From: an uncultured Bacilli bacterium
GTDB lineage: Bacteria; Bacillota_I; Bacilli_A; RF39; UBA660
NCBI GenBank assembly: GCA_947630055.1
Contig: CANRGA010000007.1
Location: 1-41,792 of the forward strand
Direction: 5' to 3'
DNA length: 41,792 nucleotides
The notes beneath the pieces are model-generated. The model saw only the letters and a program-made list of their open reading frames with translations, did not search any database and was not told the DNA's origin. Of the stretch, positions 1-41,792 are shown piece by piece (position 1 is the first letter of the stretch; each line of letters opens with the position of its first letter). Position numbers and translations under genes: made by a program.

Positions 1-19
1 AATAAAAAAATATTAATAG

Positions 20-72
20 AAAGGGATCAATCAATAAGAAATTAATTAATATTTCTATAAGATTGATTATAC
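20..72 (+). promoter_or_regulatory. Hairpin between Shine-Dalgarno and start of the Nudix gene
   Basis: An AAAGGG sequence at 20-25 is the only Shine-Dalgarno-like motif upstream of the Nudix gene, but it lies about 47 bases from the GTG start. The bases between fold well: ATCAATC (26-32) pairs with GATTGAT (61-67), and AGAAAT (37-42) pairs with ATTTCT (51-56). If the hairpin forms, the motif is brought to an effective distance of five bases from GTG at 73. Whether it aids translation is inference. Confidence 0.4.
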
Positions 73-507
73 GTGATGATAATGAAACCAGGATTAGGAG
101 TTGGTGTGATGGTAATAAAGAATAATAAAATATTACTTGGACTTAGAAATTCTGATAAAGAAAAAGCCAGTAGTGAATTAAATGGCGAAGGAACTTGGAC
201 TATGCCGGGTGGCAAAGTTAAATTTATGGAAAAATTAGTAGATGCTGCTAAAAGAGAATTAGAAGAAGAAACTAGTTTAAAAACTACAAAATTAAAATTT
301 TTATGTATATCAGATGATATGACTGATACAGCTCATTTTGTAACTGCAGGTTTTATAGTAAAAGAATATAGTGGCAATGTTCAAACTATGGAACCAGAAG
401 AAATAATAAGATGGGAATGGTTTGATTTAGATAATTTACCACAAAATTTATATAAGCCAAGTGAAAAATGTATAAGTAAATATAAAAATAAAATAATATA
501 TGAATAA
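73..507 (+). CDS. Nudix family hydrolase
   Basis: A 144-residue protein of the Nudix superfamily, which cleaves nucleoside diphosphates linked to another group. The Nudix box runs from about residue 47 to 69: the GGK start, a Glu five residues on, then the RELEEE metal-binding core are all visible, with Ser in place of the usual Gly after the last Glu. The WTMPGGK strand before the box and the WEWFDLDNLP segment after it fit the MutT/ADP-ribose type fold, but the substrate cannot be read from sequence. The first codon is GTG at 73; in-frame ATGs follow at 76 and 82, so the exact start is uncertain. It converges on rpsD with a shared terminator. The window begins just upstream, so its promoter may be missing. 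Confidence 0.85.
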   Translation: MMIMKPGLGVGVMVIKNNKILLGLRNSDKEKASSELNGEGTWTMPGGKVKFMEKLVDAAKRELEEETSLKTTKLKFLCISDDMTDTAHFVTAGFIVKEYSGNVQTMEPEEIIRWEWFDLDNLPQNLYKPSEKCISKYKNKIIYE

Positions 508-535
508 AAAAAAGTTACCAATTGGTAACTTTTTT
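506..535. terminator. Bidirectional terminator between Nudix gene and rpsD
   Basis: A perfect palindrome: an A-run plus GTTACC, a four-base AATT loop, GGTAAC and a T-run. The A-run on one side and T-run on the other allow it to end transcription from both convergent genes. Confidence 0.85.
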
Positions 536-536
536 C

Positions 537-1139
537 CTATCTATTGTAGTATTCAACAATTAGTTGTTCATTAACTTCGCTATTAAGTTCGCTTCTTTCT
601 GGAGTTCTAACATATTTTCCAGCAAGTTTTTTAGGATCGAATTCAAGGTAAGCTGGAACAGCAACTTTTTCTTCGACTGCAGCTAAAATAGCAGGATGAT
701 TTAATGAATTTTCTTTAACACTAATTGTATCACCAGGCATAACTCTGTATGATGGAATATCTACTTTTTTACCATTAACTAAAATATGACCATGATTAAC
801 TACTTGACGAGCAGCTCTTCTAGTTCTAGCCATTCCTAGACGATAAACGATATTATCAAGTCTAGATTCAAGTAACATAAGTAAATTTTCACCAGCAATA
901 CCATGCATTTTTTGTGCTTTATCAAAAACTTTATGGAATTGTTTTTCAGTTAAACCATACATAAATCTAACTTTTTGTTTTTCTTGTAATTGGATACCAT
1001 ATTCACTAGATTTTTTACGACGGTCTTTACCATGAGCACCTGGAGCATAAGGACGACGAGCAAGTTCTTTACCATTTTCTAAAGTAGAGAAGCCAAGTCT
1101 TCTTGATTTTTTATAAGCAGGTCCTGTATATCTTGCCAA
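537..1139 (-). CDS. rpsD: 30S ribosomal protein S4
   Basis: A 200-residue S4 protein, a primary 16S rRNA-binding protein that starts assembly of the small-subunit body. The N-terminal [18 protein letters not shown] segment, the central globular part, and the S4 RNA-binding domain ([37 protein letters not shown], split here only by reading, about residues 101-138) are all intact, and the length is normal. It lacks the N-terminal zinc cysteines seen in some S4 paralogues. The start is supported by an AAAGGAG motif eight bases upstream. As in Bacillus, it stands alone away from the alpha operon and has its own promoter and a long leader, fitting autoregulation by S4. Confidence 0.97.
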
Positions 1140-1294
1140 TTTTTTATCTCCTTTCTTTTAATTTACAATATTTGTTTTTTATCTTAGCTAAATAATAGGG
1201 AGTATCTTTAATTTCACTAAAGGCAGTCCTTAGTTACTTTATTTTGCAAGATACACATTAAAATTTATCTAAAATAACTGCCAAATTAATTGCA
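1140..1294 (-). promoter_or_regulatory. rpsD 5' leader with pseudoknot, probable S4 autoregulatory site
   Basis: The transcript has about 150 untranslated bases before rpsD. On the minus strand GGCAGT (1282-1277) can pair with ACTGCC (1227-1222). GTATCTT (1254-1248) can pair with AAGATAC (1208-1202). The two helices interleave, which makes a pseudoknot. Firmicute rpsD leaders are known S4-binding elements, and the E. coli alpha-operon S4 site is also a pseudoknot. The pairing is seen in the sequence; S4 binding is inference from gene identity and position. Confidence 0.65.
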
Positions 1295-1299
1295 TAATT

Positions 1300-1327
1300 A
1301 TTATACTATATTTTGTTTATTTGTCAA
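1300..1327 (-). promoter_or_regulatory. Sigma-A promoter for rpsD
   Basis: On the minus strand a perfect TTGACA (1327-1322) is followed after 16 bases by a perfect TATAAT (1305-1300). Predicted transcription start is near 1293. Confidence 0.8.
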
Positions 1328-1409
1328 ATATTCCTGTTAATTTCGTTATCTACAAATCATAGAAATTTTTTTACTTTTTTTATGCTATATTTAAATTGAG
1401 GTGTAAAGT

Positions 1410-2048
1410 ATGTTTTATTTTAAAAAAAATAATGATGTAATAGAAAAATATAAAGTGGATTTTAACAGAGAAGAAGTAGAAAAATTAAAAATACAAATAA
1501 TAGATAATTGTAGTTTAACTCTGCATAAAGAGTATAGAAGTACTTATTATCCTAGATTTATAGATGAAAGTCTTATTAGAAATTTTCATTCTACTTGTAT
1601 TGGCGAAAAAGAATATTTTGAAGAAACAAAAGATGTCTATCTATTTAGTTATGATGAATATAAGCCACCATATTTAACTATATTAATTGATAGGCTTTTA
1701 AAGTTAGATCCATCTGCTATAGATGAGATATTAAATTATGATTTATCTTTTTATTTATCTATAGATGATAAAATTAAATTAGCATGTCAAGAATTTGCTC
1801 AAATAGATGCTGAAGATGTAATTTTAAAAAAGGAAAAATTAAAAGAATTAGAAGATTTGTTAAATTATAAAGAATTAAATAAAGATAATAGTTTAGTTTT
1901 ATACTATAATAAATTAATAAAATTAATTAATTTTGAATTAGTAGATAGTATATTAATAAGTGATTTAAAAAGAGTAGAAAGTTTTTTAGAAATATCAACT
2001 AATAATTCATTAAAAAAAGCATTTGCCAAAGTATTACAAAAAAAATAA
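1410..2048 (+). CDS. Hypothetical protein, 212 aa, mostly helical
   Basis: A soluble, lysine- and glutamate-rich protein of 212 residues that I do not recognise. It has no signal peptide, no hydrophobic membrane segment and no catalytic motif I can name. The second half (from about residue 120) is rich in Leu/Lys/Glu and probably alpha-helical. A GAGGTG motif seven bases before the ATG supports the start. It is a single gene between rpsD (divergent) and a tRNA-Met gene. AT-rich codon use matches its neighbours. Confidence 0.65.
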   Translation: MFYFKKNNDVIEKYKVDFNREEVEKLKIQIIDNCSLTLHKEYRSTYYPRFIDESLIRNFHSTCIGEKEYFEETKDVYLFSYDEYKPPYLTILIDRLLKLDPSAIDEILNYDLSFYLSIDDKIKLACQEFAQIDAEDVILKKEKLKELEDLLNYKELNKDNSLVLYYNKLIKLINFELVDSILISDLKRVESFLEISTNNSLKKAFAKVLQKK

Positions 2049-2105
2049 ATATAAGTTCCTACTTGTAATATTTTTAATATTATGATAAGATAATTTTGTT
2101 CTGAT

Positions 2106-2182
2106 GGCGAGATAGCTCAGCTGGCTAGAGCAATCGGTTCATACCCGATCGGTCGAGGGTTCGAATCCCCCTCTCGCTACCA
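2106..2182 (+). tRNA. tRNA-Met (CAT), elongator type
   Basis: A 77-base cloverleaf with encoded CCA. The seven-base anticodon loop carries CAT. It closely matches the Bacillus elongator tRNA-Met in its D arm and its GCTACCA end, and lacks initiator features (C1-A72 mismatch and the GGG/CCC anticodon stem). The acceptor stem opens with a G-U pair and the T stem has one A-C mismatch. A possible weak promoter is TTGTAA at 2063 with TAAGAT at 2086. Confidence 0.92.
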
Positions 2183-2192
2183 AGTGATTATT

Positions 2193-2218
2193 ACTAGATT
2201 ATGTATCTAGTTTTTTTA
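2193..2218 (+). terminator. Terminator after tRNA-Met
   Basis: ACTAGAT (2193-2199) pairs with ATCTAGT (2205-2211), five-base loop, followed by seven T. Confidence 0.85.
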
Positions 2219-2276
2219 ATGTTAAAATGTTATTATATTAGTGAAATAAATAACAATTTGTAGAAATGGAGGAATT

Positions 2277-2600
2277 ATGAAAAAATTTTGGAAAGAAATA
2301 TTAATATTAACTATACAATTATTTTTGTTTTATATTGTTCCTTTATTTGTGGGGCAAACAGATATAATGGGCATGATATTATTACTTATAATTGGAACAT
2401 TTATTCTTTCTCTAATAATATCTAGTATATCTAAAGAAAAAGTAAAATATTTTTATCCTTTAATTGTTTCAATATTATTTATACCATCAATCTTTATTTA
2501 CTATAATGGGTCAGCTTTAATTCATATAGTTTGGTATTTTGTTGATTCTTTGATTGGTTTAGTAATAGGAACAATTATTTATAAATTAACTAATAAATAA
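2277..2600 (+). CDS. Small multi-pass membrane protein
   Basis: A 107-residue hydrophobic protein with about four predicted membrane segments (roughly residues 8-24, 30-48, 57-74 and 80-103) and short polar links. I do not recognise a family. A GGAGG motif six bases before ATG gives a strong start. Its leader (about 2245-2276) is almost identical to the one before the gene at 11989 and partly shared with the next gene at 2632. It is followed after 31 bases by another membrane protein, so the two may be co-transcribed. Confidence 0.65.
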   Translation: MKKFWKEILILTIQLFLFYIVPLFVGQTDIMGMILLLIIGTFILSLIISSISKEKVKYFYPLIVSILFIPSIFIYYNGSALIHIVWYFVDSLIGLVIGTIIYKLTNK

Positions 2601-2631
2601 TTAAACAAATAGTAATTTGTATGGAGATGCT

Positions 2632-3270
2632 ATGAAAGAATTTTTAAATAAAATCAGAATTTCTAATAAAGACATGAAAACCAAAAATAAAATAATAAAT
2701 ACTTTTTTAATAATGCTATTAGGAATATCGTTAGGTATATTTTCTAAATGGTTAGATAATTTAGGTATTAACGATGCAATATGGTGGCAACATATACTAG
2801 GAATATTAGATTTAAGAAATGTTTTTTCGGATATAGGAATATGGCTATTTCTCGCTATAACTATTTCTGTATTTAGTAAAACACCATTAAGAGCAAGTTT
2901 AAATGTATTTTTATTTTTTGTAGGTATGACAGTAAGTTATCATCTATATACAATTTGGTTTAGTGGCTTTAATCCCAAAAATTATATGATGATTTGGTAT
3001 GGAATAACTGCTATAAGTCCAATACTTGCATTTATTTGTTGGTATGCAAAAAGTAATAATAAAATATCAATTTTAATTTGTAGTTTAATATTTTGGGTAA
3101 TGTTTAGATTATGTTTTAGTATTGGAATATGGTATTTTAATTTAAAGAGTATAATAGATTTTATTATTTTTATAGAAACAATTTTTGTATTAAATGTAAA
3201 ACCTAAAAATACTATTTATAGTCTAATTATAGGTTTTGTTTTGGTATTTCTGTCTTGTGTAATATTATAA
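2632..3270 (+). CDS. Polytopic membrane protein, unknown function
   Basis: A 212-residue integral membrane protein with about six hydrophobic segments. A basic N-terminal segment of about 20 residues precedes the first one. The topology resembles small permease-like or DUF membrane proteins of Firmicutes, but I cannot name a family. I chose the ATG at 2632 because GGAG at 2623 sits five bases upstream; an in-frame TTG at 2617 would place the Shine-Dalgarno inside the gene. It follows the membrane gene at 2277 and precedes the TfoX-N gene by 29 bases, so the four genes from 2277 to 3859 may be one transcript. Confidence 0.65.
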   Translation: MKEFLNKIRISNKDMKTKNKIINTFLIMLLGISLGIFSKWLDNLGINDAIWWQHILGILDLRNVFSDIGIWLFLAITISVFSKTPLRASLNVFLFFVGMTVSYHLYTIWFSGFNPKNYMMIWYGITAISPILAFICWYAKSNNKISILICSLIFWVMFRLCFSIGIWYFNLKSIIDFIIFIETIFVLNVKPKNTIYSLIIGFVLVFLSCVIL

Positions 3271-3299
3271 TTTAAATTAAAATTTAGGAGTGTGATTAT

Positions 3300-3599
3300 A
3301 TGGCTACAACAAAAGATTATAGAGATTTTGTATTGGAACAATTAAATTTATTAGATAACATCACTTGTAAATCAATGATGGGAGAATATTTACTTTATTA
3401 TAATGGAATATTATTTGGTGGAATATATGATGATAGATTACTTGTTAAGATAGTAGATAGCAATAAAAAATACAATATGCAAGAATCTATACCTTATGAT
3501 GGTGCTAAACCTATGTATTTAGTTGATGATGTAGATAATAAAGAATTATTAAAAGAAATTGTTATTGAAACTTGTAAAGGCTTACCAATAAAAAAGTAA
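3300..3599 (+). CDS. TfoX N-terminal domain protein
   Basis: A 99-residue protein matching the TfoX/Sxy N-terminal domain. Visible hallmarks are the SMMGEYLLYYNGILFGGIYDD stretch (read as SMMGEYLLYYNG then ILFGGIYDD, about residues 25-45), the LLVKIVDSN strand and the PMYLVDD strand. In Proteobacteria full-length TfoX controls competence, but standalone TfoX-N proteins in Firmicutes have no agreed role, so no function is assigned. An AGGAG motif supports the ATG. It sits 15 bases upstream of the broken DUF3781 gene, with which it is often found in this kind of genome as small housekeeping-like hypotheticals. Confidence 0.8.
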   Translation: MATTKDYRDFVLEQLNLLDNITCKSMMGEYLLYYNGILFGGIYDDRLLVKIVDSNKKYNMQESIPYDGAKPMYLVDDVDNKELLKEIVIETCKGLPIKK

Positions 3600-3614
3600 A
3601 GAGGTTTAAATTAT

Positions 3615-3859
3615 ATGAATAAAGAAATATTATTATCAAATATTGATAAAATTCATACTACTGAAATGGGTATTGATAGAATTAAAAAAAATCTAAAACT
3701 AGATACAAATGATGTAGTAGAATATTGTAAAAATAAAGTTTTAGAAAAAAATTGTAATATATTTAAACAAGGAAAGAATTGGTATTGTGAAATTGAAATA
3801 TAATAATAACTATTAACTCATATAGCTATACAATTATAACAGCACATACTATTCGCTAA
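3615..3859 (+). pseudogene. DUF3781 family gene with a frameshift
   Basis: The first 62 codons encode a typical DUF3781 start (NKEILLSNIDKIHTTEMG, then RIKKNL) and stop at TAA 3801-3803. Reading in the -1 frame from 3797 continues the family's expected C-terminus: IIITINSYSYTIITAHTIR, ending at TAA 3857-3859. A single missing base near 3796 (for example GAT changed to GA) explains the break. DUF3781 function is unknown. It could be a real mutation, a sequencing or assembly error in an A/T-rich run, or, less likely, programmed frameshifting. Confidence 0.8.
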
Positions 3860-3943
3860 ATTACAATTTATCTAACTCTCACTTTATGTCCTGTTTATTA
3901 TTTCAAAGTAATTTTATAATTGTTCTTGAAAGGAACGAGAAAT

Positions 3944-4828
3944 ATGGATCAAGAGAAAATAGGAAAGTTTATTGCGAATTGTAGAAAAGAGCAAAAATTA
4001 ACCCAAGAACAGTTTGCTTTAAAATTAGGAGTAACTGCTAAATCAATAAGTCGTTGGGAAAATGGTAAAAATATGCCAGATTATTCTATTTTAAAAGAAC
4101 TATGCAATATATTAGATATTGATATTAATGAATTTTTAAGTGGTGAAAAAATTAAAAAAAGTGAAATTCAAACACATAGTATTGAAAATCTAGATCAAAT
4201 TCTAAAAGAATATTATAAGATGAAAAAGCAAAAAAATTTATTTAAATCTATAGCAATTATTATTGGATTAATAACAGTTAGTTTAATAGTTGTATTTAAC
4301 TCCATATTTTTATTTATGGGAGTATTAAATAAAGAAGAAGTAATAACTAATATAAACCAATATTCAGAAGTTATTGGAATTAATGCTAATAATAAATATA
4401 AAGATAAATGGGTAATGTCAGAAGAAATATTTCCCGAGTCAATTAATGAATTAGATGTTAAAGATTTCAAAATGGTTTATTTAGATGCCTGGGATAAGCA
4501 ATATTTAGCTTATTTAGTAGTAGACTATTCTGAATCTGAATATGCTAAAGAAGTTGAAAGATTAAATAATTATGGCATAGAAGATTATATTGGTTATTAT
4601 AATGTAACAGGATTTACTAATTATAAATTATTAGCAATGGAATCAGATTCATATCAAGGATTTGTTTATGCAATTACTGATGGTAATAGTAGAATAATAT
4701 ATGTTGAAATGATATTCTGTAATTATTTTATGGATATTAAATATAATAAATATATACCACATAAATATTTACCAGATGGATTTGATGCCACAGTAAGTAA
4801 TAGTTATAGAAAAAAATTTATAAAATAA
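3944..4828 (+). CDS. XRE-family regulator with a membrane anchor
   Basis: A 294-residue protein. Residues 1-65 form a Cro/CI-type helix-turn-helix: IGKFIANCRKEQKLTQEQFA, then LGVTAKSISRWENGKNMPDY and the LCNILDIDINEFL end helix. A linker is followed by one strong membrane segment (about residues 96-118), and the C-terminal 175 residues have no recognised domain but are probably outside the cell. Such one-component HTH-membrane proteins can link an envelope signal to gene control; the target is unknown. The ATG at 3944 is preceded by AAAGGAAC; a TTG 24 bases upstream is less likely. A GTTC-N7-GAAC imperfect inverted repeat (about 3921-3935) overlaps the leader and could be an operator. Confidence 0.8.
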   Translation: MDQEKIGKFIANCRKEQKLTQEQFALKLGVTAKSISRWENGKNMPDYSILKELCNILDIDINEFLSGEKIKKSEIQTHSIENLDQILKEYYKMKKQKNLFKSIAIIIGLITVSLIVVFNSIFLFMGVLNKEEVITNINQYSEVIGINANNKYKDKWVMSEEIFPESINELDVKDFKMVYLDAWDKQYLAYLVVDYSESEYAKEVERLNNYGIEDYIGYYNVTGFTNYKLLAMESDSYQGFVYAITDGNSRIIYVEMIFCNYFMDIKYNKYIPHKYLPDGFDATVSNSYRKKFIK

Positions 4829-4911
4829 TTATAAAATACAATTTATATGATTAAAAAGGTGTTAATGTCAATTAAAAATGATATAATGGTTTATGAAAGG
4901 AGTAGATGATT

Positions 4912-5382
4912 ATGAAAAAATTTAATGTAGTATTTTTAAGTTTATTAATTGTATTATTAATTACTGGGTGTGGAGCTTCCCAACCAAAAGAGCAAAAACT
5001 AGTTTGTACGACAACTCAAAGTGAAGAAGGAATGGATTCTGAACAAGTAATTTCAATGACTTATAAAAATGATAAATTAAATCATATGACAATGGAATTT
5101 AATACTAAAATTACAGATTCTAAAATAAGAGAAAATTGGGATGAATTTAAAAAGACAATGGATGAAACTAATAAAGAGTTTAACAAAGATGGTGTTATTC
5201 TAAAAGTAGAAAAAGATGATCAAAATTATGAATATAACATAATATTAGATATTGATGTAGAAAATGCTAGTGAAGAAGTATTAAAAGAACAAGGATTTGA
5301 AAATTTAAAAGATGACAATAGTACCTTAGAAAGTAGTAAAGAATCTGCCGAAAAAGATGGTGCTACTTGTGTAGTAAAATAA
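4912..5382 (+). CDS. Secreted lipoprotein
   Basis: A 156-residue lipoprotein. The signal peptide ends in a clear lipobox, LITGC, with the modified Cys at residue 20. The mature part is acidic, with an ISMTYKNDKLNHMTME strand that is loosely like YehR/DUF1307 lipoproteins; that assignment is weak. Anchored to the outer face of the cytoplasmic membrane. The ATG at 4912 has AGGAG nine bases upstream; an ATG two codons earlier is too close to it. A TATAAT box is seen at 4882-4887. It is 20 bases upstream of the bile salt hydrolase gene and may be on the same transcript. Confidence 0.75.
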   Translation: MKKFNVVFLSLLIVLLITGCGASQPKEQKLVCTTTQSEEGMDSEQVISMTYKNDKLNHMTMEFNTKITDSKIRENWDEFKKTMDETNKEFNKDGVILKVEKDDQNYEYNIILDIDVENASEEVLKEQGFENLKDDNSTLESSKESAEKDGATCVVK

Positions 5383-5402
5383 GATTAGAAAGGATTATAA
5401 AT

Positions 5403-6377
5403 ATGTGTACAGCAATAACATATAATACTAAAAATCATTATTTTGGGAGAAATTTAGATTTAGAATATTCTTATCATGAAAGTGTAACAATTACACCAAG
5501 AAATTATATTTTTAAATTTAGAAATGGAGAAGAAGTAAAAAGTCATTATGCTATTATTGGTGTGTCTTATGTAAATAGTAATTATCCCTTGTATTATGAT
5601 GGTGTAAATGAAAAAGGACTTGGAATGGCAGGACTAAATTTTCCTGGTAACGCCGATTATAAAGAAATAGATGAAACTAAAAATAATATAGCACCTTTTG
5701 AATTTATTCCTTATATATTAAGTAAATGTGCCACGATTGAAGAGGTCAAAGAATTATTAAAAGATATTAATATTGCAAATATTAATTTTAGTGATGAATT
5801 AAAAGCATCACCTCTACATTGGATTATATCTGATAAAGAAAAATCTATTACAGTTGAAAGTGTTAAAGAAGGGTTAAAAATATATGATAATGTAGTTGGT
5901 GTTCTTACAAATAATCCAACTTTTGATATACATATGTTTAATTTAAATAATTATATGAGTTTATCTATTGAACCACCAGTTAATAATTTTTCTAAAAAAT
6001 TAAATTTAGATACTTATAGTAGAGGTATGGGTGCTTTAGGACTTCCTGGTGATTTATCAAGTGCATCTCGTTTTGTTAAAGCAGCATTTACCAAAATGAA
6101 TTCATTATCTGGTGATTCAGAAAAAGAAAGTATAAGTCAATTTTTTCATATATTAGATTCAGTTTGTCAACAAAGAGGATGTGTTCATATGGGCGATAAT
6201 TTATATGAAATAACTATTTATAGTTCATGTGCTAATATGGATGAAGGTATATACTATTATAAAACTTATGATAATAGTCAAGTAACTGAAGTTGATATGT
6301 ATAAAGAAAATATTGATGGTGATAAATTAGTTAGTTATGAACTAATTAAAGATGGCGAAATATATCATCAAAATTAA
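5403..6377 (+). CDS. bsh: Bile salt hydrolase (choloylglycine hydrolase)
   Basis: A 324-residue N-terminal nucleophile hydrolase that cuts the amide bond of taurine- or glycine-conjugated bile acids in the cytoplasm. Known active-site positions are all present: Cys2 (freed by removal of Met1), Arg16, Asp19, Asn79, Asn170 and Arg223. The FGRNLDLEY, GLNFPG, APLHWIISD-like and LTNNP blocks match true bile salt hydrolases more than penicillin V acylases. The selectivity loop reads SRG at 206-208 (before MGALGLPGD), where glycine-preferring enzymes have GXG; this predicts a taurine preference. The start is fixed by the need for Met-Cys and an AAAGGATT motif. The gene implies life in an animal gut. 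No bile transporter is adjacent. Confidence 0.93.
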   Translation: MCTAITYNTKNHYFGRNLDLEYSYHESVTITPRNYIFKFRNGEEVKSHYAIIGVSYVNSNYPLYYDGVNEKGLGMAGLNFPGNADYKEIDETKNNIAPFEFIPYILSKCATIEEVKELLKDINIANINFSDELKASPLHWIISDKEKSITVESVKEGLKIYDNVVGVLTNNPTFDIHMFNLNNYMSLSIEPPVNNFSKKLNLDTYSRGMGALGLPGDLSSASRFVKAAFTKMNSLSGDSEKESISQFFHILDSVCQQRGCVHMGDNLYEITIYSSCANMDEGIYYYKTYDNSQVTEVDMYKENIDGDKLVSYELIKDGEIYHQN

Positions 6378-6384
6378 GTTATAT

Positions 6385-6419
6385 AAATACTCTAAGATTT
6401 CTTATCTAGAGTATTTTTT
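6385..6419 (+). terminator. Terminator after bsh
   Basis: AAATACTCTA (6385-6394) pairs with TAGAGTATTT (6407-6416), followed by a T-run. Confidence 0.85.
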
Positions 6420-6438
6420 ATATATAGTATAATTTCAT

Positions 6439-6467
6439 TTGACATAAATATTTTCAAATAATATAAT
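6439..6467 (+). promoter_or_regulatory. Consensus sigma-A promoter for rmuC
   Basis: Perfect TTGACA (6439-6444), 17-base spacer, perfect TATAAT (6462-6467). One of the strongest promoters in the window. Confidence 0.85.
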
Positions 6468-6488
6468 GAAAATAATAGAGGTGTAAAT

Positions 6489-7592
6489 ATGCTAGAGTAT
6501 ATTATAATTGGTTTATTAATTTTTACTATTATTTTACTTATTATAGTATTAGTTAAAAATAATGGTAGTAAAGATGTTATAGAGAGAATTGGTAAATTAG
6601 ATACCACAGTAGTAAAAGAAATTGGTGATTTTAAATTAAATTTTAGTAAAGACTTACGTGGTGATTTTGAAAGTTTAGTTGAAAAAATTGAATATCGTTT
6701 AAATTTAATTAATGATCGAGTTAATAATCAATTATCTGAAAATTTTGAAAAGAGTAATAAGACATTTATGAATGTTTTAGAAAGACTTAATAAAATAGAT
6801 GAAGCCCAAAAGAAAATAGATGGTCTAAATAGTGAAATTGTATCACTTCAAAGTGTTTTAACTGATAAAAAAACAAGAGGTACTTTTGGTGAAGTTAACT
6901 TAGAGTATATTTTAAATAATGCCTTTGGTCCTGTCTCAAGTGGCATATATAGTATTCAACATAAAATGAGTAATGGTTCAATTGCGGATTCGTTATTATA
7001 TGCACCAGCTCCTTTAGGTACTATTGCGATAGATAGTAAATTTCCCTTAGAAAATTATCAAAAAATGGTTGATAAAAATAGAACTAAAGCAGAAAGAGAT
7101 ATGTTTGAAAAAGAATTTGTAAATGATGTTAAAAAACATATTAATGATATTGCCAGTAAATATATTATTCCGGGTGAAACTAGTGATGAAGCTATTATGT
7201 TTTTACCAGCTGAAGCCTTATTTGCGGAAATTAATGCATATCATCCTGAACTTATTAATTATGCATACCAAAAAAAAGTATGGATAACTGGACCAACTAC
7301 ACTAATAAGTACATTATCTATTATTAGTATGATTTTAAAAAATATGGAAAGAGATAAATATGCTAAAGTTATTCATGAAGAATTAGATAAATTAGGAGTA
7401 GAATTTAATCGTTATAAAGAAAGATGGGATAAATTATCAAGAAGTGTTAAATCAGTTAATCAAAGTTTAGATGAACTTCATACTACTACGGAAAAAATTA
7501 CCAAAAGATTTCAAAGTATTAAAAATGCCGAAATTAAAGAATTAAAAAATAATGATTTAGAAATAGAGTATAATGATGAGGGAGAAGAATAA
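6489..7592 (+). CDS. rmuC: RmuC family DNA recombination protein
   Basis: A 367-residue RmuC protein. Residues 3-23 are a membrane anchor, about 30-115 a coiled coil, and about 125-330 the RmuC domain with the KTRGTFGEVNLE, APLGTIAIDSKFPLENY and FLPAEALFAEI blocks. The catalytic fold is a PD-(D/E)XK-like nuclease; the AIDSKFP segment holds the conserved Asp and Lys. RmuC limits inversions at short inverted repeats in E. coli, and its relatives are widespread in Firmicutes. GAGGTG supports the ATG. Its TAA overlaps the ATG of the next gene by one base, so the two are translationally coupled. Confidence 0.9.
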   Translation: MLEYIIIGLLIFTIILLIIVLVKNNGSKDVIERIGKLDTTVVKEIGDFKLNFSKDLRGDFESLVEKIEYRLNLINDRVNNQLSENFEKSNKTFMNVLERLNKIDEAQKKIDGLNSEIVSLQSVLTDKKTRGTFGEVNLEYILNNAFGPVSSGIYSIQHKMSNGSIADSLLYAPAPLGTIAIDSKFPLENYQKMVDKNRTKAERDMFEKEFVNDVKKHINDIASKYIIPGETSDEAIMFLPAEALFAEINAYHPELINYAYQKKVWITGPTTLISTLSIISMILKNMERDKYAKVIHEELDKLGVEFNRYKERWDKLSRSVKSVNQSLDELHTTTEKITKRFQSIKNAEIKELKNNDLEIEYNDEGEE

Positions 7593-8194
7593 TGAAACTT
7601 TATTTAGTAAGTAATAATTCTTTATGTGATAATTTAAAATATGATTTTAATACTGATTTGGAAAAATTAAGAATGATAAGACCATTAAGTGTTCAAGGCG
7701 AAGAAGCGGCATTAAAAATTAGTAAAATGCCAATACTAAAAGATGTCGATAAAATATATTCAAGTTTTTTTAGTAGTGCTATTGCTACAGCTAAGTATTT
7801 AAAAGATGAGTTAAATTTAGAACTTAATTTAAGTGAAGAATTAAATGATTGTAAAGTAGGATATTTAGGTAGTAAAAGTATGAGCATGCTTAAAGGTATG
7901 CAAGATCGAGAATTTACTTATAAACTTAATGGTGGAGAATCTTTAGTTGATATTGGTCTTCGCTTAGATAATTTTATAAAAAAACTTAATGTTAATTCTT
8001 GTGTTTTATTTACTCATAAAAGAATTATTTTAGGATATTTATTAAAATATTGTAAATTTGATTATAATTTAGATGAAAATTTAATAGTACTATATCATGA
8101 TCAAATAATTTATGAAGATAGTGATAGTTTATATGATATATATGAAATAGAATTAGAAGATAATAAAATTGTTAATATAGGAAAGTTATCCTAA
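7592..8194 (+). CDS. Histidine-phosphatase-fold protein lacking the catalytic histidine
   Basis: A 200-residue protein with the fold of the phosphoglycerate mutase/histidine phosphatase family. The order of motifs is kept: LYLV at the N-terminus, PLSVQGEEAA, IYSSFFSSAIATA, GGES, and LFTHKRII near the end. But the RHG triad after LYLV reads SNN (residues 7-9), so the phospho-acceptor His is Asn. The second Arg in YSSPxxRAxxTA is Ser. His142 is kept. It is therefore probably not a phosphatase and may bind or regulate. Its start overlaps the rmuC stop. Confidence 0.75.
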   Translation: MKLYLVSNNSLCDNLKYDFNTDLEKLRMIRPLSVQGEEAALKISKMPILKDVDKIYSSFFSSAIATAKYLKDELNLELNLSEELNDCKVGYLGSKSMSMLKGMQDREFTYKLNGGESLVDIGLRLDNFIKKLNVNSCVLFTHKRIILGYLLKYCKFDYNLDENLIVLYHDQIIYEDSDSLYDIYEIELEDNKIVNIGKLS

Positions 8195-8200
8195 ATTTAG

Positions 8201-8229
8201 GACAGAGATTTTTATTCTCTGTCATTTTT
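8201..8229 (+). terminator. Terminator of the rmuC operon
   Basis: GACAGAG (8201-8207) pairs with CTCTGTC (8217-8223), followed by ATTTTTA. Confidence 0.8.
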
Positions 8230-8280
8230 AATTTAAAAAGCCAATATTTTTTGATATAATTATTATACTAGGTGGTAGTA

Positions 8281-8697
8281 GTGAAAAAAAGAAAAATAAT
8301 TTTAAGTATACTTTTGGGTTTAATTATTGTATTAAGTATCTTGTTTATTAATTTTAAAAGTCATAAAACATATAGATTTAAATTACCAATAGAAAGTAAA
8401 GTAGTTAGTGTTAGTTTAGAACAAAATGCCAAAAATAAATTGCTAGGAGATTCTAAAGAAATAAAAAAGTTTTATGAAGTTTTAAAAAATAATTATAAAA
8501 CAAAAATAAAAAGTAGTAATCATAAAAAAGAAGATGGGAAAATAAAAATTGTTTTTTATTATGAAGATGCAATTAGTACAATTATATATTTATATAAATT
8601 AAATGATGAATATTATTTAGAACAAGTTAATAATGGGGTTTATCAAATAGATGAAAAAAAATATAATGATGTTGCTAATTATATAAAGAATCTTTAA
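8281..8697 (+). CDS. Membrane-anchored DUF5301-like protein
   Basis: A 138-residue protein with one N-terminal membrane segment (about residues 6-24) and an extracellular domain. The pattern of an RFKLP start, a helix with KEIKKFYEVL, a DGKIKIVFYY strand and the YYLEQVNNGVYQID end resembles the DUF5301 domain seen in Firmicutes; function is unknown. The start is read as GTG 8281 because AGGTGG at 8270-8275 lies five bases upstream; a GTG at 8272 would overlap that motif. The same GGTGG-type Shine-Dalgarno with a non-ATG start recurs at 38315 and 40141. Confidence 0.7.
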   Translation: MKKRKIILSILLGLIIVLSILFINFKSHKTYRFKLPIESKVVSVSLEQNAKNKLLGDSKEIKKFYEVLKNNYKTKIKSSNHKKEDGKIKIVFYYEDAISTIIYLYKLNDEYYLEQVNNGVYQIDEKKYNDVANYIKNL

Positions 8698-8698
8698 T

Positions 8699-8727
8699 TT
8701 GCATAAAAGAACTAATTATAGTAAAAT
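8699..8727 (+). promoter_or_regulatory. Sigma-A-like promoter
   Basis: TTGCAT (8699-8704), 17-base spacer, TAAAAT (8722-8727), just upstream of the thioredoxin-like gene. Confidence 0.5.
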
Positions 8728-8749
8728 TTTAAGTAGGTGGTAAATACAA

Positions 8750-9439
8750 ATGGAAAAAAGGAATAAAATCATTTTAATTGTAGTAATTATTTTAACTATT
8801 GTAGTTATTAGTATTTGTATATATTCAATAATAAATAATAATCATTTAAACAATAGTGACGCTAATAAATTTAGAACAGAATATATGGAATTAAATGATC
8901 AAGTAAATGAATCAACTGGTGAAGCATATCCTTTGGTTAATATTTCAGTAGATAATACAGTAAAATATATTACGCCAAAAGAAGCTATAAAGATACTTAA
9001 AGAAAAATCTGGTATTATTTATTTTGGTTTTAAAACTTGTCCATGGTGTCGCAGCTTAGTATCAATACTTACTGATGTAGCAATCAATAAAAAAGAAAAA
9101 ATTTATTATGTTGATGTAGCAGATATTCGTTCATCTTTTACAATTGATAATGGTAAACTTATTAAAAATAAAGAGGGAACAGAAGAATATTATAGTATTT
9201 TAGAAGAATTAGATGAATATTTAGATGAGTATTTCTTAGAAGATGAAAGTGGTAATAAATATGATACAGAGGAAAAGAAGTTATATGCTCCAACTTTAGT
9301 AGCTGTAAATAAAGGTAATATAAAAGGAATACATGTTGGTACAGTTTCTTCGCAAAAAAGTGGATATAACAAATTAAGTGATAAAGAAAAAGCAGAATTA
9401 CAAGATATAATTGAAAAATTAATTGATAAAAAAAATTAG
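8750..9439 (+). CDS. Membrane-anchored thioredoxin-like protein (CPWC)
   Basis: A 229-residue protein with an N-terminal membrane anchor (about residues 7-28) and an extracytoplasmic thioredoxin fold. The redox motif is C97-P-W-C100 after the YFGFKT strand, and Pro181 in the YAPTLVAV segment is the expected cis-proline. An acidic insertion of about 45 residues lies between the two, longer than in classical thioredoxins. It likely reduces, oxidises or isomerises disulfides in envelope proteins; direction cannot be told. AGGTGG about nine bases upstream supports the ATG. No DsbB- or CcdA-like partner is next to it. Confidence 0.82.
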   Translation: MEKRNKIILIVVIILTIVVISICIYSIINNNHLNNSDANKFRTEYMELNDQVNESTGEAYPLVNISVDNTVKYITPKEAIKILKEKSGIIYFGFKTCPWCRSLVSILTDVAINKKEKIYYVDVADIRSSFTIDNGKLIKNKEGTEEYYSILEELDEYLDEYFLEDESGNKYDTEEKKLYAPTLVAVNKGNIKGIHVGTVSSQKSGYNKLSDKEKAELQDIIEKLIDKKN

Positions 9440-9458
9440 AAATTTTTAGGTAAAATAA

Positions 9459-9487
9459 TTGTTAATAAATATAATTGTTGATATAAT
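9459..9487 (+). promoter_or_regulatory. Sigma-A promoter upstream of the 9515 gene and scpAB
   Basis: TTGTTA (9459-9464), 17-base spacer, perfect TATAAT (9482-9487). It probably drives 9515, scpA and scpB as one unit. Confidence 0.65.
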
Positions 9488-9514
9488 ATTAAAAGATAAA
9501 TAGGGTGAAATAAA

Positions 9515-10447
9515 ATGGCAAAGAAGAAGAATGAAAATGTTATATTAGAAAATGTTGAGTTAAAGCCTCAAGTATTAGGTTATACTTTTCAAAAGAAAAA
9601 TAATATTGGACGTGTTATTTTTATCTTTATTGCTTTTATATTAGTTGTTTATTATATTGATGATATAAGTGTTTTTTTCAATAATCTTTTAGGAAGGGAA
9701 ACACCTAGTACAATTAGTAGTAATGCTAATAATGGTAATAAAGATAAAGAAGAGGAAAAAGAGAATAAAGAAGAAGATGAATATTATTCACTTTCAGATG
9801 ATTTAAAAATTGAATTTGAAAATCTTACTTTTGATAATTTTAATTTAGATAATAATACTTTAATATTTGATATAAATAATTTAAGTCAAGAATCTGTTGA
9901 TGTATCAAGTAAAAATATATTTTTAGAAACATATGATGCTGATAAAGCCATACTTGAAAGATTTAAATTAAATATTAATGCTATTGCTAATAATTCTAAA
10001 ATTAGTTTAAATTTAAATGTTAAACAATCATTTGATTATTTTACTTTAGTAGTTTTAACTGAAGATGATTATCCAGCAGTAAATTTAAGTGCTGATGAAA
10101 ATGGTGAAAGTAAAATAGTTTGTACTAAAGATAAAGAAACGATTACTTATACTTTTGATGAAACAGGTTTAACAAAAATAAATCATAAAATTGTAGATAA
10201 TGATATTAGTAATGAAAACTATAATATTAATTTAAATAATTATCAAAGTAAAGTAAATAATTATAAAGAAATTACCGGAGTAGAGGCAAGTTTTACAAGT
10301 AATTTAACTGGTTATACAGTTGATATAAATTTAGATTTAGCAAAAGTTGATTTAAGCAAAATAAATGAAAAAAATTATTATGCATATCATAGGGCAGCTA
10401 AAGTTATATTTTATGAAATGCCTACTAATGGTTTTACATGTAATTAA
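9515..10447 (+). CDS. Single-pass membrane protein, unknown function
   Basis: A 310-residue protein. A basic cytoplasmic N-terminus of about 30 residues is followed by one membrane segment (about 33-55). Next comes a low-complexity Asn/Lys/Glu linker (about 65-88) and a beta-rich external region. No known domain is recognised. GGGTG before ATG supports the start. It is 14 bases upstream of scpA and shares its promoter, so it may be conserved with the chromosome-segregation genes in this lineage; a functional link is only inferred from position. Confidence 0.65.
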   Translation: MAKKKNENVILENVELKPQVLGYTFQKKNNIGRVIFIFIAFILVVYYIDDISVFFNNLLGRETPSTISSNANNGNKDKEEEKENKEEDEYYSLSDDLKIEFENLTFDNFNLDNNTLIFDINNLSQESVDVSSKNIFLETYDADKAILERFKLNINAIANNSKISLNLNVKQSFDYFTLVVLTEDDYPAVNLSADENGESKIVCTKDKETITYTFDETGLTKINHKIVDNDISNENYNINLNNYQSKVNNYKEITGVEASFTSNLTGYTVDINLDLAKVDLSKINEKNYYAYHRAAKVIFYEMPTNGFTCN

Positions 10448-10461
10448 TGTAAGGGGAGTTT

Positions 10462-11178
10462 ATGAATTTACAAATCCAAGATTTTGAAGGACCATTTGAT
10501 TTATTGTTACATTTAGTAAGAGTATCAAAAATGGATATATACACAATAAATATTAGAACAATTATTGAACAATATTTAGACTTTATTAATAGTGTTGATA
10601 AATACAATATAGATTTAAGTAGTGAATATTTAGTTGTATCTGCTGAACTTATTCATTTAAAAAGTAAAATGCTTGTTAATAAATGTGATGAAGAAGAAGA
10701 TAATGATGATGAGTATTCAATTAAAAGTGAAGAAGATTTAAGAAATAAATTAATTGAATATGAGAAGTATAAAAATATGACAGAAACATTTAAAGCTTTA
10801 GAGGAAAACAGATTAGAATATTATACTAAATTACCAGAAAATTTAAGTAATTATGTTGATGATGAACATATTATTAATAGCGATGTTTCACTAGATGATC
10901 TATTAAAAGCGTTTTTAGAAATGCAAAAAAGAATTAATTTAGAAAAGCCAGTTACGACTAAAGTTACAAGAAAAGAATATAGTGTAAAGACGCGAATTAA
11001 AGAAATTAGAAATTTACTAAAAATAAAAAAAAGAATTGAATTTACAGAATTATTTGAAATAGTGACTAAAGAAAATATTGTAGTAACTTTTTTATCACTT
11101 TTAGATATGAGTAAAAATAATGAAATATTATTAAAACAGGATAGAGCATTTAGTAAAATTATTATAGAAAGTAAGTGA
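10462..11178 (+). CDS. scpA: Segregation and condensation protein A
   Basis: A 238-residue kleisin that bridges the SMC heads and binds ScpB to form the bacterial condensin, which compacts and separates chromosomes. The N-terminal block (FEGPFDLLLHLVRVSKMDIY, residues 8-27) and the VVSAELIHLKSKMLV helix are textbook ScpA. The C-terminal winged helix (RIEFTELFEIV then VTFLSLLDM) is complete. An acidic linker (EEEDNDDE) lies between. AAGGGGAG before ATG is a strong ribosome site. scpB follows after four bases, the usual order. Confidence 0.96.
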   Translation: MNLQIQDFEGPFDLLLHLVRVSKMDIYTINIRTIIEQYLDFINSVDKYNIDLSSEYLVVSAELIHLKSKMLVNKCDEEEDNDDEYSIKSEEDLRNKLIEYEKYKNMTETFKALEENRLEYYTKLPENLSNYVDDEHIINSDVSLDDLLKAFLEMQKRINLEKPVTTKVTRKEYSVKTRIKEIRNLLKIKKRIEFTELFEIVTKENIVVTFLSLLDMSKNNEILLKQDRAFSKIIIESK

Positions 11179-11182
11179 AGTT

Positions 11183-11740
11183 ATGAATAAACGTGGAGTT
11201 TTGGAAGGTTTACTTTTTGTTGTTGGGGATGAAGGAGTATCTTTAGAAGATATTTGCAAAACATTAGAAATTAAAGAAGATGAAGCTAAAGAGCTATTAA
11301 CCGAATTAAAAAGTGAATATGAAAGTGATGATCATGGTTTAAAAATTAGCTTTTTAGGAAATGTTTTTAAATTAACTACCAAAAAAGAGCATAAAGAATA
11401 TTATCAAAAATTAATTACTACTAAAGAAGAAGTATTATCACAATCTCAATTAGAAGTTTTAGCTATAATTGCTTATAATGAACCAATAACTAGAATTGAA
11501 ATTGATAATATAAGAGGTATAAGCAGTGCATATATAGTAAAAAAATTACTTAGTAAAGATTTAATCAAAGTAGTTGGCAAAAGTGATTTACCTGGTAGAC
11601 CTAATTTATATCGAACAACAAGAGAATTTTTAGATTGTTTTGGTTTGTCTTCTTTAAATGATTTACCTGATATGATAAATGTTGAAGAAGACACGGAACC
11701 AGAATTATTTAGTAAAAATAGTGATGAAGAAAATATATAG
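11183..11740 (+). CDS. scpB: Segregation and condensation protein B
   Basis: A 185-residue ScpB, which dimerises and binds ScpA in the SMC condensin. Two winged-helix domains are visible: residues 1-80 (GVLEGLLFVVGDEGVS) and 85-160 (SQLEVLAIIAYNEPITRIEI, then IRGISSAYIVKKLL and GRPNLYRTT). The C-terminal acidic tail is short, as in Bacilli. It has only a weak ribosome site and starts four bases after scpA, so translation is probably coupled. A tRNA-Leu gene follows. Confidence 0.96.
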   Translation: MNKRGVLEGLLFVVGDEGVSLEDICKTLEIKEDEAKELLTELKSEYESDDHGLKISFLGNVFKLTTKKEHKEYYQKLITTKEEVLSQSQLEVLAIIAYNEPITRIEIDNIRGISSAYIVKKLLSKDLIKVVGKSDLPGRPNLYRTTREFLDCFGLSSLNDLPDMINVEEDTEPELFSKNSDEENI

Positions 11741-11777
11741 TATATCTTAGTTTATTATGCTATAATATTTCTAGCTT

Positions 11778-11863
11778 GCTCATATGGCGAAATTGGTAGA
11801 CGCGATAGACTCAAAATCTATTTTCCTTTGGAAGTCTCGGTTCAAGTCCGAGTATGAGCACCA
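11778..11863 (+). tRNA. tRNA-Leu (CAA)
   Basis: An 86-base class II tRNA with encoded CCA. Acceptor GCTCATA pairs with TATGAGC. The anticodon loop is CTCAAAA, giving CAA, and a long variable arm is present. An extended -10 (TG, one base, TATAAT at 11761-11766) lies just upstream. Confidence 0.95.
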
Positions 11864-11874
11864 AAATAGTATTT

Positions 11875-11900
11875 AACTCCTATAAATAGGGAGTTTTATT
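11875..11900 (+). terminator. Terminator after tRNA-Leu
   Basis: AACTCC (11875-11880) pairs with GGAGTT (11890-11895), extended by TA/TA inside, then TTATTTT. Confidence 0.7.
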
Positions 11901-11919
11901 TTATGTATTAAAATAGAAG

Positions 11920-11949
11920 ATGACATGTCGTAAAATAATGTAGTATAAT
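11920..11949 (+). promoter_or_regulatory. Promoter with palindrome at -35
   Basis: ATGACA (11920-11925), 18-base spacer, TATAAT (11944-11949). The eight-base palindrome GACATGTC (11922-11929) overlaps the -35 box and could be an operator. Confidence 0.5.
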
Positions 11950-11988
11950 TAACATAAATAAATAGTAATTTGTAGAAATGGAGAAATT

Positions 11989-12588
11989 ATGAAAAAAAGA
12001 AATATTATTATAATAACTATTTTAGGCATTTGTATTATCCTTTTTACATTGTGTTTATTCTTATTTGATGTTTCAGATGATAAATATAAAAATTATGAAC
12101 ATTTTAATATAGAAAAATATGATAATATAAAATACACTTTTGAAAATGATAATATGCTTCAAACTTATGCTATTGCTCATCTTAATAATGGTGAAGATGA
12201 ACGAGATGCTTTATTCTATAAATTATCTGATAATGATTATATTTTTATTACTGAGGTTGGCTCTGGTGATGCAGAATTAGATTTTGAAAGTAATTATTTT
12301 TATAAGGATACTGAGACTAATAAAAATAAACTATATGTTCATAGAACTACATGGCCTTCTATAATAGAATATACTTTAAATGAAGAAAAAATAGAAGAAA
12401 AAAGTTTAAATTTTGATTTATCAAAAATTAGTAAAAATTCTAAAATTGAAGATATTAACAAGATAGAAAAAGTTGAAGATAATTATATTTATTTTGAAGC
12501 AAATATATTAGAAAATAATAGTGAGGTAAGTATAAATATTATTGATGTTAAATGTTCATTAAAAGATTATATTTGTATAGAAAATTAA
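11989..12588 (+). CDS. Membrane-anchored extracellular protein, unknown function
   Basis: A 199-residue protein with an N-terminal membrane anchor (about residues 5-26, no lipobox Cys in the right place) and an acidic extracellular part with no domain I recognise. Two Cys lie near the end (CSLKDYIC). Its leader, from about 11955 to the ATG, differs by only about three bases in 41 from the one before 2277, so the two genes share a copied upstream module. GGAG seven bases before ATG supports the start. Confidence 0.65.
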   Translation: MKKRNIIIITILGICIILFTLCLFLFDVSDDKYKNYEHFNIEKYDNIKYTFENDNMLQTYAIAHLNNGEDERDALFYKLSDNDYIFITEVGSGDAELDFESNYFYKDTETNKNKLYVHRTTWPSIIEYTLNEEKIEEKSLNFDLSKISKNSKIEDINKIEKVEDNYIYFEANILENNSEVSINIIDVKCSLKDYICIEN

Positions 12589-12644
12589 TGCAATTAATTA
12601 CATTTTTTAATAGGCAAAAATAATTTGTTATAAAAAAGAATTAT

Positions 12645-12653
12645 CATAAAATA
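12645..12653 (+). promoter_or_regulatory. Sporulation-sigma-like -10 element (CATAAAATA)
   Basis: CATAAAATA fits the CATANNNTA -10 box used by sigma-E and sigma-K. The same box, with nearly the same following 20 bases, precedes the coat gene at 41626. No clear -35 is seen here. Confidence 0.5.
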
Positions 12654-12673
12654 CATAAGAAAGGATGTTTTTT

Positions 12674-12913
12674 ATGATGTATTACCCTAAAAATAATTAC
12701 CCTGTAACTAATTTAAATAATAATGATAGATATTTTTTGGTACCATTTTTAGGAGGAGCTTTACTAGGTGGAGCAGCAGTGGGATTAACAAGACCAAGAC
12801 CAATTTATAATGTAGCTCCAAATCCAGGACCTAACTATGGTGGTGGCTATTATAATTCTCCATATCCATATGGTAATTTTAGCTATAATTATTATTATCC
12901 AAGACCATTTTAA
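12674..12913 (+). CDS. Gly/Tyr/Pro-rich spore-coat-like small protein
   Basis: A 79-residue protein. Residues 20-40 form a hydrophobic glycine-zipper-like stretch (FLVPFLGGALLGGAAVGL) and the rest is a Gly/Tyr/Pro/Asn-rich tail ending YYYPRPF. Such compositions are typical of crust and coat proteins of spores, but no named family is assigned. I chose ATG 12674 because AGAAAGGA lies eight bases upstream; ATG 12677 is also possible and an ATG at 12665 overlaps the motif. The sporulation-type -10 box upstream supports late, mother-cell expression. Confidence 0.65.
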   Translation: MMYYPKNNYPVTNLNNNDRYFLVPFLGGALLGGAAVGLTRPRPIYNVAPNPGPNYGGGYYNSPYPYGNFSYNYYYPRPF

Positions 12914-12940
12914 AAAGATTACTGTTAAGTAATCTTTTTT
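12912..12940. terminator. Bidirectional terminator
   Basis: An A-run plus GATTACT, a four-base GTTA loop, AGTAATC and a T-run. It serves the coat-like gene on one strand and the sortase gene on the other. Confidence 0.85.
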
Positions 12941-12947
12941 AGTAATA

Positions 12948-13511
12948 TTAAATTAAAAATGCTTCAATTATAATTTGCTTTGTTTTATCTTTTTGATTAC
13001 AAGTAGTTAATACTAATTTAGAATAATCATCTTTTTTTATTTCAATAGTTCCATCTTTTTCTTCTTCATAAATATTATTAATTTTATAATAGTATTCATT
13101 ATTATTATAATAAATAATAATTTCATCGTTAATATTAAGCTTATTTAAATCTTTAAAAAATGATTTACTACCATTACCTGAATGACCAGCAATTGCCAGT
13201 AAACTATTTTCTTGATCTGGCATTGAAGATTTTTCTAATACTTGAATATTTTTATTAACATTATTATTTTTATTTTCAATACTATAAAATCCTTTTCTTA
13301 AATTAATAGCAGGTATTTCTAATATACCAATATAATTATCATTATTTATTTTATGATAATTATTATCGTTTATAGTAGTATTAAAATACTCAGTAATTAA
13401 TTTTTGCTCTTTTTTATTTTCATAATATAAAGAAAGATAATAAATACTTAATAAAATAATAGTAGTTATGAAGATAGCTAGAGCTATTTTAATAATTTTC
13501 TTTTTTGCCAT
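12948..13511 (-). CDS. Sortase family transpeptidase
   Basis: A 187-residue membrane sortase. It has an N-terminal anchor (about residues 6-28), the IGILEIPAINL strand, catalytic His110 in AIAGHSGNG, and catalytic Cys171 in LVLTTCNQ. The usual Arg before the last strand reads Lys178 (KTKQIIIEA). Sortases cut a C-terminal signal of surface proteins and link them to peptidoglycan or pilin partners. The gene overlaps the end of the upstream adhesin gene by 23 bases, so the adhesin is the obvious substrate. The start has no strong ribosome site of its own, which fits coupling. Class cannot be assigned with certainty. Confidence 0.88.
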   Translation of the reverse strand: MAKKKIIKIALAIFITTIILLSIYYLSLYYENKKEQKLITEYFNTTINDNNYHKINNDNYIGILEIPAINLRKGFYSIENKNNNVNKNIQVLEKSSMPDQENSLLAIAGHSGNGSKSFFKDLNKLNINDEIIIYYNNNEYYYKINNIYEEEKDGTIEIKKDDYSKLVLTTCNQKDKTKQIIIEAFLI

Positions 13512-15957
13512 AGCGATAAAGCCCTAAAGATATAAAAATACTTATTATGCCTATTATATTAATTATTGTATTTCTATTATCTAATGTTTTAGATACAGAT
13601 AGAACTATTCTTTCATTAGTCATATTAGCTTTGATTACTTCGCCATCTTCAGTTATTTCAAAAAAGTTTTTACTATTATTTAAGACATAACCTTCTGGTG
13701 CTTCACTTTCAACAAAGTAGAATTTACCTACAAATAAATTTGGAATTTTTATATTTCCATCCTTATCAGTATAGCCTTCAAATATTAAAGTACCATTTTC
13801 ATAGTCATCTTCATAAGTGTAGACTTGAATTTTAGTATTAGGTAAAACTTCTCCTGTTGATATATCACTTTTATTAAATTCAAAAGTACCTTTAGGTAAA
13901 TAATTTTTGAAAGTAAAAGATAGACTTACAATATCGGTATATTGATCTTGATATTTTATTTCAAAATAATGTTTAGTTGTATCTAGTAAATAACCATCTA
14001 AAGTTTTACTTTCAACTAAATAATATTTTCCTAAATATAAATTTTTAATATCAAACTTGCCATCTTTAGTAATATAGCTATCTATTAGAGTATCTTTTTT
14101 ATAAATAAGAGTACCATCGCCAGAATAGATATCATCATTTGCATATAACTCATAAGTTACACCATCTAAATCTATATCTTCATAGTAAAATTTATTATCT
14201 TTTAAAACAACTTTTTCACCTACTTTATGAATATTTACTTCACCCATAACTTCTTTATTTTCAAATCTTGCTTCTAAAATAGTTCCAAGTTCATCATCAT
14301 AAATAAAATCAGAATCATCATTAATTGAAAATAATAAAGGTGTTTTATTCCATAGATAACCAGGTATTAATTGATTTTCTAATTCTTCAATTTGATAATT
14401 ACCAGCTTCTAGTAAATAAGGTGTAATGAACATACCATCAGTTGTACTAAATTCACATATTTTTTCTGATTTAGGATAAGATACATTTTGACAAACATAT
14501 TTATTAGTATCAAGATTTTTAATTTTAAATTTAATACCATCTTTCATTAAAATCCTTTTAGAATTACTATCAACTTTAACTAATTTTAAACGTGCCATAA
14601 CTTCACCATCAGAAATAACTTTTGTAAGTGGTTCATCATCTGCAACAACAATTTCAAAATCTTTAATTTTTTCAAATCCAGATGTTGTAGATGTTTGTTT
14701 AACTATGTATGTTCCAAAGGGAAGTGTAAGAGTTATATGGCCATCTTTATCGGTAGTTTTGGTTGCTACTAATTTATTACTAGATTTTAGATAGAATTCA
14801 AAAGTGACATTAGGTTCAGATGTAAGTATACCTGTTTTACCATTATTAATTACTTTATAAAATTCAATTTTTTTCTCAATAACTTTTTCATATACTTTGA
14901 TACTTGGATTAAGATTATCTTCATTAATTTCAAAGTAGTATTTTTGACTATCTAAAGTATATCCTTTACTTGGTTTAATTTCTTTTAAATAATATCTTCC
15001 TAATTTTGGTAAGTTAGGACTTGTAACTTTAGAATTACTACCAATAGTTACTTCTGCAACTTTATTATCATCACTATCATAAATTCCATAGATAGCTCCT
15101 TTTAAAGTAGCATCACCTTTAGGAGTAATTGATAAATTATCTTTATCTAATTTTTCTACTGTAACTTTTCCACCTAAACTTTTAATTGTCACTTTAAAAG
15201 TAATTTCTTCACTTAAACCAAAGTAACCCATTTTTTGCGAAATTTCATCTATACCAGCATACATTGTTGTATTTTTACTAGCATATTGTTTTCTTTTTAA
15301 AGTAATGGTAATATTTCCAACTTTTTTTGGTATAACATTTAAGTTATTTCCTTCAATAGTTGCTGTAGCATTGCTATTACTTTTAACTTCGTAATTAGAA
15401 AGTAGATTACTATTGTCAGTGAATGTTACAGTACTACCAATTGTAGTAGTTTTTTCTTCATTAGCAAATGATGGCATATTATAATGACTTGCAATTAAAT
15501 TATTTATTTCATTTCGCTCGGTACTTATATCAATAAAATCACCATGACCTGATGCTTCTGTCCAATATTCAACTTTACCATCACCAGTTAATTCCCAAAT
15601 TAAAGCTTGGGTTGCCATTCGATATTTTAATGTTTGATGAGTAGGATAGTCATAACCATAATAGCCAATTAATTGCATTTTTTGGTTTATTTCATCACTA
15701 TAAGGTGAAGTAGTAAGACCACCAGTTTCTTTATAATCTAAAGTTGTAATATGCACCCCTGGCTCTATGCAATAAGTAGTATTACCATCAATATTATACT
15801 CATGAAATTTAGCTGAGAAATATTTTTCACCTCCTCCATATCTTACATACCAAACATTATCAATTGGTGCCTTAACTAATTTGACTGCATTTACATCTTT
15901 AATATTACTAAATAACACTACTGCAAATACCACTAAAAATTTCCAATATTTTTGCAA
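13489..15957 (-). CDS. Thioester-domain adhesin with SpaA/Cna-B repeats
   Basis: An 822-residue surface protein. Signal peptide about 1-24. A TQXA thioester domain (about 25-160) has Cys63 in TYCIEPG and Gln117 in ATQALIWE, the pair that forms an internal thioester able to bond covalently to host targets. An Ig-like/Big region (about 165-260) and about five SpaA/Cna-B domains (about 265-350, 360-440, 450-555, 565-665, 680-775) follow, likely stiffened by isopeptide bonds. The C-terminus has SVSKTLDNR, a hydrophobic span and a GKKENY tail. This is sorting-signal layout, but the motif is not LPXTG. The start is TTG 15957, with AGGAGG nine bases upstream. It is coupled to the sortase gene. Confidence 0.9.
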   Translation of the reverse strand: MQKYWKFLVVFAVVLFSNIKDVNAVKLVKAPIDNVWYVRYGGGEKYFSAKFHEYNIDGNTTYCIEPGVHITTLDYKETGGLTTSPYSDEINQKMQLIGYYGYDYPTHQTLKYRMATQALIWELTGDGKVEYWTEASGHGDFIDISTERNEINNLIASHYNMPSFANEEKTTTIGSTVTFTDNSNLLSNYEVKSNSNATATIEGNNLNVIPKKVGNITITLKRKQYASKNTTMYAGIDEISQKMGYFGLSEEITFKVTIKSLGGKVTVEKLDKDNLSITPKGDATLKGAIYGIYDSDDNKVAEVTIGSNSKVTSPNLPKLGRYYLKEIKPSKGYTLDSQKYYFEINEDNLNPSIKVYEKVIEKKIEFYKVINNGKTGILTSEPNVTFEFYLKSSNKLVATKTTDKDGHITLTLPFGTYIVKQTSTTSGFEKIKDFEIVVADDEPLTKVISDGEVMARLKLVKVDSNSKRILMKDGIKFKIKNLDTNKYVCQNVSYPKSEKICEFSTTDGMFITPYLLEAGNYQIEELENQLIPGYLWNKTPLLFSINDDSDFIYDDELGTILEARFENKEVMGEVNIHKVGEKVVLKDNKFYYEDIDLDGVTYELYANDDIYSGDGTLIYKKDTLIDSYITKDGKFDIKNLYLGKYYLVESKTLDGYLLDTTKHYFEIKYQDQYTDIVSLSFTFKNYLPKGTFEFNKSDISTGEVLPNTKIQVYTYEDDYENGTLIFEGYTDKDGNIKIPNLFVGKFYFVESEAPEGYVLNNSKNFFEITEDGEVIKANMTNERIVLSVSKTLDNRNTIINIIGIISIFISLGLYRYGKKENY

Positions 15958-16021
15958 AATATTTTTCCTCCTTTCACTTATATTATTCGTCGCTCATTGG
16001 CTGATTTCCTTTTTTTTAGCA

Positions 16022-16047
16022 AAAATTTTCACAAAATTTTCACAAAA
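16022..16047. repeat. Two tandem 11-base repeats in the adhesin/ClpC divergent region
   Basis: AAAATTTTCAC occurs twice head to tail (16022-16032, 16033-16043), followed by AAAA. The period is close to one helical turn. It lies upstream of the adhesin gene and between divergent genes, so it may be a regulator site; no clear promoter pair was found here. Confidence 0.45.
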
Positions 16048-16161
16048 GTAGTCGTTTCTCATTTTTTCTTAAATTTTATATTTGGATAAAAAGGTGTATA
16101 AAAAATTTATAAATTGCACATTATGAACATAGAATTGTAAAGGGAGAATAGGAGAATATTT

Positions 16162-18279
16162 ATGTTTAATAATTTTGGTGTCCATGTAGCAAATATTTTT
16201 AAAACAGCCGAAAGGGAGCGATATACACTTCATCATCCCTATGTTGGAACAGAACATTTACTTCTAGCTATTCTTTTATGTGATGAAGAAATGGCCAACT
16301 ATTTAAAAGGTTATAAACTTACTTATGAGTCTTTTAAAAAAGAATTAACCTTAGTGGTAGGTAGTGCTACTAAGGCTAGTGAATTTAATTTATATACTCC
16401 TCTTTTAAAAAGAGTAATTAATAATGCCTTAGAAAATGCGAAAGAAAATAATAATGGTTTAGTTACTGCTAAGCATTTAGTTTTAGCTATCTTAGAAGAA
16501 GGAGAAGGAATTGCTATTCGTCTTTTAATAGGCATGGGAATTGATATTGATGAAATGTATGAATCTTTAAATAAAAGTAATAAACTTACTAGTAAAAAAT
16601 TAGAAATATATGAAACGGGTATTTTACTAAATGATATTATTGATTTTAATGAAAGTGTTATAGGCAGAGATAAAGAAATTAATTTAATTATTGAAACAAT
16701 TTTAAGAAAGAAAAAAAATAACCCTATTTTAATTGGAGATGCTGGCGTAGGAAAGACTGCCATAGTCGAAGAACTCACCCGTCGCATTATGAAAAGAGAA
16801 GTACCTGATAATTTATTTGATACCAAAATTGTGGCTTTAGAAATGGGATCTTTAGTATCGGGTACCAAATATCGTGGGGAATTTGAGGAGAAACTTACCA
16901 AAATTATTAAAGAACTCGAAAGTGAAGGCAACATCATTTTATTTATTGATGAAATTCATGCGATGGTTAATGCTGGTGGTGCAGAAGGAGCAATTACGGC
17001 CGGTGATATTTTTAAACCAGCCCTAGCCCGTGGTAAAATCAAAGTAATCGGCGCAACAACCGTCGAAGAATACAATAAATTTTTCTCCGGCGATAAAGCA
17101 TTAATGCGAAGGTTTGAAGTAATAAATGTTTCTGAACCTAATAAAAGTGAAACTAAAGAAATACTTTCAAAAGTAAAAAGTGAGTATGAGCATCATCACA
17201 ATGTAATTATTTCGAGTAATATGATAGATAAAATAATTTATTATACCGATAAGTTTATTACTACCAAGAAAAATCCGGATAAAGCAATTGATTTTCTAGA
17301 TTCAGTTTGTGCCAAAGTTAAAACGCAAAGTAACAATAGCTTAGCTAAAAAAGAATTATATAAAAAACAAGAAGAAATAAAGAAACTTAAAGAAACAAGT
17401 ATTAAAGAAAATAATTATGATAAAGCCTTAGAATTATATCAAGAAGAATTAAAAATTAGAGATGAATTAAAACATTATCAAGTAAATAAAAAACCTAAAA
17501 TACAAGAAAGTGATATTATTAGTGTTTTAGAAAATAAAACTAATATGATATTTACTAAAGAAAAACTAAGTTTCTTAAAAGATATTGAAAAACAAATAGA
17601 TAAAGAATTATTTAATGTTAATAATTATACGAAAATTATTAGTAATTTAATTAAAAATAATTTATTAAATAAAGAAGGATTTTTAAAAGTATATTTAGAA
17701 GGTGGGGCTTTTTTAGGCAAAAGTACTATTGTAAAAAAATATGCCGAAAATATTCCTGGAGCAACTTTCTTAAGAATTGATTTAAAAGAATTTAAAACTA
17801 GTTATGATATCAATAAATTACTAGGAACAACGCAAGGATATGTGGGTTATAATGATGAACATTTATTTAGTAGACTTAAAAATAACAATTTTACCATTAT
17901 TTTATTTGATAATTATAAAGAAGCTCATCAAAATATTAAAGATTTAATTAAAGATATTTTAAAAGAAAAAGTAATTACTGATAATCGGGGCGAAAAGATT
18001 TATTTTAATAATACTTTTATCTTTATAACTGATGATATAGTAAATAATAAAAAGATTGGCTTTAATAATAAGAATGAGATAGAAGAATATAATGAGTTAT
18101 ATGACTTAGTAGATGAAGTAGTTAAATTTACTAATTTAGATTTAGATACTTTAATTAATTATTTAAAAAGTAAGAAAGCAAAAAACATTGATAAAATAAT
18201 TAAAAATAGTAATTATGAAAAATATAATTATAAGAATATTGAGAAATTAATAAAAGAAGATAGTTTGATTAAAAATTAA
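16162..18279 (+). CDS. clpC: ClpC-type AAA+ unfoldase with a degenerate second ATPase domain
   Basis: A 705-residue Clp/Hsp100 protein, about 100 residues shorter than usual ClpC. In order: double Clp-N domain (1-145); AAA1 with Walker A GDAGVGKT (about 192), Walker B FIDEIH (about 262) and an MRRFE arginine region; a UVR-like middle domain (about 400-440). AAA2 follows, with Walker A GGAFLGKS (about 514) and the GYVG pore loop. AAA2 Walker B reads LFDNYKEAH, with Asn for the catalytic Glu, and the sensor-2 GAR motif is not seen. A KIGFNN segment (about 633) could be the ClpP-docking loop. It likely feeds proteins to ClpP using mainly ring 1. No CtsR-type operator or mcsAB genes are nearby. 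Confidence 0.85.
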   Translation: MFNNFGVHVANIFKTAERERYTLHHPYVGTEHLLLAILLCDEEMANYLKGYKLTYESFKKELTLVVGSATKASEFNLYTPLLKRVINNALENAKENNNGLVTAKHLVLAILEEGEGIAIRLLIGMGIDIDEMYESLNKSNKLTSKKLEIYETGILLNDIIDFNESVIGRDKEINLIIETILRKKKNNPILIGDAGVGKTAIVEELTRRIMKREVPDNLFDTKIVALEMGSLVSGTKYRGEFEEKLTKIIKELESEGNIILFIDEIHAMVNAGGAEGAITAGDIFKPALARGKIKVIGATTVEEYNKFFSGDKALMRRFEVINVSEPNKSETKEILSKVKSEYEHHHNVIISSNMIDKIIYYTDKFITTKKNPDKAIDFLDSVCAKVKTQSNNSLAKKELYKKQEEIKKLKETSIKENNYDKALELYQEELKIRDELKHYQVNKKPKIQESDIISVLENKTNMIFTKEKLSFLKDIEKQIDKELFNVNNYTKIISNLIKNNLLNKEGFLKVYLEGGAFLGKSTIVKKYAENIPGATFLRIDLKEFKTSYDINKLLGTTQGYVGYNDEHLFSRLKNNNFTIILFDNYKEAHQNIKDLIKDILKEKVITDNRGEKIYFNNTFIFITDDIVNNKKIGFNNKNEIEEYNELYDLVDEVVKFTNLDLDTLINYLKSKKAKNIDKIIKNSNYEKYNYKNIEKLIKEDSLIKN

Positions 18280-18290
18280 CTATCTTCTTT
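18253..18290. terminator. Bidirectional terminator overlapping both gene ends
   Basis: AAAGAAGATAGTT (18253-18265) pairs perfectly with AACTATCTTCTTT (18278-18290) around a 12-base loop, followed by a T-rich run on the plus strand. It overlaps the last nine clpC codons and the stop of the convergent HD gene. Confidence 0.75.
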
Positions 18291-18861
18291 ATATTTTTCT
18301 TTTTAATATTAATTGTGATGCTTGATAATGAGGTAAAATTATTTCTTTACCTTTTTCAGATAATTTATTATAACTTCTTTGTAATTTATTATAAACAAAT
18401 TCTGCTCCTTCATCTATAGTCATACTTTTTTCCACATAAACCATTCGAAGTAGAGAAGGAATACTATAAAAATGAGCCATAGCATCAGCATCAGCAATAC
18501 ATATTTCTTCAGGTGTTGTTTTTTCTACTAATCTACTACCACGATGATTAAGGATACATTTTTTGATTAATTCTATCATTTCTATAGGTAGATTATATTC
18601 TTTTAATAAATCTTCTGCTATTTGAGCACCGATTATATGATGTTCTTCTGTATAATCTTTATTGGTAACAGAGGCAATATCATGTAAAAGAGCAGCCAGT
18701 GAAACTATATAAAAATCAGCATTATATTCTTGACATATGTTTCTTGCAATTTTATAGACAAGTTCAATATGATGATCCCAAGCACCAATGCCATAAGCAT
18801 TAGTTGGTAACATACATCTATTTTTAACCTCTTTGTAAATACACTCAATGACATTTTCCAT
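18289..18861 (-). CDS. HD-domain phosphohydrolase
   Basis: A 190-residue HD protein. The metal ligands of the superfamily are visible: DHH near residue 30, the HD pair in AALLHDIA (about residues 59-60), His in the EEHHIIGA segment (about 74) and Asp in IADADAMAHF (about 125). Such proteins hydrolyse nucleotides or phosphate esters; the substrate cannot be inferred. A hairpin (AATTTCTT pairing with AAGAAATT, about 18864-18884) sits directly upstream of the ATG and would enclose its weak AAGAAAG ribosome site. The gene is convergent with clpC and divergent from the lectin-like gene. Confidence 0.85.
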   Translation of the reverse strand: MENVIECIYKEVKNRCMLPTNAYGIGAWDHHIELVYKIARNICQEYNADFYIVSLAALLHDIASVTNKDYTEEHHIIGAQIAEDLLKEYNLPIEMIELIKKCILNHRGSRLVEKTTPEEICIADADAMAHFYSIPSLLRMVYVEKSMTIDEGAEFVYNKLQRSYNKLSEKGKEIILPHYQASQLILKRKI

Positions 18862-18941
18862 ATAATTTCTTCTTTCTTAAGAAATTATTTTAACATAAGA
18901 TATTCTTATTAGAAAGTAGTAATGTAAAAAATCAAAAATTC

Positions 18942-18969
18942 TTGACTCTCGGGGGGGGTATTATATAAT
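18942..18969 (+). promoter_or_regulatory. Promoter with G8 tract in the spacer, probable phase-variable switch
   Basis: TTGACT (18942-18947) and a perfect TATAAT (18964-18969) are separated by 16 bases, eight of which (18951-18958) are a pure run of G. Homopolymeric G runs mutate by strand slippage, and each change alters -35/-10 spacing; nine G would give the optimal 17. Long G runs are exceptional in this AT-rich sequence. Spacing control is known for other phase-variable promoters; that this one switches is inference. Confidence 0.75.
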
Positions 18970-19023
18970 AATCTTATAAAATAAAGTGCGATGATACGAC
19001 ATGTAAAGAGAGGATAAGATTAG

Positions 19024-20514
19024 ATGAAAAAAGTAATAAAAAATAATTATAAGTTCATATTAGGTATGATATTAGGATTAGTAGTATCAGTAAGTAGTGT
19101 ATATGCAGTAGAGGCATATATAGAAAGTAATAAAGTATCGTATGATAATAGTAAAAGTAATGGTAGTTATAAAGAAGTGCAAAGTTCAATAGATGAGTTA
19201 TATGAAAGAAGTGGAATACATAAAGATAAATGGACAGATAAAACCCTTAATGGTGCAGATCCTGTATTAAAAGATCCGTTAATACCAGTAGAAATAAAAC
19301 CCAATGGAGAAGTATATTATGCCAATTTAAATAGTGAATGGTATAACTATAGTGAAAAGAGATGGGCCAATGCTGTAATATTAACAGATACAGCTGATGA
19401 ATATTCAGTTGGTCAACATATACTTGAAAAAGATATAGAAAGTTATTTTGTTTGGATACCAAGATATCAATATAAAATATGGAATTTAGCCAATACTGAA
19501 GAATATACAAAAACAATAGATTTAGAAACAATAGTTAATACTGCTAAAAAATTATATACATTAAATGATAATAAAATAATAATAGACATTAAATTTGGTG
19601 ATGTAAATTCAACACCAAAAATGAGTGAATCAGATGCTAAATTAAATGAATATTATACTCATCCAGCTTTTACATTAGGAGATAAAGATTTAAATGGAAT
19701 ATGGGTAGGCAAATTTGAAACTGGTTATAAAGGAGCAAATAGTAAAGAAAGTGCTGAAGTAAATGAAGAAGAGCCAACCAGTGTAATAATAAAACCAGAT
19801 GTATATTCATGGCGAAATATTAATGTAAAAAATGCTTTTATGACATCGTATAATTATGAGCGGGATTTTGATTCACACATGATGAAAAATACCGAATGGG
19901 GAGCTGTAGCATATCTTTCTCATTCACAATATGGAATAGGAACAGAAGTAAATATCAATAATGCAAATGATTATAAAACAGGATATAGTGCTGCTCCTGG
20001 AATTGATCGTAACTCTGTGCCAAATGTTAATTCTTCTAGTACTAATTCTAGTATAACTAAACTATGGAATACAGAAACTGGTTATTTAGCAAGTACAACT
20101 GGAAATATAAGTGGTATCTATGATATGAGTGGTGGAGCTTGGGAATATGTTGCTGCATATATGAGTTCTAATGTTGGACAAAGCGGTTTTGATAATGATA
20201 ATGATTTAAGAGGAAAATTGAAAAATTATGTAGATATATACGATTCCCAAAGTACAATAGAATCTTATAATAAAAGAATCTTAGGAGATGCGACAGGAGA
20301 ATTAGGACCGTTTTATAATTATATTGAAAGTAATGGAAAAGCTTATAGACATAGTAGTTGGTATGGTGATCAATCTGATATTATTCATTCTGCAAATCCA
20401 TGGTTTGCGCGTGGAAGTCATCGTACTGGTGGTTCATTGGCTGGAACTTTTTGCTTTCACACTCTTACAGGACGTGCTTCTGATGGAGGATTCCGAATTG
20501 TTTTATCAATATAA
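19024..20514 (+). CDS. Secreted C-type-lectin/FGE-fold protein, candidate DGR target
   Basis: A 496-residue exported protein. The signal peptide ends at about residue 28 (SVSSVYA). Residues 30-65 form a helical stalk (SYKEVQSSIDELYERSG). The second half shows the formylglycine-enzyme-like C-type lectin fold: the NTEWGAVAYLS and GIYDMSGGAWEYVA blocks, then a C-terminal WFARGS...GFRIVLS core. This fold, with the same ending, is the usual target of diversity-generating retroelements, and codons in the last 40 residues carry that signature (see the 20401-20511 entry). It lacks a sorting signal or C-terminal membrane span. GAGGA supports the ATG. It is a single gene between a G8 promoter and a terminator. 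Confidence 0.8.
   Translation: MKKVIKNNYKFILGMILGLVVSVSSVYAVEAYIESNKVSYDNSKSNGSYKEVQSSIDELYERSGIHKDKWTDKTLNGADPVLKDPLIPVEIKPNGEVYYANLNSEWYNYSEKRWANAVILTDTADEYSVGQHILEKDIESYFVWIPRYQYKIWNLANTEEYTKTIDLETIVNTAKKLYTLNDNKIIIDIKFGDVNSTPKMSESDAKLNEYYTHPAFTLGDKDLNGIWVGKFETGYKGANSKESAEVNEEEPTSVIIKPDVYSWRNINVKNAFMTSYNYERDFDSHMMKNTEWGAVAYLSHSQYGIGTEVNINNANDYKTGYSAAPGIDRNSVPNVNSSSTNSSITKLWNTETGYLASTTGNISGIYDMSGGAWEYVAAYMSSNVGQSGFDNDNDLRGKLKNYVDIYDSQSTIESYNKRILGDATGELGPFYNYIESNGKAYRHSSWYGDQSDIIHSANPWFARGSHRTGGSLAGTFCFHTLTGRASDGGFRIVLSI
20401..20511 (+). other. Candidate DGR variable region
   Basis: Between conserved positions, the lectin ligand-face codons are AGT CAT CGT ACT (465-468), TGC (477), CAC ACT CTT (479-481) and CGT GCT TCT GAT (484-487). 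All twelve end in T or C and each can come from AAT or AAC by changing only adenines. The framework codons between them (GGT, GGA, TTT, TTC, CGA) lack this pattern. The block is also more GC-rich than its surroundings. No template repeat or reverse transcriptase is seen in this window. Confidence 0.6.
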
Positions 20515-20542
20515 AAACTTGAATGTAAAAGTTGAGTTTTTA
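20514..20542 (+). terminator. Terminator after the lectin-fold gene
   Basis: AAAACTTGA (20514-20522) pairs with TTGAGTTTT (20532-20540) with two G-U pairs, followed by T. It overlaps the stop of the convergent P-type ATPase gene. Confidence 0.65.
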
Positions 20543-23104
20543 TACTTCAATTTTAATTTTCTTTTTCTTTAAAATGATTTTTCTTAAGAAATCCATTGGA
20601 ATAACTGTAAAGGCTAAAATAATAACAAATAGAAGTTCAAAGATAGTCATACCATAAGTTCTAAATAAATTGCCTCCATTATATATTAAAAATATTTGAG
20701 CAATAATTATAAATGAGAAGACAATTAGAAATATTTTGTTTTTAAAAATATTGGATAAAATATTTAATCTTTCGGTTCTAGCGTTAAAAGCATTAAAGAT
20801 ACCAATAAAGATAAATAGAGCAAAGTAAGACGTCATAAAATGTTTATAATCACTTCTAACTATTTCTTTAAATATAGGTAGTTTTAAAAACAATATACAA
20901 AGAATAGCTGAATACATTGCATTCCATATAATTTGGGAATACATATATTTATTAATAATTGGTTCATCTAATTTCTTTGGTTTATGTTCCATATAATATT
21001 TAAGTGGTGCTTCATAAGAGAAGGCAAGGCCTGCAAAAGTATCCATAATCATATTAAGCCATAACATTTGAATTATTGTAATTGGCGTACTTACACCAAT
21101 ATATGAACCAACAATTGATAAGAATAGAGCAGTGAAGTTAACTGTTAATTGGTAAGTTACAAATCTTCTAATACTTTTAAAGATAGTTCTACCATAAAGA
21201 ATTGCTTTACTAATTGATAAAATATTATTATCTAAAATAACGATATCACTAGCTTCTTTAGCAACTTCCGTACCACTTCCCATCGCAAAACCAACATTAG
21301 CGTGTTTTAAAGCTGGTGCATCATTAACACCATCTCCAGTCATTCCGACAATATAGTTCATTTTTTCAAGAAGATTAACAAGCCTACTTTTATCTTGGGG
21401 AAGAGCTCTTGATACAACTTTTAATCTACTAATTATTTTAGTAACTTCATCATCACTTAAATTATTAAATTCACTACTTGTTAAAATTAAATCAGTTGGA
21501 TCTGTAATAATACCACAGTCTCTAGCAATATTTTTGGCGGTATCTTTAGCATCGCCCGTAATCATAATTACATTAATACCGGCATTTCTAATTAAACTAA
21601 TACCTTCTTTGGCTTCGCATCGTAACTCATCTTTTAAAGTAACAAATCCCAAAAAAGTTAGATTATTATTAATATTATTTCCTTTAGCAAGGACGATTAT
21701 GCGAATACCTTTTTTCGTATATTTATCAATTTCTCTTGTAAATATTTTATCATTTAAAATTAATTTTTCTTCACCCTTACTGGTTAAATATTTCGTACAT
21801 TTAGGTAAAATTGTTTCCATAGCGCCTTTTAAATAAACATCATTATCTAAATAAATAGCACTAAATTTAGTTTCACTATCAAAAGGTATTCTTTTAGTAA
21901 TTTTAGGCATATTATCTTTTATTTTTAAAAAGTTGATTAAAGCCTTATCAGTGCCATTACCCCCAATCACATTATGGTCACTAATAATACTTTCATTATT
22001 TAAAATAATTGCTTTATAAATATCATCATATATTTTAGTACTCTTTAAATCATTATCTTTTTTAAATATTCTTAAATCGGGTGAAATAAAACTTGTTACT
22101 TCTAAAATGCCTTTCGTAAGAGTTCCTGTTTTATCAGTTAAAAGATAGTTGATATTACCACTTGTTTCAATACCGATAGGTTTTCTTACTAAGACATTAT
22201 CTTTAAGCATTCTTTTCATATTAGATGAAAGTACTAAAGTAATCATCATGGGAAGTCCTTCAGGGACTGCAACAATTATAATGGTTACAGATAGAGTAAG
22301 AGCATAGATAAGATAATTTAAAATAACTTTTGGAGTTGTGATAGTAGTCATAATTAACTCTAAATCAAAATTATTTTCGATAACTATTTTGTTAAATAAA
22401 TAAGACAAAGAAACAATAAAAGCACCAATATAACCAATTTTACTAATAATTTTGGCTAAATGATATAATCTTGTTTTTAAAGGAGATGTTGGATCTTTAT
22501 CTTGAATTTCTAAAGATATTTTGCCATATTCGGTGTTATTACCAACTTTTTTAACAAGCATTTTGCCATTGCCGGCAGTTACAACTGACCCCCGAAAAAG
22601 AGTATTTTCTTTCGTATTTTTTTTAATATCTTTAGATTCACCAGTAAGGGATGCCTCATTACAAGAAATAGAGCCACTTATTAAGATGCCATCAGCAGGA
22701 ATAGAATCACCAGTTGCAAGAGCCACAATATCACCAACCACAATTTCATTAATTATTACTTCTTGTAATTTGTTATCTCTTAAAACTTTAACTTTAATTT
22801 TACTGACTTCATTTTGTAATCTTTTAAAAGCGGCTTCACTACCATATTCTGAAATAGTAGAGATGAATGATGCTAGCATTACAGCAATAGCAATACCTAT
22901 TGTTTCATACCAATCATATTTTGAAAAAATAAATAAAAGCTTGATAGCGAGGGCAATTAAAAGAATTTTAATAATCGGATCACCTAATGACTCAAGTAAA
23001 AGTCTAAAGAAATTTTTTTGTTTTACTTTGGCAAGTTCATTAGTACCATATTTTTTTCTTGATTCAATAACTTCATCATTACTAAGACCATTATAATTTA
23101 TCAT
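20540..23104 (-). CDS. Calcium-type P-type ATPase (P2)
   Basis: An 854-residue cation-pumping ATPase of the P2 group (SERCA/PMCA-like). It has an N-terminal cation-ATPase domain, M1-M2, an A domain with SLTGES (about 160), and M4 with the PEGLP ion-site motif (281-285). The phosphorylation motif DKTGTLTK follows, with the acceptor Asp at 324. Then come the nucleotide-binding part, the MTGDGVNDAPALK hinge, and M5-M10 with NMIMDTFAGLAF (M6). PEGLP and the N/D pair in M6 fit Ca2+ export, though Na+ cannot be ruled out. Full length. The ATG is preceded by GGGTG. It converges on the lectin gene and diverges from the 23276 gene. Confidence 0.93.
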   Translation of the reverse strand: MINYNGLSNDEVIESRKKYGTNELAKVKQKNFFRLLLESLGDPIIKILLIALAIKLLFIFSKYDWYETIGIAIAVMLASFISTISEYGSEAAFKRLQNEVSKIKVKVLRDNKLQEVIINEIVVGDIVALATGDSIPADGILISGSISCNEASLTGESKDIKKNTKENTLFRGSVVTAGNGKMLVKKVGNNTEYGKISLEIQDKDPTSPLKTRLYHLAKIISKIGYIGAFIVSLSYLFNKIVIENNFDLELIMTTITTPKVILNYLIYALTLSVTIIIVAVPEGLPMMITLVLSSNMKRMLKDNVLVRKPIGIETSGNINYLLTDKTGTLTKGILEVTSFISPDLRIFKKDNDLKSTKIYDDIYKAIILNNESIISDHNVIGGNGTDKALINFLKIKDNMPKITKRIPFDSETKFSAIYLDNDVYLKGAMETILPKCTKYLTSKGEEKLILNDKIFTREIDKYTKKGIRIIVLAKGNNINNNLTFLGFVTLKDELRCEAKEGISLIRNAGINVIMITGDAKDTAKNIARDCGIITDPTDLILTSSEFNNLSDDEVTKIISRLKVVSRALPQDKSRLVNLLEKMNYIVGMTGDGVNDAPALKHANVGFAMGSGTEVAKEASDIVILDNNILSISKAILYGRTIFKSIRRFVTYQLTVNFTALFLSIVGSYIGVSTPITIIQMLWLNMIMDTFAGLAFSYEAPLKYYMEHKPKKLDEPIINKYMYSQIIWNAMYSAILCILFLKLPIFKEIVRSDYKHFMTSYFALFIFIGIFNAFNARTERLNILSNIFKNKIFLIVFSFIIIAQIFLIYNGGNLFRTYGMTIFELLFVIILAFTVIPMDFLRKIILKKKKIKIEV

Positions 23105-23184
23105 AAGTCACCCAGTAAAATATATGGGGTAGAGCTAAATTTTAGACCATATAATATATGCGAAATTTTAAAAATGGTTACACT

Positions 23185-23219
23185 AATTTACATTTAAATT
23201 TAAATTATAAATGTAAATT
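23185..23219. promoter_or_regulatory. 12-bp perfect inverted repeat between divergent genes
   Basis: AATTTACATTTA (23185-23196) and TAAATGTAAATT (23208-23219) are perfect inverted copies around 11 bases. It lies between the divergent ATPase and 23276 genes, directly upstream of a plus-strand -35 box. It could be a repressor site controlling one or both; the regulator is unknown. Confidence 0.5.
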
Positions 23220-23221
23220 TC

Positions 23222-23250
23222 TTGTAATGACGTAGATAATTTTATATTAT
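23222..23250 (+). promoter_or_regulatory. Sigma-A-like promoter for 23276
   Basis: TTGTAA (23222-23227), 17-base spacer, TATTAT (23245-23250), right after the inverted repeat. Confidence 0.5.
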
Positions 23251-23275
23251 TAATATAGAATAAAGGGTGTTAAAA

Positions 23276-23411
23276 ATGAAAAACAGCTCACAAAAAATAT
23301 TATTAATATTACTTGGGGTAATGATATTACTTTTAGTATGTATAGGTGTTGGCAAAATATTTTATAAAGAAAATATTGTTACTAAAGAAAAAAATGAAAA
23401 TGTAGAACAAA
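23276..23411 (+). repeat. Direct repeat copy 1: shared signal-anchor module
   Basis: The first about 135 bases of this gene, encoding the membrane anchor and a Lys/Glu/Asn linker, match the first about 135 bases of the gene at 24461 with roughly a dozen substitutions. The bodies of the two genes are unrelated. Confidence 0.8.
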
Positions 23412-24424
23412 ATAATAATAATAAAGAAACTGAAAAAATTCATGAAGAAAAATTGATAAATGATAAAAATTATAATATATATGGTGATATTACTTACGTA
23501 GAAGACGAAGAATACAATGCTATAATATTTTTAAAATATAATAAAAGTTTGAAAAAATATGAAAAAATTAATAAATATTATTGTGAAAATAAACAATATT
23601 GTGGAATTAATGATGTGTTTGAATATAAAGATTATTTAATTTTTGATAATTCAAACAATGAGTTTAATAATATTTTATATAATTATGAAAAAGGAATTTT
23701 ATTTAAAACTGATAATTTTGAAGATATTGGCTTTATTTCTCGTGACCATGGTGGAAAATATTTTGTGTTAAAAAATAAAGATGGTAAAGTTGGTTTAATT
23801 GATATCGATGGTAATGTAATTGTTGATTATAAATATGAAGAAATTGGCAAATATAATGAAGATTATGATGCGATTAGTGAAGCAAGTTTTTCTTTAGATA
23901 AAGATTTTATTAGATATAAAGATAATAATAAATATGGCATACTAAGATTATCTGATGGTAAAGTATTATTAAATGCTAATTATGATAATTTAGATTTTCT
24001 TTATGATTCTGGAAATACAAATATAAATTATTATAAAACATTTGAAAATAATAAATGGTATTTAAATAGTTTTAATACATTTAGTAAAGTAATTAATATA
24101 GGTTATGATGATATTTTATTTGCTAGTAATATACTAATTGTCAAAGAAGGTAAATACTTATATATAAAAGATTTTACTGGAAAAAATTTAACTGAAAAGA
24201 ATATTGAACTATATGTAGATGATATGAAACCATGTGAAATATATCGTGGAGGAGGATTTTGCCCATATCCAGGTTTTAATGGATATTTTAATGATAATAA
24301 ATCAGTAGTAAATATCCAAATTATGAAAAATAAAGAATGTATAAATAAATCTGAAGATCCTGACAAAGAATGTTTTTATAAATATGAATTTAATCTAGAA
24401 AATAATTCATTAACACAATTATAG
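23276..24424 (+). CDS. Membrane-anchored WG-repeat-like protein
   Basis: A 382-residue protein with an N-terminal anchor (about residues 6-27) and an extracellular region of beta repeats. Two are clear: GKYFVLKNKDGKVGLIDIDG then VIVDYKYEEIG, and DNNKYGILRLSDGKVLL then YDNLDFL. The GLIDIDG/KYGILRL pattern resembles WG/KWG repeats, which usually make ligand-binding solenoids. A Cys pair near the end (CEIYRGGGFCPYPG) could form a disulfide. ATG 23276 is chosen because AAAGGGTG ends six bases upstream; a GTG nine bases earlier overlaps that motif. The first 45 codons are nearly identical in DNA to those of the next gene. Confidence 0.7.
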   Translation: MKNSSQKILLILLGVMILLLVCIGVGKIFYKENIVTKEKNENVEQNNNNKETEKIHEEKLINDKNYNIYGDITYVEDEEYNAIIFLKYNKSLKKYEKINKYYCENKQYCGINDVFEYKDYLIFDNSNNEFNNILYNYEKGILFKTDNFEDIGFISRDHGGKYFVLKNKDGKVGLIDIDGNVIVDYKYEEIGKYNEDYDAISEASFSLDKDFIRYKDNNKYGILRLSDGKVLLNANYDNLDFLYDSGNTNINYYKTFENNKWYLNSFNTFSKVINIGYDDILFASNILIVKEGKYLYIKDFTGKNLTEKNIELYVDDMKPCEIYRGGGFCPYPGFNGYFNDNKSVVNIQIMKNKECINKSEDPDKECFYKYEFNLENNSLTQL

Positions 24425-24460
24425 TAATTTATTTTATATATTTGTATAGAAGGTGAAAAA

Positions 24461-24596
24461 ATGAAAAACAACTCACAAAAATTATTATTAATATTACTTG
24501 GGGTAATGATATTACTTTTAGTATGTCTAGGTATTGGCAAAATATTTTATAAAGAAAATAATGTTGCTAAAGAAAAAAATGAAAATGCAGAACAAA
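24461..24596 (+). repeat. Direct repeat copy 2: shared signal-anchor module
   Basis: Partner of the repeat at 23276. Identity starts at the ATG and fades after the AEQNNN linker codons, so the duplicated unit is essentially the export and anchoring segment. Confidence 0.8.
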
Positions 24597-25510
24597 ATAA
24601 TAATTTATGTAATGACTATAGAAAATTAAATAAAAATTTAGAAGATTATTGTAAAGAAATTAATAATAATAAAAATATTGATATAAAAAATTTAGGATTT
24701 GAAGAAATAAATATAAATAATATAAATACGGCAAAAGAATTTATGCCAAATCAAATATTAATTGATTTTAATTTAGATAACAATGATGAATATATATCTT
24801 TAAAAAATGGTGAAAGTGAAACATTTGTGGATGAGGAATATCTTATTAAAACTGGTATAATGCTAGAAAATAATGTTGCTAATTTAAATTTAAATAATGA
24901 AAAAATCAAGATATTAGATAATATTAAAAATGTTTATATTCAAAGTATGAATTGTGGTGGTGAAAAAACAATTGATTTTCTTAGTTATGATGGAGATGTT
25001 TATCAAATATCTAATCTTAATGTTCAATATAGTAGTGAGAATTTAGATCAAAGTAGAAAGGAAATACAAGAAATTATAAAAAGCAATTTAAAAAAATTAA
25101 ACAATAATTTAAAATATTCTGATTTAATGATTTGGAATAAGGGATATGATACTTGTAGTAAAGAAGAAGATGTAATAGGTGTAACAAATGAGGGTCAAAA
25201 GTACATAGTTAGTAAAGAAACATTATTAACTGAATATTATTATTATATTGTACCAGAATCTGCTTTTTATGAGAATTCTAGTAATGAAAGAGCAAAAGTT
25301 TATCCAAACTTTACTATTGTTATTGGTAATAAAACTTTAGATTATAAATTTAAAGATATTTATAACGAATATATGATTTTAACTCAAGATAATTATATCT
25401 ATGATGCAATTAAAAATAAATTAGTAAAAGATAATAAAGTTAATAAAATTTATTATAATAATGATGCATATCTTGTTGTTTTTACTAATGGTGAAATGTT
25501 AGTTTTTTAA
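24461..25510 (+). CDS. Membrane-anchored extracellular protein sharing its N-terminus with 23276
   Basis: A 349-residue protein whose residues 1-45 copy the anchor of the upstream gene, while the rest is a different Asn-rich extracellular region. I recognise no domain in it. Segments such as NVKNVYIQSMNCGGEKTIDF, DGDVYQISNLNVQY and NEGQKYIVSKETLL (read from about residues 155-265) look like beta-propeller or repeat strands, but this is only a visual impression. GAAGGTG before ATG supports the start. It lies 36 bases after the 23276 gene, so they are likely co-transcribed. No terminator is seen at its end. Confidence 0.65.
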   Translation: MKNNSQKLLLILLGVMILLLVCLGIGKIFYKENNVAKEKNENAEQNNNLCNDYRKLNKNLEDYCKEINNNKNIDIKNLGFEEININNINTAKEFMPNQILIDFNLDNNDEYISLKNGESETFVDEEYLIKTGIMLENNVANLNLNNEKIKILDNIKNVYIQSMNCGGEKTIDFLSYDGDVYQISNLNVQYSSENLDQSRKEIQEIIKSNLKKLNNNLKYSDLMIWNKGYDTCSKEEDVIGVTNEGQKYIVSKETLLTEYYYYIVPESAFYENSSNERAKVYPNFTIVIGNKTLDYKFKDIYNEYMILTQDNYIYDAIKNKLVKDNKVNKIYYNNDAYLVVFTNGEMLVF

Positions 25511-25538
25511 AATAAAGAAAAAACTCAAAAAATAACAC

Positions 25539-25568
25539 TTGACAAATATATGTTCGTAGTAGTATAGT
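25539..25568 (+). promoter_or_regulatory. Sigma-A promoter for the ORF6N gene
   Basis: Perfect TTGACA (25539-25544), 18-base spacer, TATAGT (25563-25568). Confidence 0.65.
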
Positions 25569-25602
25569 TAATTTACAATTAAACTAGATAGGGGGAATTG
25601 GT

Positions 25603-26481
25603 ATGAATAGTTTAACTGTAAATAACAAAAATATAACCAATATGATTTATGAAATCAGAGGTAAACAAGTAATGTTGGATAGTGATTTAGCTATACTTTA
25701 TGAATGCAAAAATGGTACTAAATCTATTAATTTGGCCGTAAAAAGAAATATTGATAAGTTTCCAGATAGGTATTATTTTCAATTAAATGAAGATGAATTG
25801 AGAATTCTAAGGTTTCAAAATGAAACCTTAGAATTAAAGCAGGGGCAATATTCTAAATATTTACCATATGCATTTACTGAACAAGGTGTGGCAATGTTGG
25901 CTACTGTATTAAGAACTAAAGTAGCATCTAAAGTAAGTTTAGCAATAATGGATGCATTTGTTATTATGCATAAATATATTTCTAATGAATTAATTGAGCA
26001 AAAATATATTAACAATTTAGTAATTAAACATGATGAAGATATCAAATTATTACAAGAATCATTTAATAAATTTGAAGAGAAAAGAAAAAGTAATGAAATA
26101 TATTTTAATGGGCAGATATACGATGCATACTCTAAGATATTAGATATAATAAAAGAAGCAAAAAAAGAATTAATAATAGTAGATAATTATGCAGATAAAA
26201 GTATGTTAGATATGATAAGAAATGTTAATGTGAATACAACCATAATATGTAAAGAAAAATGTTTATTAAAAGAAATAGATATAGAGAAATATAATAAGCA
26301 ATATAATAATTTAAAAGTAATATATAATAATACATTTCATGATAGATATATAATAATAGATAAAAAGATAATATATCATTGTGGTACATCATTAAATCAT
26401 ATAGGTAGTAAAACATTTTCTATCAATAAATTGGAAGATAAATTAGTTATTAATAGCTTATTAAAATGTATAAAAAATTGA
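25603..26481 (+). CDS. ORF6N-domain DNA-binding protein with a PLD-like C-terminus
   Basis: A 292-residue protein. Residues 10-95 are an ORF6N (KilA-N-like) domain: MIYEIRGKQVMLDSDLAILY, then NLAVKRNIDKFPDRYYFQL and the FTEQGVAMLATVL helix. A charged coiled region follows (about 135-165). The C-terminal 120 residues resemble a phospholipase-D-like fold, with ELIIVDNYAD and FHDRYIIIDKKIIYHCGTS. The HxK motif of active PLDs reads HDR, so catalysis is uncertain. ORF6N proteins are common in phages and as mobile cargo, so this gene may be a moron-type acquisition. GGGGG before ATG supports the start. Its composition is like its neighbours. Confidence 0.85.
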   Translation: MNSLTVNNKNITNMIYEIRGKQVMLDSDLAILYECKNGTKSINLAVKRNIDKFPDRYYFQLNEDELRILRFQNETLELKQGQYSKYLPYAFTEQGVAMLATVLRTKVASKVSLAIMDAFVIMHKYISNELIEQKYINNLVIKHDEDIKLLQESFNKFEEKRKSNEIYFNGQIYDAYSKILDIIKEAKKELIIVDNYADKSMLDMIRNVNVNTTIICKEKCLLKEIDIEKYNKQYNNLKVIYNNTFHDRYIIIDKKIIYHCGTSLNHIGSKTFSINKLEDKLVINSLLKCIKN

Positions 26482-26504
26482 AGAAAATTATTCACTTTCT
26501 TCAA
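26472..26504. terminator. Convergent hairpin terminator
   Basis: TTGAAGAAA (26478-26486) pairs with TTTCTTCAA (26496-26504). On the minus strand it is followed by six T (26477-26472), a good terminator for trmL; on the plus strand the T-run is poor. Confidence 0.7.
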
Positions 26505-27000
26505 TAAAGTTTTTGGATTTGTGTGGTTCGTCAAATAAAAGATTAGGATATCCTTGTTGTCTTAAAGCCTCATATACAACAATGGCAACTGTATTAGATA
26601 AGTTTAAAGCTCTAACATCACTTGTCATTGGTATTCTTAAACATCTATCAATGTAGGGCTTTAATATTTTAGGTGGAATACCGGTTGATTCTTTACCGAA
26701 AAAGAAATAAATATTTTTAGATGTATCACTATAATCAAATGAAGTGTGTGGTTTATGGCCATATCTAGTTAAAAAATAATATTCACCTTCATTTTTAGCA
26801 AAAAATTCATCAATATTTTCATAGACAGTATATTTACACTTATCTATATAGTTGACACCGCTTCTTTTTACATATTTATCATCTAAACTAAATCCTAGTG
26901 GTTTAATTAAATGTAAGCGAGTATTAGTAGCAATGCAAGTACGCATAATATTTCCAGTATTAGTAGGTATCTCTGGTTCAAATAAAACAACATTAATCAT
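26488..27000 (-). CDS. trmL: tRNA (cytidine(34)-2'-O)-methyltransferase
   Basis: A 170-residue SPOUT methyltransferase that methylates the wobble ribose of tRNA-Leu isoacceptors (CAA and UAA) using S-adenosylmethionine. The start VVLFEPEIPTNTGNIMRTC, the FFFGKESTGIPP loop, and the RIPMTSDVRALNLSNTVAIV knot are family hallmarks. I use the ATG at 27000, which has GAGGG before it; the frame stays open 17 codons further upstream but without a ribosome site. One likely substrate, tRNA-Leu(CAA), is encoded at 11778. Confidence 0.94.
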   Translation of the reverse strand: MINVVLFEPEIPTNTGNIMRTCIATNTRLHLIKPLGFSLDDKYVKRSGVNYIDKCKYTVYENIDEFFAKNEGEYYFLTRYGHKPHTSFDYSDTSKNIYFFFGKESTGIPPKILKPYIDRCLRIPMTSDVRALNLSNTVAIVVYEALRQQGYPNLLFDEPHKSKNFIEESE

Positions 27001-27044
27001 AATATCCCTCAAATCAAAAATAATTATATAAAATCTAGAATTAA

Positions 27045-27073
27045 TTGTCAAAATTTGATATTTAGTTTATAAT
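27045..27073 (+). promoter_or_regulatory. Sigma-A promoter for ftsK
   Basis: TTGTCA (27045-27050), 17-base spacer, perfect TATAAT (27068-27073). Confidence 0.75.
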
Positions 27074-27089
27074 TAAGATGGTGATTATA

Positions 27090-29342
27090 ATGGCAAAGCG
27101 AAAAAAATCAAAAGAAACAAGTAGTCCAGGAATGAGTATAGAACTTACTGGCTTAATTTTAGCAATTGTTGGAATAATTGGTTTTGGCTTTGGTTATGTA
27201 GGAACTTTAATTAAAGAATTTGGAATGTTTTTACTTGGCTCATGGTGGATAGTTTTTGATATATATCTTTTATTAGTAGGATTATTTATGGTATTTAAAA
27301 GAAAAATGCCAAAATTTTTCTCATCTCGTTTAATTGGATTTTATTTAATTATGATTGTTATTTTAGTGGCTAGTCATTTTACTTTCTTAAATAAAATTGA
27401 AAATCCTGTTGATATTATTAAAATAACTTTTGATCAATTTATGGATCGAATTCATACTATTAATATGGCTAATTCAGTTTTAGATACTGGTAATACAACA
27501 ATTGCCATTGGTGGTGGTATAATTGGTGCAGTTTTCATTAGTGTTCTTTATTTCTTATTTGCGAGAACTGGTACCATAATTGTTTTAGTAATTGCTGGTA
27601 TTGTTGGTGCAGTTTTACTTCTTGATTTAACAATGAGTGAATTATTAGATAAGATAAGAAATTTTGTTAAAAATAATAAAGCTTTAAGCGACGAAGATTA
27701 CGATGAAGAAAATAATGAGCCAACTTTAGCTGATGTTAGTGAAGAAGTTGTAAAAGAAATACCTGCTCAAGAAAAGAAAAACGATAAAATAGTTATAACT
27801 TCACTTGCTGATGTAAAAAATAAAATGACTGAGGCAAAAGAAGTAATACCTGTTGAACCAGTAGTAGTGGAAGAAGAAGCAGAAGAACAAGTAATTGTTG
27901 GTAAATATAAATTACCACCTTTAAGTATTTTAAATGAAGTTAAAGCTACAAAAAAAAGTAATAATGATGCTTATACTTTAAAAAATAAAGATATTTTAGA
28001 AAATGTTTTAAAAGATTTCCAAATTACTGGTAAAGTTGTGGATATTCATGTAGGTCCTGCGGTTACACAATATGAAGTAGTTGTACCTGCAGGTACAAAA
28101 GTAAGTAGAATTTTATCTATTAATAAAGAAATTGCCTTAGCTTTGGCTGCAAAAGATGTCAGAATTGAAGCACCGATTCCTGGCAAAAGTACTATAGGAA
28201 TTGAAATACCTAATGAAAGTATTAGTGCTGTACCATTTAGAGAAATATTAGAAGCCAATTTAAATATGCGTAATAAATATGATATTATGATTACTTTAGG
28301 TAAGAACTTAATGGGTAAACCAATTGTGGCTGATATGGCCAAGATGCCTCACCTTTTAGTAGCTGGTTCTACTGGTAGTGGTAAATCAGTTTGTATTAAC
28401 TCTATTATTTGTTCTATTTTAATGAATTATAATCCAAATGATGTTAAATTAATTATGGTTGATCCCAAAAAGGTTGAATTAACTAATTATAATGGTACAC
28501 CACATTTGTATTGTCCAGTTGTAAGTGATCCCAAAAAAGCCTCTATAATGTTACAAAATGTTGTTAGAGAAATGGAAAAAAGATATGATACTTTTGCTGA
28601 AAATGGAGTTAAAAAGATTAGCGAATATAACGAAAAAATTGAAAAAGAAAATCGTAAGCATCCGGAATCACCACTTCCTAAAATGCCTTTTTGGGTAGTA
28701 ATTATTGATGAACTTGCTGATTTAATGTTAGTAGCATCTAAAGAAGTAGAAGATTCTATTATGCGTATTACTCAAATGGCAAGAGCTGCTGGTATTCATT
28801 TAATTGTGGCAACGCAAAGACCATCAACTGATGTTATTACTGGGGTAGTTAAAGCAAACATTCCATCAAGAATTTGTTTTGCGGTTGCAAGCCAAATCGA
28901 TTCTAGAACAGCTCTTGATATGAGTGGAGCAGAAAAATTACTTGGTAAAGGTGATATGTTATACTTACCGATGGGTGAAAATACACCAATGCGTATTCAA
29001 GGTTGTTTTATCTCTGATGAAGAAATTAATAAATTAATCAATTATTGTTCTAAGCAACTAAAAGTATCATATGAAGATATGACAGTTGCAGCCTCTAGTA
29101 ATTCATCTTCTGGCAGTGGTAATGGTGATGATGATTATGATGATCCAATGTATAATGAAATTGTGGAATTTGCGATGCAAACTGGAAAAATAAGCGCTTC
29201 ATTAATTCAAAGAAAATTTAGATTTGGATTTAATAGAGCAGCGCGTATGATTGACTTATTAGAAGCAAGAGGTATAGTTGGACCACAAAATGGTTCTAAA
29301 CCAAGAGAGGTATTAGTAAAGAGTGAAAATGAAGAAGAATAA
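27090..29342 (+). CDS. ftsK: FtsK/SpoIIIE DNA translocase
   Basis: A 750-residue DNA pump that clears chromosomes from the closing septum, or in spore formers moves DNA into the forespore. Four membrane segments fill residues 15-185, an acidic linker about 190-270. The translocase core carries an alpha part (about 295-405), Walker A GSTGSGKS (about 427) and Walker B VVIIDELADLM (about 535). The C-terminal gamma winged helix (from about 690) has the MQTGKISASLIQRKFRFG and NRAARMIDLLEARGIVGP blocks that read KOPS/SRS polarity signals. Start at ATG 27090 with GGTGA upstream. Cannot tell FtsK from SpoIIIE; only one copy is in view. Confidence 0.95.
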   Translation: MAKRKKSKETSSPGMSIELTGLILAIVGIIGFGFGYVGTLIKEFGMFLLGSWWIVFDIYLLLVGLFMVFKRKMPKFFSSRLIGFYLIMIVILVASHFTFLNKIENPVDIIKITFDQFMDRIHTINMANSVLDTGNTTIAIGGGIIGAVFISVLYFLFARTGTIIVLVIAGIVGAVLLLDLTMSELLDKIRNFVKNNKALSDEDYDEENNEPTLADVSEEVVKEIPAQEKKNDKIVITSLADVKNKMTEAKEVIPVEPVVVEEEAEEQVIVGKYKLPPLSILNEVKATKKSNNDAYTLKNKDILENVLKDFQITGKVVDIHVGPAVTQYEVVVPAGTKVSRILSINKEIALALAAKDVRIEAPIPGKSTIGIEIPNESISAVPFREILEANLNMRNKYDIMITLGKNLMGKPIVADMAKMPHLLVAGSTGSGKSVCINSIICSILMNYNPNDVKLIMVDPKKVELTNYNGTPHLYCPVVSDPKKASIMLQNVVREMEKRYDTFAENGVKKISEYNEKIEKENRKHPESPLPKMPFWVVIIDELADLMLVASKEVEDSIMRITQMARAAGIHLIVATQRPSTDVITGVVKANIPSRICFAVASQIDSRTALDMSGAEKLLGKGDMLYLPMGENTPMRIQGCFISDEEINKLINYCSKQLKVSYEDMTVAASSNSSSGSGNGDDDYDDPMYNEIVEFAMQTGKISASLIQRKFRFGFNRAARMIDLLEARGIVGPQNGSKPREVLVKSENEEE

Positions 29343-29356
29343 TTCTTCATTTTTCT
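29328..29356 (+). terminator. Terminator of ftsK, overlapping its last codons
   Basis: AATGAAGAA (29328-29336) pairs with TTCTTCATT (29343-29351), six-base loop, then TTTTCTT. Confidence 0.75.
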
Positions 29357-29444
29357 TACTTGACATAAATATAATTAATAATAATAATGTTAGTTTACAA
29401 AAGAGCTTTTATTATGATAAAATAAATAGGGAAGGATTGATAAT

Positions 29445-29990
29445 ATGAGTCCTAGAAAAACAAAAAAGAAAAAGATAGAACCAGTTAACTATTTTTATGC
29501 ACTATTAATTTTAGTTGGTTGCGTTTTATTGGTATTATATGTTTTAAAGTGGCATGATGTAAAACAAGAAGAAAAATTAATGCAAAGTTATTTAATAACT
29601 TCTAATACCATTCAAAATAATGTGGATGATTTAGAATCATTAAATTTAATTAGACAAGAAGCACCTTCTTCATATTTTATTTATTTAAGTTATCATGGTG
29701 ATGAAAAAATTTATAATTTAGAAAAAAAATTAAAATCAGTAATTGATAAATATAATTTAAATGATGTGTTTTATTATGTTGATTTGACAAAATTAAAAGA
29801 AGAAGAAGGATATTTAGACAAAGTTAATACTGCTTTAGATGTAGAAATTGCTAAAATACCAGCAATAATCTATGTAAATGAAGGTAAAATTGTAGAAAAA
29901 GATATATTAGATGGAACAAACAATACTATTTTATCAGCAAGTGACTTAGAAAACTTATTAGAATTATACGAATTTGATGCTGGTAAATAG
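29445..29990 (+). CDS. Membrane-anchored thioredoxin-fold protein without CXXC
   Basis: A 181-residue protein with a basic N-terminus, one membrane segment (about residues 15-35) and an extracellular thioredoxin-like domain. The fold is suggested by the SSYFIYLSYHG strand, a helix, VFYYVDLTKL, and the KIPAIIYVNEGKIVE strand with a likely cis-Pro. The redox CXXC site is missing (YHGDE occupies that place), so it is probably a binding or scaffold member. GGAAGGA before ATG supports the start. It precedes the spore-coat operon by 60 bases but likely has its own promoter (TTTACA at about 29393 with TAAAAT 18 bases on). Confidence 0.7.
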   Translation: MSPRKTKKKKIEPVNYFYALLILVGCVLLVLYVLKWHDVKQEEKLMQSYLITSNTIQNNVDDLESLNLIRQEAPSSYFIYLSYHGDEKIYNLEKKLKSVIDKYNLNDVFYYVDLTKLKEEEGYLDKVNTALDVEIAKIPAIIYVNEGKIVEKDILDGTNNTILSASDLENLLELYEFDAGK

Positions 29991-30021
29991 GCAAAAATCA
30001 TAAAAGGCTAAATAATTATCT

Positions 30022-30030
30022 CATACACTA
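30022..30030 (+). promoter_or_regulatory. Sigma-E-type -10 box for the cotJ operon
   Basis: CATACACTA matches the CATANNNTA family and fits the sigma-E -10 consensus CATACANT exactly. Bacillus cotJ is known to be sigma-E dependent. The -35 is not obvious. Confidence 0.6.
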
Positions 30031-30050
30031 ATGTAGGAGGTAATTTTTTT

Positions 30051-30500
30051 ATGTTATTTGATAATAACGATGTTAATTTGGATTTTACATTTTTAGATTT
30101 AGCTAATCTTACTAATAATAAAATTGATATGAATACACCAAATATATTACCAGCTAAAGAAGGTTTCTTAAGAGGTAATATGTTTAAAAATGAATATAAA
30201 CCATACAAAAATTTAACTTATATCAATATTCGTCCTCAAAGTGATAGAGAAGCCAAATTATTTAATGTAATGCAATTTTCATTTGCCATTAATGACTTAA
30301 ATCTTTATTTAGATTTACATCCAGATGATACTAAAGTTGTTCGTTTATTTGAAGAATTAGTTAAAGAAGAAAAACAAGCTAAAAAAGAATATATGGATAG
30401 TTATGGACCACTTACATTAAATAAAGTTAAGGGTGATAAATTTGATTGGATTGAAAGCCCTTGGCCATGGGATGATTTAGGAGGTAATATGTATGTTTAA
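30051..30500 (+). CDS. cotJB: CotJA-like/CotJB spore coat fusion protein
   Basis: A 149-residue spore coat protein. Residues about 33-58 (PAKEGFLRGNMF, then NEYKPYKNLTY) look like CotJA, with its G-(N/T)-MF and PY features. Residues 62-145 are CotJB: the LFNVMQFSFAINDLNLYLDL and HPDD run, YGPLT, and the WIESPWPWD end. In Bacillus these are separate genes cotJA and cotJB, and the products associate with the coat with CotJC. GGAGG supports the ATG. It overlaps cotJC by eight bases, and a sigma-E-type box lies upstream. Confidence 0.88.
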   Translation: MLFDNNDVNLDFTFLDLANLTNNKIDMNTPNILPAKEGFLRGNMFKNEYKPYKNLTYINIRPQSDREAKLFNVMQFSFAINDLNLYLDLHPDDTKVVRLFEELVKEEKQAKKEYMDSYGPLTLNKVKGDKFDWIESPWPWDDLGGNMYV

Positions 30501-31050
30501 ATATACAAAACACACTAACTATCCAATAAATATTAAGAAAAAAGATTTAAGAATGGCTAAATACTTATTAACTCAATTTGGTGGTGCGAATGGTGAACTT
30601 GCTGCAGCAATGCGTTATTTTAGTCAAAAGTTTACAATGCCCGATGATAAAGGTAAAGCCTTACTTAATGATATAAGTACAGAAGAGCTTGGTCATTGTG
30701 AAATGATCTGCACAATGGTTCACCAACTTACCAAAAATGCTACTGTTAAAGAATTAGAAGATGCTGGACTTGGTTCATATTATGCAGATCATAATAAAGG
30801 TATTTATCCTGTAGATGCATCAGGTGTTCCATTTAGTTCAATGTATTTTGCTGTAACAGCTGATCCAATTGCCGATTTAATGGAAGATATGGCTGCAGAG
30901 CAAAAGGCGAGAGCAGTATATGAAAATTTAATTGATTTAACAGATGATGAAGATGTTTTAGCCCCACTTTTATTCTTAAGACAAAGAGAAGTTGTTCATT
31001 TTAATCGTTTTAAAGAATTATACGAATATTATAAAAATAAAGGATATTAA
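30493..31050 (+). CDS. cotJC: Spore coat manganese catalase CotJC
   Basis: A 185-residue ferritin-fold manganese catalase of the spore coat. Ligand-bearing segments are present: GGANGELAAAMRYF (first Glu, about residue 35), STEELGHCEMI (Glu/His), DMAAEQKARAVYENL and RQREVVHFNRF (second Glu/His). These build the di-manganese centre that breaks down peroxide. The ATG overlaps the cotJB end, and GGAGG inside cotJB serves as ribosome site. It ends at its own terminator. Its presence is among the best evidence that the organism makes spores. Confidence 0.95.
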   Translation: MFKYTKHTNYPINIKKKDLRMAKYLLTQFGGANGELAAAMRYFSQKFTMPDDKGKALLNDISTEELGHCEMICTMVHQLTKNATVKELEDAGLGSYYADHNKGIYPVDASGVPFSSMYFAVTADPIADLMEDMAAEQKARAVYENLIDLTDDEDVLAPLLFLRQREVVHFNRFKELYEYYKNKGY

Positions 31051-31058
31051 ATTTATGA

Positions 31059-31084
31059 AAAAGGCTCAGAATAGAGTCTTTTAA
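31059..31084 (+). terminator. Terminator of the cotJ operon
   Basis: AAAAGGCTC (31059-31067) pairs with GAGTCTTTT (31074-31082) with one G-U pair; the T-rich tail follows. Confidence 0.75.
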
Positions 31085-31085
31085 T

Positions 31086-31113
31086 TTGACAAATTTTTTA
31101 ATTTTGCTATAAT
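31086..31113 (+). promoter_or_regulatory. Strong sigma-A promoter with extended -10
   Basis: Perfect TTGACA (31086-31091), 16-base spacer, TG one base before a perfect TATAAT (31108-31113). Confidence 0.8.
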
Positions 31114-31150
31114 ATCAAGCATTCAAGTGCATTTAGAGGGGGAATTTTTT

Positions 31151-31531
31151 ATGTATAATGATGAAATACCAGCAGAAGATATTAGAAGAGGGAAAATTAT
31201 TAAATATTCACTTGCTACAATACTAGGTTTAACTTTAGTTGGTTGTTCTGGCATTGAGGTGTATGATGCAGATGTAGATCATACTAAGGAAATATGTTTG
31301 AAAACAAAAATAATTGATACTTTAGATCCTGATTCAAGGGGTACATTATCAATGGGAATGGAAACACATCAAATACCAGAAATAATTGATAATTTAGAAG
31401 ATAATGGTTATAAAAACATAAAAATTTCTTACCAAAAAAATAATGATGGTTTTGAAATAAAAGAATACGCAAATTATAATTATGAAACAAATACTTTTGA
31501 ATATCAAGATACGATAAATTTAAGTCGATAA
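31151..31531 (+). CDS. Lipoprotein, unknown function
   Basis: A 126-residue protein with an LTLVGC lipobox, Cys at residue 32. The stretch before the hydrophobic core is unusually long and partly acidic (MYNDEIPAEDIRRGK), which is odd for a signal peptide. The mature part has no domain I know. The ATG at 31151 is preceded by GGGGG; an ATG eight codons earlier has no ribosome site. A strong sigma-A promoter lies just upstream, and the DUF1292 gene follows after 19 bases. Confidence 0.7.
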   Translation: MYNDEIPAEDIRRGKIIKYSLATILGLTLVGCSGIEVYDADVDHTKEICLKTKIIDTLDPDSRGTLSMGMETHQIPEIIDNLEDNGYKNIKISYQKNNDGFEIKEYANYNYETNTFEYQDTINLSR

Positions 31532-31550
31532 TTATTTAAAAGGAAAAATT

Positions 31551-31826
31551 ATGGAGAAATTAGAATTTACTACTAAGGATAAATTTGGTAATGAGATAGT
31601 TTGCGAAGTAATAGCAACTTATCATGATGACAATACTAATAAAGATTATATTGTATATACTGATAAAAAATTAGATGAAAATCAAAAATTAAAAGTATAT
31701 TATGGTTTATATGAAAAAGTTGGTAGGGGTATTAAATTAAAAGAAGCCAAAATGCCAGAAGAGAAATCTATTGGTTTACAAATTATTAGAGAAATATTAA
31801 ATGATTTAAATAAATTAAATGGCTAA
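31551..31826 (+). CDS. DUF1292 family protein
   Basis: A 91-residue soluble protein. The pattern of a FTTKDKFGNEIVCEVIATY start, NKDYIVYTD in the middle and LKVYYGLY places it in DUF1292 (YrzB-like), a Firmicute family without known function that is often near yrrK/alaS-type genes. Here it follows a lipoprotein gene instead. AAGGA before ATG supports the start. It ends in a terminator that uses its stop codon region. Confidence 0.7.
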   Translation: MEKLEFTTKDKFGNEIVCEVIATYHDDNTNKDYIVYTDKKLDENQKLKVYYGLYEKVGRGIKLKEAKMPEEKSIGLQIIREILNDLNKLNG

Positions 31827-31843
31827 GTTCTAGTCATTTTTTG
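31818..31843 (+). terminator. Terminator after the DUF1292 gene
   Basis: AATGGCTA (31818-31825) pairs with TAGTCATT (31831-31838) with one G-U pair, then T-run. Confidence 0.75.
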
Positions 31844-31872
31844 TTGTATATGCTAATTTTGTTTGTTATAAT
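31844..31872 (+). promoter_or_regulatory. Sigma-A-like promoter for the DUF368 gene
   Basis: TTGTAT (31844-31849), 17-base spacer, perfect TATAAT (31867-31872). Confidence 0.6.
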
Positions 31873-31895
31873 TAAGAAGAGTTAGAAGGTAGGAT

Positions 31896-32810
31896 ATGAA
31901 GAAAATAAAAGAATATGTTGTTAATTTTATTAATGGTTTTTGTATGGCTCTTGCTGATAGTGTGCCGGGTGTATCTGGTGGTACAGTAGCCTTTATCTTA
32001 GGATTTTATGATAAATTTATAACCTCTCTTGATGATCTATTTAGAGGTAATTGGGAAAAAAAGAAAAAAGCTATTAAATACTTACTTAAACTTGCGATTG
32101 GTTGGATTGTTGGCTTTATAATTGCAGTTTTATTCTTAGCCAGTGTATTTGATAAACATATATATGAAATGAGTTCCTTATTTATTGGTTTTATTGTTTT
32201 TGCTATTCCTATTGTTATTAAAGATGAAAAGGATAGTTTAAAAGGTAAATATAAAAATATTTTATTTGCTCTTTTAGGAGCAGCCTTAGTTATCATAATT
32301 ACTTATTTAAATAGAGTAGTTGGTGGTACATTTAATATTGATGCCTTTAATTTAGCCACAATTTTATATGTATTCTTAGCTGCCATGATGGCGATATCTG
32401 CGATGGTTTTACCAGGTGTTTCAGGATCAACAATTTTACTTATCTTTGGTATCTATATTCCCATAATTAGTAAAATAAAGGAATTATTACATTTTAATTT
32501 ATCAGTTTTACCAATTTTAATTGTCTTTGGCTTAGGGGTAATCATTGGTATTTTATACTTTATTAAATTACTACGTAAATGTTTAGATAAACATAGAAGT
32601 GCTACTATATATGCTATTCTGGGTATGATGGTGGCGTCAATTTATTCAATTATAATGGGTCCAACAACGCTAGATGTTCCACTTAAATTCTTAACATTCA
32701 AAACATTTAGTCCATTCTATTTTATAATTGGTGGCTTAATAATGTTTAGTTTAGAAGGATTAAAAAATTTCTTAACAAAAGATAGCGATAAAGATAAAGA
32801 TAAAGAATAA
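31896..32810 (+). CDS. DUF368 membrane protein, probable undecaprenyl-phosphate flippase
   Basis: A 304-residue polytopic protein of the DUF368 family, with about eight membrane segments. Its two pseudo-symmetric signatures are clear: DSVPGVSGGTVAFILGFY (about residues 21-38) and MVLPGVSGSTILLIFGIY (about 170-187). DUF368 members (PopT-type) and DedA proteins have been shown to recycle undecaprenyl phosphate across the membrane for wall synthesis, so this is the likely role. AAGGTAGG before ATG is the ribosome site. A charged D/K repeat tail ends the protein. It shares a bidirectional terminator with mscS. Confidence 0.88.
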   Translation: MKKIKEYVVNFINGFCMALADSVPGVSGGTVAFILGFYDKFITSLDDLFRGNWEKKKKAIKYLLKLAIGWIVGFIIAVLFLASVFDKHIYEMSSLFIGFIVFAIPIVIKDEKDSLKGKYKNILFALLGAALVIIITYLNRVVGGTFNIDAFNLATILYVFLAAMMAISAMVLPGVSGSTILLIFGIYIPIISKIKELLHFNLSVLPILIVFGLGVIIGILYFIKLLRKCLDKHRSATIYAILGMMVASIYSIIMGPTTLDVPLKFLTFKTFSPFYFIIGGLIMFSLEGLKNFLTKDSDKDKDKE

Positions 32811-32840
32811 TATTTAAGTAAAATTAATATTATTCTTTTT
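32802..32840. terminator. Bidirectional terminator overlapping two convergent genes
   Basis: AAAGAATAATATT (32802-32814) pairs perfectly with AATATTATTCTTT (32826-32838), 11-base loop. It includes the stop of the DUF368 gene and the end of mscS. Confidence 0.8.
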
Positions 32841-33668
32841 AAATTCGCTAATTAATTTTTCATATATTTCACTTTCGACTATTCTAATTTTTTTCGGATG
32901 CATTAAAAATCTAGCTGATAAAACAATTTTGTTATCATTTATAGATGTATAGACAATGGGAGTAAGTTTATTAAAATAAATACGATATTCAGCATGTGAT
33001 TTTTTGATTTCTCGTTGCATTTTTTTCGGAATTTCATTTATTGTTTCGTTGGAATTTAAAATATTTAAAATTATTTCTTTGGCTAAATCTACATTAGAAT
33101 CTATTGTAATATTTATTTCGAGTTCATGCCAAATATATTTAAAAGCAGTATTATAATTTTTAATTGTTTCACTAAATATTTGGGAATTTGGAACATAAAT
33201 AATTTTACCAGTACTTTGATTAGTATTAGGATTTACTTCTAGTATTTCAAAGAAAAGAGAACGAGTATTAATGACATCCCCAATAATGTTACCAACTTGA
33301 ATGCGGTCTTCAATTTTAATCGGCTTTATAAATTTTATATAAATACCACAAAAATAATTGTAAATAATATCTCTAATGGCAAGAGTTATTGCTGCTGATA
33401 CAAAACTAATAAAAGTTATAATATCTCTTATTTCTTCTTTCCAAATAAAGAAGATAATAAAGAAATAGATAATTCTTAAAACAGTTTTGTTTCTTCTAGT
33501 TGTTATATATAAGTTTTTTTCATCTTTGTTAAACCTTAAATTAATACAATCAAAAATATATCGAAAAATTTTTAAGATAAGAAAAAAGAGCAATGAATAA
33601 ATAATATTGATAATATAAATGTTTTTAATATGAAAATAATTAATAAAGAGAGAAGTAATCTTTTCCAT
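32814..33668 (-). CDS. Small-conductance mechanosensitive channel (MscS family)
   Basis: A 284-residue MscS-type channel that opens under membrane tension to release osmolytes. Three membrane segments (about residues 18-38, 62-80, 86-112) precede the beta domain. The pore helix region (FVSAAITLAIRDIIYNYFCG) and the KPIKIEDRIQVGNIIGDV strand are typical, as is the VPNSQIFSETIKNY segment. The C-terminal part is a shortened alpha-beta vestibule. It is convergent with the DUF368 gene and divergent from the metallo-hydrolase. Confidence 0.88.
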   Translation of the reverse strand: MEKITSLFINYFHIKNIYIINIIYSLLFFLILKIFRYIFDCINLRFNKDEKNLYITTRRNKTVLRIIYFFIIFFIWKEEIRDIITFISFVSAAITLAIRDIIYNYFCGIYIKFIKPIKIEDRIQVGNIIGDVINTRSLFFEILEVNPNTNQSTGKIIYVPNSQIFSETIKNYNTAFKYIWHELEINITIDSNVDLAKEIILNILNSNETINEIPKKMQREIKKSHAEYRIYFNKLTPIVYTSINDNKIVLSARFLMHPKKIRIVESEIYEKLISEFKKNNINFT

Positions 33669-33706
33669 AGAATTCCTTTCATGATATAATGTTTTAGGTG
33701 ATAAAT

Positions 33707-34582
33707 ATGAATGAACTAGTTAAATTAGGTGAAAAAACTTATGTAATAAAAAGCCCAGTTAATGTGGGAATATATGTGCTTACTAATAATAATGTATGTT
33801 TAATTGATACAGGCAATTCAAAAGATTCTGCCAAAATTATCGCGAAAATTTTAGAAGAGCATAATTGGCATTTACAATATATTATAAATACTCATAGTCA
33901 TGCTGATCATATTGGTGGTAATAAATATTTACAAGATAAATATAATTGTCGTATTTTTGCTAGTTTAATTGAAAGTTATTTTATTAATGAGCCAATGCTC
34001 GAACCATCTTTATTGTATGGAAGTGTGCCTCCTAAAGATTTACATACTCATCTTTTACTTGCTAAACCAAGTGTTTGTGAAAATATTGATAATATAGATA
34101 TAGAGGGAATAAAAGTTATTAATTTAGAAGGACATGCTAAAGGATTAATTGGCATTGTAACAAGTGATAGTGTATGTTTTGGTGGTGATGCATATACTAG
34201 TAGCAAAATTTTAAATAAATATGCAATTCAATATACTTTTGATGTTGTTAAATTTTTAGATACCTTAAATTTTTTAAAGACAACTAGTTATAATTACTAT
34301 GTACCAAGTCATGGTGAAATAGAAAGTGATATTCAAAGTACAATAGATGCCAATTATAATAATATGTTAGAAATAGAAAATAATGTGTTAAGTTTAATAG
34401 AAACAAGTATTAAATATACAGATTTACTTAATAAATTGGCAGGTTTATATCATATTAATTTAAATATGATGCAATTATATGTGGTAGGTACAACAATTAA
34501 AAGTATTCTAACTAAATTAGAAAGTGAAGGTAAGATAGAATTATCTACGCAAGATGGTGATTTGCTTATTACAATTATTTAA
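33707..34582 (+). CDS. MBL-fold metallo-hydrolase
   Basis: A 291-residue metallo-beta-lactamase fold protein. The zinc motif is THSHADHIGG (about residues 62-71), and further ligands are His in LEGHAKG, Asp in FGGDAYTS and His in VPSHGEI. The last 75 residues add a winged-helix-like end (LLNKLAGLYHINLNMMQLY). This is typical of the larger MBL hydrolases of Firmicutes; substrate is unknown. ATG 33707 is chosen for its TTAGGTG motif, not GTG 33698. TATAAT at 33685 marks a likely promoter. Its last eight bases overlap the convergent helicase gene. Confidence 0.88.
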   Translation: MNELVKLGEKTYVIKSPVNVGIYVLTNNNVCLIDTGNSKDSAKIIAKILEEHNWHLQYIINTHSHADHIGGNKYLQDKYNCRIFASLIESYFINEPMLEPSLLYGSVPPKDLHTHLLLAKPSVCENIDNIDIEGIKVINLEGHAKGLIGIVTSDSVCFGGDAYTSSKILNKYAIQYTFDVVKFLDTLNFLKTTSYNYYVPSHGEIESDIQSTIDANYNNMLEIENNVLSLIETSIKYTDLLNKLAGLYHINLNMMQLYVVGTTIKSILTKLESEGKIELSTQDGDLLITII

Positions 34583-36026
34583 AATAGGATATATGCTTCA
34601 TAGTTTTTCTAATAATTTTTCTAATTTCGATAATAAATGGTGATGGATTATCTTTGGCATACATTAAGTATGTCTTTTCTTTGCATCTAGTAATGGCAAC
34701 ATAGAAAAGTCTTCTTTCTTCAGCAAATTTTATTTCATTGTTACTATATAATTTTTGAATTAAAGGATTATTTTCGATTTTGTTAGGAAAACCTAATGTT
34801 TCGTCATTGCAATTAAGAACAACTACATATTCGGCTTCTAAGCCTTTTGATTTATGGACAGTATAAAATTTTAAAGTTTTATCTTGATAAGTTATAAGGT
34901 TATTTTCAAGTTTAAAATCACTATCAAGATAATCATAAATATCTTTGTTATTTCTAGTTAAAATCATAATATCATTGCTTATATTTAATAGATGGATTAT
35001 TAAAATTTTAAAAGTCTCTTTTTTATTAGAGTAGGGTACAAAAATAAATGGCATTTCAGAGTGTTTATTTGAAACTAAATCTTTTGTTATTTGTCTGGGA
35101 TTTTTCTCGATGAAAGTAGCTGCAACATTAATAAGTTCCTGACTATTGCGATAGGTATTGCACAATTTTATAGTGTTAACATTTGGAAAAAATTGTGGGA
35201 AATTGATAAATAAATTTAAATCACACCCACTGAAACGATAAATAGATTGCCAGTCATCGCCGACAACAATTACTTTAGATGAGGTGCATTTAAATATTTC
35301 TTTAATTAAATTAAGTCTTATTAGTGAGGTATCTTGAAACTCATCAATGATTATGTATTTAAAGGGTAAACTTATATTTTTAACATTTTGCGTAGCAATT
35401 AAAATTAAATCATCAAAATCTAATTTTTGCATACTATTTTTTTCCATAATGTATTTTTGATATATTTGAAATATGAATAGAAGAATTTTTCTTTCAAGTT
35501 TGGTATATTTATTTAGAGGAATGTCATCAAATTGAAGGTTATTTGTTTTCCATAAATTTATAAAAGTGGCAATTAATTTGCAAAAACTAGTAAATTCTTG
35601 TGATTTTAAAAAATTGGTAAAACTAGCATTATAATTCAAAAATTTTTTGATTATTTTTTGTTCGATATTACTGCAAGTGTTTATTGCTTCTTCAATAGTG
35701 TAGTAGAGAATACTTTCGGGACAAATTTGATAATTATAATTTAATTTTTCTAAAATAAACATCGCCAGTTTATGAAAAGTAAAAATGTAAACATTTTCAG
35801 TAATTTTTGCTTTTATATCATTTACGGAAGCATTAGTGAATGATATGATTAAAATTTCTTCTGGCTTAACAATTTTTTCCTCTAATAAATAATTTACTTT
35901 GCCAGTTATAGTTAATGTTTTACCTGAACCAGCTCCGGCAATAACAATGGAATTAGTGTCATTTAAAAGAAGTTGCATCTGATGATCATCGAGTTGAAAT
36001 TTTCCTACTTTATAATTTTGTTGCAT
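34575..36026 (-). CDS. Short UvrD/Rep-like superfamily 1 helicase
   Basis: A 483-residue 3'-5' type SF1A helicase. Motifs in order: AGAGSGKT (I, about residue 30), ISFTNASVND (Ia), IIDEFQDTS (II), VVGDDWQSIYRFSG (III), NTYRNSQEL (IV), TVHKSKGLEAEYVVVLN (V) and RRLFYVAITRCK (VI). UvrD and PcrA are over 700 residues; here the 1B and 2B domains are strongly reduced, so it is a compact helicase whose job may differ from PcrA. ATG 36026 has GAAAGG upstream; the frame is open 10 codons more without a ribosome site. A promoter is likely at 36064-36093. Confidence 0.9.
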   Translation of the reverse strand: MQQNYKVGKFQLDDHQMQLLLNDTNSIVIAGAGSGKTLTITGKVNYLLEEKIVKPEEILIISFTNASVNDIKAKITENVYIFTFHKLAMFILEKLNYNYQICPESILYYTIEEAINTCSNIEQKIIKKFLNYNASFTNFLKSQEFTSFCKLIATFINLWKTNNLQFDDIPLNKYTKLERKILLFIFQIYQKYIMEKNSMQKLDFDDLILIATQNVKNISLPFKYIIIDEFQDTSLIRLNLIKEIFKCTSSKVIVVGDDWQSIYRFSGCDLNLFINFPQFFPNVNTIKLCNTYRNSQELINVAATFIEKNPRQITKDLVSNKHSEMPFIFVPYSNKKETFKILIIHLLNISNDIMILTRNNKDIYDYLDSDFKLENNLITYQDKTLKFYTVHKSKGLEAEYVVVLNCNDETLGFPNKIENNPLIQKLYSNNEIKFAEERRLFYVAITRCKEKTYLMYAKDNPSPFIIEIRKIIRKTMKHISYFK

Positions 36027-36063
36027 ATAAAAACCTTTCGTTTGGAAAAGTTTCATTGAAATA

Positions 36064-36093
36064 ATCTTAACATAATTTGACTAAACTTGACAA
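36064..36093 (-). promoter_or_regulatory. Sigma-A-like promoter for the helicase gene
   Basis: On the minus strand TTGTCA (36093-36088), 18-base spacer, TAAGAT (36069-36064). Confidence 0.45.
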
Positions 36094-36218
36094 TAATAAA
36101 TGATTATTGATAGATCTTATGTGAAATATTTTTAATTTTGAGATAAGGTGATAACTGCCACGAGATTACCATTCGCTACCCAAAAAATGTCAATTTTTTT
36201 AAAAATGAAAAAAAATTA

Positions 36219-36247
36219 TTGCATAAATGACTTTTGTATAGTATAAT
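36219..36247 (+). promoter_or_regulatory. Promoter of the five-tRNA array
   Basis: TTGCAT (36219-36224), 17-base spacer, perfect TATAAT (36242-36247), 41 bases before tRNA-Val. Confidence 0.7.
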
Positions 36248-36288
36248 CTTAATTGTTCTGAAATTATATTCAAAACATATGATTAAAT

Positions 36289-36365
36289 GGGCGATTAGCT
36301 CAGTTGGTTAGAGTGCTTGCCTTACAAGCAGGATGTCATAGGTTCGAGTCCTATATCGCCCACCA
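36289..36365 (+). tRNA. tRNA-Val (TAC)
   Basis: 77-base cloverleaf with encoded CCA. GGGCGAT pairs with ATCGCCC; loop CTTACAA gives anticodon TAC. First in the array. Confidence 0.95.
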
Positions 36366-36394
36366 TTTAATTTTTTTTGTGCCGACTGGTATAT

Positions 36395-36470
36395 GCCGAC
36401 ATAGCGTAATTGGTAGCGCAACTGACTTGTAATCAGTAGGTTGGGGGTTCGATTCCCTCTGTCGGCACCA
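36395..36470 (+). tRNA. tRNA-Thr (TGT)
   Basis: 76-base cloverleaf with CCA. GCCGACA pairs with TGTCGGC; loop CTTGTAA gives TGT. The six bases GCCGAC also occur 14 bases upstream (36381-36386) and could compete for the 3' acceptor strand. Confidence 0.95.
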
Positions 36471-36475
36471 TTTTT

Positions 36476-36559
36476 GGAGGGATAGCGAAGTGGTCAAACG
36501 CGGCAGACTGTAAATCTGTTCTTTCGGGTTCCATGGTTCAAATCCATGTCCCTCCACCA
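36476..36559 (+). tRNA. tRNA-Tyr (GTA)
   Basis: 84-base class II tRNA with CCA. GGAGGGA pairs with TCCCTCC; loop CTGTAAA gives GTA; long variable arm. Confidence 0.95.
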
Positions 36560-36574
36560 TTCTTAAATTAGAAT

Positions 36575-36650
36575 TGCCCCGTAGCCAAGTGGTAAGGCAT
36601 CAGACTTTGACTCTGACATTCCGTTGGTTCGAACCCAGCCGGGGCAGCCA
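36575..36650 (+). tRNA. tRNA-Gln (TTG)
   Basis: 76-base cloverleaf with CCA. TGCCCCG pairs with CGGGGCA; loop CTTTGAC gives TTG; discriminator base G. Confidence 0.95.
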
Positions 36651-36658
36651 TTTATTTC

Positions 36659-36734
36659 GTCTCGTTAGCTCAGTAGGTAGAGCATTCGACTTTTAATCGA
36701 AGGGTCTGGAGTTCAAATCTCCAACGAGACACCA
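36659..36734 (+). tRNA. tRNA-Lys (TTT)
   Basis: 76-base cloverleaf with CCA. GTCTCGT pairs with ACGAGAC; loop CTTTTAA gives TTT. Last in the array. Confidence 0.95.
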
Positions 36735-36746
36735 AAGTAGTAAATT

Positions 36747-36773
36747 AATCTCAGTAATATGAGATTTTTTTTA
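36747..36773 (+). terminator. Terminator of the five-tRNA array
   Basis: AATCTCA (36747-36753) pairs with TGAGATT (36760-36766), then eight T. Confidence 0.85.
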
Positions 36774-36792
36774 TAAATTTAGCCCCTTCAAT

Positions 36793-36917
36793 TAAAAAAG
36801 TCATCTATAAAAAGATGACAATCCACCAAAGAGCAGTTTTTAATTATATTTAAACTTTTTATTCTTTAATTTTGCGAAACATTTAAATATTACTTCCCGT
36901 TTTTACATTGCTCTTCT
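36793..36917 (-). ncRNA. Candidate small structured RNA, about 125 nt
   Basis: The 315-base gap between tRNA-Lys and the nuclease has no gene, but its minus strand carries a full transcription unit. A -35 (TTCAAA, 36951-36946) and a perfect TATAAT (36929-36924) are 16 bases apart. Near the predicted start, AAGAGCA (36915-36909) pairs with TGCTCTT (36835-36829), enclosing ATATTTAAA (36890-36882) paired with TTTAAATAT (36854-36846). GTCATCT/AGATGAC (36819-36813, 36806-36800) followed by six T forms a terminator. No open frame of note and no family I recognise. Confidence 0.5.
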
Positions 36918-37000
36918 ATTTTAATTATAAGACTCAATAACTATTTTTGAACATATATTTAAATTGTTTTTACATTTTGTTAACACATCAAAAATATTCG

Positions 37001-37025
37001 ACACAATTTGACATACACCTTGTGT
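37001..37025 (+). promoter_or_regulatory. TTGACA box inside an inverted repeat, upstream of the nuclease gene
   Basis: A perfect TTGACA (37008-37013) is flanked by ACACAA (37001-37006) and TTGTGT (37020-37025), which are inverted copies 13 bases apart. A repressor bound here would cover the -35. The matching -10 is unclear (a TATAAC at 37026 is too close). Confidence 0.4.
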
Positions 37026-37050
37026 TATAACTATTGCCAGGAGGCTTTTG

Positions 37051-37794
37051 GTGTTGAAAAATGATATTGAATTATTAAAGCAAGAATTTAAAAGAATAAA
37101 AGATATGGGTTTAGTTAAATCACTTCGCATGGGAACATCTGGTATAGGTTATACTTTTGAAACACTTTTGGGAAAAGAAGAAGACCAAGAATGTAAACCT
37201 GATTTTAGAAGTATTGAATTAAAATGCAGATTAGGTTATACAAGATCGCCGATAACATTGTTTAATTGTGCGCCAATGCGAAATGGCGAGTCAGCAACGC
37301 GATACATTTTTGAAAAATATGGTTATCATTGTAATGGTGATATCAATGCTAAGATGGTCTTTTCTCGTAGTGTCTTTGCTGATTTTTCGAAAGAATTTTA
37401 TGGCCATGAGTTTAGATTAAAAGTAGATTATTATCAAACACGAGTAATAATGCAAGTTTTTTCGAATGGTGAGTATATTGAAGATGTATGTTATTGGGAT
37501 TTTGATGTTTTGGAGCATAAGTTAAAACAAAAGTTGCAAACACTAGCAATAATTGAAGGTTATCCATACACCTATGATAAAGTTCTTTATTATAAATATT
37601 TTAGAATGAGAATATACAAGTTACGAGGATTTTTTGAATTTTTAAAATTAATTGAAAGCGGCAAAATTATGATAACTTTTTATATTAAAGATAGTGTAAA
37701 TATACTTGGTAATCCTAATTTAGATACTCATGGTGTAGCTTTTCGAATTCGTAAGGAAAACATTCCCAAACTATTTTATGAAGTCAAATACTAG
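37051..37794 (+). CDS. MvaI/BcnI-family restriction endonuclease-like protein (orphan)
   Basis: A 247-residue protein of the MvaI/BcnI endonuclease family, whose founders cut CC(A/T)GG- or CC(C/G)GG-type sites. The block GTSGIGYTFETLLGKEED, the PD-(D/E)XK site KPDFRSIELKCR (Asp51, Glu56, Lys58) and SPITLFNCAPMR are diagnostic. No DNA methyltransferase is within the window, so it is an orphan here; such proteins may be repair or anti-mobile nucleases. AGGAGG (37039-37044) is the ribosome site. GTG 37051 gives the best spacing, with TTG 37048 and TTG 37054 as alternatives. It lies between two tRNA arrays, a common insertion neighbourhood. Confidence 0.88.
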   Translation: MLKNDIELLKQEFKRIKDMGLVKSLRMGTSGIGYTFETLLGKEEDQECKPDFRSIELKCRLGYTRSPITLFNCAPMRNGESATRYIFEKYGYHCNGDINAKMVFSRSVFADFSKEFYGHEFRLKVDYYQTRVIMQVFSNGEYIEDVCYWDFDVLEHKLKQKLQTLAIIEGYPYTYDKVLYYKYFRMRIYKLRGFFEFLKLIESGKIMITFYIKDSVNILGNPNLDTHGVAFRIRKENIPKLFYEVKY

Positions 37795-37843
37795 TTGTAA
37801 TTTGCAAAAAGTAGTCTAATACTAAGAAAAATATGAAATTTAG

Positions 37844-37872
37844 TTGATTTTTTGAATTCATTGTAATATAAT
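37844..37872 (+). promoter_or_regulatory. Promoter of the tRNA-Arg/Pro pair
   Basis: TTGATT (37844-37849), 17-base spacer, perfect TATAAT (37867-37872). Confidence 0.65.
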
Positions 37873-37893
37873 GTTAGTGCAATTAAGGGATTT

Positions 37894-37970
37894 GCACCCA
37901 TAGCGCAATTGGATAGAGCGTTAGACTACGGATCTAAAGGTTAGGGGTTCGACTCCCTTTGGGTGCACCA
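37894..37970 (+). tRNA. tRNA-Arg (ACG)
   Basis: 77-base cloverleaf with CCA. GCACCCA pairs with TGGGTGC; loop CTACGGA gives ACG, whose A is normally edited to inosine. Confidence 0.95.
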
Positions 37971-37973
37971 TAT

Positions 37974-38050
37974 CGGGAAGTGGCTCAACTTGGCAGAGCG
38001 CTACATTTGGGATGTAGATGTTGCAGGTTCAAATCCTGTCTTCCCGACCA
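37974..38050 (+). tRNA. tRNA-Pro (TGG)
   Basis: 77-base cloverleaf with CCA. CGGGAAG pairs with CTTCCCG; loop TTTGGGA gives TGG. Confidence 0.95.
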
Positions 38051-38061
38051 TTTGATTTAAG

Positions 38062-38090
38062 AAGTACATTAATTTCAATGTGCTTTTTTA
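38062..38090 (+). terminator. Terminator after tRNA-Pro
   Basis: AAGTACATT (38062-38070) pairs with AATGTGCTT (38077-38085) with one G-U pair, then T-run. Confidence 0.8.
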
Positions 38091-38176
38091 TTTTTTTCTG
38101 TAATATTTTGACAACAATTGTCGAAGCTCTTTATTTTTCGAAAAAAACAGGTATGATAAGGTTAGGTGATGAAAAA

Positions 38177-38290
38177 ATGCGAGTTGATTTTGTAATTAAT
38201 GAATTACTAAAAAAGGTAGAATATGCCAATATTTGGGTTGATACAATTAATCTCAAAGAACTTGACAAGAAAAGCATATATCGTTTATAA
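38177..38290 (+). CDS. Small hypothetical protein, 37 aa
   Basis: A short frame starting at ATG 38177 with AGGTGA six to eight bases upstream. It encodes MRVDFVINELLKKVEYANIW followed by 17 residues ending KSIYRL. The longer open frame upstream runs through tRNA-Pro and its terminator and cannot be coding. It ends 24 bases before gpsB, so it may be a leader gene or the remnant of a longer gene. No family is recognised. Confidence 0.4.
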   Translation: MRVDFVINELLKKVEYANIWVDTINLKELDKKSIYRL

Positions 38291-38314
38291 TTTTCATTGT
38301 TAGAAGGTGGTATA

Positions 38315-38647
38315 GTGTATAGCGATCGAATATATTTAACTACGCAAGATATTTTAGAGAAAGAATTTAAAATTGATGCCAGGGGATATAGGCCACAGGA
38401 AGTAGATAAATTTCTTGATATGGTGATTCGCGATTATACAGAATACAATTCTATCATAAAAAAATTAGAGAAGGATTTAAAAGATTTAACTGAAGATAAT
38501 AGTAAGTTAAAAAAAGAAATCCGTTCTTTAAATGAACAATTAGAAGTAAGTAAAAATTCTGAAAATAATACGCGTACTTTAACTAATGTTGATTTACTAA
38601 AAAGAATAAGTCAACTAGAGAAAGTAGTATTTGGTAAAGAAGAATAA
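38315..38647 (+). CDS. gpsB: Cell division protein GpsB
   Basis: A 110-residue DivIVA-family protein. The N-terminal domain has LTTQDILEKEFKIDARGYRP then QEVDKFLDMVIRDY, the membrane- and partner-binding part; a coiled coil follows (about residues 45-80) and a short C-terminal helix (DLLKRISQLEKVVFG) forms the trimer piece. GpsB moves penicillin-binding proteins between side-wall and septum. The start is GTG 38315 with AGAAGGTGG upstream. As in Bacillus, rnpB is next to gpsB; here it directly follows and its first helix overlaps the gpsB stop. Confidence 0.93.
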   Translation: MYSDRIYLTTQDILEKEFKIDARGYRPQEVDKFLDMVIRDYTEYNSIIKKLEKDLKDLTEDNSKLKKEIRSLNEQLEVSKNSENNTRTLTNVDLLKRISQLEKVVFGKEE

Positions 38648-38990
38648 TATTTAGGCAAATGCTGCATTATTTAGTAATGTAGAGGAAAGTCCATGCTCAC
38701 ACAACCTGCGATGGTTGTAGTGTTCGTGCTTAGGGAAAAAATAACCTAAGGTAGTAAATTACTAACGGCGCTAAACATATCTTATAGATATAAGTAAGCA
38801 TAAAGTGCCACAGAAACGAGTTATTTGGTAACAAATAAATGAAACGAGGTAAACCCCACGAGTGAGAAACCCAAATTTTGGTAGGGGAGTTGTATAAGGG
38901 AATTGAACCAATATACAAATGCATAAGCATAGATAAATATTTGTCACTCAAGTTTTGAGTACAGAACATGGCTTATTAATATTATTTTTA
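38643..38990 (+). ncRNA. rnpB: RNase P RNA, Firmicute type B
   Basis: The catalytic RNA that trims tRNA 5' ends. Conserved blocks in order: GAGGAAAGTCCATGCTC (38680-38697), TAGTGTTCGTGC, GTGCCACAGAAACGAG, GAAACGAGGTAAACCCC, GAGAAACCCAAATTTTGGTA and the ACAGAACATGGCTTA end. They match Bacillus rnpB closely. The outer helix AATAATATT (38643-38651) pairs with AATATTATT (38978-38986), followed by a T-rich terminator. The ends are approximate by a few bases. The 5' helix overlaps the gpsB stop codon. Confidence 0.94.
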
Positions 38991-39009
38991 TTTTAAGGAG
39001 TGAAATAAT

Positions 39010-39477
39010 TTGGAAGAAATTGCTGAACTCTTAAAGGAAACAAGAGAAGAAGCAGGAATTAGTTTACAAGAAGTAAGTAAGGATCTAGAAATTGAAGAAC
39101 TTGCTCTAGTTAACATTGAAGATGGTAAAATAGGAGCATTTAAAGATATTTTTTTACTTAAAGATTATCTTTTCAATTATGCTAAATATTTAGGCTTAGA
39201 TTCTGATAAAATATTGGAAGAATTTAATGAGTACTTATTTGAATATACTTCAAAAATTCCTGTTAAAGAAATTGAAAAAACACTTGAATTAAATATGAAA
39301 GAAACTGAAGAAAAAGTTGCTTCACCATATACGCAATTAAAGCCGAAAAATCAAAAAGGATTATACATTGCAATTTATCTTATGATTTTAATTTTGGTGA
39401 TTTTGGCAATATTTTGGTCAGTTAATCAAATAACAGTAGACAAAAAAAGTGCATATGTAATTAGTTATAGAAAGTAG
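39010..39477 (+). CDS. RodZ-like helix-turn-helix membrane protein
   Basis: A 155-residue protein. Residues 1-85 form the HTH_25-type cytoplasmic domain typical of RodZ (LKETREEAGISLQEVSKDLE, then YLFNYAKYLGLDSDKIL), which in other bacteria links MreB to the elongasome. A linker and one membrane segment (about residues 118-138) follow, and the periplasmic-side tail is only about 15 residues, far shorter than in full RodZ. The start is TTG 39010 with AAGGAG nine bases upstream. Placement directly before pgsA matches the Bacillus rodZ-pgsA order, which strengthens the call. Confidence 0.82.
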   Translation: MEEIAELLKETREEAGISLQEVSKDLEIEELALVNIEDGKIGAFKDIFLLKDYLFNYAKYLGLDSDKILEEFNEYLFEYTSKIPVKEIEKTLELNMKETEEKVASPYTQLKPKNQKGLYIAIYLMILILVILAIFWSVNQITVDKKSAYVISYRK

Positions 39478-39485
39478 TGAAGTAA

Positions 39486-40079
39486 ATGAATTTACCTAAT
39501 AAAATTACAATAACAAGAATATTTCTTGCTGTAATGATGCTAGTTTTGTTATTAATTCCTTGGTATGATTTAGGAATTGAATTTCCAACTTATTTGTTTA
39601 ATGGCGAGTTATTAAATTTAAAATATGTTTTAGCAGGAATTCTTTTTATAGTAGCCTCTTTAACAGATTTTATTGATGGCTACTTAGCAAGAAGTCGAAA
39701 TATGGTAACAGATTTTGGCAAAGTTGCCGATGCCATTGCTGATAAAATATTAGTAAATGGATTACTTATTATTTTAGCATATGATAGATTTATCCCTGTT
39801 ATAGTACCAGTAATTATTATTACTAGAGATATTGTTGTGGATTCATGTAAAATGATAAGTGGTGAACATGGCAAAGTGGTAGCTGCAAGTTTCCTTGGGA
39901 AAGCAAAAACGATGTGCATGATGATAGGTCTTACTTTAGTTTTATTTAATAATTTACCTTTTTCATTGCTTAATTTGCGTTTAGGTAACATTCTAGTTTT
40001 AATCGCTACAATTTTATCTATTGTAAGTGGTTGCCAATATTATTACAATGTAAAATCAATTTTATTTAAAAGTAAATAA
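39486..40079 (+). CDS. pgsA: CDP-diacylglycerol-glycerol-3-phosphate 3-phosphatidyltransferase
   Basis: A 197-residue integral membrane enzyme that makes phosphatidylglycerol phosphate, the first step to phosphatidylglycerol. The CDP-alcohol phosphatidyltransferase signature is clear: SLTDFIDGYLARSRN then GKVADAIADKI, with the two DG/AR and GxxxD metal residues (about 60-90). About five membrane segments are present. It begins nine bases after the RodZ-like gene and is probably co-transcribed with it. It ends at a terminator. Confidence 0.95.
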   Translation: MNLPNKITITRIFLAVMMLVLLLIPWYDLGIEFPTYLFNGELLNLKYVLAGILFIVASLTDFIDGYLARSRNMVTDFGKVADAIADKILVNGLLIILAYDRFIPVIVPVIIITRDIVVDSCKMISGEHGKVVAASFLGKAKTMCMMIGLTLVLFNNLPFSLLNLRLGNILVLIATILSIVSGCQYYYNVKSILFKSK

Positions 40080-40086
40080 AAATTTT

Positions 40087-40106
40087 AAGCCATTTGGCTT
40101 TTTTTA
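40087..40106 (+). terminator. Terminator after pgsA
   Basis: AAGCCA (40087-40092) pairs with TGGCTT (40095-40100), then a T-run. Confidence 0.8.
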
Positions 40107-40140
40107 TGATATAATTTTTATAAGAAGTATGGTGGTAGTT

Positions 40141-41568
40141 TTGCGAAGTAGAAAATATAAAAATATAACGGTTGCTTTTTTTGCCACGTTTGCAATTCTT
40201 TTGATATTACCAATAATGATTATGATGGTTCCTCGTATAGATATCGAAGTAAAGGGTGACAAAAAAATAGTATTAGAAGTTGGAACAAAATACCAAGATA
40301 AAGGCGCTAATGCTTATGTTAGCAATTTGTTTACCAAAAAAGATATTAATGTTAAAACTACAGGAGAGGTTGATTCAAATAAAGTTGGTACCTATAAAAT
40401 AACTTATGAGGCCAAAGACAATGGTCAAAGTAAATTGGTAACTAGAGAAATTCAAATTGTTGATAAAACCAAACCTACAATTAAGATTAATAAAATAAGT
40501 GCTTGTCGAAATAACGAAACTTTTGATATAGATGCCGAAATAATTGATAATTATGATGGAAATTTAAAAGATAAGTTAAAATATCAAGTTAATGGTGAAA
40601 AAATAATTTTTACTGTTAGTGATGCCGCAGGAAATACTACAGAATTAGAAGAAGATTTAAAATATATTGATGATGAAAAACCAGTAATAAAATTAAAAGG
40701 TAATAGTACAATTAATTTAAAAAAAGGTGATACATATGTTGATGCTGGTGCTACTGCTAATGACTCATGTGATGGAGATTTAACTAATAAAATAAAAATA
40801 GATAATAAAGTAAATGCAAATGAAGTTGGTAGTTATGAAGTTGTTTATACAGTGGAAGATAATAATGGTAATAAAACTACTAAAACTCGTAAGGTAGTAG
40901 TTTCAGAAGAGATAATTGAAGGGAATGGTACAATTTATTTAACTTTTGATGATGGCCCTGGAGCTTATACAGATGAAATTTTAGATATATTAGATAAATA
41001 TAACATAAAAGCAACCTTTTTTGTAACAAATCAATTTGGTAGTCAAAAATATATAAATATGATTAAACAAGAATACGATCGAGGCCATACGGTTGGAATT
41101 CATACGTATTCTCATAAATGGTCTGTTTATACTAGTGTAGATACATATTGGAATGATTTTAGTAAAATGGAACAAATTGTTTATGAACAAACTGGAGTAC
41201 ATCCAAAATATTTCCGTTTTCCTGGTGGTACGTCAAATACTGCTAATTGTAAATATAACGATATTAATAATATGATGGAAACTTTATCTAATTTAATGAC
41301 TGAAAAAGGTTATACATATTTTGATTGGCATGTTGATAGTTGTGATACTTGTAAGAACAATTCTGTTAATGACATAGTTGATTCAATTAAAAAATATGTT
41401 AAAGGTAGTGGTAATTACATTATTTTAATGCATGATATTAAGAAGAATACAATGGAAGCATTATCTAGCGTAATTGAATATTTAAAAGCTCACAATTATA
41501 CTTTCAAAAAAATTGATGAAACAACTCCAGTTAGACAATTTAGTCCTGGCGTATGTACTAAGAATTAA
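40141..41568 (+). CDS. Polysaccharide deacetylase with Ig-like domains
   Basis: A 475-residue wall enzyme, probably removing acetyl groups from peptidoglycan or another polysaccharide. One N-terminal membrane anchor (about residues 9-31); two or three DUF5011/Ig-like domains (about 33-105, 110-170, 178-250, with GTYKITYEAKDN and GSYEVVYTVEDN); and a NodB domain (from about 262). The NodB motifs are TFDDGP, HTYSHKW, FRFPGG, DWHVDS and ILMHD, all intact. TTG 40141 with GGTGG five bases upstream is preferred; the frame also opens with ATG 40129, which has no clear ribosome site. Confidence 0.9.
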   Translation: MRSRKYKNITVAFFATFAILLILPIMIMMVPRIDIEVKGDKKIVLEVGTKYQDKGANAYVSNLFTKKDINVKTTGEVDSNKVGTYKITYEAKDNGQSKLVTREIQIVDKTKPTIKINKISACRNNETFDIDAEIIDNYDGNLKDKLKYQVNGEKIIFTVSDAAGNTTELEEDLKYIDDEKPVIKLKGNSTINLKKGDTYVDAGATANDSCDGDLTNKIKIDNKVNANEVGSYEVVYTVEDNNGNKTTKTRKVVVSEEIIEGNGTIYLTFDDGPGAYTDEILDILDKYNIKATFFVTNQFGSQKYINMIKQEYDRGHTVGIHTYSHKWSVYTSVDTYWNDFSKMEQIVYEQTGVHPKYFRFPGGTSNTANCKYNDINNMMETLSNLMTEKGYTYFDWHVDSCDTCKNNSVNDIVDSIKKYVKGSGNYIILMHDIKKNTMEALSSVIEYLKAHNYTFKKIDETTPVRQFSPGVCTKN

Positions 41569-41578
41569 TATGTCCCAG

Positions 41579-41605
41579 ACACTTTAATAAATGTTTCATA
41601 AAATA
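41579..41605 (+). promoter_or_regulatory. Sigma-K-like promoter for the coat gene
   Basis: AC (41579-41580), 16 bases, CATAAAATA (41597-41605), as expected for sigma-K (AC then CATANNNTA). The box and the bases up to the ribosome site closely match those before 12674. Confidence 0.55.
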
Positions 41606-41625
41606 CATTAGAAAGGAATATTTTT

Positions 41626-41792
41626 ATGGAACAAAATAAATTTGAGTTTACTAAAGAAGCAAGTTTTGATGGTACAATGAATATGGGTATGGATACAGGT
41701 TGTTGTCAAGAGATGCCTATGCAAAGTCAAACTATGATGTGTCCACCAATTCAAGAATGTCCACAAGAGAGAGTTTGTCATCGTTATATGTG
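41626..41792 (+). CDS. CotD-like spore coat protein, cut by the window end
   Basis: The first 55 codons of a Cys/Met/Pro/Gln-rich protein. The start is MEQNKFEFTKEASF, followed by MNMGMDTGCCQEMPM and CPPIQECPQERVCHRYM, where the window ends. The CPPxxECPQERVCHR block is typical of CotD-type coat proteins of gut Firmicutes, which cross-link through cysteine and are made late in the mother cell. AGAAAGGA ten bases before ATG is the ribosome site. A sigma-K-like promoter precedes it. The 3' part is missing here. Confidence 0.7.
   Translation, partial: MEQNKFEFTKEASFDGTMNMGMDTGCCQEMPMQSQTMMCPPIQECPQERVCHRYM

Follow-up and report, generated by a model that had tools for sequence, protein, structure and literature searches.

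Promoter-spacer phase variation is known mainly from pathogens, where it concerns one gene or a small family, and the textbook optimum for the spacer between the -35 and -10 hexamers is 17 nucleotides (nt). Variable CLec-fold proteins, for their part, are targets of diversity-generating retroelements. The promoter of porA from Neisseria meningitidis carries a poly-G tract between the -10 and -35 elements; 11 G residues give high expression, with expression 2.2-fold lower at 10 G and 13-fold lower at 9 G (PMC3639595). Poly-A tracts are found in the promoters of all members of the vlp family of Mycoplasma hyorhinis, and a dinucleotide repeat is found in the promoter spacer of vmm in M. mycoides (PMC10502178). 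A G(8) tract controlling a type III methyltransferase in a metagenomic Mycoplasma population was reported as phase-off among length-variable repeats (PMC5476646).

Here, we describe a G8 tract in the promoter spacer of a surface-protein gene from an uncultured Bacilli bacterium, located within a stretch of 41,792 nt that was analysed as a whole and is hereafter called the window. The locus resembles porA in that a surface-protein promoter has poly-G in its spacer. However, porA is a single gene with 9 to 11 G and demonstrated graded expression, whereas about 36 promoters per genome carry the tract here, with G8 as the mode, and the window's own species, unlike porA, is nearly without tract variation. 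It also resembles vlp and vmm, whose hosts are Mollicutes, in having a homopolymer or repeat in surface-gene promoters, but the vlp and vmm repeats are poly-A or dinucleotide and their switching has been demonstrated experimentally, while the present system is poly-G and its switching is a prediction from sequence. A sequence-only reading of the window had proposed a switch with no described example in this lineage; this must be narrowed, since vlp and vmm are promoter-tract switches of Mollicutes (PMC10502178), and it stands insofar as those are not poly-G. We propose, with a probability of roughly 0.6, that the locus belongs to a genus-wide promoter class for surface and envelope proteins, in which the tract is tunable by slippage and is parked at G8 in the window's species.

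Results

A G8 tract in the promoter of a surface-protein gene

Eight consecutive G residues lie between a TTGACT and a TATAAT hexamer with a 16-nt spacer (18948 to 18963), exactly as the sequence-only reading had it (Table 1). This site received the top sigma-70-like score of its region, matching 11 of 12 hexamer positions, and the sequence together with conservation of both hexamers places the homopolymer between the -35 and -10 elements of a putative promoter. When both strands of the 41.8-kb window were scanned for runs of at least seven G, the tract was the only match, with shuffled sequences averaging 0.11 G7 matches.

Table 1. Features of the tract promoter and the gene behind it (window coordinates)
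Feature	Position	Strand	Basis
-35 hexamer TTGACT	18942..18947	+	Sequence; identical in most boxes of the same genome
5' flank of tract, CTC (3-nt class; CC in several sister species)	18948..18950	+	
G8 tract inside spacer	18951..18958	+	Sequence; G-run scan of window and genome
TATTA, 3' part of spacer	18959..18963	+	
-10 hexamer TATAAT	18964..18969	+	Sequence; sigma-70-like scoring
AATCTTATAA, conserved downstream part of box	18970..18979	+	Copies in the same genome; congener search
Leader common to paralogues, with probable ribosome-binding site AGAGAGGA at 19007-19014	18980..19023	+	Near-identical in most paralogues of the same genome
P0001 (496 aa), predicted CLec-like surface protein, secreted or anchored, family A, hypervariable C-terminus	19024..20514	+	

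The gene behind the tract had been read as encoding a secreted surface protein, and this was borne out by the N-terminal hydrophobic segment of P0001, which is typical of secreted or anchored proteins. Pfam, NCBIfam and PHROGs gave P0001 no family assignment. Searching solved structures with a profile of eight P0001 relatives from the same genome returned weak matches, the best being 5vf4_A ("uncharacterized protein"; E = 0.0013), and a very weak match to PvdO; the predicted structure of P0001 had a pLDDT of 30, too low for use. Motifs in its C-terminus (GIYDMSGGAWEYVA ... GFRIVL) appear to resemble those of C-type-lectin/FGE-fold proteins. In a surface protein encoded elsewhere in the window, on the minus strand at 13489-15957, Pfam identified a thioester domain and five SpaA repeats.

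Tract promoters throughout the genome

The genome to which the window belongs (1.19 Mb in 60 contigs) was examined by searches and in selected stretches. A search with TTGACTCTCGGGGGGG, allowing up to three mismatches, returned 24 matches, with 0 for the reversed control. Runs of at least seven G numbered 38 genome-wide, 37 of them exactly G8 and one G7, with none longer, and 35 of the 38 sit in promoters. The remaining three (two G8 and the G7) belong to a repeated element at contig ends without promoter hexamers; at the ends of C23, C25 and C31 (L118, L119 and L120), this probably mobile element carries its G8, G8 and G7 run after GGGACTTTGTCAATATTTAGGACAATAAAAAGA and falls outside the promoter class described here. 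One further promoter carries G6 (L028), and by hand count the genome has 36 tract promoters, 35 with G8 and one with G6. Thus, G runs are present in the promoters of paralogues, a check suggested along with the original reading, and G8 promoters occur genome-wide far beyond chance.

Twenty-nine of these promoters by hand count, 28 with G8 and the one with G6, form class 1, defined by a TATAAT-like -10 element placed 5 bp after the tract. G8 is also the length in the other seven; in several of these the tract directly adjoins the -10 element and its distance to the -35 element differs. On C2, C6, C8, C15, C16, C27, C37 and C41, a contig end is no more than about 125 bp away from a G8 box, so the assembly may lack or truncate further box-driven genes.

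Two paralogous families with hypervariable C-termini, A (which includes the window gene) and B, dominate the genes behind these promoters. Members of family A are 59-71% identical to P0001, and box-driven paralogues of both families are overall 27-71% identical to reference members. Recent duplication was ruled out as the cause of G8 uniformity in this clade, as the paralogues are well diverged. Genes outside families A and B include those for an acyltransferase, an AMP-binding enzyme and a DUF6591 protein; also among tract-promoter genes are an array of three surface-protein genes ending in LPxTG-like PKTGDN motifs and a gene whose product is TasA-like by N-terminal resemblance only.

Distribution in the genus and family

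Of 38 congeneric genomes, 25 contain the core GGGGGGGN6TATAATNNTNTTAT with up to two mismatches, a count that includes the doubtful G001, where it occurs only as GGTGGGG; the reversed-pattern control was near zero. The richest congeners have roughly 25 to 40 class-1 copies. Sampling of 291 family members revealed similar sites in 13, spread over 9 of 150 genera. Where records with the box are named, they are assemblies of uncultured Bacilli that bear the label "Lapin", presumably from rabbit gut, and no box was found on viral contigs. Downstream of some boxes in G010 and G017 (L068, L079, L086, L087 and L098), a palindrome-like ACAAATACGATATTTGTG or a near variant precedes another TATAAT-like site, and the two may represent an operator and a second promoter.

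Tract length is uniform in the window's species and variable in sister species

Tract lengths were read from consensus assemblies, one per species, in which minority alleles are hidden and several boxes lie at contig ends; a hand tally of about 310 class-1 tracts in about 20 species gave one G6, 16 G7, 227 G8, 61 G9 and five G10. Class-1 tracts were divided between 17 G8 and 8 G9 in G003, 12 G8 and 13 G9 in G009, and 5 G8, 4 G9 and 2 G10 in G020, with a wider range in G014 (1 G7, 15 G8, 11 G9), G022 (1 G7, 33 G8, 3 G9, 1 G10) and G025 (8 G7, 25 G8, 6 G9, 2 G10). Tracts changed faster than their flanks in G003, G009, G014, G020 and G025; G009 illustrates this, as its 25 copies all agree at each of the eight positions upstream and at the first 13 downstream, yet their tracts divide 12:13. 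When tract lengths were mapped onto trees built from the downstream sequence, changes were as numerous as with shuffled labels (8 versus 8.8, 13 versus 12.1 and 4 versus 4.5), a scatter expected from fast slippage, to which recombination shuffling promoters among paralogues could contribute. Loss of mismatch repair was rejected as the cause of variable tracts, since a full-length MutS is present whether a species has fixed or variable tracts. The proposal of a phase-variable switch is thus supported at the level of the genus, where lengths from G7 to G10 are scattered on trees in several sister species, but not at this locus, whose species has G8 at 35 of its 36 tract promoters and none of G9 or longer.

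Apparent spacing constraints and the preference for eight G

We then considered 175 class-1 promoters whose -35 element is clear. In 93 of them the -35 hexamer and the tract are 2 nt apart (CC or a similar sequence), and in 80 they are 3 nt apart (CTC or the like). The tract has nine or more G in 32 of 93 with the 2-nt flank versus 1 of 80 with the 3-nt flank (Fisher P = 2e-9; Mann-Whitney P = 0.015 across species), an effect partly confounded with species relatedness, as species are not independent points. Since long tracts are nearly confined to the shorter 5' flank, total -35/-10 spacing appears constrained. Spacers of 16 nt were the most frequent (102), followed by 15 nt (60), 14 nt (7), 17 nt (4) and 18-19 nt (2); the rare 17-nt spacer, originally proposed as the target of slippage from G8, is thus not supported as such.

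Spacing alone fails to explain tract length, because G8 is still the mode with the 2-nt flank (55 of 93), where it gives a 15-nt spacer. Class 2, in which the tract abuts TATACT and the -35 element lies at 18 or 15 nt, keeps G8 at 12 of 12 sites in four species (G000, G010, G017 and G020), apparent orthologues included. Together, these observations make a second constraint, acting on the tract itself, likely. A single genome has exact G8 at -35 spacings of about 15, 16, 18 and 19 nt and at 0 or 5 bp from the -10 element; such retention of G8 in other promoter geometries is not what a switch acting by spacer length alone, as first conceived, would predict.

The same observations lend support to a less likely, tentative alternative, namely that G8 is a fixed recognition element, with C-G8-TA beside the -10 element read by a trans-acting regulator or imposed by a holoenzyme or DNA-shape requirement. 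The surface-protein regulon would then be coordinated, and length changes in sister species would be tolerated or harmful by-products. Besides the exactness of G8 at differing distances and in class 2, this alternative gains from the constant context of the tract in the window's genome, where C always precedes it, TA always follows it and G is always on the non-template strand, from its presence before unrelated gene families, and from G8 being the modal length at similar sites in other genera of the family. On the other hand, length is clearly unfixed in the five species with fast-changing tracts, and no obvious palindrome surrounds the tract. CsoR/RcnR-type repressors (PF02583) were considered as readers of the tract and rejected, as they were undetected in the box-rich G003, G010 and G013.

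We regard it as rather unlikely that the window locus is actively phase-variable in its own species, alternating between G8 (16 nt) and G9 (17 nt). Its architecture is like that of porA and vlp, lengths vary in sister species, and the G(8)-controlled methyltransferase offers a parallel (PMC5476646), but the absence of any tract of nine or more G in its genome and the genus-wide rarity of 17-nt spacers both count against such alternation. That the box was merely copied with expanding surface-gene families, G8 having no function of its own, fits its place before two paralogous families with near-identical leaders but is highly improbable, as G8 copies keep the box from the -35 element on (with a leader common to many) while the sequence upstream differs between most, unrelated genes whose promoters are laid out differently also have G8 in front of them, the tract has persisted through far-reaching divergence of the coding regions, and an old neutral tract should show substitutions or shorter remnants, of which one, the G6, was seen in the genome.

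Diversity-generating retroelements beside box-driven genes

The genome contains three diversity-generating retroelements with a reverse transcriptase and a bAvd-like protein; a MutS-domain-I protein was present in both that were scanned. On C43 (L063), the template and variable repeats (8137-8248 and 8454-8565) differ at 22 positions, all of them template adenines; adenine accounts for 36 of the 112 bases in the template (binomial P = 1.4e-11). The variable repeat belongs to a box-driven family-B gene beside the retroelement, and among genes the template matched this neighbor alone. The C3 retroelement (L065, C3 11000-25000) has four tandem template-repeat units (3508-5138; 146 bp compared), flanked on one side by its target gene, which has no G8 box, and on the other by the accessory and reverse-transcriptase genes.

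Families A and B appear CLec-like and related to targets of such retroelements, and the hypervariable window gene, whose family has this boxless member next to the C3 retroelement, is probably a relative of these targets. Unlike them, its C-terminus has no adenine-only match to the four C3 template repeats, so that it was rejected as a current target; a template for it may be unassembled or unrecognised. Across congeners, the distribution of the box does not follow that of the reverse transcriptase: eight species have a reverse transcriptase without the box, and several have boxes with the reverse transcriptase undetected. Dependence of the box on retroelements was thereby ruled out.

Discussion

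Most probably, the window locus has the potential to switch but is parked at G8. In the proposed promoter class, a sigma-70-type promoter carries a G tract with a preferred length of eight just upstream of the -10 element, and slippage of DNA polymerase in the tract would shift the -35/-10 spacing in 1-bp steps. Each change in spacing would alter transcription of its surface gene independently. The tract in the window's species would be stable at G8, with its 16-nt spacer, through selection on length, and recognition of the G tract itself perhaps also holds it there. Species with the 2-nt 5' flank would let the tract drift from G7 to G10 (14-17 nt), providing a spacer-length rheostat or contingency switch.

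In this uncultured gut Bacilli lineage, a spacer tract of the phase-variable kind, or its fixed form, precedes about 36 genes simultaneously, most of them for surface proteins, and sister species are caught in fixed and in variable tract states. Some box-driven genes adjoin diversity-generating retroelements, which suggests a testable two-layer diversification of the surface, in protein sequence and in expression. We consider it possible, with some doubt, that G8 is at once a dedicated recognition element of an envelope and surface regulon and a slippage-tunable spacer; if so, one sequence would coordinate regulation and at the same time let dozens of hypervariable surface proteins be tuned stochastically, each independently of the others.
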